The translations under genes were made by a program, and so were the position numbers. Below, in pieces: positions 1 to 64,000 of a stretch of 64,000 bases of DNA. How positions within the stretch are numbered: position 1 is the first letter of the stretch; each line of letters starts with the position of its first letter. The DNA is from Candidatus Aenigmatarchaeota archaeon. GTDB taxonomy: Archaea > Aenigmatarchaeota > Aenigmatarchaeia > QMZP01 > QMZT01. The notes under the pieces are model-generated. The model was not told where the DNA came from and did not search any database. It worked only from the letters and a program-made list of their open reading frames with translations. The stretch lies in contig JAFGCI010000001.1 in assembly GCA_016932735.1 (NCBI GenBank), positions 1-64,000 on the forward strand. Direction: 5' to 3'.

Positions 1-77
1 ATATAAGGCCTTCATACCGATACCGGTTAAACAATTGTTTGAATTAAACAGTTATATGCTTTAGAGTAAAGTTTCGA

Positions 78-101
78 CTCCCCCCGCTTTCGCGGGAGGA
101 G
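78..101 (-). terminator. 3' hairpin with GAAA tetraloop
   Basis: Arms 78-87 and 92-101 pair over ten positions with one mismatch. Read on the minus strand the four-base loop is GAAA, a stable GNRA tetraloop. It lies 34 nt beyond the stop of the minus-strand gene ending at 135, so it probably caps the 3' end of that transcript. No long T tract follows, so stability or processing is as likely as termination. The flanking 1-77 shows no gene. Confidence 0.4.
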
Positions 102-134
102 CCGAGAGGGTGGTGGGGTTGAAAAACAAGATTA

Positions 135-518
135 CTATGCCGCTTTAGCTGATTGTGCCTGAGCCGCCTCTTCAATCTGTTTGAAAATAGGCTCATATTT
201 ACTCTTCAGACCGGGATCTTTCTTTAGACCAAGTTTATCTATCTCTGCAGACGGAAGCTGAATAATCAGACTCTGGTATAATGCTGCTCCCTCCTTAGAA
301 TTTAAAAGACCCATCGTCTGCTCGCCTACGGGAGCAATAACATAATTACCTTCCTGAATACCCATTACTCTGTAGCCTTCAAAGTCTTTCTGCAGAGCTT
401 TTAAAGAATCGCCAGCGCCACTTTTTTTACCTAATTGACTGAGAAGTCCGCTATAAACATTATCCAAAGCTTCATTTTTCCTGAAATAGCTGCCCTTTTG
501 GAAAGAATAATCACTCAT
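135..518 (-). CDS. Hypothetical protein, 127 aa
   Basis: This protein is not recognised. It is soluble, without a signal peptide or membrane segment. It is lysine- and glutamate-rich with an Ala/Gln-rich tail, and looks mostly helical. I chose the ATG at 518, which has GGTG about 8 nt upstream, over the GTG nine bases earlier. It is a single-gene unit, divergent from top6B, with a GNRA-loop hairpin downstream. No function can be assigned. Confidence 0.6.
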   Translation of the reverse strand: MSDYSFQKGSYFRKNEALDNVYSGLLSQLGKKSGAGDSLKALQKDFEGYRVMGIQEGNYVIAPVGEQTMGLLNSKEGAALYQSLIIQLPSAEIDKLGLKKDPGLKSKYEPIFKQIEEAAQAQSAKAA

Positions 519-675
519 AAACAACACCGCACTCTATACAATATAGATAGAATAAAGCTTTATAAATGTATGCTTTTTTGTTACTTCCAGAAGGTTAATT
601 TTTGTTATTATCTGTTATAGTTCTCTGATTAATAAAAATGTGCGTCCATAATATTCTTACGGGGTAGGTAAGGGA

Positions 676-2241
676 ATGTGCGCAAATGCAGAGGAAATGG
701 CCCAGTTTCAGAAAGAGATAAGCATATCCGAATTCTTCGAGAAGAACAGACACCTTCTTGGCTATGACAACAAGATCAAGGCACTTCTGACGATAGTAAA
801 GGAGGCGGTCGATAACGCCTTAGACGCATGCGAAGAGGCACGCATCTTGCCTGATATTTACCTTCAGATTAAGCAGGTTGACGAAGAAAAGTACGAAATT
901 ATTATACAGGACAACGGCCCAGGCATAGTCGAGAAGCAGATACCGAAGATATTCGGGAAGTTACTATACGGAAGCAAGTTCCACCGCCACAGGCAGTCCA
1001 GAGGCCAGCAGGGGATAGGCATAAGCGGTGTGGTTCTCTACGCCCAGCTGACGACAGGAATGCCGACTGTTATCGAGAGCGCTATAGGCGACGGGAATAT
1101 TCATAATTATAAGCTTCGGATAGAGGTCGGAAGAAACGAGCCTAAAATTGTCGAGAAATCCACAAATCCGGAGACTGAGGGATGGAGAGGAACAAGGCTG
1201 AGGTTCGTTGTGGAGGCCGTTTACAGGGAGCATAAGCAGTCTGTTCTTGAGTACCTGAGGCAGACTGCCATAGCAAACCCTTTCGCTAACATCACTTTTG
1301 ACTCTCCAAACGGGAGAAACGAGTTCAAAAGGGGAATAGACTTCCTTCCGAAAGAGCCTAAAGCCATACAGCCTCATCTGGAAGGCGTTGAGATTGGCAT
1401 CTTGTCAAGAATGGCCCATCAGACAGTCGCAAGGACTGTCGAGAATTTCTTTATTGAAGATTTCACCCGTGTCGGAAAGGTAACTGCCGGAGATATTTGC
1501 AGCAAGGCCGGAGTCGACCCAAAAACAAAACCAAAAAGCCTCACTCACGAGGACTTTGAGAAGTTAATAAAGGCCATAAAGAAAGTAAAGCTGATAAACC
1601 CCCCCATGGACTGTCTTTCTCCTTTGGGCACAGAAGCAGTGATAAGCGGCCTTAAAAAGGAGCTCGATCCCATTTGGGTCGATGCCGTTGTAAGATCGCC
1701 TTCCGTCTATAGGGGATGGCCCTTCCAGATTGAAGTAGGTATTGCTTACGGCGGTTCTGTTAAGGAATCAAAGGTCATGAGACTTGCTAACAGGGTTCCG
1801 TTGCTATATATGGCAGGAGACTGTGCAATAACAAAGTCGGTAAATCAGATAGACTGGAAGAACTATAAATTATCATCGAAAGATCTTTCAGAAGACCCTA
1901 TTTCAATCTTCGTTCACATGGTCTCTGTCTGGGTTCCTTTCACTTCAGAATCCAAGGAGGCAGTAGCCTCTTATCCTGAGATTATCAAGGAGATAAAGCT
2001 CGCGCTTCAGGAATGCGCAAGGAAGTTGGGATTATTCCTTTCAGGCCAGATAAAGGCCAGGGAAGTCCACGAGAGGAAAAAAACGCTTGAAAAGTATGTT
2101 GATGATATTGCTACGGCTCTTTCCAACCTTTCCGGTGAGGAGAGAGCAAAGATAGAGAAGGCCATGATGGAAATGATAAAATGGCGATGGGGAGATATCG
2201 ATGAGCAAAGAGATGGAAAAGAACCTAAGGAAGATGGCTAA
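676..2241 (+). CDS. top6B: DNA topoisomerase VI subunit B
   Basis: ATPase subunit of the type IIB topoisomerase VI, which drives ATP-dependent strand passage to relax supercoils and decatenate DNA. The N-terminal GHKL fold is clear: N-box EAVDNALDA (residues 43-51), DNGPGI (79-84) and the ATP-lid motif GQQGIG (110-115). The H2TH and transducer regions follow. The length of 521 aa is normal for the family. GGTAAGGG precedes the ATG at 676. The 3' end overlaps top6A by 41 nt, so the two subunits are translationally coupled as in most archaea. Confidence 0.97.
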
Positions 2242-3286
2242 AGAAATTGTAGAGCAGATTTATGCGAAGAAAAACCCTTCAATAGAGCTTCCTGTAAGGA
2301 CACTTTCCAACGTCTACTTTGATGAGGACGAAAAGCTCATAAAAATGGGCGACAGAACAAGCTCCAGAACATACATGAACATGTCTCATACGAAAAAATT
2401 CATGCAGACAATTCTTGTTGCCAATGAATGCAAAAAGATAATAGACCAGGGTGTAACGACCTCTGTCAGGGATCTTTATTACGCTTTAAAGCACACGATA
2501 AAGGGAACGCATGAGAACACTTTTGATGAGCAGTCTGAATCGGATCCGATAATAGAGGATCTTGAAGCCACCCTTAACACGCTCAGGGAAGAGCTCAACC
2601 TGAAAACAGACAGGAAAGGCTATCTTGCAGGCGGAATAATGATAAATGACAGCGGGGACCTTATCAACTGCAGGAAGATGGGCTCTTCCGGATGGGCTAT
2701 ACCAAGCAATGTCGAGCCTGAAGTGATAAACTTTGAGGACGTTTCGGCAGATTATGTTCTTGTCATAGAGAAAGATGCAGTCTGGCAGCGTCTGAATGAA
2801 GACAAGTTCTGGAGAGACCATAACTGCATAATAATAACCGGGAAGGGCCAGGCCGCAAGAGGCACAAGACGCCTTATTAACAGGCTTAACACCGAACAGA
2901 AGCTCCCTGTCTACGTCATTGCCGATGCTGATCCTTGGGGATATTACATTTATTCGGTTATCAAGCAGGGTTCAATTAACCTGTCGTTTTTGTCGGACAG
3001 GCTCGGAACTCCCGGAGCCAAGTTTTTGGGACTTACCACTCAGGACCTGACGGAGTTTGACATACCAAGAACAGTCTCTATCAAACTGACAAAGGAAGAT
3101 CAGAAAAGGATAAATGAGCTCATGAAATATGTCTGGTTCAAGCCGAAGGAATGGCAAAAAGAGCTGGAACATATGCTCAAATCTGACTTCAAATTAGAGC
3201 TTGAAGCACTTTCAGCGAAAGGAATAAAGTACATCTCTAAGGAATACCTTCCGAAGAAGATTGAAGAGAAGAAGTTCTTACCTTGA
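2201..3286 (+). CDS. top6A: DNA topoisomerase VI subunit A
   Basis: Catalytic Spo11-like subunit that makes the double-strand break through a 5'-phosphotyrosine link. The WHD/CAP motif RDLYY (residues 90-94) holds the catalytic tyrosine; by comparison with Spo11 it should be Tyr94. The TOPRIM domain shows the acidic metal ligands in VLVIEKDAV and DADPWG. The length of 361 aa is typical. GGGGAG lies about 7 nt before the ATG, inside the end of top6B. It converges with a small minus-strand gene ending 5 nt away. Confidence 0.97.
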
Positions 3287-3291
3287 GTTTA

Positions 3292-3564
3292 TCAGTTCCT
3301 TGGTGTATACCATCGCAAATTCCCTAATTTTTTTTCAGTAACTGTACGCCCTGCATTACAATCATTGCATCTGATTATCGCTTGTTTGAGACCGGCCGCT
3401 TTAATCGCTGCTTCTGGACTCACATTATTATGTCCTTCATAGTTAACAATATCCAGATTATAAACATCGTTCCCACTTCCACATCCACATACTTCAGGCA
3501 ATCCATTTCTACCTAACAATAAAACTTCAAAAGGACAATATCCTAAACCCCCGTTTTCAACCAT
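3292..3564 (-). CDS. Hypothetical Cys-rich protein, possible zinc binder
   Basis: A 90-aa protein not recognised. It carries Cys10, a CxC pair (26/28) and a C-terminal CNDC (CxxC) near residue 66, a pattern compatible with one structural zinc site. There is no signal peptide or membrane segment. The ATG at 3564 has a TATA-like box (3585-3592) about 25 nt upstream, so it is probably a leaderless single gene. It is the most downstream member of a minus-strand block of unrecognised genes (3.3-5.4 kb). Confidence 0.6.
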   Translation of the reverse strand: MVENGGLGYCPFEVLLLGRNGLPEVCGCGSGNDVYNLDIVNYEGHNNVSPEAAIKAAGLKQAIIRCNDCNAGRTVTEKKLGNLRWYTPRN

Positions 3565-3584
3565 ATTACTATTTTAGAGTGATG

Positions 3585-3592
3585 ATTTAAAT
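3585..3592 (-). promoter_or_regulatory. TATA box for the 3292-3564 gene
   Basis: ATTTAAAT centred about 25 nt before the ATG at 3564, the spacing expected for an archaeal leaderless promoter. Confidence 0.5.
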
Positions 3593-3605
3593 ATGTTAAT
3601 ACCAA

Positions 3606-4130
3606 TCAGGATGTATAGCTGTGATAATTGTATTTTTCGTTGGTTTCTTCAAAAAGCCGGCGTGCAAAACCTCCGAGATGTCTTATTTTTAATTCGCTTC
3701 TATTTTTAGAACCCATAAACTGCTTGTAAGGTATAGGTTTGAACTCCTTTACCCTCCTACCGTCATTATCAACCAATACAGGAATGACGGAAAATACATT
3801 CTGCAAATGCCAGGAGCCATGGTTGGATTCCGAGACCTTTCTTATATAAGCCTCTTCAGTTTTTAGGGGAAGACCATAGCCGTATTTGCCTCCAAACATC
3901 TTTAGTCTGGCTTTTAATAGCCTTGCACATGTCCTCGGACCGAACTGTGGATACGGTTCTGTGAATCTTCTAGAAGCCAAATCATTGACTATTTCTTTTG
4001 CTCTTTCGTATTCAAACGTAGGGGTTTCAGTATATGTATTTTTATGAAAAAAACCGCCCTGAGCTACGTAACAGGGCCTGCCAGTGAGGCCGGAAATTCC
4101 ATGAATTACATATTTAATAGAGCCTTCCAT
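3606..4130 (-). CDS. Hypothetical protein, 174 aa
   Basis: Not recognised. It is a basic soluble protein rich in Arg, Lys and Tyr, with a central segment rich in Arg and Gly/Tyr residues and no membrane segment. A longer reading from a TTG at 4196 exists, but TATA-like AT tracts (4163-4180) lie inside that extension and 33-50 nt before the ATG at 4130, so I chose 4130. It lies between two other orphan genes on the same strand. Confidence 0.55.
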   Translation of the reverse strand: MEGSIKYVIHGISGLTGRPCYVAQGGFFHKNTYTETPTFEYERAKEIVNDLASRRFTEPYPQFGPRTCARLLKARLKMFGGKYGYGLPLKTEEAYIRKVSESNHGSWHLQNVFSVIPVLVDNDGRRVKEFKPIPYKQFMGSKNRSELKIRHLGGFARRLFEETNEKYNYHSYTS

Positions 4131-4247
4131 GTCTAACACGTTGCCATTTATTGATGATAAATAATTTAAACTTTTAAATAGTTTTGTTACTAACAAAAAA
4201 CAAAATTAATCTTACGTTATGGAAATTCTGTGAACGCAACAGAATTT

Positions 4248-4859
4248 TTATATAAAAGAACGCTCTTCAGCTTCTGAAACGTGTTTCAGATTAAATACGA
4301 AACGAGCCTGTTGCCCTGTCTTTCTGGAAACTTCCATAAAAGGAGGCAAAGCTATTATTGATTCTTCAGAATATCCGCCTCCTAAAATAAACGGACTGCT
4401 GTATACAATTGAAATTTCGCCGGGTTTCCTTCTGTTATGAAAATCTATGCTACGTACAGGAGCAATTATTCTATTATAACTATCTTCTTTTGTAGCTTTG
4501 ATAATATTTTTTATGACACTGTTAGCCCAGTCATGTGGATGAAAAAAATTAACTTCTTCAATACCATCTGAGTATTCTCCATTATAAAGGCATCCTGACA
4601 GAATTTTTTTCTTGTTTTTATCAATTATATGTGCCCTGCTACCGGTTATAAGATTGAGGAATATTTCGTGACTATAATCTGAAGTTACTCTGCCGTTTCC
4701 GACATCTCCGAATTTAAGTGTTATATAATCTTCATTAGCGAAGTCTTTTCTAAAGCGCTCTACCACGTTATGAGCGAACTGCCCAGCCAATCTGCCTTTG
4801 GCCGTTAAACAACCAACCTGGCCGACATTTGAGCCATATATGGTCCGTGATAGATACAT
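4248..4859 (-). CDS. Hypothetical protein, 203 aa
   Basis: Not recognised. It is a soluble mixed alpha/beta protein with scattered Gly-rich turns (FILGGGY near residue 160) and no signal peptide or transmembrane helix. A strong Shine-Dalgarno (GGAGAGG) sits about 6 nt before the ATG at 4859, so it is translated from a longer transcript. The likely unit is 5417 to 4248, with the two small genes at 5024 and 4914 upstream. No function is proposed. Confidence 0.6.
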   Translation of the reverse strand: MYLSRTIYGSNVGQVGCLTAKGRLAGQFAHNVVERFRKDFANEDYITLKFGDVGNGRVTSDYSHEIFLNLITGSRAHIIDKNKKKILSGCLYNGEYSDGIEEVNFFHPHDWANSVIKNIIKATKEDSYNRIIAPVRSIDFHNRRKPGEISIVYSSPFILGGGYSEESIIALPPFMEVSRKTGQQARFVFNLKHVSEAEERSFI

Positions 4860-4913
4860 TGAAAACCTCTCCTCTAATTAAGTTTCTGTAAATCGTTTAA
4901 AGGCCGAATCATC

Positions 4914-5015
4914 TCATCCCGCAAACGCCTTACTCTCATCTTCTATGGAAATCCTTAAGGCCATGAATTCGTCCATGTCTTCAAGACCTAATAAGTTTTT
5001 ATCCCTTCTCATCAT
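4914..5015 (-). CDS. Small protein, 33 aa
   Basis: A short reading frame starting ATGATG, with AGGTGA placed 5 nt upstream. That ribosome-binding site overlaps the stop codon of the preceding 58-aa gene (TAGGTGATTTTATG), an arrangement typical of coupled genes. The peptide is acidic, with basic residues at its N-terminus and several methionines. It is not recognised. Support comes from context and the ribosome-binding site only. Confidence 0.4.
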   Translation of the reverse strand: MMRRDKNLLGLEDMDEFMALRISIEDESKAFAG

Positions 5016-5023
5016 AAAATCAC

Positions 5024-5200
5024 CTAATATATCGACCATTCCCCATAAACGGGGTCGCCCCAGTTAGCATTTTTATCCTTTGTAGTCTTTGTTGAAAGCA
5101 ACCGGTAATCCGTTTCCACTGACCTTATTTTATCATATACAGACCTTGTTACCCTGACCAAAGGTTTCCGGTCATCTTTTACTGCCAAGTCGCATTCCAT
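5024..5200 (-). CDS. Hypothetical small protein, 58 aa
   Basis: A charged soluble protein of unknown function. The ATG at 5200 is preceded by a very good ribosome-binding site (AAAGGAGAGGTG, 4 nt spacing), so I reject the TTG start 57 nt earlier. It sits in a tight minus-strand series of small genes between the 32-aa Cys-rich frame upstream and the 33-aa frame downstream. Confidence 0.55.
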   Translation of the reverse strand: MECDLAVKDDRKPLVRVTRSVYDKIRSVETDYRLLSTKTTKDKNANWGDPVYGEWSIY

Positions 5201-5318
5201 TTTCACCTCTCCTTTATCCGCTACGACGACGTACTGAATCACCGGCAGAAAGCACAAAAATAATATCGCTTATTCTCCACGGCGAATCAGAAAGAAAGCA
5301 GAACGAATCAAATGCCGT

Positions 5319-5417
5319 TCAGCACTTTACGCCGCAGAGAACGTGATATGCATTGCAGCCAATAATGAGGTCTGACATAGACTTCTTTGTTCCCCACATT
5401 GAGCAGCAATTACTCAT
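5319..5417 (-). CDS. Candidate Cys-rich mini-protein, 32 aa
   Basis: A reading frame of 32 codons with five cysteines (positions 4, 5, 21, 28 and 32). Its ATG at 5417 lies about 27 nt below a TATA box on the minus strand (5441-5448), the geometry of a leaderless archaeal gene. No Shine-Dalgarno is present. The peptide could bind a metal or form disulfides. It heads the minus-strand block that continues to 4248. Coding status is inferred from promoter spacing and cysteine content alone. Confidence 0.38.
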   Translation of the reverse strand: MSNCCSMWGTKKSMSDLIIGCNAYHVLCGVKC

Positions 5418-5440
5418 AACATTGTTTTTGTCGAATAACT

Positions 5441-5448
5441 CTTAAATA
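5441..5448 (-). promoter_or_regulatory. TATA box for the minus-strand small-gene block
   Basis: TATTTAAG on the minus strand. The predicted transcription start falls at about 5418, next to the ATG at 5417. Confidence 0.45.
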
Positions 5449-5472
5449 CGTTTACGCAGTTACAAGGTACTG

Positions 5473-5480
5473 TTTAAATT
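5473..5480 (+). promoter_or_regulatory. TATA box for the LOG-family gene
   Basis: TTTAAATT centred about 27 nt before the ATG at 5503, predicting a leaderless transcript. It is divergent from the minus-strand promoter at 5441-5448. Confidence 0.5.
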
Positions 5481-5502
5481 TTTTGACTTTATCTATATAG
5501 AT

Positions 5503-6078
5503 ATGAAAATAGGAATTTTCGGCTCATCTTCTAATGATATGAAAGAAACAGTCCGGACGAGCGCGAGAAGGCTCGGTTCGGAAATTGCAAAGAGCGGGCA
5601 TACACTGGTTACTGGAGCCTGCTCAGGGATACCGCATGAAGCTGTAATGGGAGCTTACAGCTCCGGCGGAAGGATAGTTGGATTCTCGCCGGCTACAGAC
5701 CTTCATGACCATGTAACGAAGTTCAATTACCCAACCGAAGGCTATACACAGATGATTTTTCTGTCACCTGAATTCGAGTATAAGGATGATATTGCCATGT
5801 CAGCCAAGTATAGGAGCATATATGCGGTAGCAAGCTGTGATGTAGTGATTATAGTCGGGGGCAGTCTGGGAACAATGGCCGAATTTGCCATTGCTCTTGA
5901 TGCCGGGAAAGCAATAGGAATCCTGGAAGGAAGCGGAGGAATAACAAACAGTTCAATAGACGCCCTTCTTGCGGATTCTGAAAGGAGCAGGGCAAAAATA
6001 TTCAGGCACTCGGACCCTTCCACTCTTTTAAGGAAACTAATAGAAGTGGATGAACAGGATAAGCACATCACTTTCTGA
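5503..6078 (+). CDS. LOG/SLOG-family Rossmann protein
   Basis: Member of the LOG (formerly lysine-decarboxylase-like, TIGR00725-type) family of nucleotide-binding Rossmann proteins. The signature regions are the early GIFGSSS strand-loop, TGACSGIPHEA (residues 37-47) and GGSLGTMAE (119-127), which matches the family motif GGxGTxxE with one insertion. Characterised relatives release the base from nucleoside monophosphates, but many members have unknown substrates. The 191-aa length is normal. It is monocistronic and leaderless, followed by nop5 with its own promoter. Confidence 0.8.
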   Translation: MKIGIFGSSSNDMKETVRTSARRLGSEIAKSGHTLVTGACSGIPHEAVMGAYSSGGRIVGFSPATDLHDHVTKFNYPTEGYTQMIFLSPEFEYKDDIAMSAKYRSIYAVASCDVVIIVGGSLGTMAEFAIALDAGKAIGILEGSGGITNSSIDALLADSERSRAKIFRHSDPSTLLRKLIEVDEQDKHITF

Positions 6079-6128
6079 TACCTTTTAAATAATTCTTTTT
6101 CTATATACTATCAGATTTAGGTGTTAAA

Positions 6129-7220
6129 ATGAGAATTTATGTTGCTACGTGCCTTATCGGAAGCTTTGCCTTTGATAAGGATAAGAATATTCTGCTTTAC
6201 AAGCTCTTCCCAAAAGACGTCGAACTCATTTCCGACAGGCTTGCTGAAGCCGATAGGAAGGAAATAACATCCGAAGAAAGGGAAATTGTCGAGGAGCTCA
6301 AGGAAAGCGGGGCACAGGAAGTCGTCTGGGACAAGGCAGACCAGATAGAAGGTATTTCATGCATCCAGAAGGAAGACAATCCGGCCCAGCAGATTCTGAG
6401 AGACGAATTCAGGAAGCTTGCAATAGACCTTAAATGGACCAACAGCCAGGCAGAGATTAACCAGATGCTGACAAAGGTCAATATTGAGCTTTCAAAAAAG
6501 AAGCTGAGGCAGACCAAGAAAGACATAATACTGATTCAGGTTGTCAACACATATGACAGCATTGAGGAGAACATGAATACCATATCCGAGCATATTCGCG
6601 AATGGTATGGGCTTTACTTCCCAGAGTTAACAAAGAGTGTTGCAGACCACCAGAAATTCATAGAACTCGTCGCAAAATACGGAACAAGGGAGAACTTCAG
6701 GGAAGACAAGCTCTCTGAAATAGCAAAGAAATCCGCAGGCATGGATTTTGACAGCAACGACATCAAAGCGATTTCGGATTTTGCCGAGACGATGAAGATA
6801 ATGTACCAGACAAAGGAAAAATTATCACAGTATGTCGAGAAGCTCGCAACAGAAATCGCCCCTAATGCATCCGCCATTGCAACGCCCATAATCACTGCAA
6901 GAATGATTTCGCTTGCTGGCGGAATTGAAAGAATGGCCAAGATGCCTTCCTCAACAATACAGCTTCTGGGAGCAGAGAGAGCTTTGTTCAGGCATCTGAA
7001 GGGACAAGGCAGAGCCCCGAAATACGGCGTTCTTTTCCTGCACCCTTATGTGCAGAACTCGCCAAAAGCGATACGCGGAAAAGTTGCAAGATTGCTCGCA
7101 TCCAAAATCAGCCTTGCGGTTAAGATAGACAAATATTCAAAGAAAGACCAGTCCGCACAGATGAAAAAAGAAGTCGCAAGAAAGATTGACGAGCTTCAGA
7201 AAACCGCAAAAAAGAAATGA
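6129..7220 (+). CDS. nop5: Nop5/Nop56 C/D-box sRNP core protein
   Basis: Scaffold protein of the archaeal box C/D RNP that guides 2'-O-methylation of rRNA and tRNA; it bridges L7Ae-bound sRNA and fibrillarin. The N-terminal fibrillarin-binding domain, the central coiled coil and the Nop domain with the conserved GRAPKYGVLF segment and basic C-terminus are all present. The length of 363 aa is normal. A TATA box at about 6083-6091 and GGTG before the ATG suggest its own promoter. Fibrillarin, usually the next gene, is absent here; gyrA converges instead. Confidence 0.93.
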   Translation: MRIYVATCLIGSFAFDKDKNILLYKLFPKDVELISDRLAEADRKEITSEEREIVEELKESGAQEVVWDKADQIEGISCIQKEDNPAQQILRDEFRKLAIDLKWTNSQAEINQMLTKVNIELSKKKLRQTKKDIILIQVVNTYDSIEENMNTISEHIREWYGLYFPELTKSVADHQKFIELVAKYGTRENFREDKLSEIAKKSAGMDFDSNDIKAISDFAETMKIMYQTKEKLSQYVEKLATEIAPNASAIATPIITARMISLAGGIERMAKMPSSTIQLLGAERALFRHLKGQGRAPKYGVLFLHPYVQNSPKAIRGKVARLLASKISLAVKIDKYSKKDQSAQMKKEVARKIDELQKTAKKK

Positions 7221-7240
7221 AATAATAAAAAAAGGGACAT

Positions 7241-9835
7241 CTATTCAGACTTTTCAATTGTAGAGGGTTCAGAATTTTCGGTTTCTTCATCTCCGTCCAT
7301 CTTTTCGAATCTTGTGAAAGAGACGACTTTATCACCTTCATCGAGCTTCATTATGCGGACTCCCTGGGTGTTTCTTCCTATTTTCGATATCTGTTCAACT
7401 GGAATCCTTATCGCCTGGCCGTTCTTTGTCATGACAAGAATCTCGTCTGTGTCAAGGACAGGCTTGATATAGACAACATTCCCGTTCCTGTCAGTAGTCT
7501 TTATGTTTATGACGCCCTTCCCTCCCCTGTGGATGGTGTTGTATTCCGTGAACTCTGTCCTCTTTCCGTAGCCGTTCTCTGTCATGGTCAGAAGGGATTT
7601 CGTGATGTCAGATGTGCATGCTCCGACGACTTCGTCACCTTCGGAAAGTCTGATTCCGCGGACACCGGAACCTGTCCTTCCGATTTCCCTTGCCTCGGAT
7701 TCATCAAAGCGTGTGCAGAGACCGCTCTTTGTCGCTATCATTATATCGCTGTGGCCGTCTGTTATGAAGGCGTCCCTTAACTCATCGTCTTCTTTTAGAG
7801 TGACTGCCCTTATGCCGGAGACCCTCGGACGACTATAATCCATCAGGCTGCTCTTTTTGACGGTCCCTTTCTTTGTTACCATCACGAGGCTTTTCTCTTC
7901 CTCAAACGTCCTGATAGGTATAAAGCATTTGATGGTCTCGCCTTCCTCAAGATTGATTAGATTCACTATGGCCTTTCCTCTCGAATATCTGCCTGAGTCG
8001 GGGATGTTGTAAGCCTTAAGCCAGTAGACTTTTCCTTTGTCAGTAAAGAACAGTATGTAGCTATGTGTGTTTGTTATGAAGCAGTCTGATATTATGTCGC
8101 CTTCTTTCGTCTTGGCTCCTATAATGCCCTTTCCGCCCCTGTTCTGTATTCTATATTCCTCAATGGGAAGGCGCTTGATATAATCGTCTTCGCTTATGGT
8201 TATGACGACATCTTCCTCATCTATAAGGCTTTCGTCATCAATCTCTTCAAATTCCATTGCATTATTTATCATTGTTCTTCTCTTATCCGAATATTTCTGC
8301 TTCATTTCAAGAAGCTCTTCTTTGATTATCTTAAGAATTTCATTCTCATCGGCAAGTATTGCTTTCAGCTTATCAATAAGCTTTCTGAGTTCTTCAAGCT
8401 CTTGCCTCACTTTATCCTGTTCAAGGTTTGTGAGGCGCGATAATTTCATATCAAGGATGGCATTGGCCTGTATTTCGGTAAGGCCGAAAGTGCTCATTAG
8501 TCCCTGCCTTGCTGTCGGGACATCCTTTGATTTCTTGATAAGTTCGACAACAGCATCTATGTTATCAAGGGCGATTATCAGGCCTTCAAGTATGTGCGCC
8601 CTGTCCTCTGCTTTCAAAAGCTCGAATTCAGTTCTTTTTCTAACGACAACCCTTCTGTGGACAACAAAATTATCAATAATCTCCCGAAGGCCCATGACCT
8701 TCGGCTGGTTATTAACCAGAGCGAGCATTATGACGCCGAATGTGCTCTGAAGCGGCGTGTGTTTGAAGAGGTTGTTCAGTATGACGTCAGAGTTCGCGTC
8801 TTTCTTCAGTTCGATGACTATGCGCATTCCGTCCCTGTCAGACTCATCACGCAGGTTGCTTATACCCTCGATTTTTTTATCCTTTACCAGCTCTACAATA
8901 TTCTCTATAAGAGCAGTCTTGTTGACCTGGTACGGAATTTCTTTTATGATTATAGTTTCCCTGCCTTTCTTTTCCTCAATCTCAGCAGTTCCTCTTACAA
9001 CAAGCCTTCCTCGTCCTGTTTCATAGTATTTCAGGATTCCGTTCTTTCCCATCAATTCTCCGCCGGTCGGGAAGTCTGGTCCTGGAATATGGCCCATAAG
9101 TTCTCTTGTGGTAATTCCAGGATTCTCAATGGATGCTACGACAGCATTGCATACCTCTTCCAAATTATGTGGGGGTATATTGGTAGCCATCCCGACCGCG
9201 ATTCCTGATGAGCCGTTTATCAGAAGATTGGGTATCTTTGACGGAAGGACTAAAGGCTCTCTTGTCGAACCGTCAAAATTAGGAACGAATGGAACGGTGT
9301 TCTTTTCTATATCCCTCAATAACTCTTCGGCAATTGAAGCCATTCTGGCTTCAGTGTAACGCATAGCAGCAGCCGCATCTCCGTCAATCGAGCCGAAGTT
9401 TCCCTGCCCGTTGACAAGGGGATATCTCAATGAGAAGTCCTGTGCCATCCTGACTAAAGTATCATAAATAGCTGAATCTCCGTGCGGGTGATAGTTAGCC
9501 ATGCATGTTCCGACAACATTAGCCGATTTCCTGAAAGGCTTATTGTGAAGAAGGCCGTTCTCCCACATTGTGTATAGAACTCTCCTGTGGACCGGCTTTA
9601 GGCCGTCGCAGACATCCGGCAAGGCCCTTCCGACGATTACTGACATTGAATAATCGAGATATGATTCTTTCATCTCGTCTTCTATGACCCTATCTATAAC
9701 CTGTCCGGGCTTTACGGGCTTTATCTTTTCCGGGATTTTTGGAGTTTCCTCTAATCCGTCCTTCTCTACCATTTTCTCGACTTCTTCCATATTCTTTTCA
9801 GTCTCGTCTTTGAATCTGTCATCTTCAGCCATCAT
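7241..9835 (-). CDS. gyrA: DNA gyrase subunit A
   Basis: Breakage-reunion subunit of bacterial-type gyrase, which adds negative supercoils. An acidic extension of about 45 residues precedes the conserved core. The catalytic tyrosine is in AMRYTEARM (Tyr160). The C-terminal pinwheel domain has the GyrA box QNRGGKG at about residue 565, which marks a gyrase rather than topoisomerase IV. The length of 864 aa is normal. The start overlaps the stop of the upstream NUDIX gene (ATGA). It ends the gyrB-NUDIX-gyrA operon and converges with nop5. Confidence 0.96.
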   Translation of the reverse strand: MMAEDDRFKDETEKNMEEVEKMVEKDGLEETPKIPEKIKPVKPGQVIDRVIEDEMKESYLDYSMSVIVGRALPDVCDGLKPVHRRVLYTMWENGLLHNKPFRKSANVVGTCMANYHPHGDSAIYDTLVRMAQDFSLRYPLVNGQGNFGSIDGDAAAAMRYTEARMASIAEELLRDIEKNTVPFVPNFDGSTREPLVLPSKIPNLLINGSSGIAVGMATNIPPHNLEEVCNAVVASIENPGITTRELMGHIPGPDFPTGGELMGKNGILKYYETGRGRLVVRGTAEIEEKKGRETIIIKEIPYQVNKTALIENIVELVKDKKIEGISNLRDESDRDGMRIVIELKKDANSDVILNNLFKHTPLQSTFGVIMLALVNNQPKVMGLREIIDNFVVHRRVVVRKRTEFELLKAEDRAHILEGLIIALDNIDAVVELIKKSKDVPTARQGLMSTFGLTEIQANAILDMKLSRLTNLEQDKVRQELEELRKLIDKLKAILADENEILKIIKEELLEMKQKYSDKRRTMINNAMEFEEIDDESLIDEEDVVITISEDDYIKRLPIEEYRIQNRGGKGIIGAKTKEGDIISDCFITNTHSYILFFTDKGKVYWLKAYNIPDSGRYSRGKAIVNLINLEEGETIKCFIPIRTFEEEKSLVMVTKKGTVKKSSLMDYSRPRVSGIRAVTLKEDDELRDAFITDGHSDIMIATKSGLCTRFDESEAREIGRTGSGVRGIRLSEGDEVVGACTSDITKSLLTMTENGYGKRTEFTEYNTIHRGGKGVINIKTTDRNGNVVYIKPVLDTDEILVMTKNGQAIRIPVEQISKIGRNTQGVRIMKLDEGDKVVSFTRFEKMDGDEETENSEPSTIEKSE

Positions 9836-10422
9836 ATCATCCTTGACTTTATATTATCAAAAACATAAGCTGACCAGTTCTCCATCAGCTCCCTTTTTTC
9901 CTCAATATTGCCAATAGATTCTAGACCCCCGATAAGCTTGTCCCTTTCGGCAACTTTTATATCAGGAGTCTTTCCATTCAACATAAAGACAACACCGAAG
10001 TGAACTTTATCAACAGGTGTTTCGTCGCTGTTTATGAAACCAATAATTTCATAATTATAATCGTCTTTGTATTCAAGTTCCTCGTGGAACTCTCTCTTCA
10101 TACCTTCTATGAGGTTGTCACCTTCAAGGTGGTTTATGTGGCCTCCGATTCCGATTGAGTATTTTTCATGAAGCCTCGCTTCTCCGCCCCCTTTGGCCCT
10201 CTTGTAAATGAATATCTTTCCGCCATGTTCAAAGATGCTGTAGGGAATTATTTGTTTGAATTCCGGATTTGTTTCCATATCTTTTCTTGGCCTGCTGACC
10301 ATCGATTTCTTTATCACATGGATGAAGTCTGTTTTTTCTTTAGGCACAAAGCCACTAAAAGCCTTTTCGTCATTGTCCCCGAACAGTTTTTTTCTCGGGA
10401 CGACCATTATCTGTTCATCCAT
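9832..10422 (-). CDS. NUDIX phosphoesterase (COG4112-like) in the gyrase operon
   Basis: Resembles the predicted NUDIX phosphoesterases of COG4112: an N-terminal region with VVPRKKLF, then a NUDIX box starting GGHINHLEGD and ending KREFHEEL. The box departs from the GX5EX7REUXEE spacing by about two residues, so substrate and activity are uncertain. It lies between gyrB (44-nt gap) and gyrA (4-nt overlap), so it is co-transcribed and coupled to gyrA. A house-cleaning role for modified nucleotides is plausible but inferred. Confidence 0.78.
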   Translation of the reverse strand: MDEQIMVVPRKKLFGDNDEKAFSGFVPKEKTDFIHVIKKSMVSRPRKDMETNPEFKQIIPYSIFEHGGKIFIYKRAKGGGEARLHEKYSIGIGGHINHLEGDNLIEGMKREFHEELEYKDDYNYEIIGFINSDETPVDKVHFGVVFMLNGKTPDIKVAERDKLIGGLESIGNIEEKRELMENWSAYVFDNIKSRMI

Positions 10423-10466
10423 AAAAGCACCTTCAGCACATGCCTCAGATTACAAATCTGAGGATA

Positions 10467-12413
<1,947 letters not shown>

Positions 12414-12565
12414 CTATATAATTAACTATATAGTGTATTAATTAATATAAAGGTTTGATTCCCGGAATAATCCATAAATTGAGAGATAGTCATTCATTAG
12501 ATAACCTTTATAATATGTGATTGTTTCTGAATTATAGTGGAGGACATAATAAAATAGAATTTTGC

Positions 12566-12616
12566 CATTCACTATATAAGGTTTCAACGGCGTTTTCAAG
12601 TTTGTCATGCCGGTGA
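12566..12616 (+). promoter_or_regulatory. Shared CoA-regulon element, copy A
   Basis: CATTCACTATAT (12566-12577), then TTCAA, then a dyad with arms CGGCG (12588-12592) and TGCCG (12608-12612) separated by 15 nt. The right arm runs into the Shine-Dalgarno GGTGAT (12612-12617). The same arrangement, with base changes that keep pairing, lies before pantothenate kinase at 35360-35406. The distance from TTCAAC to ATG is 43 nt in both. It could be an operator near the transcription start or an RNA hairpin gating the ribosome-binding site. Confidence 0.65.
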
Positions 12617-12622
12617 TTATAT

Positions 12623-13027
12623 ATGCCCGTTTCAGAATTTTTTAACAGGAAAAATAAAATAGCAATAATAGGCGCATCACCCAATCCAGATAAGTATTCC
12701 TATAAGATATACATAAAACTGAAAAATTCCGGCTTTTCTCTTCTTCTCATAAACCCAAACCACGATTCCATCGAAGGCGATAAATGTTATCCGAGCCTTG
12801 AATCTTTACCAAAAATCCCCGATGTCGTCATAACTTTCGTTCCTCCAATAATCACAGAAGGGATTGTCGCAGAATGCAAGGAACTTGGAATAAAGAAAGT
12901 CTGGATGCAGCCGGGCTCCGAATCTGAAAAAGCGATAGTATTCTGCGAAGAGAACGGAATAGAAGTTATCCATAATGCATGTTTTGTTGTTGATGGTCTG
13001 AAAGAGCGATTCGACTCTACGAACTAA
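12623..13027 (+). CDS. CoA-binding domain protein (COG1832/YccU type)
   Basis: Single Rossmann-like CoA_binding_2 domain of 134 aa. Visible family motifs are the nucleotide-binding AIIGASPNPDKYSY near residues 13-26, LINPNHD, and VWMQPGSESE followed by an acidic helix. Relatives bind CoA in vitro; the biological role is unknown. GGTGAT stands 5 nt before the ATG. It shares its promoter/leader element with the pantothenate kinase gene at 35412, which suggests control by CoA status. Confidence 0.88.
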   Translation: MPVSEFFNRKNKIAIIGASPNPDKYSYKIYIKLKNSGFSLLLINPNHDSIEGDKCYPSLESLPKIPDVVITFVPPIITEGIVAECKELGIKKVWMQPGSESEKAIVFCEENGIEVIHNACFVVDGLKERFDSTN

Positions 13028-13057
13028 TTTAATACACCCTTCCCCCAAATTATTAAC

Positions 13058-13744
13058 ATGAACGTCGACCAGATACTGGCAATTGCGATATTTGTATTGA
13101 TTTTATCATGGTGTTTTGTATTTTATTACAGCCTTTTCTCCGGAGGAGAAGATATACAAAAGTATACAATAGAGACTGTCGGAAACAAAATTCTAAATAA
13201 CATCTCGGTCGATGCATATACAATACCTGTAAGCTTCACCAGTCCTGCTGACCTCACTCAGGAAGTATTATATTTTGACTACATATGGGAAGGAGGAACA
13301 GGAAGCTCTTCAATGGTCTTTGATTCTGGCGGAAACAAGCTTGATTGTGAGCTTTATGATGACTCCATTTACTGGCGGTCCGATTTCTACGAAGGCAGGG
13401 AATATAACTTTTATGTAAAATATGCAGCGGCTCCCCTGCCTTTAAACTGCACAAGAACAACATTCCATTCTGCAGAAAACCAGACAAAGGTGATACCTTG
13501 GGCAGAAGAGAAAACGTTCATGATTTCTCGGTTCCTGATGGATCAGATGGACTCTTATACATATTACCAGTTCAAAAGCCTTATAGACATCGCAGAAGAT
13601 TTCAATTTAGAAATTACAACGGACTCGGATACATTTGAATATGGGATACCAATCCCCCAGAACAGGAATGTCTATTCACTTACATTCAAAAGAGAAATCT
13701 GGGAGTCCGGTGAAGATGCAGATATACTGATTAGCATATGGTAA
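13058..13744 (+). CDS. Membrane-anchored extracytoplasmic protein near prepilin peptidase
   Basis: Not recognised by family. It has one N-terminal hydrophobic helix (about residues 6-27), only Asp as an early charge, and then about 200 residues of beta-rich extracytoplasmic domain with N-glycosylation sequons (NIS, NCT, NQT). The layout resembles pseudopilin-like proteins, but I see no basic prepilin cleavage motif before the helix. It converges exactly with the prepilin peptidase gene, which starts its stop at the next base. Confidence 0.65.
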   Translation: MNVDQILAIAIFVLILSWCFVFYYSLFSGGEDIQKYTIETVGNKILNNISVDAYTIPVSFTSPADLTQEVLYFDYIWEGGTGSSSMVFDSGGNKLDCELYDDSIYWRSDFYEGREYNFYVKYAAAPLPLNCTRTTFHSAENQTKVIPWAEEKTFMISRFLMDQMDSYTYYQFKSLIDIAEDFNLEITTDSDTFEYGIPIPQNRNVYSLTFKREIWESGEDADILISIW

Positions 13745-14599
13745 TCAGAACATAATGTACATTATAACATTACCTAAAAACAGTGTCACAAGAATTGTTA
13801 TTATAAAAACAGGAGCGAATCTTACCCCTTCCTTAATCCATATCTTTCCGCCTTTCTTCTGGAGTTTCCCGATGTCCTCTTCGGTAACTCCAACCCATTT
13901 GCCGTCCATTATGACATCGCCCTCCCGAAGATCTTTGACGTCAATCTGTTTTTTGAATGCCTCTTTCTCAACGGCCTTTCCATAATGGAAAAATATAATC
14001 ATAAATGATATGAAAAACGGAAACATTATCATCGAAAGAGATGGCTGCATTCCCCTGAAAAAATACATGTAAGATGAAAGAGCTGCAAACAAAAGGAAGA
14101 ATGAGGCAATCATCAGTTCGATTTTTAATTTGTTTTTCCTGAGTATATTAACAAATTCTTTGTTGATTTCCCTTTTCCTCATACCCAGAATCAGGCTGTA
14201 AAAAATCATGTAAACCAGTGAGACTATGAAAAAGTTGAAAATTATCACAAGCGGAAAAGAGATGCCTCCTGTTTCAACCAAAAGCCCTCCACTATCCGGG
14301 AAAAGAAATCCCATCCCTCCAAGAAGCCACGCATCGCCGTCGCCCCACTGGCCCGCATAGTAGAGAAGCAAACCGAATCCGAGAAAAGCAAGTCCTGTAG
14401 CAGCCATTGGAATCATCGCGTATAAAGCCGTCTCTGTGAAACCCATAAAAGAAATATAGTATGTGACCCTTGCAATGACTGAAGCTATTATTATAGAATA
14501 AGGAAGCCAGTCAGGAAACTCTGTATATCTCAAATCAAGATAAGCGCTGTAACCAAATCCTATGACAGCTATAGCCAGAAAAATCGCGATGAAAATCAT
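13745..14599 (-). CDS. Archaeal prepilin/preflagellin peptidase (A24 family)
   Basis: Polytopic GxGD aspartic protease that trims class III signal peptides of archaeal pilins and archaellins. The two catalytic aspartates lie in YLDLRYTEFPDWL near the N-terminus and in QWGDGDAWLLGG near residue 88. There are about seven hydrophobic segments; a cytosolic domain of about 50 residues near the C-terminus (KDLREGDVIMDGKW) is typical of FlaK/PibD-like enzymes. The length of 284 aa fits. A small pilin-like gene ends 6 nt upstream, so the two are co-transcribed. Confidence 0.87.
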   Translation of the reverse strand: MIFIAIFLAIAVIGFGYSAYLDLRYTEFPDWLPYSIIIASVIARVTYYISFMGFTETALYAMIPMAATGLAFLGFGLLLYYAGQWGDGDAWLLGGMGFLFPDSGGLLVETGGISFPLVIIFNFFIVSLVYMIFYSLILGMRKREINKEFVNILRKNKLKIELMIASFFLLFAALSSYMYFFRGMQPSLSMIMFPFFISFMIIFFHYGKAVEKEAFKKQIDVKDLREGDVIMDGKWVGVTEEDIGKLQKKGGKIWIKEGVRFAPVFIITILVTLFLGNVIMYIMF

Positions 14600-14605
14600 A
14601 ATAAT

Positions 14606-14902
14606 CTAAGGTCTGTTATCAGCGGTAAGCCCAAAACCACATTTACATTCTGTTCCTAATAATTGTGAACAACTTCTTATTTTTCCTTTCCAGTCAATGG
14701 TACCTTCGTTATAGCTGGCAGTGCCCATATTACATGAAGTTATGCAATTCTGCCTGCAGGAAGACTCATCGGCAGCTCTGGAGCCCCAGTCGCCGAAGAT
14801 GCCCATCCAGTCGCCCATGCCTTTGTTGAATATTATCATTATTATGAGGGCCGTAGCAAGAACAACAACGACAACAACAACAATCTGAATGGATTTTTCC
14901 AT
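14606..14902 (-). CDS. Small pilin-like Cys-rich membrane protein
   Basis: Starting at the ATG at 14902, the 98-aa product has the short charged N-terminus MEKSIQ followed by a poly-Val/Ile helix (residues about 7-25) and a cysteine-rich outer domain with six Cys. The organisation of a few residues, a hydrophobic helix and a small domain, immediately upstream of a prepilin peptidase, suggests a pilin-like substrate. The expected Gly or Ala at the cleavage position is Ser here, so this stays tentative. A longer frame from 14980 lacks ribosome-binding support. Confidence 0.6.
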   Translation of the reverse strand: MEKSIQIVVVVVVVLATALIIMIIFNKGMGDWMGIFGDWGSRAADESSCRQNCITSCNMGTASYNEGTIDWKGKIRSCSQLLGTECKCGFGLTADNRP

Positions 14903-14948
14903 GAATAATAATTGGAAAGAACTGATTAATATATAAAAAGAAGAGATA

Positions 14949-15287
14949 TTACCAATCCAGATTGGCAAGGTCGCCTTCAAGATTGTCCATTTCCGAATCG
15001 TTCAGGTCTTCCTGAAGCGAATCCATATCCGATATCTCTGAGTTCACTTCTTCCGTTACACTGCCATCTGCCTGAGGGCACTCTTCTTCCCACGTTCTCA
15101 GGCACTTTTGTTTTGATTCGCACCATGAATATCCGGCTGCAATAAGACAGCCATGCTCATCTTTGTCACCGCCTATCAGCTGATTGTCGGAGTCATCATC
15201 TTCATTTGTAACCGGCTGTTGTGTGCATCCAGAAATTGATAAAATCAGAAATAAGAATATTACCAATACACCAAAAATAACTTTCAT
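14949..15287 (-). CDS. Lipoprotein with a four-Cys module
   Basis: The product is 112 aa from the ATG at 15287, which has GGTG upstream. It has a signal peptide ending in the lipobox-like LSISGC, so it is probably lipid-anchored at the Cys. A compact module GCLIAAGYSWCESKQKC...EEEC follows; this Gly-Tyr-x-Trp-Cys / Lys-Cys pattern recurs in archaeal and bacterial secreted proteins, from memory, without a known function. The C-terminus is very acidic with Asp/Leu repeats. It lies in the prepilin peptidase gene cluster. Confidence 0.65.
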   Translation of the reverse strand: MKVIFGVLVIFLFLILSISGCTQQPVTNEDDDSDNQLIGGDKDEHGCLIAAGYSWCESKQKCLRTWEEECPQADGSVTEEVNSEISDMDSLQEDLNDSEMDNLEGDLANLDW

Positions 15288-15363
15288 AGCATTCACCTTA
15301 TTATAATTGAATTTAACTCCTATATTAAATTTCAAAAATGAAATGAAAGGAAAATCTGAAGGT

Positions 15364-16899
15364 TTATTCTTCAGACTCCACAACTTCGTAGACCTCGCCT
15401 TCATCAAGGCCTTCTTCTGTTTCCGATTCAACGTCCGTCACGTCTTCTCCAAGGCCGCCGATTTCCTTTATTATATCCTTAATGAAATCGTGGGCGTCTT
15501 TGAGCTCTTCATGAGCCTGCCTTATAAGATCTTTCGCCTGCTCAACGAGTCCGATTGCTTCTTCCTTTTCCTCTTCTGTAAGCTCATCGCCTCTCATGCC
15601 GTTTGCCTGCTGAAGAATCTCTTTCGCCTGTTCATATTTTTCTTTCGCGCTCACGACCTTTACACTGTATTCATCCAGTCTGGTCTGAAGTTCGGAGACA
15701 TCTAGACCTTCTTCCGACATTTTTGCAAGCTTTGCATCTATCCTTTCCTCAAGGGTTTCACTTCTTTTTGTTATTCCCCATATGCCTGCATTAAGAAGCT
15801 CGGCAGAATGGACTTTTTCCCTGTGCCTTATCCTTGACCATATCTGGCTTATTTTCTGTGCAGCCGTCTGTATTTCCTCTTTGGTCTGTGCGGATTCCAC
15901 TTCAGCTACAACACCCTCAAGGTCGTTTATCGCTGTATTAAGTTCATTCAGAATTCCGCCGGCAGTCTCTTCTTCCATACCTTCAGATGATTCTGCCTTG
16001 TATTTTACCTTCTCCAGATGTCTGATGGCCATTTGTGCAGCATTTATTGTGAATTCCTGTGCACGCTCATGTGCTCTTTGCATAAGCTGTGTGCATTCCT
16101 CGCTGTCAACGCCTTCGCATTTTTGAAGTTGTGTTTTTACATCAAGGAACAGTTTCCTGTTTTCATTGTATGCATTGTTCACTTTAATGAATTCGCCTTT
16201 TGCATGTTCATAATTCTGATGGGCTTTCTGAAGCTTCTCAGAGGCTATTGTTCTTTTCTGGTATAAGTTCTGGACGGGAGTCTTCTGTAGCTTATATTTC
16301 TCCATTTCCTGAATAACCCGGTCCTTGCCCATCCGGACCATTTCCGCCTGCTGGGCTCTTGTCATATGCATGAAAACCTTTGCTTTTTCTTCGCTGAGCG
16401 CCTGAAGAACGGTCTCTGCTGATGGGTTTTTCTCTATAAGACCGTCAGCTTTTTTAAGCCTCCATTCGGCAACGGCCTGTGTAACCTTCTGAGCTACGTA
16501 TGCTCTTTCTTTTATAATCTGCGCCCCTTCCTGGAAAAGCCTGCCGCATTTTGCTCCGGCATCCACGACACCCAAACCTTCAAGATGTTCCTGACACCTT
16601 ATCTCATTTCTGAACATCTTCTGGCATGTTATAAGCGGCGTAGACGATAATCTGTTTTTTCTTAGAAAATCAGCACAAACACGAAGCCTTGTGTCATCGC
16701 CCTGATTTTCCGTGTTTATAGGAGTTGACACCAGTTCAGGGTCAGGAGAATTGCCAGTGTCGTCATAAAGCTCCGGCTGAGCTCCCGGGTCCTGATTGCC
16801 TGAACCGTCGGGTGCATTGTTTCCTTCTGCAAATATACTTACAGAGAAAACGCTAAGTGCAAAAACAGCCACCACGAAAATGGCTAAAATATGTTTCAT
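15364..16899 (-). CDS. Secreted coiled-coil protein, 511 aa
   Basis: A signal peptide (about residues 1-24, ending SIFAEG) is followed by an acidic low-complexity stretch, a four-Cys segment near residues 73-115 and a long alpha-helical coiled-coil region up to a very acidic C-terminus. It is Glu/Gln/Lys-rich and has no C-terminal anchor. No named family is recognised; such proteins in small archaea are often envelope-associated. The ribosome-binding site GAGAGGTGG precedes the ATG and a TATA-like TTTATATAA lies at about 16955. It leads the block of genes down to 13745. Confidence 0.68.
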   Translation of the reverse strand: MKHILAIFVVAVFALSVFSVSIFAEGNNAPDGSGNQDPGAQPELYDDTGNSPDPELVSTPINTENQGDDTRLRVCADFLRKNRLSSTPLITCQKMFRNEIRCQEHLEGLGVVDAGAKCGRLFQEGAQIIKERAYVAQKVTQAVAEWRLKKADGLIEKNPSAETVLQALSEEKAKVFMHMTRAQQAEMVRMGKDRVIQEMEKYKLQKTPVQNLYQKRTIASEKLQKAHQNYEHAKGEFIKVNNAYNENRKLFLDVKTQLQKCEGVDSEECTQLMQRAHERAQEFTINAAQMAIRHLEKVKYKAESSEGMEEETAGGILNELNTAINDLEGVVAEVESAQTKEEIQTAAQKISQIWSRIRHREKVHSAELLNAGIWGITKRSETLEERIDAKLAKMSEEGLDVSELQTRLDEYSVKVVSAKEKYEQAKEILQQANGMRGDELTEEEKEEAIGLVEQAKDLIRQAHEELKDAHDFIKDIIKEIGGLGEDVTDVESETEEGLDEGEVYEVVESEE

Positions 16900-17081
16900 T
16901 TTTCCACCTCTCTTTTAGATTTTATAATCATCTGAAATCGGGTTGGGGAAGTTATTATATAAACACGCTTTAGAAAATCATATTTTCAGAATTCTTTCAA
17001 ACTTTACAAAACTTTATCGGGCCCCGGTTTCTGAAAATAAGTTCTAAAAAGCTTTAATTTAACTCAGGACAATTTAATTTT

Positions 17082-17771
17082 ATGGATAAAAAAATCCTTT
17101 TGACTGCATTTATTTTAACAGCTCTTCTTTGCTCAGCCGGAGCGGACGCAGCGACTGTTCACGGAAAAATTTACACGATGGAGCTTGAGCCTGCATTGGA
17201 TGTTATAATTAGAATAAATACAACACCTCAGCAGACGTTCATATCAAAAGACGGATTCTATTCATTCGAAATACCTGAAGGAAAATATTCAATTGAAGCG
17301 GTGATGCAGTCAGAGAAAATGAAATATGCATCTACGGAAAGCATAAAAATAACTGATGATGGGGAATACGTTTTCGATATTTTATTGTTTCCTGACTTAA
17401 ACGAGGAGATTGAACTTGTCGAGGAGGACTTTGATTTTTCCGATATTATCGAAAAAGATACAAGGGCAGAAGACTATTTATTTACAGTAGTAATTGTCGC
17501 GATAATAGTTTTTATAATAGTAGCAGCTTATGCTTATCACAGAACGAAGAAAGTCAGAAAAACAAAATCAAAAAAGGTAACGGACCTCCCCGACAAAGTT
17601 CTTGAATTCATAAAAAATGAAGACGGTAGAACGACCCAGAAGGAAATCAGGAAGAAATTCCCTTTCTCCGAAGCGAAGATAAGCCTCGTGATGGCGGAAC
17701 TTGAAGACAAGGGAATTATAAAAAAGATTAAGAAGGGAAGGGGGAATGTGATAGTCCTGAACAAAGATTAA
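17082..17771 (+). CDS. Membrane-anchored winged-helix regulator (COG2512 type)
   Basis: Domain order: signal peptide (1-23), an extracytoplasmic carboxypeptidase-regulatory-like beta-sandwich (about 24-105), an acidic linker, one transmembrane helix (about 131-149), a Lys-rich cytosolic stretch, and a C-terminal winged helix-turn-helix (about 165-228; QKEIRKKF..SEAKISLVMAELEDKGII). This matches archaeal COG2512-like proteins thought to sense outside the cell and bind DNA inside. It is monocistronic, and its stop overlaps the convergent minus-strand gene at 17768. Confidence 0.8.
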   Translation: MDKKILLTAFILTALLCSAGADAATVHGKIYTMELEPALDVIIRINTTPQQTFISKDGFYSFEIPEGKYSIEAVMQSEKMKYASTESIKITDDGEYVFDILLFPDLNEEIELVEEDFDFSDIIEKDTRAEDYLFTVVIVAIIVFIIVAAYAYHRTKKVRKTKSKKVTDLPDKVLEFIKNEDGRTTQKEIRKKFPFSEAKISLVMAELEDKGIIKKIKKGRGNVIVLNKD

Positions 17772-18070
17772 CCTCTTTCATGATAATGGTTATTGTAAAC
17801 AGTATATCTTTTTTTCTTTTGTCCTGCAAAGTTTTCCTTCTTTTTTGGACCTTCGAAAACTGCCTGATTGAACTGCAACGACCAAAGAATATCGCATTCC
17901 TGCCTCAGAGAAAAACTGTTGTCATACGTTTTTCCATTGTTATGAACAGCTGTCCACTGCTCCCATTCATTAACTAAACCGTTTCTCGTGGTTCTATTGA
18001 TATTGTAAGATTTCAATGCAAGTTCCATTTCCTCCGGCATTCGGCCTTTATAGACAGTTCTAGTTGTCAT
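17768..18070 (-). CDS. Hypothetical protein, 100 aa
   Basis: Not recognised. It is hydrophilic and rich in Asn, Lys and Trp/Tyr, with a basic C-terminus. The start at 18070 has the strong ribosome-binding site GGAGGAGA about 7 nt upstream. A 34-aa frame ends 11 nt inside this gene, suggesting translational coupling. It converges with the COG2512 gene, overlapping it by 4 nt. Confidence 0.55.
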   Translation of the reverse strand: MTTRTVYKGRMPEEMELALKSYNINRTTRNGLVNEWEQWTAVHNNGKTYDNSFSLRQECDILWSLQFNQAVFEGPKKKENFAGQKKKRYTVYNNHYHERG

Positions 18071-18164
18071 ACAAAATCTCCTCCTCATTAAGCAGTCTCA
18101 TTATCCGTGTGCAGGTACCCAGAAAGTCAAGTCTCCTCTCACCAAAATTGAGTGAACTCCTCAT
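18060..18164 (-). CDS. Possible small coupled protein, 34 aa
   Basis: A 34-codon frame beginning at an ATG with GTGAT about 5 nt upstream and overlapping the start of the 100-aa gene by 11 nt. It is basic at the N-terminus and acidic at the C-terminus. The overlap with a well-marked start is the only support. The stretch 18165-18339 further upstream holds no convincing gene on either strand. Confidence 0.28.
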   Translation of the reverse strand: MRSSLNFGERRLDFLGTCTRIMRLLNEEEILYDN

Positions 18165-18339
18165 TCGAATCACAAAAGAAGGTTGGGGCAAATGAAGAGC
18201 TCTTAGCAGAGCCCTACTACTACAACGAGAGCTACTACTGGATTGAGAACGAGACTGCAATTTTTGCTCACGTTGTTTGTTATCATAAAATAAAATTAGA
18301 AGGGGAAGGTATATATTTGTGTGGTTATCCAAGATAATT

Positions 18340-18723
18340 TCAGAATAACCCTTCTTCATGCAGTTTCTCAACAACATTCCTGTAGTCAAAAGCAAATTTC
18401 AGGTTTTTCGTTTCTTCGTACGAGAACCAACCCCATCTGCTTGATTCTGCTTTCTGGAGTTTTATTTCTCCTGACCATTTCCCAAGAAATCGATATTTCT
18501 TCTTCCAGTCTGCATAAGTTATCTTGAAAATGCTTTCAGGAACGAAGTCGAGACCGACCTCTTCTTTTATCTCCCGTATTGCAATTTCTTCCGGGCTTTC
18601 ACCGGATTCTCCTATACCACCGGGTATTGTCCAATAATCTGGGTATTCAGGAGCATCTTTGCCTCTTTTAATAAGAAGAATTTTCTTATCTTTCAGGATT
18701 ATACCGGAAGCAGTCAGTTCCAT
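18340..18723 (-). CDS. NUDIX hydrolase
   Basis: MutT-like hydrolase of 127 aa with an intact NUDIX box: Gly at GGIGESGE, then SPEEIAIREIKEEVGL, which matches GX5EX7REUXEEXGU exactly, including the metal-binding glutamates. Substrate cannot be told; the WTIPGG lead-in and small size suit an (oxidised) nucleotide pyrophosphohydrolase. It lies 29 nt downstream of the tRNA on the same strand, so the two may share a transcript. Confidence 0.88.
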   Translation of the reverse strand: MELTASGIILKDKKILLIKRGKDAPEYPDYWTIPGGIGESGESPEEIAIREIKEEVGLDFVPESIFKITYADWKKKYRFLGKWSGEIKLQKAESSRWGWFSYEETKNLKFAFDYRNVVEKLHEEGLF

Positions 18724-18766
18724 GGGGAAGAATTGAATTCCAAAAATAAAAGTGTCGAGGGCGGGA

Positions 18767-18804
18767 ATTACAGCTTTGCTGGAATCGCCTGCTCCAGCAG
18801 AGTG
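18767..18804 (-). other. tRNA intron 2, T-loop (59/60), 38 nt
   Basis: Second bulge-helix-bulge: exon TTCA faces intron TGTA (three pairs and one T-T mismatch), with bulges AAC and ATT, then an interrupted inner helix leading to 7-bp TGCTGGA/TCCAGCA. Cuts AA^C and AT^T restore T-loop TTCAAAT and the full T-stem. Confidence 0.78.
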
Positions 18805-18826
18805 TTTGAACCCACGACCTCCAGAT

Positions 18827-18922
18827 GCCTCAAAAGCACTAAGATATCATTCCAGTCCAGTATGACGACTTATATCGATTTGATCAAGTCGTCTTTCCGG
18901 CTTTGGTCATCACTCATGTTTT
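18827..18922 (-). other. tRNA intron 1, anticodon loop (37/38), 96 nt
   Basis: Bulge-helix-bulge at the exon-intron junctions: exon CTCA pairs with intron TGAG (4 bp), with a 3-nt bulge TGA on the 5' side and GCA on the 3' side, flanked by the anticodon stem and an AAA/TTT inner helix. Cuts TG^A and GC^A give the loop CTCATGA. The intron also contains an 8-bp hairpin GACGACTT/AAGTCGTC. Confidence 0.88.
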
Positions 18923-19037
18923 CATGAGTCTGGCGCTCTACCCCTGAGCCACCTCGACATATCCCTATATTAATATATGAGGTTTTTAAGTGTTGGTTAG
19001 AGGGCATGTTTTTATTGAAAGTTATCATTTAGAATAT

Positions 19038-20624
19038 ATGAGTTTTGTAAACCATCCGCTGATAAAGGAAGGCGCTTTGCAGTCTCGCGTTTATCAGGAG
19101 ACGATGCTCGCCGAAGCCGTCAAGAAGAACGTCCTATGCGTCCTTCCGACAGGAATGGGAAAGACGCCGATAGCTATAATGCTCGTGGCAATTATGCTCG
19201 AGAAGAAGCCGAAACAGAAAATACTCATAATGGCGCCTACAAAACCTCTGGTTGCTCAGCATTATGAAACTTTCATGGGAAAGCTAAATATCGATGAAGG
19301 AAGGCTTGTATTCATAACCGGAAACATTAATCCGGAGAAAAGAGGTCTTATTTATGATGAGCACGATATCATTTTCGCAACGCCCCAGACAATCTCCAAT
19401 GATCTGAAAACAGGAAAGCTGAGTCTTAAGAACTTCAGCCTCGCTGTTTTTGACGAGGCCCATCACGCCATAGGCGGATATGCATATCCCTTCGTTTCCA
19501 AAACATATTTCGAGCAGTCTGAAGACCCGAAAATACTGGCACTTACAGCATCTCCGGGCGGAACAAGGGAAAAGATCGATGAGATTTGCCAGAATCTTGG
19601 AATAGAAGCTGTAGAAATAAAGACAGAAAAGGACGCCGATGTCCGCGAATGGACTCAGGAGAAGAAGTTCGAATGGGATGTTGTCGAGCTTCCTCCGAGC
19701 TTTAGAAGGCTCCATGAAATAATTGCAAAGTCATACAGGAACGCGCTTGTCAAGGTCTCTGCGATTGGTTTCCGGAAGCCTCTTGATTATGTGACAAAAG
19801 GAGACCTTCTTGCAATGCAGGGAAGGATTTTCGGGGAATCGAAAAGCGGAAAGAAGGTCTTCTGGCAGTCTTTCATAGTTGCAAGAGCGATAAAGCTTGA
19901 CCATGCACTGAGCCTTATAGAAACCCAGAGTTTAAAGGCTCTTGCCGATTACTGGAAGAAAATAAGGACAGAAGAGAAGAATCGCGCATCGAAAATGATT
20001 CTGAAAGACCCGGAAATACTGAGGGCGATGCAGATAACTCACGAGATGATGGAAAAGGGATACAACCATCCGAAAATGGGAAAGCTGTTATCACTTGTTG
20101 AAACATCAATCCGCGAAAAACCGCAACTGAAAATAATAATTTTCGTAAGCCTCAGAAGTACAGTTAAACAAATTGTTGAGATGCTGGAAAAGGTTGATGA
20201 TATTAAGCCGGTGGAATTCATCGGACAGAAAGAAGGGATGACGCAGAAAGAACAGCTCCAGCGTCTCAAGGATTTCAGGGAAGGAAAATACAATACGATA
20301 GTCGCGACTTCTGTCGGCGAGGAAGGCCTTGACATCCCCGCTATGGACCTCGCCATTTTTTATGAGCCGGTGCCAAGCGAGATACGTTCAATCCAGAGAA
20401 GAGGAAGAGTGGGTCGTCATGATGTAGGCCGTGTTATTTTTCTGATAACAAAGGGAACAAGGGATGAAGGATATTACTGGGCTTCAAGGAAAAAAGAAAA
20501 AGTCATGAAAAGAACCCTTCACCGGATGAAAAACGGAGACCAGTCAGAAGAAATATTTGAAGATGAAAAACTTGAAAAAGAACTGAAAAAACCAAAACAG
20601 TTCAGGATAAGCGATTTCAAATAA
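19038..20624 (+). CDS. hef: Hef/FANCM-type helicase lacking the nuclease domain
   Basis: SF2 helicase that in other archaea unwinds stalled forks and branched DNA. Motif I is LPTGMGKT, II is DEAH, III is LTASPGG and VI is QRRGRVGR; the Hef-type insert lies between the two RecA folds. Full-length Hef proteins carry a C-terminal ERCC4 nuclease plus HhH2 and are about 750 aa; this one ends at 528 aa just after the helicase in a charged tail, with no frame remnant following. I chose the ATG at 19038 (MSFVNHPLI) over a GTG at 18990 because AT-rich TATA-like sequence lies within that extension. Confidence 0.92.
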   Translation: MSFVNHPLIKEGALQSRVYQETMLAEAVKKNVLCVLPTGMGKTPIAIMLVAIMLEKKPKQKILIMAPTKPLVAQHYETFMGKLNIDEGRLVFITGNINPEKRGLIYDEHDIIFATPQTISNDLKTGKLSLKNFSLAVFDEAHHAIGGYAYPFVSKTYFEQSEDPKILALTASPGGTREKIDEICQNLGIEAVEIKTEKDADVREWTQEKKFEWDVVELPPSFRRLHEIIAKSYRNALVKVSAIGFRKPLDYVTKGDLLAMQGRIFGESKSGKKVFWQSFIVARAIKLDHALSLIETQSLKALADYWKKIRTEEKNRASKMILKDPEILRAMQITHEMMEKGYNHPKMGKLLSLVETSIREKPQLKIIIFVSLRSTVKQIVEMLEKVDDIKPVEFIGQKEGMTQKEQLQRLKDFREGKYNTIVATSVGEEGLDIPAMDLAIFYEPVPSEIRSIQRRGRVGRHDVGRVIFLITKGTRDEGYYWASRKKEKVMKRTLHRMKNGDQSEEIFEDEKLEKELKKPKQFRISDFK

Positions 20625-20688
20625 ATGAAAAAAATTCAGAAAAAAACAGGAATCGGTATTTTTTACTTGAGAAGCAAAGCATGAAAAG

Positions 20689-20733
20689 TATTTATAAGAA
20701 AATCCAACAATAATATTACATAAGGTGAAATGG
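20689..20733 (+). promoter_or_regulatory. Duplicated strong promoter/leader, copy 1
   Basis: TATA box TATTTATAAG (20689-20698), 11 variable bases, then ATAATATTACATAAGGTG and AAATGG up to the ATG at 20735. Copy 2 at 21742-21786 has the same elements with the same 11-nt spacing, so TATA, start region and ribosome-binding site are all conserved. Confidence 0.7.
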
Positions 20734-20734
20734 G

Positions 20735-21661
20735 ATGAGTAAATTAGAACAGGCTTTAGTGTCTCTTGCTGTTGTTCTATTTTTAGTGGCTGTTGTATAT
20801 ATGCCAAACACGAACGCTGTAACGAGAGTAGATGAAGTCAATATATCCGTTACTGTGAATCAGAAAACTCTCGTAGACGTGACACCAACAAGTCTTGTGT
20901 GGTCAAATGTCGACCCGGGATCGGAAGATTTGTTGGATGACGACGGTTACGGTTCAATTCAGGTAGAGAACATAGGATCCACTAATATATCTTATGTTTT
21001 CTTCAACAACACGTACCCCACAACGGATCCGTTCGGTTCAGGTACCAATGCAAGCTATGACGCAGGAAACTTTGTCGTGCTTAAAAGAAACTCTGAAAGC
21101 GGAGTGAATGCATGGGCTTTCCCCAACAGGATGGAATACAATGCATCTCAGCAGATTGTCTATCTGACAGTGCCTGCCGGCTACTATTACGGAAGGTTCA
21201 GAAACGCATCACACGAATATTTCTGGGCAGTCGACGCCGGCTCCGGAGAGTGCAATGCGACGGGAAGGGTATTCAGGATTGGTATCGACGAGCATAACCA
21301 GTCGGCTACAGGCTCCGTTGACTTCACAAACGCCGCCCAGTACAGGCAATATTCGCTCGACAATGCGGATAATAACAATGCGTGGGGCTGGGCCGCAATA
21401 AACGTCAGCAATTTAAACTGGACGATGTGTGTTGCAGTAAAGAATACATGTGACCAGGCGATGTTCTACAGATGGAACATAGACGCCCCCGGCGGAAGCG
21501 AATGCGGCTATGCGGAGAACTTCACGTCATCAACACTAACCCCCGGAGCATGGATTCTGGCCAATATAGGTGTCAGGGTTCCATACGGAGTCCACTGGGG
21601 TACAACCGGTGCGGTTCAGGGAAAAGTCACTGTAGTGGCATATTCAACATACGCAGCATAA
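20735..21661 (+). CDS. Secreted surface protein, paralog 1
   Basis: 308 aa with an N-terminal hydrophobic signal (about residues 5-27, ending NTNA) and a beta-rich ectodomain with many N-glycosylation sequons (NIS, NTT, NAS, NQS, NWT and others). Shared blocks with paralog 2 include SIQVENIGSTNI, the YYYGRFRN..YEYFWAV-like segment, and a C-terminal W(N)xDAPGG..C..PYGV region. There is no obvious C-terminal anchor; the N-terminal helix may remain uncleaved. The strong promoter suggests high expression, for example as a surface or pilus-like component. The family is unnamed to me. Confidence 0.75.
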   Translation: MSKLEQALVSLAVVLFLVAVVYMPNTNAVTRVDEVNISVTVNQKTLVDVTPTSLVWSNVDPGSEDLLDDDGYGSIQVENIGSTNISYVFFNNTYPTTDPFGSGTNASYDAGNFVVLKRNSESGVNAWAFPNRMEYNASQQIVYLTVPAGYYYGRFRNASHEYFWAVDAGSGECNATGRVFRIGIDEHNQSATGSVDFTNAAQYRQYSLDNADNNNAWGWAAINVSNLNWTMCVAVKNTCDQAMFYRWNIDAPGGSECGYAENFTSSTLTPGAWILANIGVRVPYGVHWGTTGAVQGKVTVVAYSTYAA

Positions 21662-21676
21662 GATTTAAACCCTCTC

Positions 21677-21690
21677 CTTTTTCTTTTATC
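21677..21690 (+). terminator. T-rich terminator after paralog 1
   Basis: The pyrimidine tract CTTTTTCTTTTATC begins about 16 nt after the stop codon, typical of archaeal U-tract termination. Confidence 0.4.
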
Positions 21691-21741
21691 TCCTTATTTA
21701 CCCGTTATTAATGAAGCAATGAGCATGCAATGCGCTCATAA

Positions 21742-21786
21742 TATTTATAAGGGGCTTTAGCGATAATATTACATAAGGTGAAATGG
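21742..21786 (+). promoter_or_regulatory. Duplicated strong promoter/leader, copy 2
   Basis: TATTTATAAG (21742-21751), 11 nt, then ATAATATTACATAAGGTG from 21763. Identical to copy 1 in all recognisable elements, while the 11-nt spacer differs. Confidence 0.7.
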
Positions 21787-22770
21787 ATGATGAGGAAATT
21801 ACTAGCTCTTTTAGCAATAGTGGCTATTGGCATGGTGGGGGTTTATACTTTCCCGACAACCGAAGCGGCAAACACAAATACAACGAACACAGCAAACATT
21901 TCGGTGACAATTGCGGCTCTGACGCTGGTCGATGCTGCACCGGAAAAGCTGGTTTTCAATGAAACAGCACTTAATCCGGGAAGCGTTGGAACAGGTTCGG
22001 GCAACCTTTGGCTTAAGGAAAGATACAACAGGCCGGGAAGCATACAGATAGAAAACATTGGTTCAACGAACATAACGAATATCTGGTTCAATACGACTTA
22101 CGAGTCTTCGAACCCGTTCGGTACAGGAGACCCGCTGAACTACGACTCTGCTAACTTCGTCGTAATATCCAAATACCAGGCAGAAGATTACTACTTCGTT
22201 AACAGGGTGGACTACAATGAAAGCACTGCTCTTGTATACGTGAACACGCCTCTTGGATGGAGATACGGAAGGATAAGGAACACCACATACGAGTACTTCT
22301 GGGCAGTCGCTAACCAGACAACGATGCCGGCATGCAATACAACAACACTGAGAATGGGTATTAACTACCACTCGCAGACGGTTGATGGTTCGCTTAACTT
22401 CGACTCAACAGAAGGCGCTGTTGAGGACACAGACTACGATGAATACACGCTTGTCGATGCAGGATGGACTGGCGGCGGAAATGTCGGCTACGCAAACATA
22501 AATGATGCAGGCAACCCATGGAATGGTTATTGTGTAGCTGTATGGAACTGCGGTGAAAAGGTAATGCTGTACAAGTGGAACAAGGACGCACCCGGAGGAG
22601 GTACATGCGCAAATGCGGATTACTTCTGGGACAACACAACAGACGGAAACCTTTATCCAGGCAATTCGACAATAGCGGATGTCCACGTAAACATACCATA
22701 CGGCGTCATGATGGGTACTGCAAAAGAAGGAACATTAACCATCTTAGCTATGAGCGACCAGGCCACATAA
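21787..22770 (+). CDS. Secreted surface protein, paralog 2
   Basis: 327 aa from the ATG at 21787. A GTG at 21778 lies inside the ribosome-binding site AAGGTG and is not a credible start. The signal peptide (residues about 3-27, ending TEA) is followed by a Thr/Asn-rich linker with dense N-glycosylation sequons and a beta-rich domain homologous to paralog 1 (SIQIENIGSTNITN, GWRYGRIRN, YEYFWAV, WNKDAPGG, PYGV). Two conserved Cys pairs may form disulfides. The tandem copies and shared promoter point to duplication of a highly expressed envelope gene. Confidence 0.75.
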   Translation: MMRKLLALLAIVAIGMVGVYTFPTTEAANTNTTNTANISVTIAALTLVDAAPEKLVFNETALNPGSVGTGSGNLWLKERYNRPGSIQIENIGSTNITNIWFNTTYESSNPFGTGDPLNYDSANFVVISKYQAEDYYFVNRVDYNESTALVYVNTPLGWRYGRIRNTTYEYFWAVANQTTMPACNTTTLRMGINYHSQTVDGSLNFDSTEGAVEDTDYDEYTLVDAGWTGGGNVGYANINDAGNPWNGYCVAVWNCGEKVMLYKWNKDAPGGGTCANADYFWDNTTDGNLYPGNSTIADVHVNIPYGVMMGTAKEGTLTILAMSDQAT

Positions 22771-22781
22771 ATAATATAACC

Positions 22782-22808
22782 TTCCTTCTTTCTCTTTTTC
22801 TCTTTTAT
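22782..22808 (+). terminator. T-rich terminator after paralog 2
   Basis: Pyrimidine-rich tract with several runs of T starting about 12 nt after the stop codon. Confidence 0.4.
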
Positions 22809-22874
22809 TCGCCTTTTAGTTTTCTCTACACCCTTCCGCGGAGATAAAAGAGCCGGCTATTGTAAAATTAAAAA

Positions 22875-22882
22875 CTATAAAT
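22875..22882 (+). promoter_or_regulatory. TATA box for the MoxR operon
   Basis: CTATAAAT centred about 28 nt before the ATG at 22907, fitting a leaderless first gene. Confidence 0.5.
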
Positions 22883-22906
22883 GGGGTCTTGATTAATAAT
22901 ATAATC

Positions 22907-23899
22907 ATGAACAACTTGGACCTTGAGAACGCTGTTGAAGTATATAGTAACATGTTCAAGCGCGTAAAAACAGAGATGAAAAAGGCAATCATAGGTCAGG
23001 ATCATATTCTAGATACTTTAATGAGAGCCTTAATCTGCAACGGTCATGTTCTTGTCGAGGGCGTTCCCGGAGTTGCCAAGACACTGGTTGTTTCTGTCCT
23101 TGCTGAAACAATAAAGGACGTCATTTTTCAGAGGATACAGTTTACACCGGACCTTCTTCCAACAGATATAACGGGTGTCACGATTTATGATGAGAAGAAG
23201 GGGGAATTCTATATAGTAAAAGGTCCCGTTTTCGGGAACATAGTCATAGGCGATGAGATAAACAGGACTCCCCCGAAGGTTCAGTCTTCGATGCTTCAGG
23301 CGATGCAGGAGCGTCAGGTCACGATAGGTAAGGAAACATTTGACCTTCCAAAACCTTTCTTTGTCATGGCGACTCAGAACCCTGTAGAGACAAAGGGCGT
23401 TTATCCTTTGCCTGAAGCCCAGGTAGACCGTTTCCTCTTCAAATCTCTTATGACATATCCAAAGAAAGAAGACGAAGTCGATATAGTTGAAAATAATTCG
23501 GATAATAAAGAAATGGCTGAATACGGAATTGAGCACGTAATAACGCTTAATGATATACTTGAAGTTCAGAGGATAGTTAAGGATATATACATTTCTGACG
23601 AGCTGAAAAGATATATACTCCATATTATCGATGCCACAAGGAAACCAAAGAAATACGACATGGAAAACGCACCCTACATGCAGTGGGGAGGGTCTCCGAG
23701 GGCTACTATTTATCTGGGGCTTTCTTCAAGGGCACATGCACTGCTCAACGGAAGGACATATGTTAAACCCGAAGACATCAGAACTGTAGCCAAGGAAGTT
23801 CTGCGCCACAGGATAATCCTCAATTATGAAGGAAAGGCAAAGGAAATAGGGACAGACGATATCATAGAGGAAATAATTAAGAAGGTGCCTGTGCTATGA
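22907..23899 (+). CDS. MoxR-family AAA+ ATPase 1
   Basis: 330-aa AAA+ chaperone-like ATPase. Walker A is GVPGVAKT, Walker B is IGDEINR, sensor 1 is MATQNP and sensor 2 lies in GGSPRA; MoxR hallmarks FTPDLLPTDITG and MLQAMQERQVTIG are intact. The family acts with VWA-domain proteins to mature or assemble complexes. It is the first gene of a coupled operon MoxR-MoxR-DUF58-VWA. The ATG at 22907 (MNNLDLENA) is supported by TATA spacing over the upstream in-frame ATT start at 22889. Confidence 0.93.
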   Translation: MNNLDLENAVEVYSNMFKRVKTEMKKAIIGQDHILDTLMRALICNGHVLVEGVPGVAKTLVVSVLAETIKDVIFQRIQFTPDLLPTDITGVTIYDEKKGEFYIVKGPVFGNIVIGDEINRTPPKVQSSMLQAMQERQVTIGKETFDLPKPFFVMATQNPVETKGVYPLPEAQVDRFLFKSLMTYPKKEDEVDIVENNSDNKEMAEYGIEHVITLNDILEVQRIVKDIYISDELKRYILHIIDATRKPKKYDMENAPYMQWGGSPRATIYLGLSSRAHALLNGRTYVKPEDIRTVAKEVLRHRIILNYEGKAKEIGTDDIIEEIIKKVPVL

Positions 23900-25158
23900 A
23901 GGCTGGAAAGAAAACGAGAACGAAGAAAAAGAAGCCTGTAAGAAAGGTTACCAGAAAGGCCGTAAAAAGAAAAAAAACATTGAAGAGAAGGATTGTAAAA
24001 AAGAAACAGCCAAAAAAAAAGGCACCCAAATCAGGAAAGAAAAGAATCAGGCAAAAGACCAGAAAAAAGAGAGCAGAGACTAAGGCAGTCCAGACATTCA
24101 TCAATAATAAGCAGGAAAATAAACAGGCAGAGACAGTTATGCAAAAGGAATATGCAAAACACATCCCGACAGATGAGGAACTATTTCTGGCCGTCAGGAA
24201 ATACAAGCAGAGGATTGAAACAATAAAGAACGAAGTCAAAAAGGGAATAATAGGACAGGACGATGTAATTGACTCCATCCTTAAGTGCATGGTCTCGGGG
24301 GGCCACGTGCTTCTTGAGTCGGTTCCCGGGCTTGCGAAAACATTCACAGCTATGCTTCTTAACGAGACTATGGAAAACAGCGTGTTTAACAGGATACAGT
24401 TCACACCAGATCTACTTCCGACAGATATAACAGGCGTGACTGTTTATGATAAGATAAAGGGCTTCTATGTAATGAAAGGGCCGATATTCGCGAATCTTGT
24501 TCTCGCAGACGAGCTAAATAGAACTCCTCCTAAGGTACAGTCTGCGATGCTTCAGGCGATGCAGGAACGCCAGGTCACTATAGGAAGAAAAACCTATGAT
24601 TTGCCAAAGCCATTCTTCGTTCTGGCAACGCAGAATCCACTTGAACAAAGGGGCGTCTACCCGTTATCCGCCGCCCAGATAGACCGTTTCCTGTTCAAGA
24701 TATTCGTCGATTACCCGGAAGAGAGTGATGAGTTCTTTGTCATGGACCAGAATAGCAACATGAAAAAAATCGAGGATTATAATATCCAGAAGGTCATAGG
24801 CCCCCAAGAGATAACAGAGATTCAGGACGTAGTCAAATACATTCACATATCCCGCGAACTGAAGGAATATATTGTAAATATAGTAGATGCAACCAGGCAT
24901 CCGGAAGAGCATGGACTGGCCGAAGAGAAAAAATATATACAGTACGGCGGTTCCCCGAGGGCGAGCATTTTCTTATGCCTGTCGGCAAAAGCGACGGCTC
25001 TGCTGAACGGAAGGATTTTCGTAACCCCGGAAGACATAAAATCAGTTGCCAAAGAAGTTCTCAGGCACAGGATTATCCTGAATTATGAGGGAAAGGCAAG
25101 GAATATAAGCACCGACGATGTCATTGATGAAATAATAAAGAAGGTTCCCGTCTTATGA
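23896..25158 (+). CDS. MoxR-family AAA+ ATPase 2 with Lys/Arg-rich N-terminus
   Basis: A second MoxR paralog of 420 aa with an intact AAA+ core (VPGLAKT, LADELNR, LATQNP, GGSPRA). Unlike gene 1 it has about 65 extra N-terminal residues, roughly half Lys or Arg, followed by a short linker; this tail could bind nucleic acid, an acidic partner or membrane lipid. The start overlaps the stop of MoxR 1 by 4 nt. Two adjacent MoxR paralogs suggest a mixed ring or duplication. Confidence 0.93.
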   Translation: MKAGKKTRTKKKKPVRKVTRKAVKRKKTLKRRIVKKKQPKKKAPKSGKKRIRQKTRKKRAETKAVQTFINNKQENKQAETVMQKEYAKHIPTDEELFLAVRKYKQRIETIKNEVKKGIIGQDDVIDSILKCMVSGGHVLLESVPGLAKTFTAMLLNETMENSVFNRIQFTPDLLPTDITGVTVYDKIKGFYVMKGPIFANLVLADELNRTPPKVQSAMLQAMQERQVTIGRKTYDLPKPFFVLATQNPLEQRGVYPLSAAQIDRFLFKIFVDYPEESDEFFVMDQNSNMKKIEDYNIQKVIGPQEITEIQDVVKYIHISRELKEYIVNIVDATRHPEEHGLAEEKKYIQYGGSPRASIFLCLSAKATALLNGRIFVTPEDIKSVAKEVLRHRIILNYEGKARNISTDDVIDEIIKKVPVL

Positions 25159-26147
25159 AAGAGAAAAAAGAAATCATGCCTGCCGAACCCGATAAGTCGG
25201 AATCAAGAAGATTGTCATCGGTTCTGGGCGTAAAAATCAGGGGCCATGGCGACACGGATGATCCCAACCTAATCATGAAAGGACTCATCAATGAAATTGA
25301 TAAAGAGGTAAAGAAGCTTGTTGATGTCTTCAGGTTCATGATGAAATACCAGATCCTTTTCAAGGGAAGCGGTATAGAATTTGCAGGGTTAAGGGAGTAC
25401 GTGCCGGGTCAGGATGATGCAACCAAGATTGATTGGAAAGCGTCGCTACGTTCTAAATCTTTATATGTAAAACAGTATGAAGAGGAAAGGGACCTTTTTG
25501 TCCATGTGCTGATGGATTCCTCAAGCTCTATGTTCTTCGGTACGCAGAACAGGACTAAATATGAATTCGCCAACATAATTGCAGGTGCAATAATATATGC
25601 ATCCGTTGAAACAGGCGACAACACGGGATTTTCGATTTTCAATGATAAGGTGGTCGCCAACCTCGAACCCTCAAACGAGAATACACAGTACTATAAGGCC
25701 CTGAGGCTGATGATTGACCACAAAAATCAGCACGGAAAGTTTGATATGGTTGACGCCCTGACTTACGTTCTTAATACTGCCGACCCAAGGACAATCCTTT
25801 TTATCGTATCAGACTTTATAGGCCTCAAAGGAGAAGAGTGGAAGGATGTCCTGAAGATGCTTGGGGGAAAGCTGGACAGGATAATAGGAATCATGGTAAG
25901 GGATATAAGGGACGATGTATTGCCCAAAAACATAGGATATATGAAATTAAGGGACCCCTTCAGCGACAGGATATTGGTAATAGACTCGGATGCAGCCCGC
26001 ATCAAATACGAGAAACTGGCTGCAGAGCAGGTGAAAATGATAGAGGATGAGTTCAGGAACACGCGGGCAGGATTCTTCAAGGTATACACGACGGACACCT
26101 TTGTAAGACAGCTCATAAAATACATAGAGCTCAGTGAAGGATATTGA
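25155..26147 (+). CDS. DUF58 domain protein
   Basis: Cytosolic DUF58 protein of 330 aa. The signature GIEFAGLREYVPGQDDATKI and the VWA-like DSSSSM strand-loop are present, with a basic/acidic N-terminal extension. DUF58 genes almost always sit beside moxR, as here, with a 4-nt overlap to the second MoxR. The product presumably adapts the ATPase to a partner, since the MIDAS-like loop is retained. Confidence 0.9.
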   Translation: MKEKKEIMPAEPDKSESRRLSSVLGVKIRGHGDTDDPNLIMKGLINEIDKEVKKLVDVFRFMMKYQILFKGSGIEFAGLREYVPGQDDATKIDWKASLRSKSLYVKQYEEERDLFVHVLMDSSSSMFFGTQNRTKYEFANIIAGAIIYASVETGDNTGFSIFNDKVVANLEPSNENTQYYKALRLMIDHKNQHGKFDMVDALTYVLNTADPRTILFIVSDFIGLKGEEWKDVLKMLGGKLDRIIGIMVRDIRDDVLPKNIGYMKLRDPFSDRILVIDSDAARIKYEKLAAEQVKMIEDEFRNTRAGFFKVYTTDTFVRQLIKYIELSEGY

Positions 26148-26156
26148 TGTGATAAA

Positions 26157-27107
26157 ATGAAGCTTATATTCACCTATGAGTACCTGAACCTCCTTCTCAT
26201 ACTTGTAGGCCTTGTCATAATACTCTTTCTGCTTTCAAAGAAGTTTACAAAGAAGAGGACAATGATTTTCGGAAATTATGAAACGCTTGAAAAGTCAATG
26301 GGTAAAAAGATATTTTCCGTCAGCATAGTTCCTCTTATTCTCAGGATAATAGTTTTTGTGCTTATCATTATAACGATATCCGACCCAAGGCTGGTATATG
26401 GACAGTATATCGCCAATACGGATTTTGTCATGGCAATCGATACATCGTCTTCAATGCTCACCCCGGACTTCACGCCGAACAGGCTTGAGGCGGCAAAAGA
26501 GGTTTATCTGGAGTGGCTGGACAGCATCGAGAAGACAAAGATAGGCATCGTGACCTTTGCCGGTCAGGCCTATGTTAAGACGAGCATCACGGAAGATTCC
26601 AACGAGCTCAAAAAGATAATGAGGAGCATAAAACTGGAACAGCCCGCAGGGACAGCCATAGGGGATGCATTGATTACGAGCACATCGCTCCTTTACAGTT
26701 CTGAGCGCAACAGGACAATAATCCTGACAACGGACGGAATAAGCAATATGGGAACCAATATTAACGAATCCCTCAAGACCCTTAAAGAAAATAATATCAG
26801 GGTAATTGTCATAGGAATCGGGACCAAGCAGGAGAATGTAACTGTTTACGATAATACTACAGACACGAATACCACCTATTCAAAATTCCCTGATCTTGAC
26901 GAAGAGTCTCTTCGGATGATAGCAAATGAGACCAACGGCATGTATTTTGTTGTTTCCAACAAAACATCACTGAGCGAGGCAATGAAGACCGGAATCAAAT
27001 ACAAGGAGGCAGTAATAAGCCCGACTTTCTATCTATTGCTTTTGGTTTGTTTCGTCCTTCTCATTGAATGGGGCCTGGAGATTACGAAATACAAACCTCT
27101 TCCATAA
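26157..27107 (+). CDS. Membrane VWA-domain protein (BatA-like)
   Basis: 316 aa with two N-terminal transmembrane helices, a von Willebrand factor A domain whose MIDAS motif is DTSSSM (about residue 95), and a C-terminal transmembrane helix (about 286-304). This is the BatA/BatB layout of the aerotolerance-type operons that pair MoxR and DUF58. It follows the DUF58 gene by 9 nt. The inferred role is metal-dependent binding of an envelope partner. Confidence 0.9.
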   Translation: MKLIFTYEYLNLLLILVGLVIILFLLSKKFTKKRTMIFGNYETLEKSMGKKIFSVSIVPLILRIIVFVLIIITISDPRLVYGQYIANTDFVMAIDTSSSMLTPDFTPNRLEAAKEVYLEWLDSIEKTKIGIVTFAGQAYVKTSITEDSNELKKIMRSIKLEQPAGTAIGDALITSTSLLYSSERNRTIILTTDGISNMGTNINESLKTLKENNIRVIVIGIGTKQENVTVYDNTTDTNTTYSKFPDLDEESLRMIANETNGMYFVVSNKTSLSEAMKTGIKYKEAVISPTFYLLLLVCFVLLIEWGLEITKYKPLP

Positions 27108-27196
27108 TAGAAGCCACATGTTCGTGGTTAATAATGATTTATTAAAGTGAGAAATACAATAATAAATAAGCTCATATATACTGGCGGAGAATCTTT

Positions 27197-28438
27197 ATGG
27201 CCCACGATTTAGCAAAGATATTAAATAAGGCGTATAAGAAAGGCGGAATAAACAGAAGGGAGTATGAGGCAGGAATAAAGGAAATCAAAAGACAAAGGGG
27301 AATAGTTAACAAAAAGACGATTACAAAGGTAAAGACAGTAAGAATAGCTGAAAAAGAAATTGTTCTGGGAGAAGTGAAAATAATAAAAGATGCAAAAGGA
27401 CCCAGAGTTGTTTTTGATACGGGAAAAGAACAGGTGCCGCTTAATTTTGATTCAGATAAGGTAAATTTTCCGGCCAGCCTTTTTTATGATGCTATCCGGA
27501 TGGGCAACCGCTATCCTGGATTCGGATTCTCCGGAATGGCTCCTATGATGATGCCAGTACAGCAAGAGGGACCCGGAGTGCCTATCAACCTTAAGTTTTC
27601 TTCAAGTCAGCCAGCTCAGCAGACGGAACCTCCTGAAGAATTTGGAGATGATGAATCCGGGGATTTCGGAGAAGAAGAAACCATGGAGGAACAGCCCGAA
27701 CCGCAAAAAGAGGAACCTCCTAAACAGCAAATAAAGCCCCAGCCTCCTGCCCAGCAGAATATTCCGGAAGCTCCGAAAGCGCAGACTCATGAAGAAGAAA
27801 AGAAATACCAGGTCGAAGCGGAAGGGCCAAAACAGGAACCGGAACAACAACAGGTACAGCAGAACGGACAGCAGATAGATATAAATGTCCCAGGAAAAAC
27901 ATTCGGTCAGAACGTGGAATTTCTCGGACACAAACAAGAGCAGCCTCAGGTACAAAATAGCATCAAGGAAGATGTCAAGCTAATAGACATGAAGAAGGAA
28001 GTCCCTTTAAAGGAAAAGAAGGAAGAAAAGAAGAAAAAGAAGGAAGAAAAGAAAAAGGATGAAGATGAAGGCGGTTTCTTAAAAAGATTCCTGAAGCCTC
28101 AGAAAAAGGAAAGCAGGAACGCAAAACTGGAAAGGATAGCAAAAGAGAATCTTGAAAAAATAAAGGAGATTTCAGACAGCAGGACAGCAATCGTAAAGGT
28201 GGCGCATGTCCTGAAAGATTTCCTTGAAATAAAGATGGAAATTCAGTTCTCAACTACATATGGGGAACTAATAGATATCCTTAAAGAAAAGAAAGGGATA
28301 CATCCAGACATAAAGAAGGAGATAATAGGATTTTTCCGGAAGGTCAACGAGTGCGAATATGCACGCGGTTTTGAGGGGGAAAATTTCTCAGATTTCTATA
28401 AGAGCGCCCGCAGGATAATAGAAGAAATGAGTGACTGA
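27197..28438 (+). CDS. Hypothetical three-part protein with Q/P/E-rich linker
   Basis: 413 aa in three parts: a conserved-looking basic N-terminus (1 to about 120), a Gln/Pro/Glu-rich linker (about 140-250) followed by a Lys/Glu block, and a helical C-terminal domain (about 300-413). There is no signal or membrane helix. It follows the VWA gene by about 90 nt and precedes two membrane-protein genes, so it probably belongs to the MoxR system. I do not recognise a named family. Confidence 0.7.
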   Translation: MAHDLAKILNKAYKKGGINRREYEAGIKEIKRQRGIVNKKTITKVKTVRIAEKEIVLGEVKIIKDAKGPRVVFDTGKEQVPLNFDSDKVNFPASLFYDAIRMGNRYPGFGFSGMAPMMMPVQQEGPGVPINLKFSSSQPAQQTEPPEEFGDDESGDFGEEETMEEQPEPQKEEPPKQQIKPQPPAQQNIPEAPKAQTHEEEKKYQVEAEGPKQEPEQQQVQQNGQQIDINVPGKTFGQNVEFLGHKQEQPQVQNSIKEDVKLIDMKKEVPLKEKKEEKKKKKEEKKKDEDEGGFLKRFLKPQKKESRNAKLERIAKENLEKIKEISDSRTAIVKVAHVLKDFLEIKMEIQFSTTYGELIDILKEKKGIHPDIKKEIIGFFRKVNECEYARGFEGENFSDFYKSARRIIEEMSD

Positions 28439-28440
28439 AT

Positions 28441-28623
28441 ATGGACAGGCTGATTTTCATTTCTTTGATTTTCGGGGTCATGTCTTTTCTCATATACTTT
28501 GCCAGAACAAGGTTCTCAATTCCGGACATCCTGGAAAACCAGAGGCAGGAGCTTTTCAATCTGGCCGGCCTTGTGAACGGCCTGAATAATTCTATAGACA
28601 TTAATGAAGGGGATAAAAATTGA
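28441..28623 (+). CDS. Small single-pass membrane protein, 60 aa
   Basis: One N-terminal transmembrane helix (about residues 4-20) followed by a hydrophilic tail. The start lies 2 nt after the preceding stop, and the end overlaps the following gene by 20 nt, so it is part of the operon. It is not recognised; it may be an accessory of the neighbouring membrane HExxH protein. Confidence 0.6.
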   Translation: MDRLIFISLIFGVMSFLIYFARTRFSIPDILENQRQELFNLAGLVNGLNNSIDINEGDKN

Positions 28624-29266
28624 AGGCTACGAAAAGGCAATGCCCAGAGGTCATTTCAGCAATTATTATTCCTCGGGGGCATTGGGGCTTATAGTATTCC
28701 TGATAATAGCTACATTCATAGCTCCCCTGACTCACGAGTCTTTCCATATAATGGTTCTAAAGCAATTCGACTGCCCTTATACTTTTTCAATGTACCAGAC
28801 ATACGAAGCAGGAATATTCGCCGAGGTGACGCCTCTTTGCGCTTTAAACGACCTGGAAGCAGTAGTCTTTCTTGCCGCGGGGCTTATGGGAAACATTTTC
28901 ATTGCAATATTCCTGTCCATTTTCACATTATATGCAAGAAGGAGAAAGCTCCTTATATTCGCCAATCTGCTGACATTCGCCATGATAGGGTTTGCATCAG
29001 ATCCACTGTTCTACTTTTTTGCAGAAACAGGTGACATCATTACAATCCTGAAGATAATCGGAAGGAGTGAAAACCTGTACATGTTCAGATACATGGGCTA
29101 TCTTCTCGCATTATCGGTTTTCATGTATTTGTGGTCTCATCTTTCCTTTACAATAGAACACAAATCCAAGCTCCAGCAGGAGTGGGAACGGATAAAGAAG
29201 CTGAGAGAAAGAACCGAAAAGAAAGAAACTAACAATAAAAAGAAGAAATCCAAAAAGAACTCCTAA
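28604..29266 (+). CDS. Polytopic membrane protein with HExxH, M50-like
   Basis: 220 aa with about five membrane helices. A HESFH (HExxH) motif sits at the end of the first helix (about residue 45), and FASDPLFYF in a later helix offers an Asp as third zinc ligand, as in site-2 (M50) intramembrane proteases. The usual NPDG motif is not exact, so activity is uncertain. The C-terminus is a Lys-rich cytosolic tail. It is the last gene of the MoxR-type operon. The start is uncertain; ATG 28640 is an alternative. Confidence 0.65.
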   Translation: MKGIKIEGYEKAMPRGHFSNYYSSGALGLIVFLIIATFIAPLTHESFHIMVLKQFDCPYTFSMYQTYEAGIFAEVTPLCALNDLEAVVFLAAGLMGNIFIAIFLSIFTLYARRRKLLIFANLLTFAMIGFASDPLFYFFAETGDIITILKIIGRSENLYMFRYMGYLLALSVFMYLWSHLSFTIEHKSKLQQEWERIKKLRERTEKKETNNKKKKSKKNS

Positions 29267-29484
29267 ATTCTTATTTTATGCATATTTGTTAAAGCTTCAT
29301 CCAATAGAAACTCAGCAACAGACCCCCCGTTACCGGAAATTGTATTCATCGCTTCTGCTGTAGTGTAAACGTTTAATCTTAGATATTGGCGAACAGCGAT
29401 TTTATCCAGTTCTGGCAAAGACTTATATCTACCCAATCCAAATAACGTCCCTGCCACTGTAGAGCAAATTTGTGAAGCATTCAT
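29263..29484 (-). CDS. Hypothetical protein, 73 aa
   Basis: Small soluble protein, not recognised, with a mainly helical look and one Cys. AT-rich TATA-like elements lie 20-40 nt before the ATG. It overlaps the convergent membrane-protein gene by 4 nt. The support is an open frame plus a plausible promoter. Confidence 0.45.
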   Translation of the reverse strand: MNASQICSTVAGTLFGLGRYKSLPELDKIAVRQYLRLNVYTTAEAMNTISGNGGSVAEFLLDEALTNMHKIRI

Positions 29485-29609
29485 ATCAAATCAGAAATAT
29501 ATAATAACCAAATACTTAAATAACTATCTATAAGTGGTATCGTTTAGGTTTCCTATTGTATATTTACACCTATAAATATAGAAAATCCAAATACAGACTA
29601 GGGTGATTG

Positions 29610-30197
29610 ATGATGTTGGAAACCACAAAGAATATGATTAAGGCCTTCGTCGGGGAATCCCAGGCAAGAAACAGATACACAATGTATGCCAAGGCGGCCG
29701 AAAAAGAAGGCTTCATACAGGTAAGCGACGTTTTCCTGCTGACTGCAGAGAACGAAAGGGAACATGCAAAATGGTTCTTCCGGATGCTTCAGGATGTCAA
29801 AAAAGAAGAAACCGAGGATATCGATGAGCTCATGATAAACGTTCCCGCCGATTTGAAAATCGGGAACACGAAGGAGAACCTTCTTGATGCTATAAAAGGC
29901 GAGCATGAGGAAAACTCGGGCATTTATCCTGAGTTTGCAAAGGTCGCCGAAGACGAAGGCTTTCCTGATATTGCTGCACGGATAAGGTCAATATCAAAAG
30001 CGGAAGAGCATCACGAAGAAAGGTATACAAAGCTTCTGGATGTTCTGGAGAATAATACTGTATTCAAAAAACCCGACAAAAGATACTGGGTCTGCCGGCA
30101 ATGCGGTTACGTCCATGACGGGAACGAGCCGCCGGAGAAATGCCCATCATGCAGTCATCCGAAAAATTATTTCAGCGTTTTATGTGAAATTTTTTAG
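29610..30197 (+). CDS. rbr: Rubrerythrin
   Basis: Non-haem diiron peroxidase that reduces hydrogen peroxide with electrons from rubredoxin. The four-helix ferritin-like domain has the ligands in GESQARNRY, ENEREHAKW, GEHEENSGIY and KAEEHHEERY; a C-terminal rubredoxin-like domain has CRQCG and CPSCS. The length of 195 aa is standard. GGTGAT precedes the start; ATGATG at 29610/29613 are both possible. A TATA-like box is at about 29570-29580. It leads the rubrerythrin-rubredoxin-FprA operon. Confidence 0.95.
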   Translation: MMLETTKNMIKAFVGESQARNRYTMYAKAAEKEGFIQVSDVFLLTAENEREHAKWFFRMLQDVKKEETEDIDELMINVPADLKIGNTKENLLDAIKGEHEENSGIYPEFAKVAEDEGFPDIAARIRSISKAEEHHEERYTKLLDVLENNTVFKKPDKRYWVCRQCGYVHDGNEPPEKCPSCSHPKNYFSVLCEIF

Positions 30198-30209
30198 GAG
30201 GTTGATGAA

Positions 30210-30419
30210 ATGGACAAATGGATTTGTACGGTCTGTAATTATGTCTATGATCCTAAGAAAGGGGATCCGGCGCACAATGTAAATCCCGGAACGGAATTTG
30301 AAGATCTTCCGGAAGACTGGGTCTGTCCTCTTTGTGGTGTCGGAAAAGATATGTTTGAAAAGGTCGATGAGACGCCTGAGGCAGACTTCGAAGAAGATGA
30401 AAGTTTTGAAGAAGATTAG
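30210..30419 (+). CDS. rub: Rubredoxin
   Basis: Small iron-sulfur electron carrier with one Fe(Cys)4 site: CTVCNY near the N-terminus and CPLCGVG around residue 39. The core is 53 residues, with an added acidic tail of about 15 residues that may suit docking. GGAGGT lies about 9 nt upstream. Its place between rubrerythrin and FprA implies it feeds both. Confidence 0.96.
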
Positions 30420-30429
30420 GAGAATTTGA

Positions 30430-31614
30430 ATGTTCGTAAGAGAAGTGGCGCCTTACTTATATGAGGTTGGGGCGAGAGATCCGGGAAGGAGGCTTTTTGA
30501 TGAGCTTATACCGCTTCCTGAAGGCACAAGCTATAATTCATATCTTATAAAGGGCAGCGGAAAGACTGCTCTTATAGATTCCGTTGATCCCACAAAATCG
30601 GAAATCCTTCTAAAAAATCTTAAGGATGCTGGTGTTTTCAGGCTGGATTATATAATATCCAACCACGCCGAGCAGGACCATTCAGGAACTATTCCGGAAC
30701 TGCTTGAAAAGTATCCCGATTCAAAGGTTGTCACTAATGCAAAATGCAGGGAATTCCTGATGAGCCTTCTTCACATAAAGGAGGAGAGGTTTATCGAAGT
30801 AAAGGAAGGCGATACGCTTTCTCTGGGCAACAAAACATTGGAATTCATCATGGCTCCATGGGTTCACTGGCCTGAAACTATGCTCACATACCTTGTGGAA
30901 GATAAGATTCTTTTCTCATGCGACTTTTTTGGCTCGCATTTTTCAACAGACGAGCTTTTTGTCGAGGACGAGAAAAAGGTTTATACTGCGGCAAAAAGAT
31001 ATTATGCGGAAATTATGATGCCCTTTCGGAAAATGATAAAAGGCCATCTGAAAAAACTGGAAGGATATGAAATTGGAATGATAGCTCCAAGCCACGGACC
31101 ATTATACCAGAAGCCGGAGTTCATTATTGACGCATATAAAGACTGGGTATCAGATGAAGTCAGAAACAATGTCATAATAGCATATGTATCAATGCATGGC
31201 AGCACAAAAATATTGGCAGATCGTCTTGAAAGGAAACTGAAAGAAAAAAATATCCATGTAAGGAAATTCAACCTCACGGATTCTGATATAGGTGAGATTG
31301 CAATAGAGCTTGTGGATTCGGCAACTATAGTTCTTGGTTCCCCGACAGTACTTACAGGACCGCATCCATCAATAGTCTCAGTTGCCTATCTTGCAAACGC
31401 CCTAAGACCTAAGACCAAATTCGCGGCCATAATAGGCTCTTTCGGCTGGGCTGAAATACAGTCGGAAAAGATTAAGGCTCTTATTCCGAATCTCAAAGTT
31501 GAACTTCTCAGTCAGGCAATTGCAAGGGGTCTGCCCACAAGGGATGACCTGGAAAAAATCGATGAACTTGCAGAGCAGATTTATCAGAAACACAAAAACT
31601 CCGGCCTTATCTAA
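30430..31614 (+). CDS. fprA: A-type flavoprotein FprA (O2/NO reductase)
   Basis: Flavo-diiron protein that reduces oxygen to water, or NO to N2O, using electrons from rubredoxin. The N-terminal metallo-beta-lactamase fold has diiron ligands in NHAEQDHSG, WVHWPETM, SCDFFGSH and PSHGPLY. The C-terminal flavodoxin domain starts about residue 250 with the FMN loop SMHGSTK. The length of 394 aa is typical. It lies 10 nt after rubredoxin, completing an oxygen-defence operon of an anaerobe. Confidence 0.95.
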   Translation: MFVREVAPYLYEVGARDPGRRLFDELIPLPEGTSYNSYLIKGSGKTALIDSVDPTKSEILLKNLKDAGVFRLDYIISNHAEQDHSGTIPELLEKYPDSKVVTNAKCREFLMSLLHIKEERFIEVKEGDTLSLGNKTLEFIMAPWVHWPETMLTYLVEDKILFSCDFFGSHFSTDELFVEDEKKVYTAAKRYYAEIMMPFRKMIKGHLKKLEGYEIGMIAPSHGPLYQKPEFIIDAYKDWVSDEVRNNVIIAYVSMHGSTKILADRLERKLKEKNIHVRKFNLTDSDIGEIAIELVDSATIVLGSPTVLTGPHPSIVSVAYLANALRPKTKFAAIIGSFGWAEIQSEKIKALIPNLKVELLSQAIARGLPTRDDLEKIDELAEQIYQKHKNSGLI

Positions 31615-31626
31615 AAGTTGATTTTT

Positions 31627-32253
31627 ATGAAAGAGATAATCAGACTTATAGAGGGTCTAAAGAAGGATCCAAAGATAAGGGGGCAAGTGGATTCGAAGAT
31701 GGGACAGTTCAAAAAATACAGGAAGATGCCCGCTGATGAGATTTTCAAACAGCTATGCTTCTGCATAATGACCGCTAACTTCAATGCGAAAAGGTCAATG
31801 GAAATAGAGGAAAGAATAGGAGATGGATTCATCTGTTTTCCGGAGAAAAAGCTGGCATCAAAGCTTAAGGAATACGGCCACAGGTTCCCGAATGCGAGAG
31901 CAAATTACATGACCTGCAACAGGAAACACAAAGAAACTCTTAAACAAATGATAGACACGAAGAACGAGAAAGAACTCAGAGACTGGATTGTTAAAAACAT
32001 AAAAGGCCTTGGATACAAAGAGGCAAGCCATTTTCTAAGGAATATTGGCTACGAAAATTTCGCGATAATAGATTTTCATATCATTGATGTTCTGGTAGGT
32101 TATGGTCTTATTGAAAGGCCGAAGGCCATGACAAGAAATAAATACCTTGAGATAGAAAAGATTCTCGGAAAGATTGCAAAAAGAACCGGTCTTTCTCAAG
32201 GCGAACTCGACTTCTATTTATGGTACAGCGAGACGCAGAAGATACTGAAGTGA
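31627..32253 (+). CDS. ogg: N-glycosylase/DNA lyase (archaeal Ogg type)
   Basis: 8-oxoguanine DNA glycosylase of the Ogg2 family. The helix-hairpin-helix runs NIKGLGYKEASHFLRN; the catalytic lysine is expected in KEASHF and the catalytic aspartate in AIIDFHI. The length of 208 aa fits the short archaeal enzymes. Start ATG 31627; a TTG nine bases earlier has no better support. It directly follows fprA, linking oxygen defence to oxidative DNA repair. Confidence 0.9.
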   Translation: MKEIIRLIEGLKKDPKIRGQVDSKMGQFKKYRKMPADEIFKQLCFCIMTANFNAKRSMEIEERIGDGFICFPEKKLASKLKEYGHRFPNARANYMTCNRKHKETLKQMIDTKNEKELRDWIVKNIKGLGYKEASHFLRNIGYENFAIIDFHIIDVLVGYGLIERPKAMTRNKYLEIEKILGKIAKRTGLSQGELDFYLWYSETQKILK

Positions 32254-32258
32254 TTTTT

Positions 32259-32618
32259 ATGTTCGTGAGAAAATTGAAAGATTGCAAAGAAATCGTTGCC
32301 GGAGATAATTGCATTCTGAGAGAACTTCTCGGAAAGAAAGATAACATTGTGAATTACAGCTTGGCAAAGGCGATAGTGAAACCGGGAGATATAACCTACA
32401 AGCACAAACTGAAAGAATCTTCTGAAGTCTATTACATTCTCGAGGGAGACGGACTGATGTATATTGATAATGAAACAAAGGAAGTCGGATCGGGTGATAC
32501 AATATACATCCCACACAATTCTGTTCAGAGAATAAAAAATACAGGAGATAAAAATCTGGTTTTTTTGTGCATAGTTGAACCAGCATGGTGTCCTGAGGAC
32601 GAGAAAATTCTAGAATGA
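32259..32618 (+). CDS. Cupin-domain protein
   Basis: Single-domain cupin of 119 aa. Motif 1 contains His in KHKLKESSEVYYILEGDG and motif 2 contains IPHNSVQRIKNTGD, giving His and Glu candidates for metal binding. GTGATT precedes the ATG at 32259 by 3 nt, and the preceding gene ends 5 nt before it, so I reject the earlier in-frame start at 32220. Substrate unknown. Confidence 0.82.
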   Translation: MFVRKLKDCKEIVAGDNCILRELLGKKDNIVNYSLAKAIVKPGDITYKHKLKESSEVYYILEGDGLMYIDNETKEVGSGDTIYIPHNSVQRIKNTGDKNLVFLCIVEPAWCPEDEKILE

Positions 32619-32650
32619 ATTATAAATATAGCCTTAATCAATAGATTAAT

Positions 32651-33505
32651 ATGCCTCCAAAGAAGACAGCTAAAAAGAAGCCGGTCAGAAAAGCGAAGAT
32701 GACTAAAAAAACAGTTCCCACGATAGATGAAAGAGTTGACCATTTCTCTGAAGAAGTTGAGCGGCTCGGGAAGAAGTTCGAGAAGAAAGTCGACGAGCAT
32801 GGCTGTAAAATGGATGGCTGGTGCAAAAAAACCTTCGGGATTTTCGGACCTCTTCTTGGAAGCATATTCGGGATTATTATTCTATCGATAGCTGTCTGGG
32901 TTCTTGGTTTCATAGCACCCCAGACGGGTATGGGTTTTCTTGTAAGCCTTCATCTATTCCTTTCTGTCAACATCGGGCTTTTCTTTGTGCTTATGCTGTT
33001 CTTTTCCTATGCAACATACGGCTCTGAAGTTCATCCTAAATTGTACAGGCCCATATCTCCGATTATAACGGCGCTCGGCGTAACGGTAGCCTTCTGGTTC
33101 CTCAGTGAGGCACTCGACATTGCAAATGCATCGATACTAAATTCGAGATTATCTGAATTATCATTTTACATAAGCCAGAACCTTGGATGGCTGTTCTGGG
33201 CGGTGCTTCTTCTGGGATATCTTATACTTATAGTCAAAATCTCGACAGGCTGCTGCAAGGAGATTCCTATGAAAACAAATAAAGGAAAACCTCCGGTAAA
33301 TCTTGAAAACAGGCTTTACAGATCAGGAAAAGACAAGATACTCGGTGGAGTCTGTGGCGGCATTGCTGAATACCTGAAAATCGATCCGGTCATCGTCAGG
33401 TTCGTCTGGATACTATCTATATTCGTTTATGGGATAGGCGTCTGGCTCTACATAATAATGTGGATAATAATGCCCAGAAACCCTAATCACAAATGGAAAG
33501 ATTAG
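32651..33505 (+). CDS. PspC-domain membrane protein
   Basis: 284 aa. A Lys-rich N-terminus and a short coiled coil precede four hydrophobic segments (about residues 70-205), and the C-terminus is a PspC domain (about 215-280; LGGVCGGIAEYLKIDP...WIIMP). PspC proteins sense membrane stress in bacteria; the archaeal role is unknown. The N-terminal lysine tract echoes the one in MoxR 2 but the proteins are unrelated. Confidence 0.82.
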   Translation: MPPKKTAKKKPVRKAKMTKKTVPTIDERVDHFSEEVERLGKKFEKKVDEHGCKMDGWCKKTFGIFGPLLGSIFGIIILSIAVWVLGFIAPQTGMGFLVSLHLFLSVNIGLFFVLMLFFSYATYGSEVHPKLYRPISPIITALGVTVAFWFLSEALDIANASILNSRLSELSFYISQNLGWLFWAVLLLGYLILIVKISTGCCKEIPMKTNKGKPPVNLENRLYRSGKDKILGGVCGGIAEYLKIDPVIVRFVWILSIFVYGIGVWLYIIMWIIMPRNPNHKWKD

Positions 33506-33589
33506 TTCTGATATTGTCGAGTAAAACCCACAACCTTTTAATATATTGACGATTCACAATACTCTAATAATCTTTTGTTTGGTGGATTA

Positions 33590-35338
33590 ATGTTATCTGA
33601 GGAAAAAGGTAATTCGGGCTTCACGCTAAGAGCGTGCATTATTGCTGTTTTGTTGACGATCTTTCTTTTAGCGACGTCTTCGTATATCGCTTTAAAGATT
33701 GGAGCGCTTCCATGGCCTATCATATTTTCCGTGATAGTAGCAGGAGCATTGCTTAAATTTCTTTCAAAATTCATGAAAGGGACTAGCGTTCATGAGATAA
33801 ACGTTGCGCAGGCAGGCGGAACAATTGGAGGCTTGTTAGCTTCCGGAGTTGTTTTTACGATACCCGGGATATTGTATCTCCAGCAGCAGGGAATATCATC
33901 TGTCTATCTCCCCGAGCCATGGATACTTGGAGCAATATGCGTTGTTGCAGGAATTCTGGGCGTTCTTTTATCAGTTCCCACAAGAAGGATGTTCGTTGAA
34001 GAAGAAAATCTTCCATATCCGAGCGGAACCGCGGGAGCCGAAGTTCTCAAGGCGGGGGAGAAAACCGGAAAGAATACATATTATATTGCTTTTGCATTGA
34101 CACTAACGGGAATATTTGTTCTGTTCAGAGACCTTTTTTTCCCGGCAGGATTATCAATACCGTTCGCGCCTGAACTTGGATTGATACTTACACTTTATCC
34201 GATGCCTATGGCCATAGGAATCGGTTATATCTTAGGCCATAAGGCATCTGTTAATTCATGGTTCCTTGGCTCGGTCTTGGGATGGTTTGTAATGATACCG
34301 GTTCTCGCAGGAATATACGGCATAGACGCTGCAACCGGGTCAGGAATAGCAAAGGACCTTGGAATGGGGTTCGTTCTCGGAGGAGGGATAGGATTCTTTG
34401 TGTCATATATAATACCAAGAACGAAGAAGATTTTCGCTCCTATGTTTCAGTGGAAAGATAGCCCGTGGTTTACAAAATACACGCCATTGTTTTCAGTAAT
34501 AGCGGTTATTGTATTGACGCTTGCAGGAATCCCGTTTCTGGCATCGATTATAACAGTTGCGGGAACCTGGGTAATGGTTACAGTTGCAGCAATGATGACA
34601 GGCGAGACAGATATAAACCCTCTTGAACAGTTCGGAATAATTATAGGATTACTGTCACTTGGCATATTCGCAATAATGAGCATGCCTTTGGGATTTTTAC
34701 CTGCATTCCTCATAGTATGTTTTGTTTCAATAGCAACTGCTATTGCAGGAGACATAGGACATGACTATAAATCAGCAAAAATCATAGGGACAAAGGCAAA
34801 GGATATAATAAAAGTCGATATGCTGGCAGTTATTGTTGCAGGAATACTTGCTCCGGTAGTTCTTCAGGTAATAATGACAGCTTACAGGTCGGATTTCTTT
34901 ACTCAGGCAATGCCGGCTCCACAGGCCCAGCTCGTCGCAGGAAGTATCTTCGGCTTTGCAAATCCAATGATTTTCTATGCAGGCTTTTTGATAGCGTTCA
35001 TCTGGATATTAATTGAAAGCATCACGAAAAAGAAAGCGCCCGTCCTTCCAATGGTCTTTGGGATAGGGCTTTTCCTTGGACCTGTTCTTGGAATACTTCT
35101 TGCAATAGGAGGCATTATAAGATACTATTTAGACAAGAAGAAAGCCAATGTTTATGCGGCAGGGGTTGTTATTGCTGCCGGCATGATGGGTGGTGAAGGT
35201 ATTGCAGGGTTTGGCGCTGCTGCGCTTTTCATAGGCGGAGTTCCCATGGGAACGGCCTTATGGTCTATGATGATATTGTTCATTCCTATACTCCTAATAA
35301 CGTTTTATTTCTGGAAAAGAAAAGGTTATAGTGGATGA
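33590..35338 (+). CDS. OPT-family oligopeptide transporter
   Basis: Polytopic transporter of 582 aa with about 14-16 hydrophobic helices, beginning with the OPT hallmark region SYIALKIGALPWPIIFS near residue 35 and GTSVHEINVAQAGGTIGG following. The family imports small peptides or metal chelates with protons. GGTGGAT precedes the ATG at 33590. The downstream pantothenate kinase has its own regulatory element. Confidence 0.9.
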   Translation: MLSEEKGNSGFTLRACIIAVLLTIFLLATSSYIALKIGALPWPIIFSVIVAGALLKFLSKFMKGTSVHEINVAQAGGTIGGLLASGVVFTIPGILYLQQQGISSVYLPEPWILGAICVVAGILGVLLSVPTRRMFVEEENLPYPSGTAGAEVLKAGEKTGKNTYYIAFALTLTGIFVLFRDLFFPAGLSIPFAPELGLILTLYPMPMAIGIGYILGHKASVNSWFLGSVLGWFVMIPVLAGIYGIDAATGSGIAKDLGMGFVLGGGIGFFVSYIIPRTKKIFAPMFQWKDSPWFTKYTPLFSVIAVIVLTLAGIPFLASIITVAGTWVMVTVAAMMTGETDINPLEQFGIIIGLLSLGIFAIMSMPLGFLPAFLIVCFVSIATAIAGDIGHDYKSAKIIGTKAKDIIKVDMLAVIVAGILAPVVLQVIMTAYRSDFFTQAMPAPQAQLVAGSIFGFANPMIFYAGFLIAFIWILIESITKKKAPVLPMVFGIGLFLGPVLGILLAIGGIIRYYLDKKKANVYAAGVVIAAGMMGGEGIAGFGAAALFIGGVPMGTALWSMMILFIPILLITFYFWKRKGYSG

Positions 35339-35359
35339 CATAACTTTTTAGAATATAGT

Positions 35360-35406
35360 CATTCACTATATTTCAACAGCATTTTAATTTCATTGTGCTG
35401 GTGATC
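35360..35406 (+). promoter_or_regulatory. Shared CoA-regulon element, copy B
   Basis: CATTCACTATAT (35360-35371) and a dyad CAGCA (35377-35381) / TGCTG (35396-35400) with a 15-nt centre, followed by GGTGAT. Compared with copy A at 12566, G-C becomes A-T at the second pair and G-T becomes A-T at the fifth, so pairing is preserved. Confidence 0.65.
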
Positions 35407-35411
35407 ATAAT

Positions 35412-36221
35412 ATGATTATAGCCGGAATTGATATCGGGGGAACGAATACGCATACAGTCCTTATGAAAGGCACAAAGATTATATCAAAATTCACTCTTCC
35501 CGGAACAAGCAATACAATAGCCAGAGAATGTTTCGGAGATCTCCTTAAAAAAGCGAGTATCGAAATCAGGAATATCGACAAAATCATAGTCACCGGAGGC
35601 GGCTCAAGAAGACTTGACAGGGACATTTTCGGAAAGGAATTTGTCAATGCAGAAGAAATAGAATCTCTGGGGTTGGGAGGAATATACCTTTCCGGAAAAA
35701 ATAGTGTCTTCGTAGTCAGCATGGGAACCGGAACAGCATTTGTCTCAGTAAAGGATAAAAGAATAGAACATCTTGGCGGAAGCGGTGTCGGTGGCGGGAC
35801 ACTCTGGGGACTTTCAAAACTGATTCTTGATAAATCGATTGATGAAGCCGAAAAACTTGCAATGATTGGAAGCTGTCAGAACATTGATATGACAGTCAAT
35901 GACATAATCGGGACGGATTTATGCAAGATTCCGAAAGAAGCAACAGCAGCAAATTTCGGAAAACTTGACGGAGAGTATAAGGACGCCGATTTGGCATCGG
36001 GCATGATTAACATGGTTGCAGAATCCTTGGGTGTCATGGCATATTTCGCTTCAAAGACGCAGAACCTTGAAAATGAAATTCTTATCTGCGGGAGAGTTAT
36101 TCTGAATAAAATGATAAAGGAGAGGATAACAGAAACCATCAGATTGTTCGGAGGAAGAGCAATTATACCAAAAGATGCCGAATATTGCGGAGCGATAGGT
36201 GCTGCTCTTTCCTTATACTAG
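35412..36221 (+). CDS. coaW: Type II pantothenate kinase (CoaW-like)
   Basis: ASKHA-fold kinase of 269 aa for the first step of CoA synthesis. It follows the CoaW pattern: GIDIGGTNTH (phosphate 1 loop), VTGGGSR, VSMGTGTAF, GGSGVGGGTLWGLS, an AANFGKL motif after a NIDMTVNDIIG segment, and the terminal CGAIGA. BadF-type ATPases are related, but the AANFG and GGGTLWGL motifs favour PanK-II. Most archaea use pantoate kinase instead, so this is noteworthy. It shares a regulatory element with the CoA-binding gene at 12623. Confidence 0.8.
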   Translation: MIIAGIDIGGTNTHTVLMKGTKIISKFTLPGTSNTIARECFGDLLKKASIEIRNIDKIIVTGGGSRRLDRDIFGKEFVNAEEIESLGLGGIYLSGKNSVFVVSMGTGTAFVSVKDKRIEHLGGSGVGGGTLWGLSKLILDKSIDEAEKLAMIGSCQNIDMTVNDIIGTDLCKIPKEATAANFGKLDGEYKDADLASGMINMVAESLGVMAYFASKTQNLENEILICGRVILNKMIKERITETIRLFGGRAIIPKDAEYCGAIGAALSLY

Positions 36222-37421
36222 TTACTCATATCTTAATGCATCCACCACTTTTAGTTTCGAAGCATTTATTGCAGGAAGCAATCCTGATGCTATTCCCAGC
36301 AACGTACTGAAAATTACCGCTCCTGCAAAAAGAGCATAGTCAGGAATAAGAAGTATTTTTATGAAGCCGAAAGTATTGATTAATGTTATGAATCCAAAGG
36401 CCATAGCAGTTCCCACAATTACCCCGATAACACCTCCGAAGAATCCAAGGAAAGCGCTTTCCAGAATGAAAAGAGAAAGTATCTGCGAGTTCTTAGCACC
36501 TACAGCCTTCATTATCCCTATCTCTCTTGTTCTCTGAAGAACAGATGTGTATAGAGAATTCATGATTCCAAGAGCCCCGACAAACAAGCTAATAAAAGCT
36601 ATACTTAATACAACAAGATCGATAACACCAAGAAGACTTCCTATTCGCTCCTTAAGCTGTTTAGGCGTGATGACACCCATGTCATCCCTGCCTCTTGCCC
36701 TCTTAAGCTTCTGCTGGACTTTCTCGACAATAAGGTCAATATCCGCCCCAGGAGAAACTTTTGCGACAGCGGCAGTGACGGCCTTTGAATCTCCAATGCT
36801 ATCGCGGAGATCATTTATCGGGACATAAATTATATTGTCTTGTGACTGGGTTCCCTGCTCTTCGAAAATACCAACAACCGTGTATTTATCTCCATTTATC
36901 TTTATCGTTGTGCCGGCAAATACGTCTTTATCAAAAGTGTCGTATGCCACTTTGTAGCCTATATTGGCGACACGCCTGTCATTATTTTCCATATATCGGC
37001 CTTCAAGCAAATCCATTTTAAAATAATCCTCAGCTGTCCTGTCGCTTCCCCTGTCCGCGCCCACGCCGCTTATTGATAGCCTTTTTCTCTCTCTTCCATA
37101 TTGGACTTCGAAAGTGCTTTGCAGGATGGCGTCTACGGATAGAATCTGAGGAATGGATTTTATGGTTTCTATGTCATCGGTTGTCATGAAGCCATATCCC
37201 TGAGGGCCCTGCTGGCCGGAAGACGCTTTAGGGCCTATCAGTATTTCATCTGCACCGAAGACGTCGAGCTGCTGAGTTACCCCGGCCTTAAGGCCGTTGC
37301 TAAGAATTATTAGGGCAACAAGCGCAGTTATTCCTATAACTATACCAAGGACTGTCAAAGACGAACGAAGCTTCCTTTCCTTCAGCTGGACCCAGACGAT
37401 ATTTGCTGTTCTTTTATCCAT
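36222..37421 (-). CDS. MacB-like ABC transporter permease 2
   Basis: 399 aa with the MacB/FtsX layout: one N-terminal helix (about 20-42), a large extracytoplasmic MacB_PCD domain and three C-terminal helices; the coupling region ERTREIGIMKAVGAKNSQI is clear. Its ATG shares one base with the stop of the previous permease (TAATG). It is the last gene of the PadR-ATPase-S-layer-like-permease-permease operon. Substrate unknown; the family exports peptides, lipids or lipoproteins. Confidence 0.9.
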   Translation of the reverse strand: MDKRTANIVWVQLKERKLRSSLTVLGIVIGITALVALIILSNGLKAGVTQQLDVFGADEILIGPKASSGQQGPQGYGFMTTDDIETIKSIPQILSVDAILQSTFEVQYGRERKRLSISGVGADRGSDRTAEDYFKMDLLEGRYMENNDRRVANIGYKVAYDTFDKDVFAGTTIKINGDKYTVVGIFEEQGTQSQDNIIYVPINDLRDSIGDSKAVTAAVAKVSPGADIDLIVEKVQQKLKRARGRDDMGVITPKQLKERIGSLLGVIDLVVLSIAFISLFVGALGIMNSLYTSVLQRTREIGIMKAVGAKNSQILSLFILESAFLGFFGGVIGVIVGTAMAFGFITLINTFGFIKILLIPDYALFAGAVIFSTLLGIASGLLPAINASKLKVVDALRYE

Positions 37422-38629
37422 TAATGTTCCCTTAGTGTGTCGATAATTTTTTTCTTGGAGGCGGACCATGCCGGTATAAGCCCGGAAATCAATCCCACAA
37501 AAAATGCAAATGCAAGAACGCCAAATACATTAAGCGGAAGTATGTAAACCTTTAGCATGGGATAGCCCATTTCGATGGCTACAAAACCTATGACAAGTGA
37601 AAATATTATTCCTAATATTATGCCAGCCAGACCGCCAAAGAATCCAATCAGACCGCTCTCAAGCATGAATATCTGAAGTATGTCACTATTGGTCGCTCCG
37701 ATTGACTTCATTATCCCGATCTCTTTCTCCCTCTCAAGTACCGATGTAAACATATTGTTTGCAATCCCGACTGCGCCAACTATAAGGCTGACTGAGGCTA
37801 TCGCAAGGAGTATGCCCTGCGCAAGCGCCATTATATTATTGAATTGTTTAATCAGCGACTCAGGAGTCATTGTGATAAAGGTGTCCTTTCCTTTCTTCCT
37901 TTCAAGGGCGCGTATAAGCCTTTCTTCAGCGAAATCAATATCAATCCCGTCCTTAACTACAGCATCAATAGCAGTCACTGTTTCTGAAGAATTGAGTACG
38001 GTTTTTGCATCTTCATAAGTTATTATAACAGATCTGTCATCCTCTACCCCGAGCTCCTTGTAGATGCCTACAACAGTGAATTTATGGTCGTTTACATAAA
38101 CGGAATTTCTCAGCTTGATAGGCTTTTCAAAGAAATCATCGTCATATGCAATCGAGTAGCCTAATATTGCTACACCTCTCTCATCTTCGTTGAATGATCT
38201 ACCCTCTACAAGATTTTCCTCTATTCTGTATTCCTTATTTATGGCATCCGCATTCGAGCTCGGGAAAGACTGCACCATAAGATACAATTCTGTACCTCCG
38301 TATTCCACTTTCTGTGCCTGCCTTACTATGGTCGGGACGACCATTTTGAAATACGGCAATGATTCTATATAACCCACATCGCTTTCGAGCAGCTGCTGTG
38401 TTATCTGGGTGGGGTTGTTGAATTCAGCCATCACAAAAATCCTGTTTCTTCCAAACTCATCAAAAAGTTCATTTATTGCTCCGGAAACTCCTGCCGATAA
38501 AGATAACAGGGTAAGAATGACAGCTATTGATATGACTATCCCGAAGATAGTGAGCCAGCTACGGATGCTTCTTTCCCTGATTGACTTCAGTCCCATTTTT
38601 ACATATCTCGGCTTTATCAATTCGACCAC
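37421..38629 (-). CDS. MacB-like ABC transporter permease 1
   Basis: 402 aa and homologous to the next gene, with the same 1+3 helix layout and the motif EKEIGIMKSIGATNSDI. The pair probably forms a heterodimer driven by the ATPase at 39902. The start is a GTG at 38629 with no clear ribosome-binding site; ATG 38596 (MGLKSIRE) is an alternative that keeps the whole first helix. Confidence 0.9.
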   Translation of the reverse strand: MVELIKPRYVKMGLKSIRERSIRSWLTIFGIVISIAVILTLLSLSAGVSGAINELFDEFGRNRIFVMAEFNNPTQITQQLLESDVGYIESLPYFKMVVPTIVRQAQKVEYGGTELYLMVQSFPSSNADAINKEYRIEENLVEGRSFNEDERGVAILGYSIAYDDDFFEKPIKLRNSVYVNDHKFTVVGIYKELGVEDDRSVIITYEDAKTVLNSSETVTAIDAVVKDGIDIDFAEERLIRALERKKGKDTFITMTPESLIKQFNNIMALAQGILLAIASVSLIVGAVGIANNMFTSVLEREKEIGIMKSIGATNSDILQIFMLESGLIGFFGGLAGIILGIIFSLVIGFVAIEMGYPMLKVYILPLNVFGVLAFAFFVGLISGLIPAWSASKKKIIDTLREH

Positions 38630-38657
38630 TTAATTAAATAAAATAAAGGGAAGAGGA

Positions 38658-39905
38658 TTACTTCCTCTTGCATTTTTTCCTGCACCTTCTTCTGTACCAC
38701 CAGAATCCTACAAGTCCGATCACCACTACCCAAATTAAAGCAGTTGCACTGTAATCCACTGGTGCCATAAGACCTATTTCTGTAGCCTTTTCATGGGAAT
38801 ATAATTTGTTCTGCAGGCTGAACTTCTCTGAATAGACCTTGTCGTAGCTATCCCTGTAATGCAGATTGAAGACTAACGGAACAGAGTTCTTATCGCTCGG
38901 ATATATGAATATATCAAACTGGCCGGTTTCAAAGTCATCACTTTCAAGATTGCCGAGATATGACTTCGGAGAACTTATTATGTCGTAATCATCAGTATCG
39001 ACCATTTCAAGGACTACGAAATTCAACATGTCTTTTCCTATGTTAGAGATGCTGACCACAACCCGTCCCTTCTTGCCACCCATGAATAACTCTGTGTCTT
39101 CCAGATTGGTAAGGTAAGCAGGTTGAGCTGTTACAGGAACGCCAACAAATGTGGAATCTGTATACTCTGTTGAGAATTTATCATAGTATGTGAGTATCAC
39201 CGGAAGCTGATTTACTTTGATATCAGTGTCAGCATCAACGAAGAATTTGAAAGTCACGTCCTGTGAGCTTTGCCCTGATATCCTTTTGATTATTTTCTGG
39301 TTCGTTGTCCCTACTGGTGTAAAGCCTGTTCCTGTGGTGTCGACTTTGACCTTTACGTTGTCGATGAACCCTGTTCCCTTGTTGTCTATCTCTATCTTCA
39401 TCTCAAACATATTTCCAAGCTCGACCTCTTCGGGCGTTATTGTCACCTGGCCTATCTCAGCAATGCCCTGTTTTGACTGTATCCTTATAACCTGTTCATT
39501 CGAGCTGATGACAAAGTCTGGTTCGCTTGTTTTCCAGTATTTGAGTTTTACCTTATTCATATAGCCTTCCACGGCATCCTCGGCGACCCTTGCTTTCCAG
39601 TAGATTATCGCGCCGTCTGTAAGTGTCTGGTAGCCGGTCAGAGAGCCGACGCTTTTTCTGGCGGTTTCGCTGGGATCCAGGCTGAAGGGGTAATTATAAT
39701 CAAGCTCAAATGTGTAATCGGTGCTTTTTGAAGCCAGGTTGTCTATCTTCCATCTGAGCTCTACATAATCTCCGGGCTCTACCGGATCCGGAGTCTGGCT
39801 TATGAAACTTACGCTTATCCTCGGGTCTTCAGCAGCTTTCACGCTAACTGTCAGTGATAACAGCAGAACTGCCAGAACCGTCAATAAAACAATCTCCTTT
39901 TTCAT
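38658..39905 (-). CDS. Secreted COG1361-like beta-sandwich protein
   Basis: 415 aa: signal peptide (1-24), several Ig/NEW3-like beta-sandwich repeats (about 30-365), a C-terminal transmembrane helix (about 385-403) and the basic tail RRRCRKKCKRK. COG1361-type proteins are found beside archaeal MacB-like exporters, as here, and may act as the outer component. The start overlaps the ATPase stop by 4 nt, so it is coupled. Confidence 0.83.
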   Translation of the reverse strand: MKKEIVLLTVLAVLLLSLTVSVKAAEDPRISVSFISQTPDPVEPGDYVELRWKIDNLASKSTDYTFELDYNYPFSLDPSETARKSVGSLTGYQTLTDGAIIYWKARVAEDAVEGYMNKVKLKYWKTSEPDFVISSNEQVIRIQSKQGIAEIGQVTITPEEVELGNMFEMKIEIDNKGTGFIDNVKVKVDTTGTGFTPVGTTNQKIIKRISGQSSQDVTFKFFVDADTDIKVNQLPVILTYYDKFSTEYTDSTFVGVPVTAQPAYLTNLEDTELFMGGKKGRVVVSISNIGKDMLNFVVLEMVDTDDYDIISSPKSYLGNLESDDFETGQFDIFIYPSDKNSVPLVFNLHYRDSYDKVYSEKFSLQNKLYSHEKATEIGLMAPVDYSATALIWVVVIGLVGFWWYRRRCRKKCKRK

Positions 39906-40705
39906 TTCTTCACCTCAGAATTATCTTTATTATTGATCTTTTCTTCCCATTCCATTTTGATTTTTATTGCCTCCTCGAGTTTCCTGATAGCACCGTTTTT
40001 GTCTTTTTCTGTATTGATTTTTTCATCGACTATCAGCCCGTCAAACAGGACCACGGTCCTGTCGGCGAGTTTTGCAAGATCATCATCGTGTGTGACCATT
40101 ATGACAGTCACATTATTTTTCTGGTTAAGTTCTATAAGGAATTCAATTATCTGCTTTCCTGTCTTGCTGTCAAGATTGCCCGTAGGTTCGTCAGCTAATA
40201 TGACCTCTGGGTTGTTTGCAAGCGCTCTTGCAATAGCTACTCTCTGGCGCTCTCCTCCAGAAAGCTCTCCCGGCTTATGATCTCTTCGGTGATCGAGCTG
40301 GACAAGTTTCAGAACCTTTTCAATCCTTTCTTTGGTTTCGCTTAATGAGACGCCCTGAAAAACCAGAGGCATCGAGACATTCTCGTAGACAGATAATGTG
40401 GGCATGAGATTGAAAGTCTGGAATATAAATCCTATTTTTCTTCCGCGAACCTGTGCCAGTTCGCTTTCTGACATGTCGGCTATATTTTCCCCGTCGAGGT
40501 AGATATCGCCCTTTGTCGGGGTATCTATGCATCCTATCTGGTTTACCATAGTGGATTTTCCGGAGCCGGATTTTCCGACAATGGAAAGGAATTCGCCTCT
40601 TTTGACTTTGAGCGTAATGCTCCTCAATGCCGTGACTTCAACTTCATCGAGCTGGTACGTCCTGCCGACATTTTTCAACTCAATTATGTAATCATTTTTT
40701 TGCAT
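39902..40705 (-). CDS. ABC transporter ATPase (LolD/MacB type)
   Basis: 267 aa. Walker A is GKSGSGKS, signature LSGGERQRVAIARAL, Walker B VILADEPTGNLD and switch THDDD. An additional coiled C-terminal stretch of about 40 residues is rich in Lys/Glu. I prefer ATG 40705 (MQKNDYII), 9 nt after AGAGG, to the ATG at 40714. It overlaps the end of padR by 14 nt. Confidence 0.93.
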   Translation of the reverse strand: MQKNDYIIELKNVGRTYQLDEVEVTALRSITLKVKRGEFLSIVGKSGSGKSTMVNQIGCIDTPTKGDIYLDGENIADMSESELAQVRGRKIGFIFQTFNLMPTLSVYENVSMPLVFQGVSLSETKERIEKVLKLVQLDHRRDHKPGELSGGERQRVAIARALANNPEVILADEPTGNLDSKTGKQIIEFLIELNQKNNVTVIMVTHDDDLAKLADRTVVLFDGLIVDEKINTEKDKNGAIRKLEEAIKIKMEWEEKINNKDNSEVKK

Positions 40706-41126
40706 CCTGACCATCCTCTAACTTCTTAATACATTCAGTAAGAATCTTTTTAGCCTTTTTCTTATCCTTCTGCTTTTCAAACAAGTGGCAGATGCGGAAT
40801 GTTAAAAGGATATCGTCCTTTCTGAATATATTTTCATAAACACCGAATTTATTCATGAGCTCCTTGAAGCCTAGTTTTATCTGGTTTTTAATAGCGTTTC
40901 TGCCGTTTTCATTTATCTTATATAATATCTTTTTATCGGACTTTCTTGATTCGATTAAACCCTCTTTTTCGAGTTCCTTCAGGGCCGGGTATATGGAACC
41001 GCAGGAAGGAACGTCATGGCTTTCTGTTATTTTGCTTATCTCTTTCCTGAGCGTGTAGCCGCACATGTCCCTATCTGATAACATGAAAAGTATCAGACGC
41101 TGAACGGAACCCTTTCTTCTGACCAT
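40692..41126 (-). CDS. PadR-family transcriptional regulator
   Basis: 144-aa winged-helix regulator: KGSVQRLILFMLSDRDMCGYTLRKEI, then GSIYPALKELEKEGLIES and a long C-terminal dimerisation helix. PadR proteins are usually ligand-responsive repressors of transporter operons. It heads the ABC operon it presumably controls, with three phased inverted repeats just upstream (41158-41204). A TATA box at about 41148-41156 fits a leaderless start at ATG 41126. Confidence 0.9.
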   Translation of the reverse strand: MVRRKGSVQRLILFMLSDRDMCGYTLRKEISKITESHDVPSCGSIYPALKELEKEGLIESRKSDKKILYKINENGRNAIKNQIKLGFKELMNKFGVYENIFRKDDILLTFRICHLFEKQKDKKKAKKILTECIKKLEDGQDAKK

Positions 41127-41157
41127 AATCATAATATTGAATTTGATAATATAAATA

Positions 41158-41204
41158 TATCGTAATACGATACAATCGATTCTCGATAGTATCGCTATCC
41201 GATA
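41158..41204. promoter_or_regulatory. Operator array of three phased ATCG-N5-CGAT repeats
   Basis: Three inverted repeats, each ATCG-N5-CGAT: 41159-41171, 41175-41187 and 41191-41203. Their starts are exactly 16 bp apart. The outer two extend to TATCG-N5-CGATA. The array abuts the padR TATA box, so it is the probable autoregulatory site of the PadR protein. Confidence 0.75.
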
Positions 41205-41216
41205 TTTATTAAAAAA

Positions 41217-41597
41217 TCAAGAGCTTATCCAGAGCCCATGAATGTTGCAGTATTCCCTTGCCTTAAATGTTCCTCCCTTTATATTGAATTCCTTTTCAGG
41301 CTTCTCTCCCGGTTTAAGATATTTCCTGAGAACCCTGTCTTCGGTGACGACTTCAATGAATTCAATGTAATGATCTTCAGTCATCGGATGGCCGACGGAA
41401 CCGACCTTAACTTTTACTCTGTTCTCATCAATCTTCTCAATTACAGGAACGTGCTTCTCTTTTGCGGCATCGACTGTGTTTTCTTTCATATGTTTCATGG
41501 GCTGGCCGCAGCATACAAGCTCGCCTGCCCCTTCATGAACAACCTCGACAACATTCCCGCATATTTCGCATTTGTAAACAGCTTTAAATTCTGCCAT
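41217..41597 (-). CDS. dfx: Desulfoferrodoxin-type superoxide reductase
   Basis: 126 aa. The N-terminal rubredoxin-like centre has CEICG and CCG; the SOR domain has EKHVPV, GHPMTEDHYIEFIE and the C-terminal CNIHGLW, giving the His4Cys active site. It reduces superoxide to peroxide without making oxygen. The ATG at 41597 follows AGAGGTGAT, and I reject a longer start at 41636. It is the last gene of the PerR-type operon. Confidence 0.95.
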   Translation of the reverse strand: MAEFKAVYKCEICGNVVEVVHEGAGELVCCGQPMKHMKENTVDAAKEKHVPVIEKIDENRVKVKVGSVGHPMTEDHYIEFIEVVTEDRVLRKYLKPGEKPEKEFNIKGGTFKAREYCNIHGLWISS

Positions 41598-41607
41598 TTT
41601 ATCACCT

Positions 41608-41859
41608 CTATTGATTATCAGCGTTAATCTTCTCAAGTTCTGTGTCTATCGCGTGTTGATTGAAACCGATTATTATTTTTCCGTTTATCTCTATCTGAGG
41701 GACGCCCATCTGCCTTGATTTGGAAAGCATCTCTTCGCGGCCTTCCAAATCTTCTGCTACATTTATTTCCGTGAATTCAATGCCCCTTTCTTCGAGATAC
41801 TCTTTTACCCTGTAGCACCACGGGCATGTCGGAGTTGAATAAACCTTTATCTCTGTCAT
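41608..41859 (-). CDS. Glutaredoxin-like protein
   Basis: 83-aa thioredoxin-fold protein with the redox motif CPWC (residues 12-15) and the cis-proline loop GVPQIEING, close to NrdH/glutaredoxin-like proteins. It probably reduces protein disulfides or supplies electrons within the oxidative-stress operon. The start overlaps the upstream rubrerythrin-like gene by 4 nt. Confidence 0.9.
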   Translation of the reverse strand: MTEIKVYSTPTCPWCYRVKEYLEERGIEFTEINVAEDLEGREEMLSKSRQMGVPQIEINGKIIIGFNQHAIDTELEKINADNQ

Positions 41860-42371
41860 AATCTCTCCTCCGAAAGCTTTAAGTGGTCTGTTTCAACCTC
41901 TACAAGAGCATTAAATATCTGCTTAATTCTGGGATTAGATGATTCTGAAGCGGCCTTTTTATAGAAATTAATTGCTCTCGCTTCCCTTGCATGGGAATCC
42001 TTAAGGTCTTCTTTATATTCAACAGAGCATTTATCAGTTCCCTTAGGGATTGAATCCAATTTCAGTATTTTCTTCCAAATAGCCGCATGCTCTGCTTCAA
42101 CTTTGCCAAGAGCCTTGAAAAGTTTCTGACCTTCTGCCTCTTTCACCTTTTCTGCAGCGCAGAAATAGAACGCAGAATTGCCGATTTCAACTTCCAAAGC
42201 GTGCTCTGCATTTGCCCTGTCTTTATCATTAAGCTCTACATCAAAGCTAGCGTTCGCGTCTTTGAATTCTTTTATGAATTTTCTTTTTGCCCCACAGAAC
42301 GGACAATTGGCAGGTGACTCATCGCCTATGTAAGGATCTCCGCAAATTTCGCATCTCCATAGATTTACCAT
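41856..42371 (-). CDS. Reverse-type rubrerythrin
   Basis: 171 aa with the rubredoxin-like domain first (CEICGD..CPFCG) and the ferritin-like diiron domain after it (EHALEVEIGNSAFYF, KVEAEHAAIW, AREARAINFY, VEVETDHLKL). This domain order is that of reverse rubrerythrins, which are peroxidases of anaerobes. ATG 42371 has GGAGAGTGAT upstream; the longer frame to 42413 would overlap the regulator gene's end. The gap to that gene's stop is 4 nt. Confidence 0.9.
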   Translation of the reverse strand: MVNLWRCEICGDPYIGDESPANCPFCGAKRKFIKEFKDANASFDVELNDKDRANAEHALEVEIGNSAFYFCAAEKVKEAEGQKLFKALGKVEAEHAAIWKKILKLDSIPKGTDKCSVEYKEDLKDSHAREARAINFYKKAASESSNPRIKQIFNALVEVETDHLKLSEERL

Positions 42372-42375
42372 ATAA

Positions 42376-42765
42376 TCACTCTCCTTTTTTCTTGCATTTT
42401 TTGCATGTTCCATAAAATATTATTCTAACGGATTTTGGGAAGAACTCTTCAGAATCTACGCTTTTCATGGCCTGCTCTGAAAGTTTCTTGTTAAATATAT
42501 CAATCAGTTTTCCGCATTTCGTACAGACAAAATGCTGGTGGCAGCAGGTATCGCCGTCAAACCGATACTCCTTTCCTATCTCAAACCTTAATATCTGTCC
42601 TTGCTCTGCTAAAAGATTAAGGTTCCTGTAAACAGTTGCTAACGTAATTGCGGGAAGGTCTCTTGAGACAGCTTTGTAGACCATCTCGGCGGTAGGATGC
42701 GTCTTAACACTTCTGAGATATTCAAGTATCTTTAGTCTCTGGCTCGTCATGCGATTTTTCCCCAT
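42376..42765 (-). CDS. perR: Fur/PerR-family regulator
   Basis: 129-aa metalloregulator. The winged helix lies at residues 1-75 (TSQRLKILEYL, ATVYRNLNLL), then the metal/dimer domain with HQHFVCTKCG and a C-terminal CKKCKKK forming a CxxC-CxxC zinc site. Downstream genes are all peroxide or superoxide defence, so it is most likely PerR-like rather than iron-responsive Fur. AAGGAGAT precedes the ATG. A perfect 28-bp palindrome overlaps its promoter. Confidence 0.9.
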   Translation of the reverse strand: MGKNRMTSQRLKILEYLRSVKTHPTAEMVYKAVSRDLPAITLATVYRNLNLLAEQGQILRFEIGKEYRFDGDTCCHQHFVCTKCGKLIDIFNKKLSEQAMKSVDSEEFFPKSVRIIFYGTCKKCKKKGE

Positions 42766-42782
42766 TTATATCTCCTTTATGT

Positions 42783-42810
42783 TTTATTAATAATAATTAT
42801 TATTAATAAA
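42783..42810. promoter_or_regulatory. Fur/Per-box palindrome
   Basis: Perfect 28-bp inverted repeat with half-site TTTATTAATAATAA, lying 18 nt before the regulator's ATG and just downstream of TATA-like sequences (42808-42832 on the minus strand). Its AT-rich TTATTAATAAT-type composition resembles bacterial Per boxes. It is the likely autoregulatory operator of the operon 42765-41217. Confidence 0.7.
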
Positions 42811-42902
42811 TATAAATTACTAATATATAAAGATTTGCATTAAGTCTATAGATATATCCTGAACTTAGTCAGAAAAAAATGAAATAAGAAAAAGAAAGGG
42901 GG

Positions 42903-45074
42903 TTAATAAACAGGAATGTTTCCGGTTGTTCCCGTTTTCAGTTCTATCTTCTTGACCGATTCCAAATCTTCGATATTATTTATCCTCAGAAGGTTAGGAG
43001 ATTTGGTGTATAGCAGTTCCTCGATGTATAGACTTCTTTCGACCTGAGGAGACCAGTAGTTGGAATTGTCTGAATGGTCAATGAGGCCGCGAAGTACAAT
43101 CTCGTCTTCAGTTATATGGAAGACGAACGCTCCGTTGTAGCCTTCAGAACTTCCCTCGCCGTTGTAGCCTTTGTATGTGTATGAATATGCGGGGATTACG
43201 AGAAGCTCCTTCTCTTTCGAGAAAAGGAACGCATGATGGTCGTACAAAGCGGTTGACTGCGCGTATCTTTCATCAGTCACGAACTTTGCCGTCTCCTTAG
43301 GACTTACTACATTAGTCACATCAAAGATGCTTATCTTCAGTCCTGTCGTTCTTCCGGTTTCGGTCGCATCCTGACCTATACCTATGATATGGTTGTCATC
43401 ATACGGATGCAGGTATCTTGAGAATCCCGGAATCTTTAATTCACCAAGATTCTGTATGTTCCTCGGGTTGCTAAGGTCTATGACGAAGAACGGATCGACC
43501 TGACGGAACGTCACCATGTACAAACGATCGCCCATGAATCTTGTCGAATAAATCTGTTCGCCTTTTGCAAGTCCTTCCAGCTTTCCAATTATATTCAGTC
43601 CCGAATCGAGTGCATAGACATTATTCTGTGATTCGATGGTTTCCGAACCAAACTGCGACCATCTTCTTGAGACGGTCGTTGCAATCCTGAATACATTATC
43701 GTTCTCGTCCATTGAGAACTGGTTCATTATATGTCCCGGGACCTTTCCGTTCGCATCAACAGAAATCTGCCCGTTGTCGTATCCGAGCTTGTTAACTACA
43801 GTGTATTCGAAGTAGTCATATTTTGCAAGCTCCGCCTTCAGAAGGATTTCGGCCTGATCCTGCATAGCTTCCTGCTCTTTTTGTGTGAGATAGTTTGCAT
43901 AGTTCTGATAAATCTCGAATATCTTTGCATCCTTCTCATACTGTGACAGTACATCATTGTCTGTCTGTTTTATCTTCTCTATTACAGTCCTGTCAGCATC
44001 CGACAAATAAGGCTCCATGAGCTGCATTATAATCTTTTTCTGGATATCCCATTCATTTATCTGTTCGGTGTATGTGATGTATATGTTATCGTGAGACATG
44101 TATAAGTTCTGGTTGTATTCCACAAAGACTGCCTTTGAATCTATATCATCGGATGGGTTGGCAAGATTTATTGCATGGACTGTCATAAGATGAGCATTCG
44201 TGTAAGGGATGTCAAAGTAATAGATGTCTGAAACAGGCATTGATATCTTCTCTTCGCCTCTGACGATTATGGGCGTCGGGAAGTCCGTCCTGTAGTCGGG
44301 CATGGAACTTGAGACAAAATATACATAGTCGCCCTTCATTCTTGCACGGAAATAATTTCCTTCAAACTTGTACTCCTTCGTAAGGGTTGGATTCTCCCTG
44401 TCAGAAATATCATATATGTTGAAGTAAGTCATTCCGTATTTGGGGCGAAAATCAATCTTTCTGAAGAATTCCGCGTTGTTGAAATTTCCAAAAACAGAAA
44501 GCTTATCTCCGTTTATGAAAAGGTCGCTCGGGCTGTTATCGAACTTTATAGTGGAAACAATCTCCGCGTCCTCTCCTGGATATGCCTTTATGATAAAGAC
44601 TGTGTTTCCCGTAATCGTATAAATGTAGTTGCCGTCGGTTTTTATGATGTCAGCTTCATCAACACCTTTGACCTGGACGTTCGTTTCAGAGTAGTCCCAT
44701 GAAGAACCGGATTCACCTGCCTTCTGAATTCCGTCCGCCAAAGGAGCTGCAGTAGGAGTTGCCATGGAATCCATTGCTATAGATTCTTCCATTACTCCTG
44801 TGCTTCTTGCGAAGCCGCTTCCGCTATAATAATAGCTGCCGCCCTGATTGGATTTCACGAAATTCGTGAACTCATCAACCGTTGAAAATTGTTTCGTATT
44901 CACGGGGGAAATTGGGTCGAAGCTCGACGAACTGTATGTGCCCCGTTGCAGCGCAACAGAAATAGGGTTGCTGATACCCGGTGTTGTCAGAATGAACGCT
45001 GATACAGCAAGGACTACCACAGAAAAAATGGCCAGCCCAAGGCTCGCAGCATTCGGCTTATTATCTTTACTCAT
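42903..45074 (-). CDS. Secreted beta-propeller protein (COG4880 type)
   Basis: 723 aa: an N-terminal membrane helix (about residues 12-30), a short Ser-rich stalk and a large beta-propeller domain with repeated strand motifs (ADIIKTDGNYIYTITGN near 140, then YFNIYDISD, FFVIDLSNP, ISIFDVTN). This matches the archaeal and bacterial secreted beta-propeller family distantly related to WD40. An alpha-helical insertion lies at about 340-415. AAGGTGAT precedes the ATG. It probably faces the outside; function unknown. Confidence 0.87.
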   Translation of the reverse strand: MSKDNKPNAASLGLAIFSVVVLAVSAFILTTPGISNPISVALQRGTYSSSSFDPISPVNTKQFSTVDEFTNFVKSNQGGSYYYSGSGFARSTGVMEESIAMDSMATPTAAPLADGIQKAGESGSSWDYSETNVQVKGVDEADIIKTDGNYIYTITGNTVFIIKAYPGEDAEIVSTIKFDNSPSDLFINGDKLSVFGNFNNAEFFRKIDFRPKYGMTYFNIYDISDRENPTLTKEYKFEGNYFRARMKGDYVYFVSSSMPDYRTDFPTPIIVRGEEKISMPVSDIYYFDIPYTNAHLMTVHAINLANPSDDIDSKAVFVEYNQNLYMSHDNIYITYTEQINEWDIQKKIIMQLMEPYLSDADRTVIEKIKQTDNDVLSQYEKDAKIFEIYQNYANYLTQKEQEAMQDQAEILLKAELAKYDYFEYTVVNKLGYDNGQISVDANGKVPGHIMNQFSMDENDNVFRIATTVSRRWSQFGSETIESQNNVYALDSGLNIIGKLEGLAKGEQIYSTRFMGDRLYMVTFRQVDPFFVIDLSNPRNIQNLGELKIPGFSRYLHPYDDNHIIGIGQDATETGRTTGLKISIFDVTNVVSPKETAKFVTDERYAQSTALYDHHAFLFSKEKELLVIPAYSYTYKGYNGEGSSEGYNGAFVFHITEDEIVLRGLIDHSDNSNYWSPQVERSLYIEELLYTKSPNLLRINNIEDLESVKKIELKTGTTGNIPVY

Positions 45075-45200
45075 AATATAATCACCTTCATTGTTTAAAC
45101 AGATTGCATTAACCTGCTAAATAATAGTTGAATTAAGATTAATAATCTCTTTTCGTTTTATTGCGGGATTTCCCGAAAATAAGACCAAGCAAATGGCATG

Positions 45201-45210
45201 ATTTAAAAAA
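45201..45210 (+). promoter_or_regulatory. TATA box for the 45232 gene
   Basis: ATTTAAAAAA centred about 27 nt before the ATG at 45232, indicating a leaderless transcript. Confidence 0.45.
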
Positions 45211-45231
45211 AGAAACATACATACTGTTATT

Positions 45232-45543
45232 ATGGCAAGCGACATGAACAAGGCGAGGATTGTAATCATTATAGGCATTATAGCAATCATAGCTGTCGCA
45301 GTTTTCGGCGGAACATGGTTCTTTTTCACAAAGGACAAAGCGGTTCCTGTATCATGGGATGTTGCCTCAATGCTTCTTCAGGAAGGGAATGTATTGACGG
45401 TCATGCGGACCTCCGAGGGAATATACTTCGTTGTAGACGCCGAAAGAACTATAGTTTCTCAGGAGCCTTACGAAAACGCGCTTGAATCCGAGCTTTCGAA
45501 GTGCGGAGAAAAATGCAGCAGGACCGAATATATCAGGCAGTGA
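45232..45543 (+). CDS. Small single-pass membrane protein, 103 aa
   Basis: One N-terminal transmembrane helix (about residues 9-31) and a beta-rich outer domain of about 70 residues with two Cys near the end (CGEKC). It is not recognised. It is transcribed from its own promoter and converges with the Xre gene, with one base between the two stops. Confidence 0.6.
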   Translation: MASDMNKARIVIIIGIIAIIAVAVFGGTWFFFTKDKAVPVSWDVASMLLQEGNVLTVMRTSEGIYFVVDAERTIVSQEPYENALESELSKCGEKCSRTEYIRQ

Positions 45544-45544
45544 T

Positions 45545-45739
45545 CTAATCCTCAAAAACAAAAACCTCATCTATCTTAGACTTGAGGGCTTTCGATATAT
45601 CATGAGCCAGTTTAAGGGACGGGTTGTATTTTCCTTTCTCCAAAAAGACAATGGTCTCCCTTCTGACCCCCACAATCCTTGCAAGGTCGTCCTGAGTCAT
45701 GCCGAACCTTGCGCGAAGCTCCTTTATTTTTGTTTTCAT
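45545..45739 (-). CDS. Xre-family helix-turn-helix regulator
   Basis: 64-aa single-domain Cro/CI-type [35 protein letters not shown] spans the DNA-binding helices. It starts immediately after the stop of the DUF2178-like membrane gene (TAG ATG), the usual arrangement for this regulator/membrane-protein pair. It probably binds the inverted repeat upstream of the pair (46151-46193). Confidence 0.88.
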
Positions 45740-46120
45740 CTATACGTCGCCCTTCCGAAGATAGTACCATCTGAACGCAATCATTGTCACCGTCATGAAG
45801 AAGAACACCAATCCAAGGGCGGCGCCTGCCGGCATTGTTACCAGCTTCGTATAGTCTGCCCAGTAAAGCAGAGCGACAAAGACGAATGTAAGCATCCATG
45901 ACCACGCCGTTCCATAAGCTCCAAGCTTTACTGTCCGCTCGTCTTTCTGGTAGGCTTCCGGATGGCGTTTCCTGAACAAAGTCAGTACTACAATGAACGC
46001 TAAAATAAAGAACGCGCTGGACATCGACACGTCATCTATGCCTCGCCATAAGAGCATGACAAGCATTACCATTACCAGCAGAAGCCGGACAGACATCCAT
46101 TTGATTTCGTCTTTCATCAT
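45740..46120 (-). CDS. DUF2178-like membrane protein
   Basis: 126 aa with four hydrophobic segments in two pairs separated by the conserved-looking RHPEAYQKDERTVKLGAYG loop, as in DUF2178 and related proteins that travel with Xre regulators. The function is unknown. GAGGCGAT precedes ATGATG; either ATG may be used. Confidence 0.75.
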   Translation of the reverse strand: MMKDEIKWMSVRLLLVMVMLVMLLWRGIDDVSMSSAFFILAFIVVLTLFRKRHPEAYQKDERTVKLGAYGTAWSWMLTFVFVALLYWADYTKLVTMPAGAALGLVFFFMTVTMIAFRWYYLRKGDV

Positions 46121-46150
46121 ATCGCCTCGTAATATAATGTTAGAAATTTA

Positions 46151-46193
46151 TAACTTTATGTTATATATTTATCACTTTAGGTATATAAAGTTA
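46151..46193. promoter_or_regulatory. Inverted repeat flanking the Xre-operon TATA box
   Basis: TAACTTTAT (46151-46159) and ATAAAGTTA (46185-46193) are perfect 9-bp arms separated by 25 bp that contain the minus-strand TATA-like ATAAATATATAAC. They are likely operator half-sites for the Xre protein. Confidence 0.5.
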
Positions 46194-46203
46194 GCGGAAA
46201 GAA

Positions 46204-46983
46204 TCAGGACAAATTAAACAATCTTTTTCTGGTCAATTCGAGATATTCTTTCTCTGTGTCTATTCCAATGTACTTTCTTCGAAGCATCTTTGCAACAACC
46301 CCGGTTGTCCCTGAGCCATTGAAAGGATCGAGAACCAAATCCCCCTCATCAGTGCTTGATTCAATTATCCTTTTCAAAAGTTCTATCGGCTTTTGCGTCG
46401 GATGCTTTCCATGGACTTTTTCTCTTAACGGCGTTAACGGAATTGACCAGACACTTTTCATCTGTTTTCCTTTAGGATTAATCTTATCAGAATTCCAGTC
46501 CTTCATTTTCTGATAATTGAACTTGTGCCTTCCGTTCTTTCTTGCCCAGAGAACAGTTTCATGACTGTGAGCAAAATACCTGCAGGAAAGATTCGGAGGC
46601 GCATTTGGTTTGAACCAGGAAATCTCATTTAATATCTTGAATCCCAGAGTCTGCAATGCAAAACCAATGTAATAAATATTATGGGGTGTTCCTGAAATCC
46701 AGATAGTTCCGCCATCTTTAAGGACTTCCCTGCATCCTGAGAGCCACTTAAGCGTGAAATCGAAATTGTCCTTAAAGCCGTTGGACTTATCCCATTCCGC
46801 CTTATCAACACGGACCATCTTACCTGCCTTGCAGGTAATACCGCCATTGGACAAAAAGTAAGGCGGGTCCGCGAAGATCATGTCGATGCTATTGCCTGCA
46901 ATCATAGAAAGTATCGTGGTGCAGTCGCCCAGATAAAGGACGATGTCTCTTTCCCTGTAGAAGATTTTATCAATTAAAACCAA
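46204..46983 (-). CDS. DpnA-like beta-class DNA adenine methyltransferase
   Basis: 259 aa. Motif IV is DPPYFLSNGG near residues 39-48 and the SAM-binding motif I is DPFNGSGTTG near the C-terminus, a beta-class order. The segments VDKAEWDKS, GTIWISGTPHNIYYIGFAL, APPNLSCRYFAHSHETVLWARK and GKHPTQKPIELLKRII closely follow M.DpnIIB (DpnA), from memory, so GATC is the predicted target. Only a TTG start (46983) is available in frame; the TATA box (47013-47021) fits a near-leaderless transcript, with three GATC sites in the promoter. It lies downstream of the DpnI-like gene. Confidence 0.88.
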   Translation of the reverse strand: MVLIDKIFYRERDIVLYLGDCTTILSMIAGNSIDMIFADPPYFLSNGGITCKAGKMVRVDKAEWDKSNGFKDNFDFTLKWLSGCREVLKDGGTIWISGTPHNIYYIGFALQTLGFKILNEISWFKPNAPPNLSCRYFAHSHETVLWARKNGRHKFNYQKMKDWNSDKINPKGKQMKSVWSIPLTPLREKVHGKHPTQKPIELLKRIIESSTDEGDLVLDPFNGSGTTGVVAKMLRRKYIGIDTEKEYLELTRKRLFNLS

Positions 46984-46991
46984 GATACATC

Positions 46992-47006
46992 GATCCGATC
47001 TTGATC
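46992..47006. promoter_or_regulatory. Cluster of three GATC sites in the methyltransferase promoter
   Basis: GATC at 46992-46995, 46997-47000 and 47003-47006, between the TATA box and the start codon of the methyltransferase gene. If the enzyme methylates GATC, these sites would let methylation state feed back on its own transcription. Confidence 0.5.
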
Positions 47007-47059
47007 AGGATTGCTTATAAAACATTATCAAGAAAATGTTAAGGAACTGTTAAGAATTA

Positions 47060-47836
47060 CTACATCCTTATTATTTTATATTCTCCTCTCGAGTTGAATT
47101 CCAGCAAATTTTTATCTCTAAGAATTTGTAACTGTTGCCTTATTTTTGCTTTTATGTTGTTGTTTGCAGGATGCAGTTCTTTTAGATAGTCTTCAAATTT
47201 ATACACATCTTTCAGAATAAATTGTTCTTTTCTCAAATCTTCAACACATTTCAGGACATCGGAAGTCCATCCCCTAAGTTCAGGTCGTTTTTCATTAAGG
47301 AAACTCATTCTTTTCCATGCTTTGTTGACTTTCTCTTTGGATATTATTTCTTCATTTCTGATTATTGGTATCCTTCCATCTTCAGGTATCCTATCAAGAA
47401 GTATATTACACCCTACCCATTCATTAGACCTCCCCTTTGGTTTTGTAGGGTTTCTTTTCTCAATTATCGAAAGAGAAAAGAAAAAACGTGGTACCATGAA
47501 AAGATTTTTTATAACCCATTCATCTCTCGAGTAATGCATCAGAAGAAAATTTGGAATTCTGTTTGCTCCAATAGAAGATGTCATAGTATAGAATTCTCCA
47601 TCAACAACTCTTTTTCCAAATTTTGTTTTGGAAGCTTTCAACTGGAAATCGTTTCTACATTTAGGGCAGATAAAATCGAGAACTTTTGTATTATTTTTCA
47701 GAGACTCTACATTCCCATTAAGACAACAAGGACAATACATTTCAGAAGAGAACCAGTTTTCAGAAAGTACCCTGATTATCTGGCTCGGGCTTTTGTAGTG
47801 CTTCAATACATCATCGTCTAAAATAGAAATCTGCAT
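47060..47836 (-). CDS. DpnI-like restriction/methyl-GATC reader protein
   Basis: 258 aa with DpnI layout: an N-terminal PD-(D/E)xK-type domain with zinc cysteines C35, C38, C57 and C60, and a C-terminal winged helix (about 190-258) with RQQLQILRDK identical in type to DpnI. WVGCNI and RGWTSDVL also match. DpnI cuts only adenine-methylated GATC. From memory of DpnI, its D53-E64-K66 triad corresponds here to D54-Q65-K67, so the catalytic Glu is Gln. Start ATG 47836; a GATC lies in its promoter at 47863. It is divergent from the nuclease-like gene at 47947. Confidence 0.88.
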   Translation of the reverse strand: MQISILDDDVLKHYKSPSQIIRVLSENWFSSEMYCPCCLNGNVESLKNNTKVLDFICPKCRNDFQLKASKTKFGKRVVDGEFYTMTSSIGANRIPNFLLMHYSRDEWVIKNLFMVPRFFFSLSIIEKRNPTKPKGRSNEWVGCNILLDRIPEDGRIPIIRNEEIISKEKVNKAWKRMSFLNEKRPELRGWTSDVLKCVEDLRKEQFILKDVYKFEDYLKELHPANNNIKAKIRQQLQILRDKNLLEFNSRGEYKIIRM

Positions 47837-47916
47837 AGTTTAGATTTGTTTTACTTGTTTAAGATCTTTAGAAAATCGTCCGTCTCGGATTTAGATGCCG
47901 ACTTTGAAAAATCTTA

Positions 47917-47925
47917 TTTTATAAA
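47917..47925 (+). promoter_or_regulatory. TATA box for the DUF559-like gene
   Basis: TTTTATAAA centred 26 nt before the ATG at 47947, so the transcript should be leaderless. Confidence 0.5.
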
Positions 47926-47946
47926 CCTTCAACCTAAACCACAATC

Positions 47947-48381
47947 ATGTCAAAATATTTTTGTAATGAGTGCAGGAAACCAATAACAGAGGACGAGTTC
48001 CTTTTTTCAACTGGCAAATACAGGAGACCCCTTTGCAGGTTTCATCAAAAAGAAGAAAAGAAATCAACGCCGGAGGCTTTAGAACTTGGAAAAGCATTGA
48101 AAAGTAGGGGTGTTCCAGTTGAATTGGAGAAATTTGACGGTTTCAAGCATATTGATATAGCAGTCTTTGATGCTAAAGTTAACATAGAGGTTGATGGCGT
48201 ACAGCACAATCTGAAAAAGGAGCAGGCTTTGGCTGATCTTAAAAGAACATTCTTTTCTTTCAAAAAAGGTTTTCTTACTCTCAGAATACCCAACATACTT
48301 GTAAGAGATAAAAAAACTCTTGAAGAAACTGCCGATTTTATAACAGAATTTCTTATTGAAAGCAGAGATCAATTAGAATAA
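47947..48381 (+). CDS. Zn-finger plus DUF559/Vsr-like nuclease domain protein
   Basis: 144 aa. The N-terminus has CNEC (residues 6-9) and a later Cys/His pair near 30-33 (CRFH), a possible zinc finger. The rest looks like the DUF559/Vsr-type PD-(D/E)xK fold: KHIDIAVFDAKVNIEVDGVQH gives the Asp and the ExDG segment, followed by FLTLRIPN. It is divergent from the DpnI-like gene with about 110 bp shared promoter DNA, so it may belong to the same DNA-modification islet. Activity is unproven. Confidence 0.68.
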   Translation: MSKYFCNECRKPITEDEFLFSTGKYRRPLCRFHQKEEKKSTPEALELGKALKSRGVPVELEKFDGFKHIDIAVFDAKVNIEVDGVQHNLKKEQALADLKRTFFSFKKGFLTLRIPNILVRDKKTLEETADFITEFLIESRDQLE

Positions 48382-48393
48382 AACCCTCAATAA

Positions 48394-48753
48394 ATGATAC
48401 TTATGAAATCCAAAGAAGTCGATGAGTATATTGAAAAGCAGAAATCTCCCCAGAAGGAGATTTGCAGGAAATTAAGGAAGATTATCCTCGCGAAGTTCCC
48501 GAAGGCTGAAGAGAAAATGAAGCTGGGCGTTCCGTGGTACGGAAAATTCTATATAGTGAGCCTTAAGGACAGCGTCAATCTCGGCTTTTCGGTTGAAGGG
48601 CTTCCGAAGAAAGATGCGGATAATTTCTCAGGAAAAGGAAGAATGATGAGGCATCTGAAGTTCAGAGACGTAAAAGAGATTGATGAAAAGAAGATTTCAG
48701 GACTTCTGGAGCTTGTCGATAAGAAAGCGAAATGCGGAAGCTGTTATAAATGA
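48394..48753 (+). CDS. DUF1801 domain protein
   Basis: 119-aa protein of the YdhG/DUF1801 family: VDEYIEKQKSPQKEICRKLRKIIL at the start, then KMKLGVPWYGKFYIVSLK and a C-terminal Lys-rich helix. The function of the family is unknown. It lies 12 nt after the nuclease-like gene and may share its transcript. ATG 48403 is an alternative start; neither has a clear ribosome-binding site. Confidence 0.8.
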   Translation: MILMKSKEVDEYIEKQKSPQKEICRKLRKIILAKFPKAEEKMKLGVPWYGKFYIVSLKDSVNLGFSVEGLPKKDADNFSGKGRMMRHLKFRDVKEIDEKKISGLLELVDKKAKCGSCYK

Positions 48754-48765
48754 ATATCCGCAATT

Positions 48766-49521
48766 CTAAATTTCCTCAACAATCATTGATGAGAAATCAA
48801 TCGGTTCTACTACCTTTTCTGGTCTTGGGGGCGGAGTATACATCATTTGTCCATCCGACATTTCAACCTTTCCATAAGGTTTCATTTTATCAGGATCAAA
48901 ATCTTCTCTTTTTGAAAAGGGAAGGCAACGCAGTACTCCCCCGTTCGCGTGCAGGAACTGGTAGCCGGGATATGAACCAATTATGGGTTCGTCCTGATGA
49001 GATGCCTCGGAGATTTCTTTGAAGAATGGTTCCATGTTCTTCGGTATGTCACCAGGGAACACGCTTGAAAGAGTTACTGTCTTTATCAGGCGTAGGGGGC
49101 CCGTGAAATAATGATATTCACCCCAAAATTTGAACTGCGGATTATTTTTCCAATTCTTCTTTTCATCGTTTTTGACCTCGCTTACCTGCGGACCGAGAAC
49201 CTGATCACCGTAATGCTCAAAGTCGCGGTTCATCTCCTCAGTTGTCGGATACCTGAAATGAGCATCTATTTTAGCTAAAACACCTGCAGGCTCTTTTCTT
49301 CTCAATGAATACTGTCCTATTCCTGCAGGACCTGCATGAGACATCCATAAAGACGGATGGGTATTCTGCTCGTCGCATGAGTTTTCAAGTGTCTGGAAAC
49401 CCTTTGCTGCGTATATGGCGACCGGTGCAAAAAGGTTGGCTCCTGCTTGGAATATGCTGTACGTAAATATAGCAGGTTCTATCTCATCCATAATGATTCT
49501 TGCTCTATCTATTCGGCTCAT
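48766..49521 (-). CDS. Hypothetical protein, 251 aa
   Basis: Soluble protein not recognised; it is rich in aromatic residues, His and Pro, with a Pro-rich C-terminus. There is no signal peptide. The TATA box ATTTAAAAAC (49545-49554) is centred about 28 nt before the ATG at 49521, so the gene is probably leaderless and monocistronic. It converges with the DUF1801 gene. Confidence 0.6.
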   Translation of the reverse strand: MSRIDRARIIMDEIEPAIFTYSIFQAGANLFAPVAIYAAKGFQTLENSCDEQNTHPSLWMSHAGPAGIGQYSLRRKEPAGVLAKIDAHFRYPTTEEMNRDFEHYGDQVLGPQVSEVKNDEKKNWKNNPQFKFWGEYHYFTGPLRLIKTVTLSSVFPGDIPKNMEPFFKEISEASHQDEPIIGSYPGYQFLHANGGVLRCLPFSKREDFDPDKMKPYGKVEMSDGQMMYTPPPRPEKVVEPIDFSSMIVEEI

Positions 49522-49544
49522 AATATTTTTGTTATCACTACAAA

Positions 49545-49554
49545 GTTTTTAAAT
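49545..49554 (-). promoter_or_regulatory. TATA box for the 49521 gene
   Basis: ATTTAAAAAC on the minus strand with leaderless spacing to the ATG at 49521. Confidence 0.45.
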
Positions 49555-49571
49555 GGGTATTGTTCAAAGAG

Positions 49572-49739
49572 TTACCGTCTCTTCTCTACAATCAGAACAA
49601 AATCAATATCCGCTGCCGGAACGGAATTCGGTATAATCGATACTACCTCTCCGTTCATGCTGTTTAAGAACTCTTCCAGTTTGTACTGGTCCTTTGCCAT
49701 CTTTATCTCAAACTTATGAACCCTGTATTTTGATGCCAT
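49572..49739 (-). CDS. Small DUF4177-like protein, 55 aa
   Basis: 55 aa beginning at the ATG at 49739, which has the ribosome-binding site GGGGGATGTGAT just upstream. The pattern (YRVHKFEI at the start, a helix with LEEFLNSM, then strands VVSIIPN and FVLIVEKR) resembles DUF4177-type small alpha/beta proteins. A longer frame to 49928 is not credible because it overlaps the next gene and lacks a ribosome-binding site. Function unknown. Confidence 0.6.
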   Translation of the reverse strand: MASKYRVHKFEIKMAKDQYKLEEFLNSMNGEVVSIIPNSVPAADIDFVLIVEKRR

Positions 49740-49815
49740 TTTATCACATCCCCCTTTACACAAATTGTAAGTAAGATTGATAAAGAGATGAAAAGAAAAG
49801 TTCATTACCCGTAGA

Positions 49816-49995
49816 TCAGTCCTTATTCTTTCCGCCGGAGCCCATGAGTGCGAGGGCGACGAGCGCGAGAAGTATGCCGAAGAATAACAAACCAGTCCAC
49901 AAGCCTTCTCCTGTCTGCATGAAAACATAAGCCAGAACGAACATTACTGCCGCCACGACGAAGAGAATAAGCCCGATGAGCTTTGACGTATCCAT
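49816..49995 (-). CDS. Small two-helix membrane protein, 59 aa
   Basis: A clear reading frame with two transmembrane helices (about residues 5-26 and 33-51) and a short basic tail. The TATA box CCTTATAAC (50017-50025) is centred 26 nt before the ATG at 49995, so it is likely leaderless, and the 55-aa gene downstream may be co-transcribed. It is not recognised. Confidence 0.6.
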   Translation of the reverse strand: MDTSKLIGLILFVVAAVMFVLAYVFMQTGEGLWTGLLFFGILLALVALALMGSGGKNKD

Positions 49996-50098
49996 TATTC
50001 TAATTGGATGCTCTTAGTTATAAGGATTCACTTTTCACTATTCAGCTCTCTGGAAAGCCCTTATATACGATTTGGGAGAATCATTTTTTGTGGTGAAA

Positions 50099-50131
50099 AT
50101 GTATAAGGATTTTTGGGAAGAGGAGTTTTAG
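50099..50131 (+). CDS. Possible 10-codon leader peptide or remnant
   Basis: ATG at 50099 with GGTG 4 nt upstream and TATA-like TTATATAC at 50061-50068, ending after ten codons (MYKDFWEEEF). The flavodoxin gene downstream has its own TATA box at 50147-50155. It could be a translated leader, a small RNA start or chance. Confidence 0.22.
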   Translation: MYKDFWEEEF

Positions 50132-50177
50132 CTGGAAGCTGCGAATCTTTTTATTTTCCCACACCCCTCCTTTAATT

Positions 50178-50648
50178 ATGAAAGGAAAAACTGTCGTTGC
50201 TTTTGCGTCCAAGAGCGGGGTAACCGAGGAAGCCGCTACCCTCATTGCTAAGACGCTTAGAGATAATGGTATTGAGACAGAACTTGTAAACCTCAGGAAG
50301 GACAAGAAATTCATAGCTTCTGCATATGATAATGTTGTCGTTGGCGGAGCTGTAAGGTGCGGAAAGATTTATGGAGAAGTCGAAAATTTCTTCAAGAGAA
50401 ACAATCTGTCAAAAAAGAAAGCCGGTTTGTTCATTGTAAGCGGAGGCGGCGGAGACCCCAAAGAGCATGACAGCGCCCTGGAGAAATACAACGGGAGTAT
50501 AACCCGCCAGTTCTCCGATGTAAACTTCGTATCAAATGCTGCTTTTGGTGGAATGATGAAGATTTTTGGAAAGACTGTTTTTGATAACAGAGACCCTGAG
50601 AAAGTCAGGAAATGGGCAGAAGAGCTTTCCATCAAGCTAAAGAAATAA
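50178..50648 (+). CDS. Flavodoxin-domain protein (HemG/Flavodoxin_5-like)
   Basis: 156-aa flavodoxin-like protein. The FMN phosphate loop is FASKSGVTEEAA at the N-terminus, followed by VVVGGAVRCGKIYG and SGGGGDPKEHD. The pattern matches Flavodoxin_5, which includes HemG-type protoporphyrinogen oxidase, but the substrate here is unknown; it may simply be an electron carrier. TATA spacing supports a leaderless ATG at 50178. Confidence 0.82.
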   Translation: MKGKTVVAFASKSGVTEEAATLIAKTLRDNGIETELVNLRKDKKFIASAYDNVVVGGAVRCGKIYGEVENFFKRNNLSKKKAGLFIVSGGGGDPKEHDSALEKYNGSITRQFSDVNFVSNAAFGGMMKIFGKTVFDNRDPEKVRKWAEELSIKLKK

Positions 50649-50675
50649 ATTTAAAGAAAAAGGAAAGAATCCTTC

Positions 50676-51470
50676 TTATTTTTTCATCTTCAGATAGAAG
50701 TTCGTCTGCGCGTTCGCCGAGAAGACTGTCACATACGCCAGTCCCACAAGGTATACAATTGCCGCTGGGACTACTGTCCATCCGTTCATGATAAGCATCG
50801 ACAGAACTTCAATCCCGTTCGAGTTCGCCTGCATCGTCATCATTGCAGGAAGCATTATCGACCATATCGTAGCCATCATGGGTATCATGAATACCATTAT
50901 GATGACCCCGCCAAGGATCGATGTCAATATCCATGCGATGAAAACGTTTACTGTCTCCTTCCTGAAGATTCCATACGATTCTCTTAGAGCCTCATCAAAC
51001 TTCGATTTCTTTGCTATTGCTATCTGCATCGCGAAGAAGAACATCAGGCTTACTATTATCGAGAATACCCATCCTACGTAAGGAACCATGCTAACGATTC
51101 CGGAAATGACGCCTACGACTATTCCGACCCCAAGAATAGAGCCGTATCTTTCTTTTGAGACTTTCCAACTCTTATCATATTCCTTAGGTTTTACTGACTG
51201 GTGTATGAGAGCGCCTACTATGTATAGCCTGAGAAGCGACCAGATTATGAACACTAATGAAATCATGCCCACCATTCCAGCAACCGAGGACGCCATAAGA
51301 AGCGCGTTGATGTTTCCCTGCACAAGCTGCTGTATCGCAAGAGCGTTCGACATAAGATATGAGAACGCGAGCAGGAACGCCACTGCGTCAAGTACCAGTA
51401 CGGGAAGCCATCTCCTCGGCTCCACACCGAAGCGAAGAGCATCCCCTAAAATCTTTCCATATTCAACCAT
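50676..51470 (-). CDS. Polytopic membrane protein, 264 aa
   Basis: About six transmembrane helices with a hydrophilic loop KPKEYDKSWKVSKERYG in the middle, in the style of archaeal DUF4013/DUF7847-like membrane proteins. No catalytic motif is visible. The start directly follows the stop of the 84-aa gene upstream, so the two are translated together. Confidence 0.68.
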   Translation of the reverse strand: MVEYGKILGDALRFGVEPRRWLPVLVLDAVAFLLAFSYLMSNALAIQQLVQGNINALLMASSVAGMVGMISLVFIIWSLLRLYIVGALIHQSVKPKEYDKSWKVSKERYGSILGVGIVVGVISGIVSMVPYVGWVFSIIVSLMFFFAMQIAIAKKSKFDEALRESYGIFRKETVNVFIAWILTSILGGVIIMVFMIPMMATIWSIMLPAMMTMQANSNGIEVLSMLIMNGWTVVPAAIVYLVGLAYVTVFSANAQTNFYLKMKK

Positions 51471-51725
51471 TCATCCACCTTTCTTCTTTTTATCAAAGCA
51501 CCAGTTGCGCTGCTTTATTCCCCAGGTAGCCCACGAGGCTCCCAATATGGCCGTTCCTATGAGAAGCGAAGCTATCGCTACGGCAATATTCTGGTAGATA
51601 TTATAATCTATTGCATAGAAGAACAGCCACAAGATAATGAAAACGACCCATCCGATGGCTACTATTATTGACAGCCCGACACGCCATCCGAGGCCCTGTA
51701 CATCTGATTCTTTGTCCTTTTTCAT
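51471..51725 (-). CDS. Small two-helix membrane protein, 84 aa
   Basis: Two transmembrane helices (about 15-37 and 46-66) with a Lys-rich C-terminus. It precedes the 264-aa membrane protein without a gap. A GGGGGGAGAA ribosome-binding site lies just upstream of the ATG at 51725. It is divergent from the Yip1 gene. Function unknown. Confidence 0.65.
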   Translation of the reverse strand: MKKDKESDVQGLGWRVGLSIIVAIGWVVFIILWLFFYAIDYNIYQNIAVAIASLLIGTAILGASWATWGIKQRNWCFDKKKKGG

Positions 51726-51765
51726 ATTCTCCCCCCTTTAATCACTATTTTTTGTCAATATAAGT

Positions 51766-51775
51766 ATTATATATA
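51766..51775 (+). promoter_or_regulatory. TATA box for the Yip1 gene
   Basis: ATTATATATA centred about 28 nt before the ATG at 51799. Confidence 0.45.
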
Positions 51776-51798
51776 CACCCCAAATGAAAATATTATAT

Positions 51799-52371
51799 AT
51801 GGATATAAACGCGTTAGTAGAGAAAATAAAGTCATATCTTCTGAAGCCCGAAGAGGCATTTGAAAAGGAAAAGAAAACTGGGCTCGTAGATGCCCTCAAG
51901 TATCTGCTCATGGTCGGAACCATATTGGCGGTATTATCGGCCGTGATATCAGCGGTTACCGGAGGAGTCATGGGGCCAATGCTCTTCGTGACAACGCTTG
52001 TGACAATGTATGTAATGCTGGCGGTCGGTTCTTTCATAGGGGCCATTATTTTGCACATATTCGCATTAATATTCGGCGCAAAGAAAGGATACGAGCAGAC
52101 ATATAAAGTCACTGCATATTCAATGACACCGACACTGGTTCTTGGATGGGTGCCCGTAATAAACTTCATAACAGGTATCTGGACCCTATACCTCGAATAT
52201 CTTGGCCTTAAGAAGCTTCAGGATATGAAAAGCAGTAATGCCATTCTGGCAGTGCTTGTCCCCGTGATAATAGGAATGATAATAGCGGGGCTTTCAGCCA
52301 TGTGGCTTATGTCGTCAATGACTGCACTAATGCCGATGGCGGGAATGTCAGGATTGCCATTTGGGCCTTGA
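51799..52371 (+). CDS. Yip1-domain membrane protein
   Basis: 190 aa. The N-terminal amphipathic LVEKIKSYLLKPEEAFEKEKKTG is the usual lead of archaeal Yip1 proteins and is followed by five transmembrane helices, with the AYSMTPTLVLGWVP motif. Yip1 homologs are small membrane organisers of unknown role in archaea. ATG 51799 is preferred by TATA spacing over the ATG at 51784. Confidence 0.83.
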   Translation: MDINALVEKIKSYLLKPEEAFEKEKKTGLVDALKYLLMVGTILAVLSAVISAVTGGVMGPMLFVTTLVTMYVMLAVGSFIGAIILHIFALIFGAKKGYEQTYKVTAYSMTPTLVLGWVPVINFITGIWTLYLEYLGLKKLQDMKSSNAILAVLVPVIIGMIIAGLSAMWLMSSMTALMPMAGMSGLPFGP

Positions 52372-52398
52372 TTCCAATCTTTTCTTTTTTATTTTCTT

Positions 52399-53076
52399 TC
52401 AGAATATCTTGAACTTGCTCGGCTTTATCCCCTCGCTCGTTATCTCGAATTTCACTGACTTTCCTTCTGGCAATGACCTATGCTTTATCAGCGTTGCCTT
52501 GCGCTCGCCGCTTCTTCCGGTAGGCTCTAAAAGTATTATTGCTTTAGACCAATATCTGATGGTGTCTCCGCCTATTATCCGTGACTCGCCCGTGTCCCAG
52601 TCCTTGTATATATGCGACGTTATTATGACGGGGGAATTCTTTTCCCTTGAAATATTCGAAAGTATTGACAGCTGGATTGAAAGCTCTTTGTTTGCCTCGA
52701 TTGTTTCCTTCTTCGGGTCTGCGCACTCCAGACGGTAGAGGGCGACAACAGAATCAACAATAATCATTCCGCTCTTCAGTTTCTCGATGTCTTTTATGAC
52801 GTCCGACTGCTCCTTGTAATTCTTCGGATTGAATATCTTTATTTCATTCAGGAATTTTTCAGAGTGTTCGCCGGCAACCTGTTTCATTCTCTCGGGAGAC
52901 AATCCTCCCTCAGTATCCACATAGAAAACCTTTCCGCCCCTTTTAATGAATTCAACAGCTGCAATTATGCATATGTTCGTCTTCCCGACTCCGGGAGGCC
53001 CGTAAAAATTCGTGAGGGCGCCGTTTTCGACTGCGCCAATCAAGTCAGATAAAGGCTCAGGTAATTTAAGAGTCAT
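52399..53076 (-). CDS. radB: RadB recombination protein
   Basis: 225-aa RecA-fold paralog of RadA that lacks the N-terminal HhH domain. Walker A is GPPGVGKT (residues 25-32), Walker B is GMIIVDSVVAL, followed by SILSNISREKNSPVIITSH and a short C-terminal beta domain. RadB modulates RadA-mediated strand exchange. It precedes the CYTH gene by about 30 nt in the reverse direction and converges with the Yip1 gene. Confidence 0.94.
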   Translation of the reverse strand: MTLKLPEPLSDLIGAVENGALTNFYGPPGVGKTNICIIAAVEFIKRGGKVFYVDTEGGLSPERMKQVAGEHSEKFLNEIKIFNPKNYKEQSDVIKDIEKLKSGMIIVDSVVALYRLECADPKKETIEANKELSIQLSILSNISREKNSPVIITSHIYKDWDTGESRIIGGDTIRYWSKAIILLEPTGRSGERKATLIKHRSLPEGKSVKFEITSEGIKPSKFKIF

Positions 53077-53109
53077 GCTATAATTTTGAAGGGCTGTATT
53101 AAAAATAGC

Positions 53110-53643
53110 TCAGAATCTGACATTTGCAGGATCCTTTCCGTATTTTCTTATAACCTGATGGCCCGTTACGGATGTCGTGTCTTTCATCTGATAGCCAAGC
53201 TTTTCGACGGCAGTTCTTATTGATTCTTCATCCGGCCCTTCTATTTCGATGAAAGGTGGTATATCGGGATATTCGTCTATCTCTATCTTTACATTTTCAA
53301 ATTCGAATGAGGTCCTCTTTTTCTCTGTGTGCCTGACGATGACAAGACCGCATTTTTCAAGTATCTCCATCATTGTCTCGGGGCTCCCTAAGCTCGTCTC
53401 TATCTCTCTATGTATCTTGAATTCATCATTTTTTTCCTTGGCGCACTTGTATACTATTTCCTTTTCTTTCTCAGAGTTCCTGACACGAAGGACTTCGTGT
53501 ATCTTCTTCAGCCTTCCGTCAGGATAATCATAGAAATTATCGACTATAACCCTTTCATCGGTCTGCTCACCGCCAAGGTTGAGAATCTTGTCAGAAATCG
53601 CTTCCTTGTCTATCTCCAGAATTTTGACCTCAATCTCTCTCAT
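53110..53643 (-). CDS. CYTH-domain protein (CyaB/ThTPase-like)
   Basis: 177 aa of the CYTH tunnel fold: REIEVKILEID (ExExK) at the N-terminus, LRVR and KEIVYKCAKEK in the middle, FENVKIEIDEYPDIPPFIEIEG near the end. CYTH enzymes hydrolyse or cyclise triphosphates (thiamine triphosphate, polyphosphate, ATP); archaeal members are mostly annotated as class IV adenylate cyclase but usually uncharacterised. It lies immediately upstream of radB on the same strand. Confidence 0.88.
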   Translation of the reverse strand: MREIEVKILEIDKEAISDKILNLGGEQTDERVIVDNFYDYPDGRLKKIHEVLRVRNSEKEKEIVYKCAKEKNDEFKIHREIETSLGSPETMMEILEKCGLVIVRHTEKKRTSFEFENVKIEIDEYPDIPPFIEIEGPDEESIRTAVEKLGYQMKDTTSVTGHQVIRKYGKDPANVRF

Positions 53644-53691
53644 GGTAAAAGATTGTATGGGATAATTATAAATAAAAGAAAATGGAAGGGT

Positions 53692-54621
53692 TTATGCTTT
53701 CTTCTTTTCCATTTTTTCGATTTCTGTTTTTCCTAAAGCGGCTGCTCCCAGAACAGCATTTGCCTCGCTTGCGAATTCTGTCGGTATTAATATCATCAGG
53801 GAATTCTGCTCGGCCCCTATTTCCTGCCATGTCTGCAGTTGGCGAAGTTTCAATGCGTTTGGCTTGCTTGCTATGATATCTGCCGCCTCGGAGAACTTCT
53901 TTGCTGATTCCATTTCAGCTTCTGCCTTTATCAGCCTTGCCTTCTTCTCTCTTGAAGCCTCTGCTTCCTTTGCCATGGCTCTCTTTAACATTTCAGGGAG
54001 GATGACATCCTTTATCTCGACCCCGCTTATTTTAATCCCCCATGGATTGGTCGCAAGGTCGACTATCTTCTGGATATCTTTTCCAATTTCTTCCTTTCTT
54101 GTTAAAAGGCGGTCAAGGTCGGATTTTCCAACGATATCCCTTAGCGTTGTCTGTGCAATCTTGACTGATGCTGTCGCAAAGTCTTCTACATCCATAACAG
54201 CTTTTTTGGGGTTATCTATCTTATAGTAGATGACTGCATCGACTTCTACGGGAACGCTGTCAGAGCTCATTATCTCCTGCGGCTGGACATCCCAGACCCT
54301 TGTCCTTAAGTCTGTCCTGAAAAGCTGCTCGAAGATAGGGACCATGAAAAAAAGTCCCGGTCCAGCCAGCCTGGAGTAGCGTCCCACCCGAAGGACAATT
54401 ACGCGTTCCCATTCTGCTGCTACCCTGACAGACGCTGCAATGAATATCATCAGGATGAAGCCCACGATAGCATAACCGAACTGTGCAGTGAAGAAAGTGG
54501 CTACTAAAGAGAGGAAGAATACCAGAATACCGATAACTCCCCCAACCGGCGTAGCGCCGCTCTTGTTGCCTGACTCAAAACTGTAGGCTCCTGAGCCCAC
54601 AGGTGCTAGTTGACCTTTCAT
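53692..54621 (-). CDS. SPFH/stomatin-like membrane protein
   Basis: 309 aa: a Gly/Ser-rich N-terminus, two hydrophobic helices (about 25-65) and an SPFH domain (about 65-240) with ERVIVLRVGRYSRLAGPGLFFMVP and a coiled region (AEASREKKARLIKAEAEMES) leading to IPTEFA. Prokaryotic stomatins usually pair with NfeD, which is absent here. TATA-like CTTTTAAG at 54648-54655 gives leaderless spacing to the ATG at 54621. Confidence 0.9.
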   Translation of the reverse strand: MKGQLAPVGSGAYSFESGNKSGATPVGGVIGILVFFLSLVATFFTAQFGYAIVGFILMIFIAASVRVAAEWERVIVLRVGRYSRLAGPGLFFMVPIFEQLFRTDLRTRVWDVQPQEIMSSDSVPVEVDAVIYYKIDNPKKAVMDVEDFATASVKIAQTTLRDIVGKSDLDRLLTRKEEIGKDIQKIVDLATNPWGIKISGVEIKDVILPEMLKRAMAKEAEASREKKARLIKAEAEMESAKKFSEAADIIASKPNALKLRQLQTWQEIGAEQNSLMILIPTEFASEANAVLGAAALGKTEIEKMEKKKA

Positions 54622-54678
54622 GCTAAAAATTTAACATTGCGGCTTAAAAGTTTTTAATTCTGTATACAATCTTTAAGC

Positions 54679-55251
54679 ATGTCACATGAACTCAATAAAG
54701 ATGAACAGAATTTTTTACTAAAGCTTGCAAGAAGAACAATGGAATCGTATCTTAAAGACGGGAAGATGCCAGAGGTTGATGAATCGGGTTTATCTGAAAA
54801 TCTAAAAAGGGTTCAGGGAGGGTTTGTAACTCTTAACAAGAACGGTGAACTGAGAGGATGTATCGGGCATATAATCCCCCACGAGCCTCTTTACAGATGC
54901 GTGATTGACAATGCAATCAATGCGGCCTTTCAAGACAATCGGTTCCCACCCCTAACTTATGACGAACTGAAAGATATAGAAATCGAAATTTCAGTTCTTA
55001 GTGTCCCGAAAAAACTTGAGCACTCATCACCGGAAGACCTCTTAAAAAAACTGGTCCCTTTGAAAGACGGTGTTGTCCTTAAATCGGGGTGGAAGCAGTC
55101 GACGTTTCTTCCGCAGGTCTGGGAGCAGTTGCCTGACAAAACAGAATTTCTGGAGCAATTATGCCTGAAGCAGGGTTCATCTAAAAACTGCTGGAAAGAT
55201 GCCAATACGGTGGTCGAGATTTATCATGCTCAAATTTTCGGGGAAAACTGA
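54679..55251 (+). CDS. AMMECR1-family protein
   Basis: 190 aa with the family signature GELRGCIGHI (about residues 56-65), NAAFQDNRFPPLTYDEL and GVVLKSGWKQSTFLPQVWEQ. A near-universal archaeal protein of unclear molecular role, often near radical-SAM/MEMO genes, which are not seen here. It is divergent from the stomatin gene, and its 3' end overlaps the small minus-strand gene at 55230 by 22 nt. Confidence 0.93.
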   Translation: MSHELNKDEQNFLLKLARRTMESYLKDGKMPEVDESGLSENLKRVQGGFVTLNKNGELRGCIGHIIPHEPLYRCVIDNAINAAFQDNRFPPLTYDELKDIEIEISVLSVPKKLEHSSPEDLLKKLVPLKDGVVLKSGWKQSTFLPQVWEQLPDKTEFLEQLCLKQGSSKNCWKDANTVVEIYHAQIFGEN

Positions 55252-55424
55252 CGCACTCCCAGATATTCAAAGATCGGGCATGGTGGCGTATCCACTTCTT
55301 CCCTGAAAACCGGCCATTCGTGAACTGTGTGTTTGTTAACCGCCGCACTTCTTTCCAGGGCGGCCGCGCAAAGTTTCCTTATATCCACATCGACATCCAT
55401 TAAAGCTAACCCTCTTAAAGCCAT
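55230..55424 (-). CDS. Hypothetical protein, 64 aa
   Basis: Soluble small protein, not recognised. GAGGGG precedes the ATG at 55424; a second ATG at 55400 is possible. It overlaps AMMECR1 by 22 nt. The 236 nt from 55425 to 55660 upstream is AT-rich and contains no gene I can support. Confidence 0.45.
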   Translation of the reverse strand: MALRGLALMDVDVDIRKLCAAALERSAAVNKHTVHEWPVFREEVDTPPCPIFEYLGVRQFSPKI

Positions 55425-55630
55425 CCAACCCCTCGCTAATTTAACTCTAATGATAGTTATCTGAAGGTCATTTAAGATTTATTATATATATTTTTGACAA
55501 ATGTTATTTATTATTTTTCTTTGATATCTAAAAATCAAAAAAGATTAATAAAATTCTAATGGGTTATATTTCCGAATGTTCAGCGCCGTTACAAAAAAGA
55601 ACTGCAAATATCAAAACGTAGAAAGAATAT

Positions 55631-55640
55631 TTTTATAAAT
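55631..55640 (+). promoter_or_regulatory. TATA box for the zinc-ribbon gene
   Basis: TTTTATAAAT centred about 26 nt before the ATG at 55661. Confidence 0.5.
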
Positions 55641-55660
55641 CATGTAAAGAACACTCAATT

Positions 55661-55789
55661 ATGCAGGGTGAACCGGGGATATGGACCTGTGCTCGATGTG
55701 GTCACCTGAACACGGATATGCTGAACATAAAAAACGGATTTACATGCGAATGTTGCAGGTCGGTATTTGATGAAATAGAAATGATATGA
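55661..55789 (+). CDS. Zinc-ribbon mini-protein, 42 aa
   Basis: A reading frame too short for routine calling. It encodes CARC (Cys10-Cys13) and, 16 residues later, CECC, forming a four-Cys zinc-ribbon pattern with a WTCARCGHLN knuckle like RanBP2/rubredoxin-type ribbons. TATA spacing supports a leaderless ATG at 55661. It converges with rpl15e. The target is unknown; possibly a translation- or transcription-associated accessory. Confidence 0.6.
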   Translation: MQGEPGIWTCARCGHLNTDMLNIKNGFTCECCRSVFDEIEMI

Positions 55790-55831
55790 GCTGAAATCCG
55801 CTCATGATGAAAAGCTTTTTCAGACGAAGTT

Positions 55832-56341
55832 TTACTTTTCTCTTCTGCTCTTTTTGGCTGATGACGTGAGACCCCTGTTTGCTCTGCCTTTATGTTTTCC
55901 GGAAGCTACCCATTTCCTCTCTTTATCCTTTTTAACGGCCGGATGGGATGTATCGGCAAGTATTATCTCATACCATTTGTGTCTTCCGTCTTCTGTGAGG
56001 TAGTATGAATTAAGGACTTCCATGTTAGGATATTTTCTTGAGGCCTTTTCTTCGGCCATCTGCTGTTTGGATTTGTCAGGAGGAAAAAATCTACCAGCCG
56101 TTTTTGGTCTTCGTCCACCGGCAACTTTTGGCCTTTTTCTGGTCCCTTTAGGAACCTTTGCCCTTACGACGACAAAACCCTGTTTCGCCTTGTAGCCAAG
56201 CCTTTTTGCCCTGTCGGGCCTTGTCGGCTTGTCAACCCTGACAACAGTTCCTTCAGTTCTCAGTTTGATTAACCTGTTCTTCCAGACATCGCCAAGGTTT
56301 TCCTTAGGTTTTTTCCATATCTCTGTAAGATGTTTAAGCAT
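55832..56341 (-). CDS. rpl15e: Ribosomal protein L15e
   Basis: 169-aa large-subunit protein, highly basic. The L15e blocks are visible: IWKKPKENLGDVWKNRLIKLRTEGTVVR-like start (quoted in part), RLGYKAKQGFVVVRAKVPKG, VAGGRRPKTAGRF, VLNSYYLTEDGRHKWYEIIL and the C-terminal HKGRANRGLTSSAKKSRREK. GTGATG lies just before the ATG at 56341. Confidence 0.95.
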   Translation of the reverse strand: MLKHLTEIWKKPKENLGDVWKNRLIKLRTEGTVVRVDKPTRPDRAKRLGYKAKQGFVVVRAKVPKGTRKRPKVAGGRRPKTAGRFFPPDKSKQQMAEEKASRKYPNMEVLNSYYLTEDGRHKWYEIILADTSHPAVKKDKERKWVASGKHKGRANRGLTSSAKKSRREK

Positions 56342-56461
56342 ATACATCACTCGAATGTTCTATATTAATCGAATATAACATTAATAAAGTTAATGTATAT
56401 ATAGATTCCCGCCCGATTCTTATATTCGTGCCCCTCAATATGTAAATATGAGCGTGATTCC

Positions 56462-57133
56462 ATGAAACCAGTTATTCTTATCAATTTCAAGACATATGAG
56501 AGCGGAGCAGGCCACAGAGCGCTTGAGATAGCGAAGATTGCCGATAGAGTTGCAAAAGAGAAAGGAGTCAATATAATTCTAGCTGTCCAGGCAGCCGACA
56601 TCAGGATGATATCAGATGCCGTTTCTATACCTGTATATGCCCAGCATATAGACCCCATCGAGCCGGGAAGCCATACAGGATGGACACTTGCTGAAGATGT
56701 GAAGGAGGCAGGAGTGGAAGGAACCCTGATTAACCATTCCGAACACAGGATGGAGATAGACCAGATAGAAAAGGCTATAGATATTGCCAAGGAGGAGGGC
56801 ATGAAAACGGTTGCATGTGCTCCGGACGCTGAGGTCGCTGAAGCCATAAGCGTTTTCGAGCCTGATTTCATCGCTGTCGAGCCTCCGGAACTGATAGCAG
56901 GCAATATATCCGTTTCGGAAGCAAGGCCGCAGCTTATAACAAAGACCATTGAAATGGTAAGGAAGATGAATAGCAATATACCGGTCCTTGTCGGTGCCGG
57001 CGTAAAGAAAAGCGCAGACGTTTCAAAAGCGCTTGAGCTGGGTGCTTCAGGAGTCTTACTCTCTTCGGGGGTCATGAAGTCAAAGGATCCCGAAAAGGAG
57101 ATGCTGGAGCTTATTGAGGGATTGAAGAGGTAA
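56462..57133 (+). CDS. tpiA: Triosephosphate isomerase (archaeal)
   Basis: 223-aa TIM barrel of the short archaeal type. The active-site pattern is NFKTYESGAG (Asn, Lys), TLINHSEHR (His) and FIAVEPPELIAGN (Glu), with the phosphate loop GASGVLLSSGV. It interconverts glyceraldehyde-3-phosphate and dihydroxyacetone phosphate. GTGATT precedes the ATG. It lies 4 nt before the HIT gene; the aldolase-GAPN cluster is 3 kb downstream. Confidence 0.95.
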   Translation: MKPVILINFKTYESGAGHRALEIAKIADRVAKEKGVNIILAVQAADIRMISDAVSIPVYAQHIDPIEPGSHTGWTLAEDVKEAGVEGTLINHSEHRMEIDQIEKAIDIAKEEGMKTVACAPDAEVAEAISVFEPDFIAVEPPELIAGNISVSEARPQLITKTIEMVRKMNSNIPVLVGAGVKKSADVSKALELGASGVLLSSGVMKSKDPEKEMLELIEGLKR

Positions 57134-57137
57134 CTGC

Positions 57138-57650
57138 ATGTTTAAGAATTTTTTGTTTCCCAATTCGAGGATGAAATATGTGAAAAAGAACCACGAAAAT
57201 GAATGCAAAGATTGCGGTTGCATATTTTGCAATATAGCTAAAGACGACCCCAAAACACCGACAAAAAAACTTTATCAGGACGATACTTTGATGGTTGTTA
57301 TGAACATATACCCTTACAACGTCGGCCATCTTCAGATTGTTCCGGTAAGGCATGTTGTGTGGTTTGATGAACTTACAAAGAAGGAGAGAGTTGCGATTGT
57401 TGAGATGATAAACAAAACGGTGAAGCTCATCAGGAAAGTGGAAACCCCTGTTGCGATGAACATAGGACTCAATATGGCAGGGGATTGCGCCGGAGGATCT
57501 ATAACGCATCTTCATGTCCATGTTGTCCCAAGATACAAAAGGGATTTCGGCTTCATGGAAGTCACGAACAGCACGAGGGTTATCGTAGAACCTATCGAAG
57601 AAACGTATAAGAAATTAATGAAAAATGCAAAAATCCTGGGAGGGAAATAA
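57138..57650 (+). CDS. HIT-family hydrolase
   Basis: 170 aa. The histidine triad HLHVHVVPR (about residue 120) is intact; the N-terminus holds a CKDCGCIFC zinc motif before the core. HIT proteins hydrolyse nucleoside phosphoramidates or dinucleotide polyphosphates. It is transcribed with tpiA and converges with the antiporter gene. Confidence 0.92.
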   Translation: MFKNFLFPNSRMKYVKKNHENECKDCGCIFCNIAKDDPKTPTKKLYQDDTLMVVMNIYPYNVGHLQIVPVRHVVWFDELTKKERVAIVEMINKTVKLIRKVETPVAMNIGLNMAGDCAGGSITHLHVHVVPRYKRDFGFMEVTNSTRVIVEPIEETYKKLMKNAKILGGK

Positions 57651-57652
57651 TA

Positions 57653-58915
57653 TTATTTCTTTATCTTCACGAAACTGACTACTTCCCCCTCTTCTTTGTT
57701 TTTTCCTGAAGACTGCTTGACTCCCGGCCTCTTTGACTCCATTATTGAAACCACTTTTACAGCGACAGTTGAATAGACGACAGTCGCTAGGATGACGACA
57801 AAAACTATGCTCGATATCATCTCAGCTCCCGGAATTCCGTATGTCATCGGATATTGTGCGAGGACGGCCGCAGCAAGGCCTCTCGGAACGGTTATCCTCA
57901 TTATATTCCTGTCAAGACGTTCAAGCTTCATGTTCCTTGTTCCAATATAAACCACTGCAAATCTCAGAAGTATAAGGATAGCAGCGGTCACGAGACCATA
58001 GACTATATATTGTACATTTATCACTGATATGAGTCCCAGAAGCACGAAGAAGAAAGCTTTCATAAAGAACGTTATTTCAGACTGGAACCCCCTCATTTTT
58101 TCATCCAGTTCAAGCTTCTTCCTTATTTTGAAAATACTCGTGAACGTCTCTGCATTTCCGAGAACGAGGCCGAAGACAAGAGATGCAATCGCACCGCTGC
58201 CTCCGTTAGCCTCGACAAAAACATAGATAATCAACAAGACACCGAGTGTCAGCATGTAATCGAAAGGCTTTCCTCTGAGAATTCTAAGCATGTAGAGCCA
58301 TACTATTCCTACAGAAAGGCCGACGACAGCACCTATTGAAAACGCGCCGAGTATGCTCTGTATGGCTGAAATCTGGTTGCCGGCTGTCGGTATTATTAAT
58401 CCCAGAAGGGCTATTGCAATGACAATTACCATGGGATCTGTTATGATGGACTCAATGTCAAGAAGCGACCTTACCGATTCCTTAACTTTGACTGATTTGA
58501 CAATCGCATCTACTATAGGCAGGCTCGTTCCGCCTAGAACAGCGCCGATAAACAACCCCGTAAGGATATCAAGACCAAAGAAAGCCCATGAGAATATTCC
58601 TATGGAAATCATAGAGAATGCAAGCCCCAATACGGAGAACAGCATGGACCTTGAGAAATTCTTGACGGTCTGGTAAAAGTCCATGTTAAGGCCCGCATCA
58701 AAAAGTATGAGAAGTATAGCAGCCGCTGCAAGGAAGGATGATATTGTGACATACATAGATGTTTCAACAAGACCAAAAAGAGGGCCGACAATCAGGCCGA
58801 AAAGCAAAAGCCATATAACATCAGGAATTTTTGTCTTGTAGAAAATAAGCGAGCCTATATACCCGACTACAATAGTGACTCCAAGTAAAGTAAGAATGCT
58901 GAAAGTGTCAATCAT
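57653..58915 (-). CDS. CPA1-type sodium/proton antiporter
   Basis: 420 aa with about 12 transmembrane helices. The ion-site region is FDAGLNMD in one helix and DIESIITDPMVIVIA in the unwound helix pair (ESxxTDP, typical of NhaP-like CPA1 antiporters), with the motif VPRGLAAAVLAQYP later. The cytosolic tail is charged. It has its own unit on the minus strand. Confidence 0.88.
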   Translation of the reverse strand: MIDTFSILTLLGVTIVVGYIGSLIFYKTKIPDVIWLLLFGLIVGPLFGLVETSMYVTISSFLAAAAILLILFDAGLNMDFYQTVKNFSRSMLFSVLGLAFSMISIGIFSWAFFGLDILTGLFIGAVLGGTSLPIVDAIVKSVKVKESVRSLLDIESIITDPMVIVIAIALLGLIIPTAGNQISAIQSILGAFSIGAVVGLSVGIVWLYMLRILRGKPFDYMLTLGVLLIIYVFVEANGGSGAIASLVFGLVLGNAETFTSIFKIRKKLELDEKMRGFQSEITFFMKAFFFVLLGLISVINVQYIVYGLVTAAILILLRFAVVYIGTRNMKLERLDRNIMRITVPRGLAAAVLAQYPMTYGIPGAEMISSIVFVVILATVVYSTVAVKVVSIMESKRPGVKQSSGKNKEEGEVVSFVKIKK

Positions 58916-58961
58916 AATAGTAATATGGAATTCGTATATTTAATGTTTGAAAAAAGAAAGA

Positions 58962-60446
58962 TTATTTTAGCTTCAGTATCACGACATGGCTTTTTGTCAT
59001 ATCCTTGATGCTTTCTCTTATTCCTTCTCTCCCGACTCCGGAATCCTTGTCCCCGCCGAACGGGAAGAATCCAAGCCCATGCGATGGCGACGTGTTTATG
59101 CTGACAGTTCCGGATTCCATTTTCAGCCCGGCATCAAGTGCCTTGTCAATGTTCTGGGTGAATATGCAGTTATCAAGTCCGAACTCGCTCCTGTTGGCAA
59201 TTTCCAGAGCTTCATTATAATTCTTGACCCGATAGAAAGGGACAGCAGGTCCGAATGTTTCTTCCCACATTATCCTCATATCAAGGTTCATGTTGTCGAG
59301 TATGACAGGCTCTATGAAAAGCCCTTCCCTCTTTCCGCCGCGAACCATCTTTGCTCCTTTCTTTAGGGAGTCGTCAATTAGGTCTGTGATTGTTTCAAAT
59401 GCCCATTTGTTTATGACGGGTCCGATTTTTACATTGGGATCTTTCGGGTTTCCCATCTTCCATGTGTCGAGCTCTTTTGCCGCAAGTTCTATTAGTTTGT
59501 CCGCGACACTTTCCTCTACAAGAACCCTTGAAATGGCGTCGCATCTTTGCCCTGCATAAGTGAAGCTTCCCTTGACGATTTCCTTTGCGGCAAGCTCAAG
59601 GTCTGCATCAGCAAGGACTATGCATGCGGCCTTCCCGCCAAGCTCCATGTGAAGCTTTTTCATTCCGGATATTTTTGCGACATGCTTTCCTGTGTCGGTG
59701 CTTCCTGTGAATGAAATCATGTCAATCTTCTCGCTTTCCGCAAGATGGTCCCCGATGTCCTTCCCTCCGCCGGTTATCACATTGAATGCGCCTTTCGGAA
59801 GGCCGGCCGCCTCAAATATCCTTGCAAGAAGCACCAGTGATATGGGATCGTCTGATGCCGGCTTGCAAATAACGGTGTTACCCGCAGCAAGCGCCGGTGC
59901 GATTTTACATGTTCCTATGTGAAGAGGGTAATTGAACGATGAAACAGCAAGAACGACGCCTAAAGGCCTTTTGAAAAGCAATCCAATCTTCCCGATTTTA
60001 TGCGGAGACATGTGGCCGTCCATCTCATCGCCGAAGATGTACTTGCATTCTTCCGATGCATATTCAATCCTTTCAGCCGCCGCCAGGACTTCATCAGTTG
60101 CGGTGAGAAGAGGCTTTCCGGATTCTTCAACAAGCATTTCTATGATGTGATCTTTATGATCCCTGATTAAGTCGGAAGCCTTACTGAGAATTTTTGACCG
60201 CTCGACTGCAGGCGTGTTTGCCCAGACTTTTTTCGTGTTGAATGCTGCATCAATTGCGGAATCCGCATCTTCTCGTGTCGACTTCTGAACCCTTCCAACG
60301 ATGGTTCCGTCGGCAGGATTGAGAACATCAAACGTCTTCTTTGCTGAAGATTCAACCCACTCACCGTTGATGTAATTCTTGTAAATCATCCTCCCGTCAG
60401 CCGACGAAGGAAACTTAATAATATCCCAGAAATTTTCCACAGCCAT
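58962..60446 (-). CDS. gapN: Non-phosphorylating GAPDH (GAPN)-like aldehyde dehydrogenase
   Basis: 494-aa ALDH. The catalytic Cys is in FTYAGQRCDAIS, the general-base Glu in MELGGKAA, and the cofactor region in SFTGSTDTGKHV. The GQRCDAI signature resembles archaeal GAPN, which oxidises glyceraldehyde-3-phosphate directly to 3-phosphoglycerate. The context beside aldolase, TIM and a PfkB kinase supports this, but other aldehydes are possible. ATG 60446 has AGGTGAT; the longer start overlaps the aldolase stop. Confidence 0.85.
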   Translation of the reverse strand: MAVENFWDIIKFPSSADGRMIYKNYINGEWVESSAKKTFDVLNPADGTIVGRVQKSTREDADSAIDAAFNTKKVWANTPAVERSKILSKASDLIRDHKDHIIEMLVEESGKPLLTATDEVLAAAERIEYASEECKYIFGDEMDGHMSPHKIGKIGLLFKRPLGVVLAVSSFNYPLHIGTCKIAPALAAGNTVICKPASDDPISLVLLARIFEAAGLPKGAFNVITGGGKDIGDHLAESEKIDMISFTGSTDTGKHVAKISGMKKLHMELGGKAACIVLADADLELAAKEIVKGSFTYAGQRCDAISRVLVEESVADKLIELAAKELDTWKMGNPKDPNVKIGPVINKWAFETITDLIDDSLKKGAKMVRGGKREGLFIEPVILDNMNLDMRIMWEETFGPAVPFYRVKNYNEALEIANRSEFGLDNCIFTQNIDKALDAGLKMESGTVSINTSPSHGLGFFPFGGDKDSGVGREGIRESIKDMTKSHVVILKLK

Positions 60447-60450
60447 CAAA

Positions 60451-61230
60451 TCACCTTTCTTTATCAAAAATTATCGATGCAAGTTTTTTTGCAACATAAA
60501 CAGGACTTTTATTCTGCCAGATATTCCTTCCGACAGCCATTCCGGCCGCTCCCGAATCCATTATGTCGGCGGAATCCTTGTAGAATTTATCCAACGGTTC
60601 AAGCGGTCCTCCGGCAGAAACAACTTTGCATTTTCCGGCAGCCCTGACGACTTCGGTGAAACTTTTTTTGCTGCCCGTGTAATGAATCTTCACTATATCA
60701 GCGCCAAGCTCAAGTGCAACCCTTGCCGCGTATTCAATGGATTCAAAACTGTCCGGCTTCAGAACAGATTTTCCCCTCGGATAAGACCAGATAATAAAAG
60801 GCAGTCCATAATCTCTCGCCTCTTCTTCAATCTCTCCTGCTATCTTAAACATTTCATTTTCTCTTTCGGAACCAACATAAATAGTATATCCGACCGCATC
60901 TGCCCTCATATCGACTGCATCCTTTACAGAAGTTATTTGTGGAGCGAACGGCTCTGTTTTCGCAAGGGAAGTCTTGCCGTTAAGCTTCAGTATGAGCGGA
61001 ACCCTTTTCATATAATTCTCGGAATATTTTATCGCGAGGCCTTTCTGGAGAATCAGCCCTGTTATATCCATCTTAGTCGAGAGGTCAATAATGTATTCCG
61101 GATCAATTGTCTTTTCATCAAAATCATCGGGCCCGTGTTCAAGGCCCTGATCAAGAGCCAGAAAAAAAAATTTTCCGTTCCTGCTTATCTTTTTCATCTT
61201 AAGGCTTTTATCATGCTTCTTGCCAGACAT
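60451..61230 (-). CDS. fba: Archaeal class I fructose-bisphosphate aldolase (DhnA type)
   Basis: 259-aa TIM barrel. Family motifs are LALDQGLEHGP at the start, the Schiff-base lysine in ADIVKIHYTG, and the phosphate-binding GGPLEP and SGAAGMAVGRNIWQ. It makes or splits fructose-1,6-bisphosphate. The stop lies 4 nt before the GAPN start, and the PfkB gene lies 14 nt upstream, giving a three-gene sugar operon. Confidence 0.94.
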   Translation of the reverse strand: MSGKKHDKSLKMKKISRNGKFFFLALDQGLEHGPDDFDEKTIDPEYIIDLSTKMDITGLILQKGLAIKYSENYMKRVPLILKLNGKTSLAKTEPFAPQITSVKDAVDMRADAVGYTIYVGSERENEMFKIAGEIEEEARDYGLPFIIWSYPRGKSVLKPDSFESIEYAARVALELGADIVKIHYTGSKKSFTEVVRAAGKCKVVSAGGPLEPLDKFYKDSADIMDSGAAGMAVGRNIWQNKSPVYVAKKLASIIFDKER

Positions 61231-61244
61231 GGTTAATTATTGAT

Positions 61245-62195
61245 TTACTTCCCTATTAATTTGTTCAGCTCGTGCCATCCGAGAAGCCTGTTCTTTGAGC
61301 CATAATGGGTAATTACGCTTTCCGCCTGCGCACGTCCTATTTTCAATGCAAAATCAATATCATTGCTTCTTATATAGCCGGCAACAAAACCCGATGCAAA
61401 CGCATCGCCGGCTCCTGTCGTTTCCAAAACTTTGATCTTTCTGGAGAGTATTGTGTACATCTTTTTCCCATCGAAAGCCATAGCTCCCTTATGCCCGAGC
61501 GTTATGACAACTATGCCTCTGCAGGACTTCTGAAGAACGTCGGCCATCACCTGGAGGCCGTTCTTCTTTGACAGAATTCTTGCTTCCTTGTCATTCAGAA
61601 CAAGTATGTCAGTGGCATCAAGTATTGCCTTTAATCCCCGAAGACCTTTTTCAGCAAGATGCGGGCTCGGGTTGAACGCCACCTTTATCTTTTTTCTTTT
61701 CGCGTAGCCGGCTAATTTTTTCATAGTCTCAAACGACTCATCAATCATTGTTGCGAAGTAGAGCCAGTCTGTTTTAATTTTGCTTACTTTGACCTCGTCG
61801 GGTTTAAGACGGTTGTTTGCGCCCCGGTGGACGATTATTGTCCTATCACGGCCTTCTGCGTCAAGTATGACACTGAATCCGGTAGGCTCCTTTGTCTTGG
61901 CCACAAAAAATGTATCCACTTTATCCTTTCTGAGGTTTGACAATATCATGTTTCCGTTTTCATCGTCTCCTATTTTTCCTATGAAAGCAGTCTTAAAACC
62001 CATTCTTGAAAATGATACGGCGGTATTAGTTCCTCCGCCCCCCACATCAAAATGCACGGCCTTTGCCTCTATCTTAGAGCCGAATGGAACTTCAACTATG
62101 CCCTTCTGCTTTCCCTTTCTGAAAAGGTCGGAACCTGTATCCACGAAAATATCGATGGTTGCAGAGCCCATTGTGACAATATCATATTTCTTCAT
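61245..62195 (-). CDS. PfkB-family sugar kinase
   Basis: 316-aa ribokinase-fold kinase. Visible are the GGGGTNTAVSFSRMG substrate loop near residue 53 and the anion hole TTGAGDAFASGF near 265. The substrate is not clear; a sugar or nucleoside kinase feeding the downstream aldolase is likely. ATG 62195 has GATGAGG at proper distance (8 nt); the ATG at 62201 would be too close. Confidence 0.9.
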   Translation of the reverse strand: MKKYDIVTMGSATIDIFVDTGSDLFRKGKQKGIVEVPFGSKIEAKAVHFDVGGGGTNTAVSFSRMGFKTAFIGKIGDDENGNMILSNLRKDKVDTFFVAKTKEPTGFSVILDAEGRDRTIIVHRGANNRLKPDEVKVSKIKTDWLYFATMIDESFETMKKLAGYAKRKKIKVAFNPSPHLAEKGLRGLKAILDATDILVLNDKEARILSKKNGLQVMADVLQKSCRGIVVITLGHKGAMAFDGKKMYTILSRKIKVLETTGAGDAFASGFVAGYIRSNDIDFALKIGRAQAESVITHYGSKNRLLGWHELNKLIGK

Positions 62196-62351
62196 TGCCA
62201 TTGCCTCATCCTGTTATCATATTTGTAGGCTCTGGATAATAAATCAAACCAGAAAACTTTCAAAATTATTGCGTACAAATAAGAAGTAAAATATAAAAGC
62301 TTTATATGGAACCCCGATAAAAATTATCTAAAATAATGGTTAGGTGTTGAG

Positions 62352-62561
62352 ATGGCAGATGTATTGGAAATGTTCGGCGGCAAAGCCGGTCTCGTATGGC
62401 AGGAACTTAAAAGGAGAAGCCCTCAGACAGTCAACCAGCTTACTTCAAAGACTAATCTTAGCAAAGACGATGTTTTTGTCGCTCTCGGCTGGCTTGCGAG
62501 GGAAGGGAAAATAAATCTTGACGACAGCAACAAAAGCCCGAGATTCGGCCTTATTGAATAA
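62352..62561 (+). CDS. Winged-helix protein (DUF2582 type)
   Basis: 69-aa winged helix: MADVLEMFGGKAGLVWQEL, then SPQTVNQLTSKTNLSKDDVFVALGWLAREGKI. It fits the small DUF2582 winged-helix family, whose DNA-binding or protein-protein role is not established. It is single, with GGTG before the ATG, and converges with the debranching-enzyme gene. Confidence 0.85.
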   Translation: MADVLEMFGGKAGLVWQELKRRSPQTVNQLTSKTNLSKDDVFVALGWLAREGKINLDDSNKSPRFGLIE

Positions 62562-62583
62562 AATAATCATTCAGCGTTTTTGC

Positions 62584-64000
62584 TTATTTTATCATAGTGC
62601 AGACAATAATATTTTTCCTTTCTAAAGGGAAAGTCATAATATTTTTTCGAATCTCACTGTCGTTTGCACTGATTATCTTTACATTGCCGGGCATCTCCAG
62701 CCTGCACATTATCTTTTTTCTGTAATCACTCTTCGCATCAATCTTTATCCTGATTTTATCATTCTCAGAAGTTATGATGAAATCAGTCGGGACGTTATCT
62801 ATCTTCTTTCCGATGATTTTCATCTTGTCCCACCCTTCAGGAATGGAAGGCTTCAGATTAATTGTCAGATTTTTTGAGTCGTACTTTATGCCGAAAAGGT
62901 ATTCTGTAACGGCTAGAAGATACATCGACATAGACCATGCCTGCATTCCGCATCCGAGAAGATGGCCGCTATCAGAACTCATAGTTTCAAACATCCCGCC
63001 GAGAGTGTTTCTCCTGACGTCAAGAGCGAGATTCTTCAGGTAATCCAGTCCTTTCCTCTGGTCGCCATACTTGAAAGATGCGCATGATGCGATTCCCGTC
63101 GTCATGCCCCATACAGAGCCGTTATGATAGCCATCAGGGGAATAGTTTGGAGCTGTTCTTGACCACGTTGAAACACCCCAACTACTCTCGAAATGTGTCC
63201 TTATCTTTTCAAGAACAGCAATGGAGCGGATTTCATCCGTTTCATTGAATAATATATGAAAGAGGGGATTTGACGTGTCCAGATTTGATATTGAAGGATG
63301 GCTGTTAATTTTAAGGGAGTCCGCATAGTATGTTTCCTCTTCATCCCAGTAAAGGCCATTTAACTTGCTTTCAATCTTCTGATGGTATGGCTTCTTATAA
63401 TCACGGAAAATCCTGGACCACAAAGCCTGCACTTCTATAGCAAAATTCCTTTCAAGGGTGTCCATCCATGTCATTTTTGGGTCGTGGCTGACAAGATCAT
63501 TTTCGAGTTTCACATCATTTACAATGTTTTTTAAAGCGAAGTCAAAACTCCTTTTGAAAATCTCGTCTCCTGTCCTTTCATAATAATGAAGCGATGCAAG
63601 TATGAAGAGGGGATTTGTGTCGGCAAAACCAAATTCCATCTTCCCTGAAGTCTCAATCTTTGAAGGAAGTCCCTTCCTCCTGAATATATTGAGAATGGTT
63701 TTTGTCTTTTCAAGCTCGTCAATGCTTGTCAGGCCGAAAGAAGCCAGAAAAGAGTCACGTGCCCAGTATTCCAGAAACCATGGATATCCTGCAAAAATCC
63801 CCGAAACGGTATCTGACTGATGAAACAATGAATTGAGCGACCATCTCGCCCATGAGAAGCCTTCATTTATCGTCTCGTCAGGAGTCTCGATGTAAAGCTC
63901 TGTTTCCTTGTTTTCAGCTTCTTTTATTCTCTCTTTCAAAAGGTCCTGCCACCCGTTGTAAGCCTTGTCAAAATGCTTCGTAAGGTTCGTGTTGGATTTG
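62584..64000 (-). CDS. Glycogen-debranching-type glucosidase, C-terminal part (5' cut by window)
   Basis: The frame stays open to the right edge; at least 472 residues are present. It has the (alpha/alpha)6 barrel of GDE_C/amylo-alpha-1,6-glucosidase: EYWARDSFLASFGL, LERNFAIEVQALW, SPDGYHNGSVWGMTTGIAS and GCGMQAWSM. The final beta domain is about 80 residues. It likely trims alpha-1,6 branches of glycogen or a related glucan, consistent with the adjoining glycolytic genes. The N-terminal domain lies beyond 64000. Confidence 0.85.
   Translation of the reverse strand, partial: KSNTNLTKHFDKAYNGWQDLLKERIKEAENKETELYIETPDETINEGFSWARWSLNSLFHQSDTVSGIFAGYPWFLEYWARDSFLASFGLTSIDELEKTKTILNIFRRKGLPSKIETSGKMEFGFADTNPLFILASLHYYERTGDEIFKRSFDFALKNIVNDVKLENDLVSHDPKMTWMDTLERNFAIEVQALWSRIFRDYKKPYHQKIESKLNGLYWDEEETYYADSLKINSHPSISNLDTSNPLFHILFNETDEIRSIAVLEKIRTHFESSWGVSTWSRTAPNYSPDGYHNGSVWGMTTGIASCASFKYGDQRKGLDYLKNLALDVRRNTLGGMFETMSSDSGHLLGCGMQAWSMSMYLLAVTEYLFGIKYDSKNLTINLKPSIPEGWDKMKIIGKKIDNVPTDFIITSENDKIRIKIDAKSDYRKKIMCRLEMPGNVKIISANDSEIRKNIMTFPLERKNIIVCTMIK

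Follow-up and report, generated by a model that had tools for sequence, protein, structure and literature searches.

Intron-encoded guide RNAs are known from archaeal tRNA genes. The 37/38 intron of archaeal tRNA-Trp contains a box C/D guide whose antisense elements target nucleotide 34 (Cm34) and, in addition, Um39 (PMC4090602, PMC7994747). The intron of the Nanoarchaeum equitans elongator tRNA-Met encodes a stable C/D-like RNA with a D box and a variant C box, for which the text names no target (PMC3491384). C34 of archaeal tRNA-Met is a known C/D target (PMC7994747; PMC4033218), and the guides in question, a Pyrococcus C/D sRNA (PMC7994747) and the haloarchaeal sR-tMet (PMC4033218), are separate RNAs that are not described there as lying within the tRNA-Met gene. 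In the literature accessible to us, N. equitans is the reported case of a C/D-like RNA within a tRNA-Met intron (PMC3491384), and intron guides are otherwise reported for tRNA-Trp only (PMC4090602).

Multi-intron tRNA genes form a second comparison system. In Thermoproteales and ARMAN-1/2 (Sugahara 2008; Fujishima 2010, 2011; reviewed in PMC4033280), bulge-helix-bulge (BHB) introns occur at the canonical and other positions with up to three per gene, similar introns are found in different tRNAs, and the endonuclease has broad specificity. The ε2 enzyme of ARMAN-2 (PDB 4fz2/9w2k; PMC12397907) is a further point of comparison.

Here we describe a tRNA gene with two BHB introns from an archaeal genome that we assign to Candidatus Micrarchaeota. 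Intron 1 and like introns in Met, Gln, Lys and Arg tRNAs are read by us as an extension of the known tRNA-Trp intron guides and of the putative N. equitans tRNA-Met intron C/D sRNA. Unlike the tRNA-Trp guide, they have only one box pair, a weaker box consensus in the Met introns and no second target that we could see. The N. equitans RNA shares the host gene; here, comparison of many genomes points to C34 as a self-target, and introns of Gln, Lys and Arg tRNAs follow the same rule.

Results

Gene structure and identity

The gene has the anticodon CAU and lies at 18753–18958 on the minus strand of the window, by which we mean the whole 64,000-nucleotide stretch of DNA analyzed. It consists of three exons and two introns:

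18923–18958, minus strand: 5′ exon, positions 1–37 (the joined exons are called tRNA-Met(cat) by ARAGORN)
18827–18922, minus strand: intron 1, 96 nt, canonical position 37/38, strict BHB (introns at the same place in relatives)
18805–18826, minus strand: middle exon, positions 38–59 (from the sequence)
18767–18804, minus strand: intron 2, 38 nt, T-loop position 59/60 (BHB UUCA/UGUA, 3/4 pairs)
18753–18766, minus strand: 3′ exon (from the sequence)

Read on the minus strand, the 5′ exon (GTCGAGG-TG-GCTC-AGGGGTA-GAGC-G-CCAGA-CTCATG) contains the acceptor strand GTCGAGG, the D-arm, the anticodon stem CCAGA and the loop CTCATG with the anticodon CAT. The middle exon (A-TCTGG-AGGTC-GTGGG-TTCAAA) supplies A38, the anticodon stem TCTGG, the variable loop, the T-stem GTGGG and the T-loop TTCAAA, and the 3′ exon supplies T60, the T-stem CCCGC, the acceptor strand CCTCGAC and the discriminator A, without an encoded CCA. 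Deletion of both inserts yields a complete 72-nt cloverleaf, which ARAGORN calls tRNA-Met(cat). Deletion of intron 2 alone is sufficient for a call, because ARAGORN copes with intron 1 by itself; no ARAGORN call is obtained if intron 1 alone is deleted or if the gene is left intact, and the window contains no ARAGORN match and no Rfam match at the gathering score. The intron positions and lengths and the 72-nt mature form proposed in a first-pass annotation of this DNA are upheld by these cloverleaf and ARAGORN tests, and its warning that the gene could defeat standard tRNA finders proved correct. Searched against Rfam, the gene itself gave a tRNA match below threshold and C/D snoRNA matches at chance level, none of which we used. 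The gene RNA folds with greater stability than shuffled sequences (z −4.2).

The tRNA is most likely the elongator tRNA-Met, as judged from its sequence. Its body resembles the GCCGGGG/CCAGA Met genes of relatives and is unlike the GGGCCC type (locus L147), and the initiator is encoded by a separate, intronless gene (locus L007). Searches of the whole 1.18-Mb genome returned the initiator as the only other tRNA-CAU and a single match for the elongator 5′ half. The gene is therefore single-copy and not a spare. These searches revealed no pseudogene and no second intact elongator-like tRNA-CAU; the latter, with this copy unexpressed, would according to the first-pass annotation have counted against its reading. 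The same-genus ortholog (L145/L081) adjoins the same helicase gene and has three introns, located in the D-loop, at 37/38 (137 nt) and at 59/60 (70 nt).

Splicing motifs and endonuclease

The motif at intron 1 is strict: exon CUCA (positions 32–35) pairs with UGAG (4/4), and the bulges on either side, UG^A and GC^A, are each 3 nt long. The motif at intron 2 is a relaxed one, in which UUCA (54–57) faces UGUA with 3/4 pairs and one U·U; its 3-nt bulges are AA^C and AU^U, with the T-stem outside and the intron hairpin UGCUGGA/UCCAGCA inside. One of the four pairs is a mismatch here; the case for intron 2 rests on its family. We compared registers in 45 T-loop introns from this genome and its relatives. 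The predicted register has 4/4 pairs in 28/45 introns, and in introns longer than 16 nt (n = 39) it averages 3.6 pairs versus 1.2–2.4 at neighbouring registers. The base opposite position 57 covaries with it, being mostly U for A57 and mostly C for G57.

The splicing endonuclease (394 aa) matches ARMAN-2 EndA over its full length (4fz2, E 6e-106). Its Tyr/His/Lys triad (Y239, H253 and K284) aligns with the catalytic Y236, H251 and K282 of ARMAN-2 EndA, and K159 aligns with the loop lysine K161 (residue roles from PMC6379350). Judged by the full-length match and the retained residues, the enzyme is of the three-unit (ε2), broad-specificity type, in agreement with the suggestion in the first-pass annotation that it might be of a heteromeric or three-unit type. 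Enzymes of the ε2 type cut relaxed motifs. Many genomes of the same order (e.g. G019, G034, G012) have two endonuclease genes, one ε2-like (∼400 aa) and one short (∼184–240 aa).

T-loop introns in the genome

A custom cloverleaf search of fetched loci yielded 21 parsed tRNA genes, at least 13 with a 59/60 intron and 4 with a D-loop intron, from a tRNA list that derives from searches, is incomplete, and is biased to T-loop introns, one of the searches having relied on a T-loop pattern. In the first-pass annotation, T-loop introns had been described as known mainly from Thermoproteales and a few small-genome lineages, and a tRNA with both introns as unusual for this type of organism. By the counts above, T-loop introns are not unusual here, and multi-intron tRNAs are already reported in ARMAN-1/2 (PMC4033280); the T-loop intron is therefore a further case of a known type. 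What differs from the Thermoproteales and ARMAN-1/2 genes is the gene and genome, and the dominance of position 59/60.

Different tRNAs share intron sequences (Gln(UUG)/Met, 82%; His/Gly(CCC), 92%). The latter is a T-loop intron of ∼75 nt (L017 and L022, own genome), and akin sequence recurs at two more places (L102, L110), suggesting recent intron copying that would resemble intron transposition in Thermoproteales (PMC4033280). Intron 2 has no sign of a function of its own and may be one of many T-loop introns spread among the tRNA genes of the lineage. T-loop inserts of 10–12 nt, very short for archaeal tRNA introns, are found in Met and Lys genes (L031, L032, L127), and the tRNA-Met genes of L034 and L037 have extra introns of ∼12–13 nt within the anticodon stem.

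A guide-like element in intron 1

Intron 1 had been set aside in the first-pass annotation as the usual 37/38 intron. The position is correct, but "usual" is not, as the intron contains a conserved guide-like element with the following parts:

18912–18918, minus strand: guide segment CAUGAGU, antisense to positions 31–37
18907–18910, minus strand: D-like box AUGA, with fixed spacing across isotypes
18864–18893, minus strand: palindrome GACGACTT-N14-AAGTCGTC, a dispersed hairpin, sole exact copy in its own genome
18844–18850, minus strand: C-like box AUGAUAU, which closes a kink-turn-like internal loop (AUGAAAU at the same place in the sister species)

The intron begins with AAAAC-AUGAG-UG-AUGA. 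The AUGAG core is antisense to C32–U36 and is flanked by a U opposite A31 and a C opposite G37, giving a 7-bp guide duplex with A31, C32, U33, C34, A35, U36 and G37. Both the minimum-energy and the centroid fold predicted for the precursor pair the guide with the exon in cis. Box C/D guides direct methylation to the nucleotide that pairs with the fifth position upstream of box D; here, the fifth guide nucleotide upstream of the D-like box (D+5) pairs with the wobble nucleotide C34.

Both boxes depart from consensus in this gene (D-like AUGA for CUGA, C-like AUGAUAU for RUGAUGA), with an A·A in the box pair where C–G is expected, and the D-like box overlaps a GUGAUGA that can be read as a perfect C box. 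Inspection of intron 1 by eye revealed neither a second box pair (C′/D′) nor an intact terminal C/D pair. Archaeal C/D guides normally have two box pairs, and a duplex of 7 bp is short for such a guide. With imperfect boxes and a single box pair, the element is therefore described as working like a box C/D guide, not as a proven member of the class.

The palindrome lies towards the apex of the box-closing stem. In the form GACGACTT-N12-14-AAGTCGTC it is present in 16 copies in a relative (G006) and in one exact copy in the genome studied here, and one Arg(UCU) intron and one Asn intron contain similar palindromes (L014, L075).

The genome contains genes for the endonuclease, fibrillarin and Nop5. 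The last is located in the window:

6129–7220, plus strand: Nop5-type gene, 363 aa, box C/D RNP core protein (PF01798, E 3e-62; the match spans G000:C1:6555–7190)

Positions 7241–9835 (minus strand) of the window strongly match a bacterial-type DNA gyrase subunit A, in an archaeon.

The layout in relatives and other isotypes

Among the Met introns of relatives, little is constant beyond R-UGAG, two nucleotides, N-N-G-A, a stem and x-RUGA-NN, and the stem between NNGA and x-RUGA-NN is a hairpin of changing sequence. We formulated the layout as a rule (antisense to 32–36, 2 nt, NNGA) and applied it to 91 Met, Lys, Gln and Arg(UCU) introns; five Met introns were read by eye. The rule fits 70/91 introns, compared with a mean of 6.2 and a maximum of 13 in dinucleotide shuffles, the related genomes being non-independent samples. 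By isotype it fits 38/42 Met, 13/16 Gln(UUG) and 18/32 Lys(UUU) introns and one Arg(UCU) intron, sampling being broad for Met, Gln and Lys only. None of the few Asn, Phe, Ala, Cys, Thr, Ile, Pro and His introns in our sample fits it.

The layout is the same in the Gln(UUG), Lys(UUU) and Arg(UCU) introns, and their antisense is adapted to the host tRNA. Met introns match the loop of tRNA-Met in 38/42 cases and no other loop in more than 6, and Gln introns fit the Gln loop in 13/16 and other loops in at most 1. Among in-class introns, the NTGA box is offset by 2 nt in 46 and by any other distance in at most 7. Compensating changes extend the duplex on both sides: the guide nucleotide opposite position 31 is its Watson-Crick partner in 59/68 introns (shuffle mean 27.7), as is that opposite position 37 in 59/68 (39.5), and D+1 does not pair with position 30 (3/68). 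The first D-box nucleotide covaries with the sixth C-box nucleotide (21/35 versus 10.4), and many Gln and Lys introns have textbook CUGA/UUGA and GAUGA boxes. Outside the class, 12/16 parsed CAU introns fit, and the Met case is therefore not confined to Micrarchaeota. In the Lys(UUU) introns L032, L041, L270, L274, L275, L278 and L280, the box (unclear in L041) lies ∼4 nt beyond the antisense, an offset that would aim the guide at C32, not U34.

Discussion

We read intron 1 and like introns as putative self-targeting box C/D-like guides for wobble 2′-O-methylation. For the gene described here, we think it likely that it is a working elongator tRNA-Met with two BHB introns, the first of which would guide methylation of C34, and that both introns would be removed by the ε2 endonuclease. 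We infer the following course of events. The precursor would fold with intron nucleotides paired to positions 31–37 of the anticodon loop, and the D-like and C-like boxes would form a kink-turn bound by the archaeal C/D proteins L7Ae, Nop5 and fibrillarin. Fibrillarin may then methylate the 2′-OH of C34, either while the intron is still part of the precursor or in trans, guided by the intron once it is excised, and the ε2 endonuclease would cut both BHBs, with ligation producing the 72-nt tRNA. Positions 32–35 are common to the guide duplex and to BHB 1, so the two structures exclude each other; methylation and splicing would have to be successive, or the guide would have to act in trans as proposed for tRNA-Trp.

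The antisense could instead be a folding device only, which makes a stable precursor hairpin or hides the anticodon before it is spliced, with the kink-turn as a protein handle without methylation. This is unlikely in our view. The duplex does form in cis in both predicted folds, there is a single box pair, and several relatives have short introns, some only ∼30 nt long. A mere hairpin, however, does not need a box spacing fixed at 2 nt across isotypes, nor does this reading account for a layout that is found mainly in Met, Gln(UUG), Lys(UUU) and Arg(UCU) introns and in none of the few introns sampled from Asn, Phe, Ala and Cys. C34 of tRNA-Met is moreover a known methylation target, and the Gln and Lys boxes are textbook.

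It is distinctly improbable that we are looking at a plain two-intron tRNA, its neutral insertions cut by the ε2 enzyme and its guide likeness left over from decayed ancestry. At D+8 the guide has a C opposite the unusual G37, where most relatives have U opposite A37, and the guide match is therefore maintained in this gene; the same-genus ortholog likewise retains the boxes and their spacing, although the rest of its intron sequence is very different. The off-consensus boxes of this copy and the dispersed palindrome inserted between them are the features that agree with such decay. That the gene is dead or misread, the T-loop insert being unspliced in a pseudogene or an artefact of assembly, is extremely improbable, since against the mismatch in one of the four central BHB 2 pairs stand intact stems throughout, the lack of any other elongator-like tRNA-CAU in the genome searches, the ortholog from another assembly that is also broken at 59/60, and a design common to 12 other tRNA genes of the genome.

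Beyond this locus, we regard it as fairly probable that 37/38 introns of Met, Gln(UUG), Lys(UUU) and Arg(UCU) tRNAs in Micrarchaeota and some other archaea self-guide wobble methylation. These tRNAs read AUG or purine-ending split boxes, in which wobble misreading changes the amino acid. In several tRNAs whose wobble must not misread, the shared layout aligns the host's nucleotide 34 with the site of methylation, and decoding accuracy at split boxes is a plausible reason for keeping the introns.

The T-loop introns indicate that micrarchaeal tRNA sets can be heavily interrupted, and tRNA counts from standard finders will therefore be too low. It has long been asked why archaea retain introns in their tRNA genes, and for one class of introns the layout gives a direct, testable answer. 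If our reading is true, the tRNA-Trp case would exemplify a general rule, and the introns would be retained for the sake of accurate decoding.

Follow-up and report, generated by a model that had tools for sequence, protein, structure and literature searches.

How can one genome carry both a gene for an apparent GATC methyltransferase and a gene of the DpnI family, whose namesake cuts DNA methylated at GATC? DpnI and GATC methylation are the textbook example of mutually exclusive systems, and a genome that has full-length genes for both offers a way to examine directly how the conflict between them is settled. A pair of this kind is found in the window analysed here, a stretch of 64,000 nucleotides from an archaeal draft assembly (Candidatus Aenigmatarchaeota; 1.18 Mb in 11 contigs), whose gene content likewise reads as archaeal. 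A first-pass annotation of the sequence had described a DpnI-like and a DpnA-like gene on the same strand with a 76-bp gap between them, and both ORFs are indeed there. P0001 (47836–47060) and P0002 (46983–46204) are both full length, both on the minus strand, and separated by 76 bp (46984–47059). The annotation took the two for close homologs of known antagonists. It suggested that the pair would be self-toxic unless the methyltransferase had another target, the DpnI-like protein did not cut, or expression alternated, and that it could be a new kind of epigenetic switch or defence system.

P0002 is a beta-class N6-adenine methyltransferase of the DpnA type, with 259 aa and a TTG start. It matches the Pfam family N6_N4_Mtase (1e-65), its motifs DPPY, HPTQKP and DPFNGSGTTG are all intact, and it is 56% identical to the DpnA-type enzyme of LlaDCHI (plasmid pSRQ700). 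Its relatives at 53–67% identity include enzymes from cassettes with DpnM and/or R.DpnII (L036, L038, L040, L042); in L036 the DpnA-type enzyme is the sole methyltransferase beside R.DpnII. A further relative, in L048, belongs to a cassette with DpnM, and the same cassette neighbours accompany relatives of P0002 on plasmids (pSRQ700/LlaDCHI, S. aureus, L. brevis). In a maximum-likelihood tree, P0002 is nested among the enzymes of DpnM/R.DpnII cassettes, with the archaeal L048 enzyme as its sister; support is 83/91 for this group and 99/99 for the separation of the CcrM types. The specificity inferred for P0002 from its clade is GATC. Because it groups with the GATC enzymes of DpnII cassettes, the conflict with its DpnI-like neighbour is real on paper.

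No second GATC-type methyltransferase was detected in the genome (P0002 has no further match there at E ≤ 1e-20). Searches by family in this MAG, which is ca. 91% complete, found neither R.DpnII (PF04556) nor a DpnM/Dam enzyme of the D12 class (PF02086). In the archaeal genome that carries L048 (G192), a 208-aa protein without a Pfam match is encoded at L048:880–1506, overlapping the DpnM gene and divergent from the DpnA gene. No R.DpnII was seen near these genes, and the 208-aa protein is a candidate for a new GATC nuclease.

P0001 encodes 258 aa and has the architecture of the DpnI family, a PD-(D/E)XK catalytic domain (ca. aa 5–181) followed by a C-terminal winged helix, the m6A reader (aa 186–253; the minus-strand codons 47063–47281 cover aa 186–258). 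Both Pfam domains are present (DpnI 1.7e-61, DpnI_C 7.1e-31), and DpnI (4esj/4kyw) is the sole match in the PDB (E 2.4e-59, residues 9–254). The predicted AlphaFold structure, with a mean pLDDT of 85, matches the fold of 4esj_B with a TM of 0.85–0.91. P0001 shares about 37% identity with DpnI and differs from it at several recognition residues, and for this gene "close homolog" was too strong a term.

These differences were located in an alignment with homologs from several phyla, in which the DpnI row served as the numbering ruler; its residues agree with the published ones at the positions used (PMC4117772). The active site of DpnI consists of D53, E64 and K66, its guanine readers are R126 and R135, and its methyl pocket is formed by L129, R135 and W138, with G140 propping up W138 (PMC4117772). 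The corresponding active-site residues of P0001 are D54, Q65 (= E64 of DpnI) and K67. In the loop that reads the methyl group and guanine (aa 130–145, DpnI 128–143; minus-strand codons 47402–47449), L129 is replaced by T131, A133 by G135, R135 by S137 and G137 by E139, while D53, K66, R126, W138 and G140 (DpnI numbering) are kept. Arg135 is present in 56 of the 56 other homologs that have this position, and position 129 is Leu in 49 of the 49 with a residue there; P0001 has Ser and Thr. The winged helix departs from the family at none of 22 near-invariant positions. The nearest relative of P0001 (L008, 61% identity) has an ordinary loop and no methyltransferase close by.

The replacement of the catalytic E64 by Gln was rejected as proof of a dead nuclease, because Gln is likewise found in L008, L052 and L159. 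Since the DpnI single mutants R135A and L129A partly retain cleavage of Gm6ATC, and since none of the loop mutants, R135A included, cuts unmethylated DNA (PMC4117772), the change in the loop points to weakened cleavage, and proves neither its loss nor a switch of specificity. One way out named in the first-pass annotation, a DpnI-like protein without the cutting activity of DpnI, has support at the level of sequence, in the changes from Arg135 to Ser and from Leu129 to Thr.

The gap between the two genes has features of its own. In minus-strand order it contains the TATA-like box TTTATAAG (47021–47014), which from its sequence is a putative separate archaeal promoter of P0002, then GATCAAGATCGGATC (47006–46992), and then the TTG start at 46983. 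The second element holds three GATCs in 15 bp (46992–47006; plus-strand starts at 46992, 46997 and 47003) and is a putative methylation-responsive operator. This triplet is the tightest in 247 kb of the genome, with a start-to-start span of 11 bp against 51 bp for the next. Upstream regions were compared for 232 ORFs of at least 120 aa: 219 have no GATC in the 60 bases upstream, 12 have one, and the P0002 gene has three. A Poisson estimate from these counts gives a chance of ca. 5e-5 of at least three GATCs in one given 60-bp stretch. Usual archaeal spacing would put the cluster between the TATA box and the transcription start, and methylation or a bound protein there would affect initiation. 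No such cluster is found upstream of related methyltransferases or cassettes; it was seen in the window's genome alone and is thus peculiar to this locus. Promoters of methyltransferases controlled by cognate sites are known from CfrBI and LlaDII (PMC3874152). The three GATCs in the core promoter of P0002 lend support to the proposal of an epigenetic switch.

Other DpnI-family loci provide the context for the pair. A GATC-type methyltransferase gene abuts the DpnI gene in 15 of 57 such loci, and in all 15 that gene is either broken or cut short; only in the window does an abutting methyltransferase gene have its full length. This tally omits L155, which has a methyltransferase piece within 600 bp, because its methyltransferase is an unrelated 232-aa type. 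The antagonism expected from the two enzyme types is upheld by the position of P0002 among GATC enzymes, and with both genes intact the window pair is unusual among the loci compared.

The broken genes take several forms. In Gastranaerophilales (L141–L143), a DpnA gene lacking its last 8–10 residues is followed by DpnI, a 69-aa gene and an R.DpnII without its N-terminus (that of L141 is truncated by the contig end). Further loci of this group have a methyltransferase with an added stop (L011), a frame break (L146) or only a stub (L145), and methyltransferase stubs are also found in L012 and L149. In Campylobacterales, DpnI starts in the middle of dpnM at varied points (e.g. after 83, 106, 117 or 251 residues), and the dpnM stop and the DpnI start abut or overlap. 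In the gonococcus, drg is followed by a DpnA gene split into two ORFs; a broken methyltransferase next to drg had already been reported (PMC6789123), and the gonococcal genome is not methylated at GATC (PMC4269198). A published survey counted fewer than 100 potential conflicts among more than 1,000 winged-helix nucleases, with adjacent methyltransferases inactivated by frameshift (PMC11037411). These loci indicate that insertion of DpnI into or beside GATC methyltransferase genes is recurrent over several phyla and not a peculiarity of Neisseria, and that the usual casualty is the methyltransferase. DpnI-family genes beside GATC methyltransferases were thus known before (Neisseria drg: PMC4269198, PMC6789123; survey: PMC11037411), as was the silencing of such a conflict by promoter methylation in another pair (PMC8989522), and the idea of a new kind of system is not sustained.

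Insertions into, or directly after, dpnM or dpnA were seen in L168, L169, L177, L179, L186 and L187 (Campylobacterales) and in L149, L012, L141–L146 and L160. Their breakpoints differ, and stop and start are often abutting or overlapping; "dam replacing" looks from these sequences like a general habit of the DpnI-family gene. A family of N6_N4 methyltransferases of 205–250 aa (the THWSFPKRGDWATH... type) recurs beside DpnI and DpnII cassettes (L012:6364–7062, L019:6013–6693, L039:3482–4231, L155:5301–5951, L169:2611–3228). One DpnI homolog (L017:4959–5951, 330 aa) has a duplicated winged-helix domain. A viral scan found no DpnI relatives in viruses, and those on plasmids and phages consist of gonococcal records and one winged-helix-like piece, nothing else.

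One further locus is a candidate for a second case of coexistence. In a member of the Gracilibacteria (genetic code 25), L019:2839–5726 is an operon of an intact DpnM-like methyltransferase, an AlbA_2 (Schlafen) protein and a DpnI-like protein that has the most diverged catalytic domain and an unchanged winged helix. Together with the window this makes two cases in which an intact methyltransferase accompanies a DpnI-like protein altered in its catalytic domain, and so small a number gives no more than a hint of a link.

The reading preferred here, to which somewhat less than an even chance is given, is that the conflict has been defused on the DpnI side and that the methyltransferase limits itself through the GATCs of its promoter. 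The window would hold both partners of a DpnI/DpnII cassette exchange, once antagonists and each still full length. By sequence, P0002 is an apparently intact member of the DpnA group, whose enzymes methylate GATC, and it would do the same. P0001 appears to have lost part of the means by which its catalytic domain reads Gm6ATC, with Ser in place of Arg135, Thr in place of Leu129 and, at the metal site, Gln in place of Glu64. It would no longer cut Gm6ATC at a lethal rate, and its winged helix could still bind methylated GATC. P0002 would be transcribed from its own promoter, where methylation or a protein at the three GATCs would limit expression, as in CfrBI and LlaDII. Most relatives were rid of the conflict by breakage of the methyltransferase; in the window it was apparently removed on the DpnI side. 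For P0001 itself, a nuclease with weakened cleavage, a relic and a regulator that binds methyl-GATC all fit the sequence.

An unlikely but serious alternative is that the pair is left over from a cassette swap. In this account a DpnI gene would have landed by a resident DpnA-type gene, the two would have no joint function, and one would be disappearing; a variant covered by the same estimate is that the MAG mixes strains with alternative cassettes. In several phyla, DpnI-family genes lie repeatedly inside DpnII or Dam genes or beside them, together with remnants of methyltransferases, and the assembly is a draft in 11 contigs. A DpnI homolog was found in one of 156 genomes of the phylum, the window's own, so that this gene was most likely imported. 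The base composition of the two genes also differs. The DpnI-like gene has a GC content of 33.6% (3rd percentile) and the methyltransferase gene one of 41.8%, average for the genome. This contrast suggests separate arrivals, and a joint function of the pair is therefore not assured. Against a relic, both frames are full length and free of stops, the P0002 gene has its own TATA box and GATC cluster, and every near-invariant residue of the winged helix is kept in P0001.

Divergent from the DpnI-like gene is a gene for a 144-aa DUF559 protein (47947–48381, plus strand). With a GC content in the 3rd percentile it is as AT-rich as the DpnI-like gene and may have arrived together with it; the protein has an N-terminal stretch with Cys. 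It was discarded as a conserved third component, because it was not found beside other DpnI or DpnA genes. A comparison with relatives for an empty site gave no result – synteny on the DpnI side is not conserved, and the same-genus contig stops within the neighbouring gene.

Rather doubtful is a feedback circuit, in which a disarmed P0001 would bind the three methylated GATCs of the promoter and repress P0002, so that the extent of GATC methylation would be read and kept at a fixed level. To our knowledge, P0001 would be the first methylation-reading regulator in the DpnI family. If it is now only a reader, it would show a route from methyl-dependent nuclease to epigenetic regulator.

It is improbable that the pair is a conventional type II restriction-modification system, with the DpnI fold re-targeted to unmethylated GATC or a variant of it and P0002 protecting the host. 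The R-like and M-like genes adjoin on one strand, and the changes in the loop of P0001 fall at the very positions with which DpnI senses methyl groups. In addition, no tetramer is more strongly depleted than GATC in a 247-kb sample of the genome (265 observed, 933 expected, ratio 0.28); GANTC words stand at 0.95 of expectation. However, the loop mutants of DpnI, R135A included, gained no activity on unmethylated DNA (PMC4117772), and the m6A reader in the winged helix of P0001 is conserved. Genomes with DpnI-type enzymes commonly avoid GATC (PMC4687349), and the avoidance is as strong without the pair: the ratio is ca. 0.19 in G004 and G012, genomes of the same family or order that gave neither a DpnI homolog nor a close DpnA-type enzyme. 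The ratios of relatives lacking the pair range from 0.19 to 1.22, and for this reason the depletion was ruled out as proof of restriction by the window pair. Given this variability and the common avoidance with DpnI-type enzymes, the depletion supports past restriction directed at GATC in the lineage but does not speak for an active pair.

That P0001 is a working Gm6ATC nuclease, with P0002 kept off or acting on single-stranded DNA only, is quite improbable. The pair would then be a case of alternating expression or a self-destruct switch, and unscheduled or induced methylation would mark foreign or own DNA for cleavage. P0001 may still be an active DpnI, given that Asp53, Lys66, Trp138 and Gly140 are kept, as is the winged helix, and that the R135A and L129A mutants are partly active; the promoter GATC cluster could hold P0002 off. 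The DpnA enzyme of S. pneumoniae methylates DNA in single-stranded form and is produced mostly at competence (PMC3573125), and silencing by promoter methylation lets PcaRCI and PcaRCII coexist (PMC8989522). On the other side, the Arg135 lost from P0001 is invariant in all other homologs, and no inducer or regulator gene was identified. The related DpnA-type enzymes, moreover, probably methylate double-stranded DNA, as one of them is the sole methyltransferase beside R.DpnII (L036).

That P0002 has another target, e.g. GANTC or a longer motif, and that no conflict arises is very improbable – the beta class does include CcrM (GANTC), the best PDB match of P0002 (E 5.2e-59), but the tree splits P0002 from the CcrM types and places it inside the DpnA group with LlaDCHI and other DpnM/R.DpnII cassette enzymes, and GATC, not GANTC, is clustered in its promoter and depleted in the genome.

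Several known systems resemble parts of the locus. DpnI of S. pneumoniae and Drg/NgoAXI of Neisseria (type IIM; Pfam DpnI or Dam-replacing family) have the two-domain architecture, the predicted fold, the Asp and Lys, Trp138 and the winged helix in common with P0001. The gonococcal locus also has the gene order of the window, with drg followed by a DpnA-type methyltransferase (PMC4269198, PMC6789123), but there the methyltransferase is broken and Drg cuts Gm6ATC, whereas in the window it is the methyltransferase that is intact, and Arg135 and Leu129 are missing from the DpnI-like protein. DpnA and M2.LlaDCHI of the DpnII-type cassettes have a length similar to that of P0002, the same motifs and a place in the same clade. 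Unlike them, P0002 has its own putative promoter with three GATCs and is partnered with a DpnI-like gene, in a genome where DpnM and R.DpnII were not found. In PcaRCI/PcaRCII of Pectobacterium, a methyltransferase and a nuclease that attacks its methylated motif coexist by means of promoter methylation (PMC8989522); the enzymes are of other families and it is the nuclease promoter that is silenced, whereas in the window the cluster lies in the promoter of the methyltransferase, on which it would act. CfrBI and LlaDII, to which the window cluster is likened, have cognate sites in the methyltransferase promoter that control its expression (PMC3874152), but they are orthodox restriction-modification systems, whose nuclease cuts unmethylated DNA and does not belong to the DpnI family.
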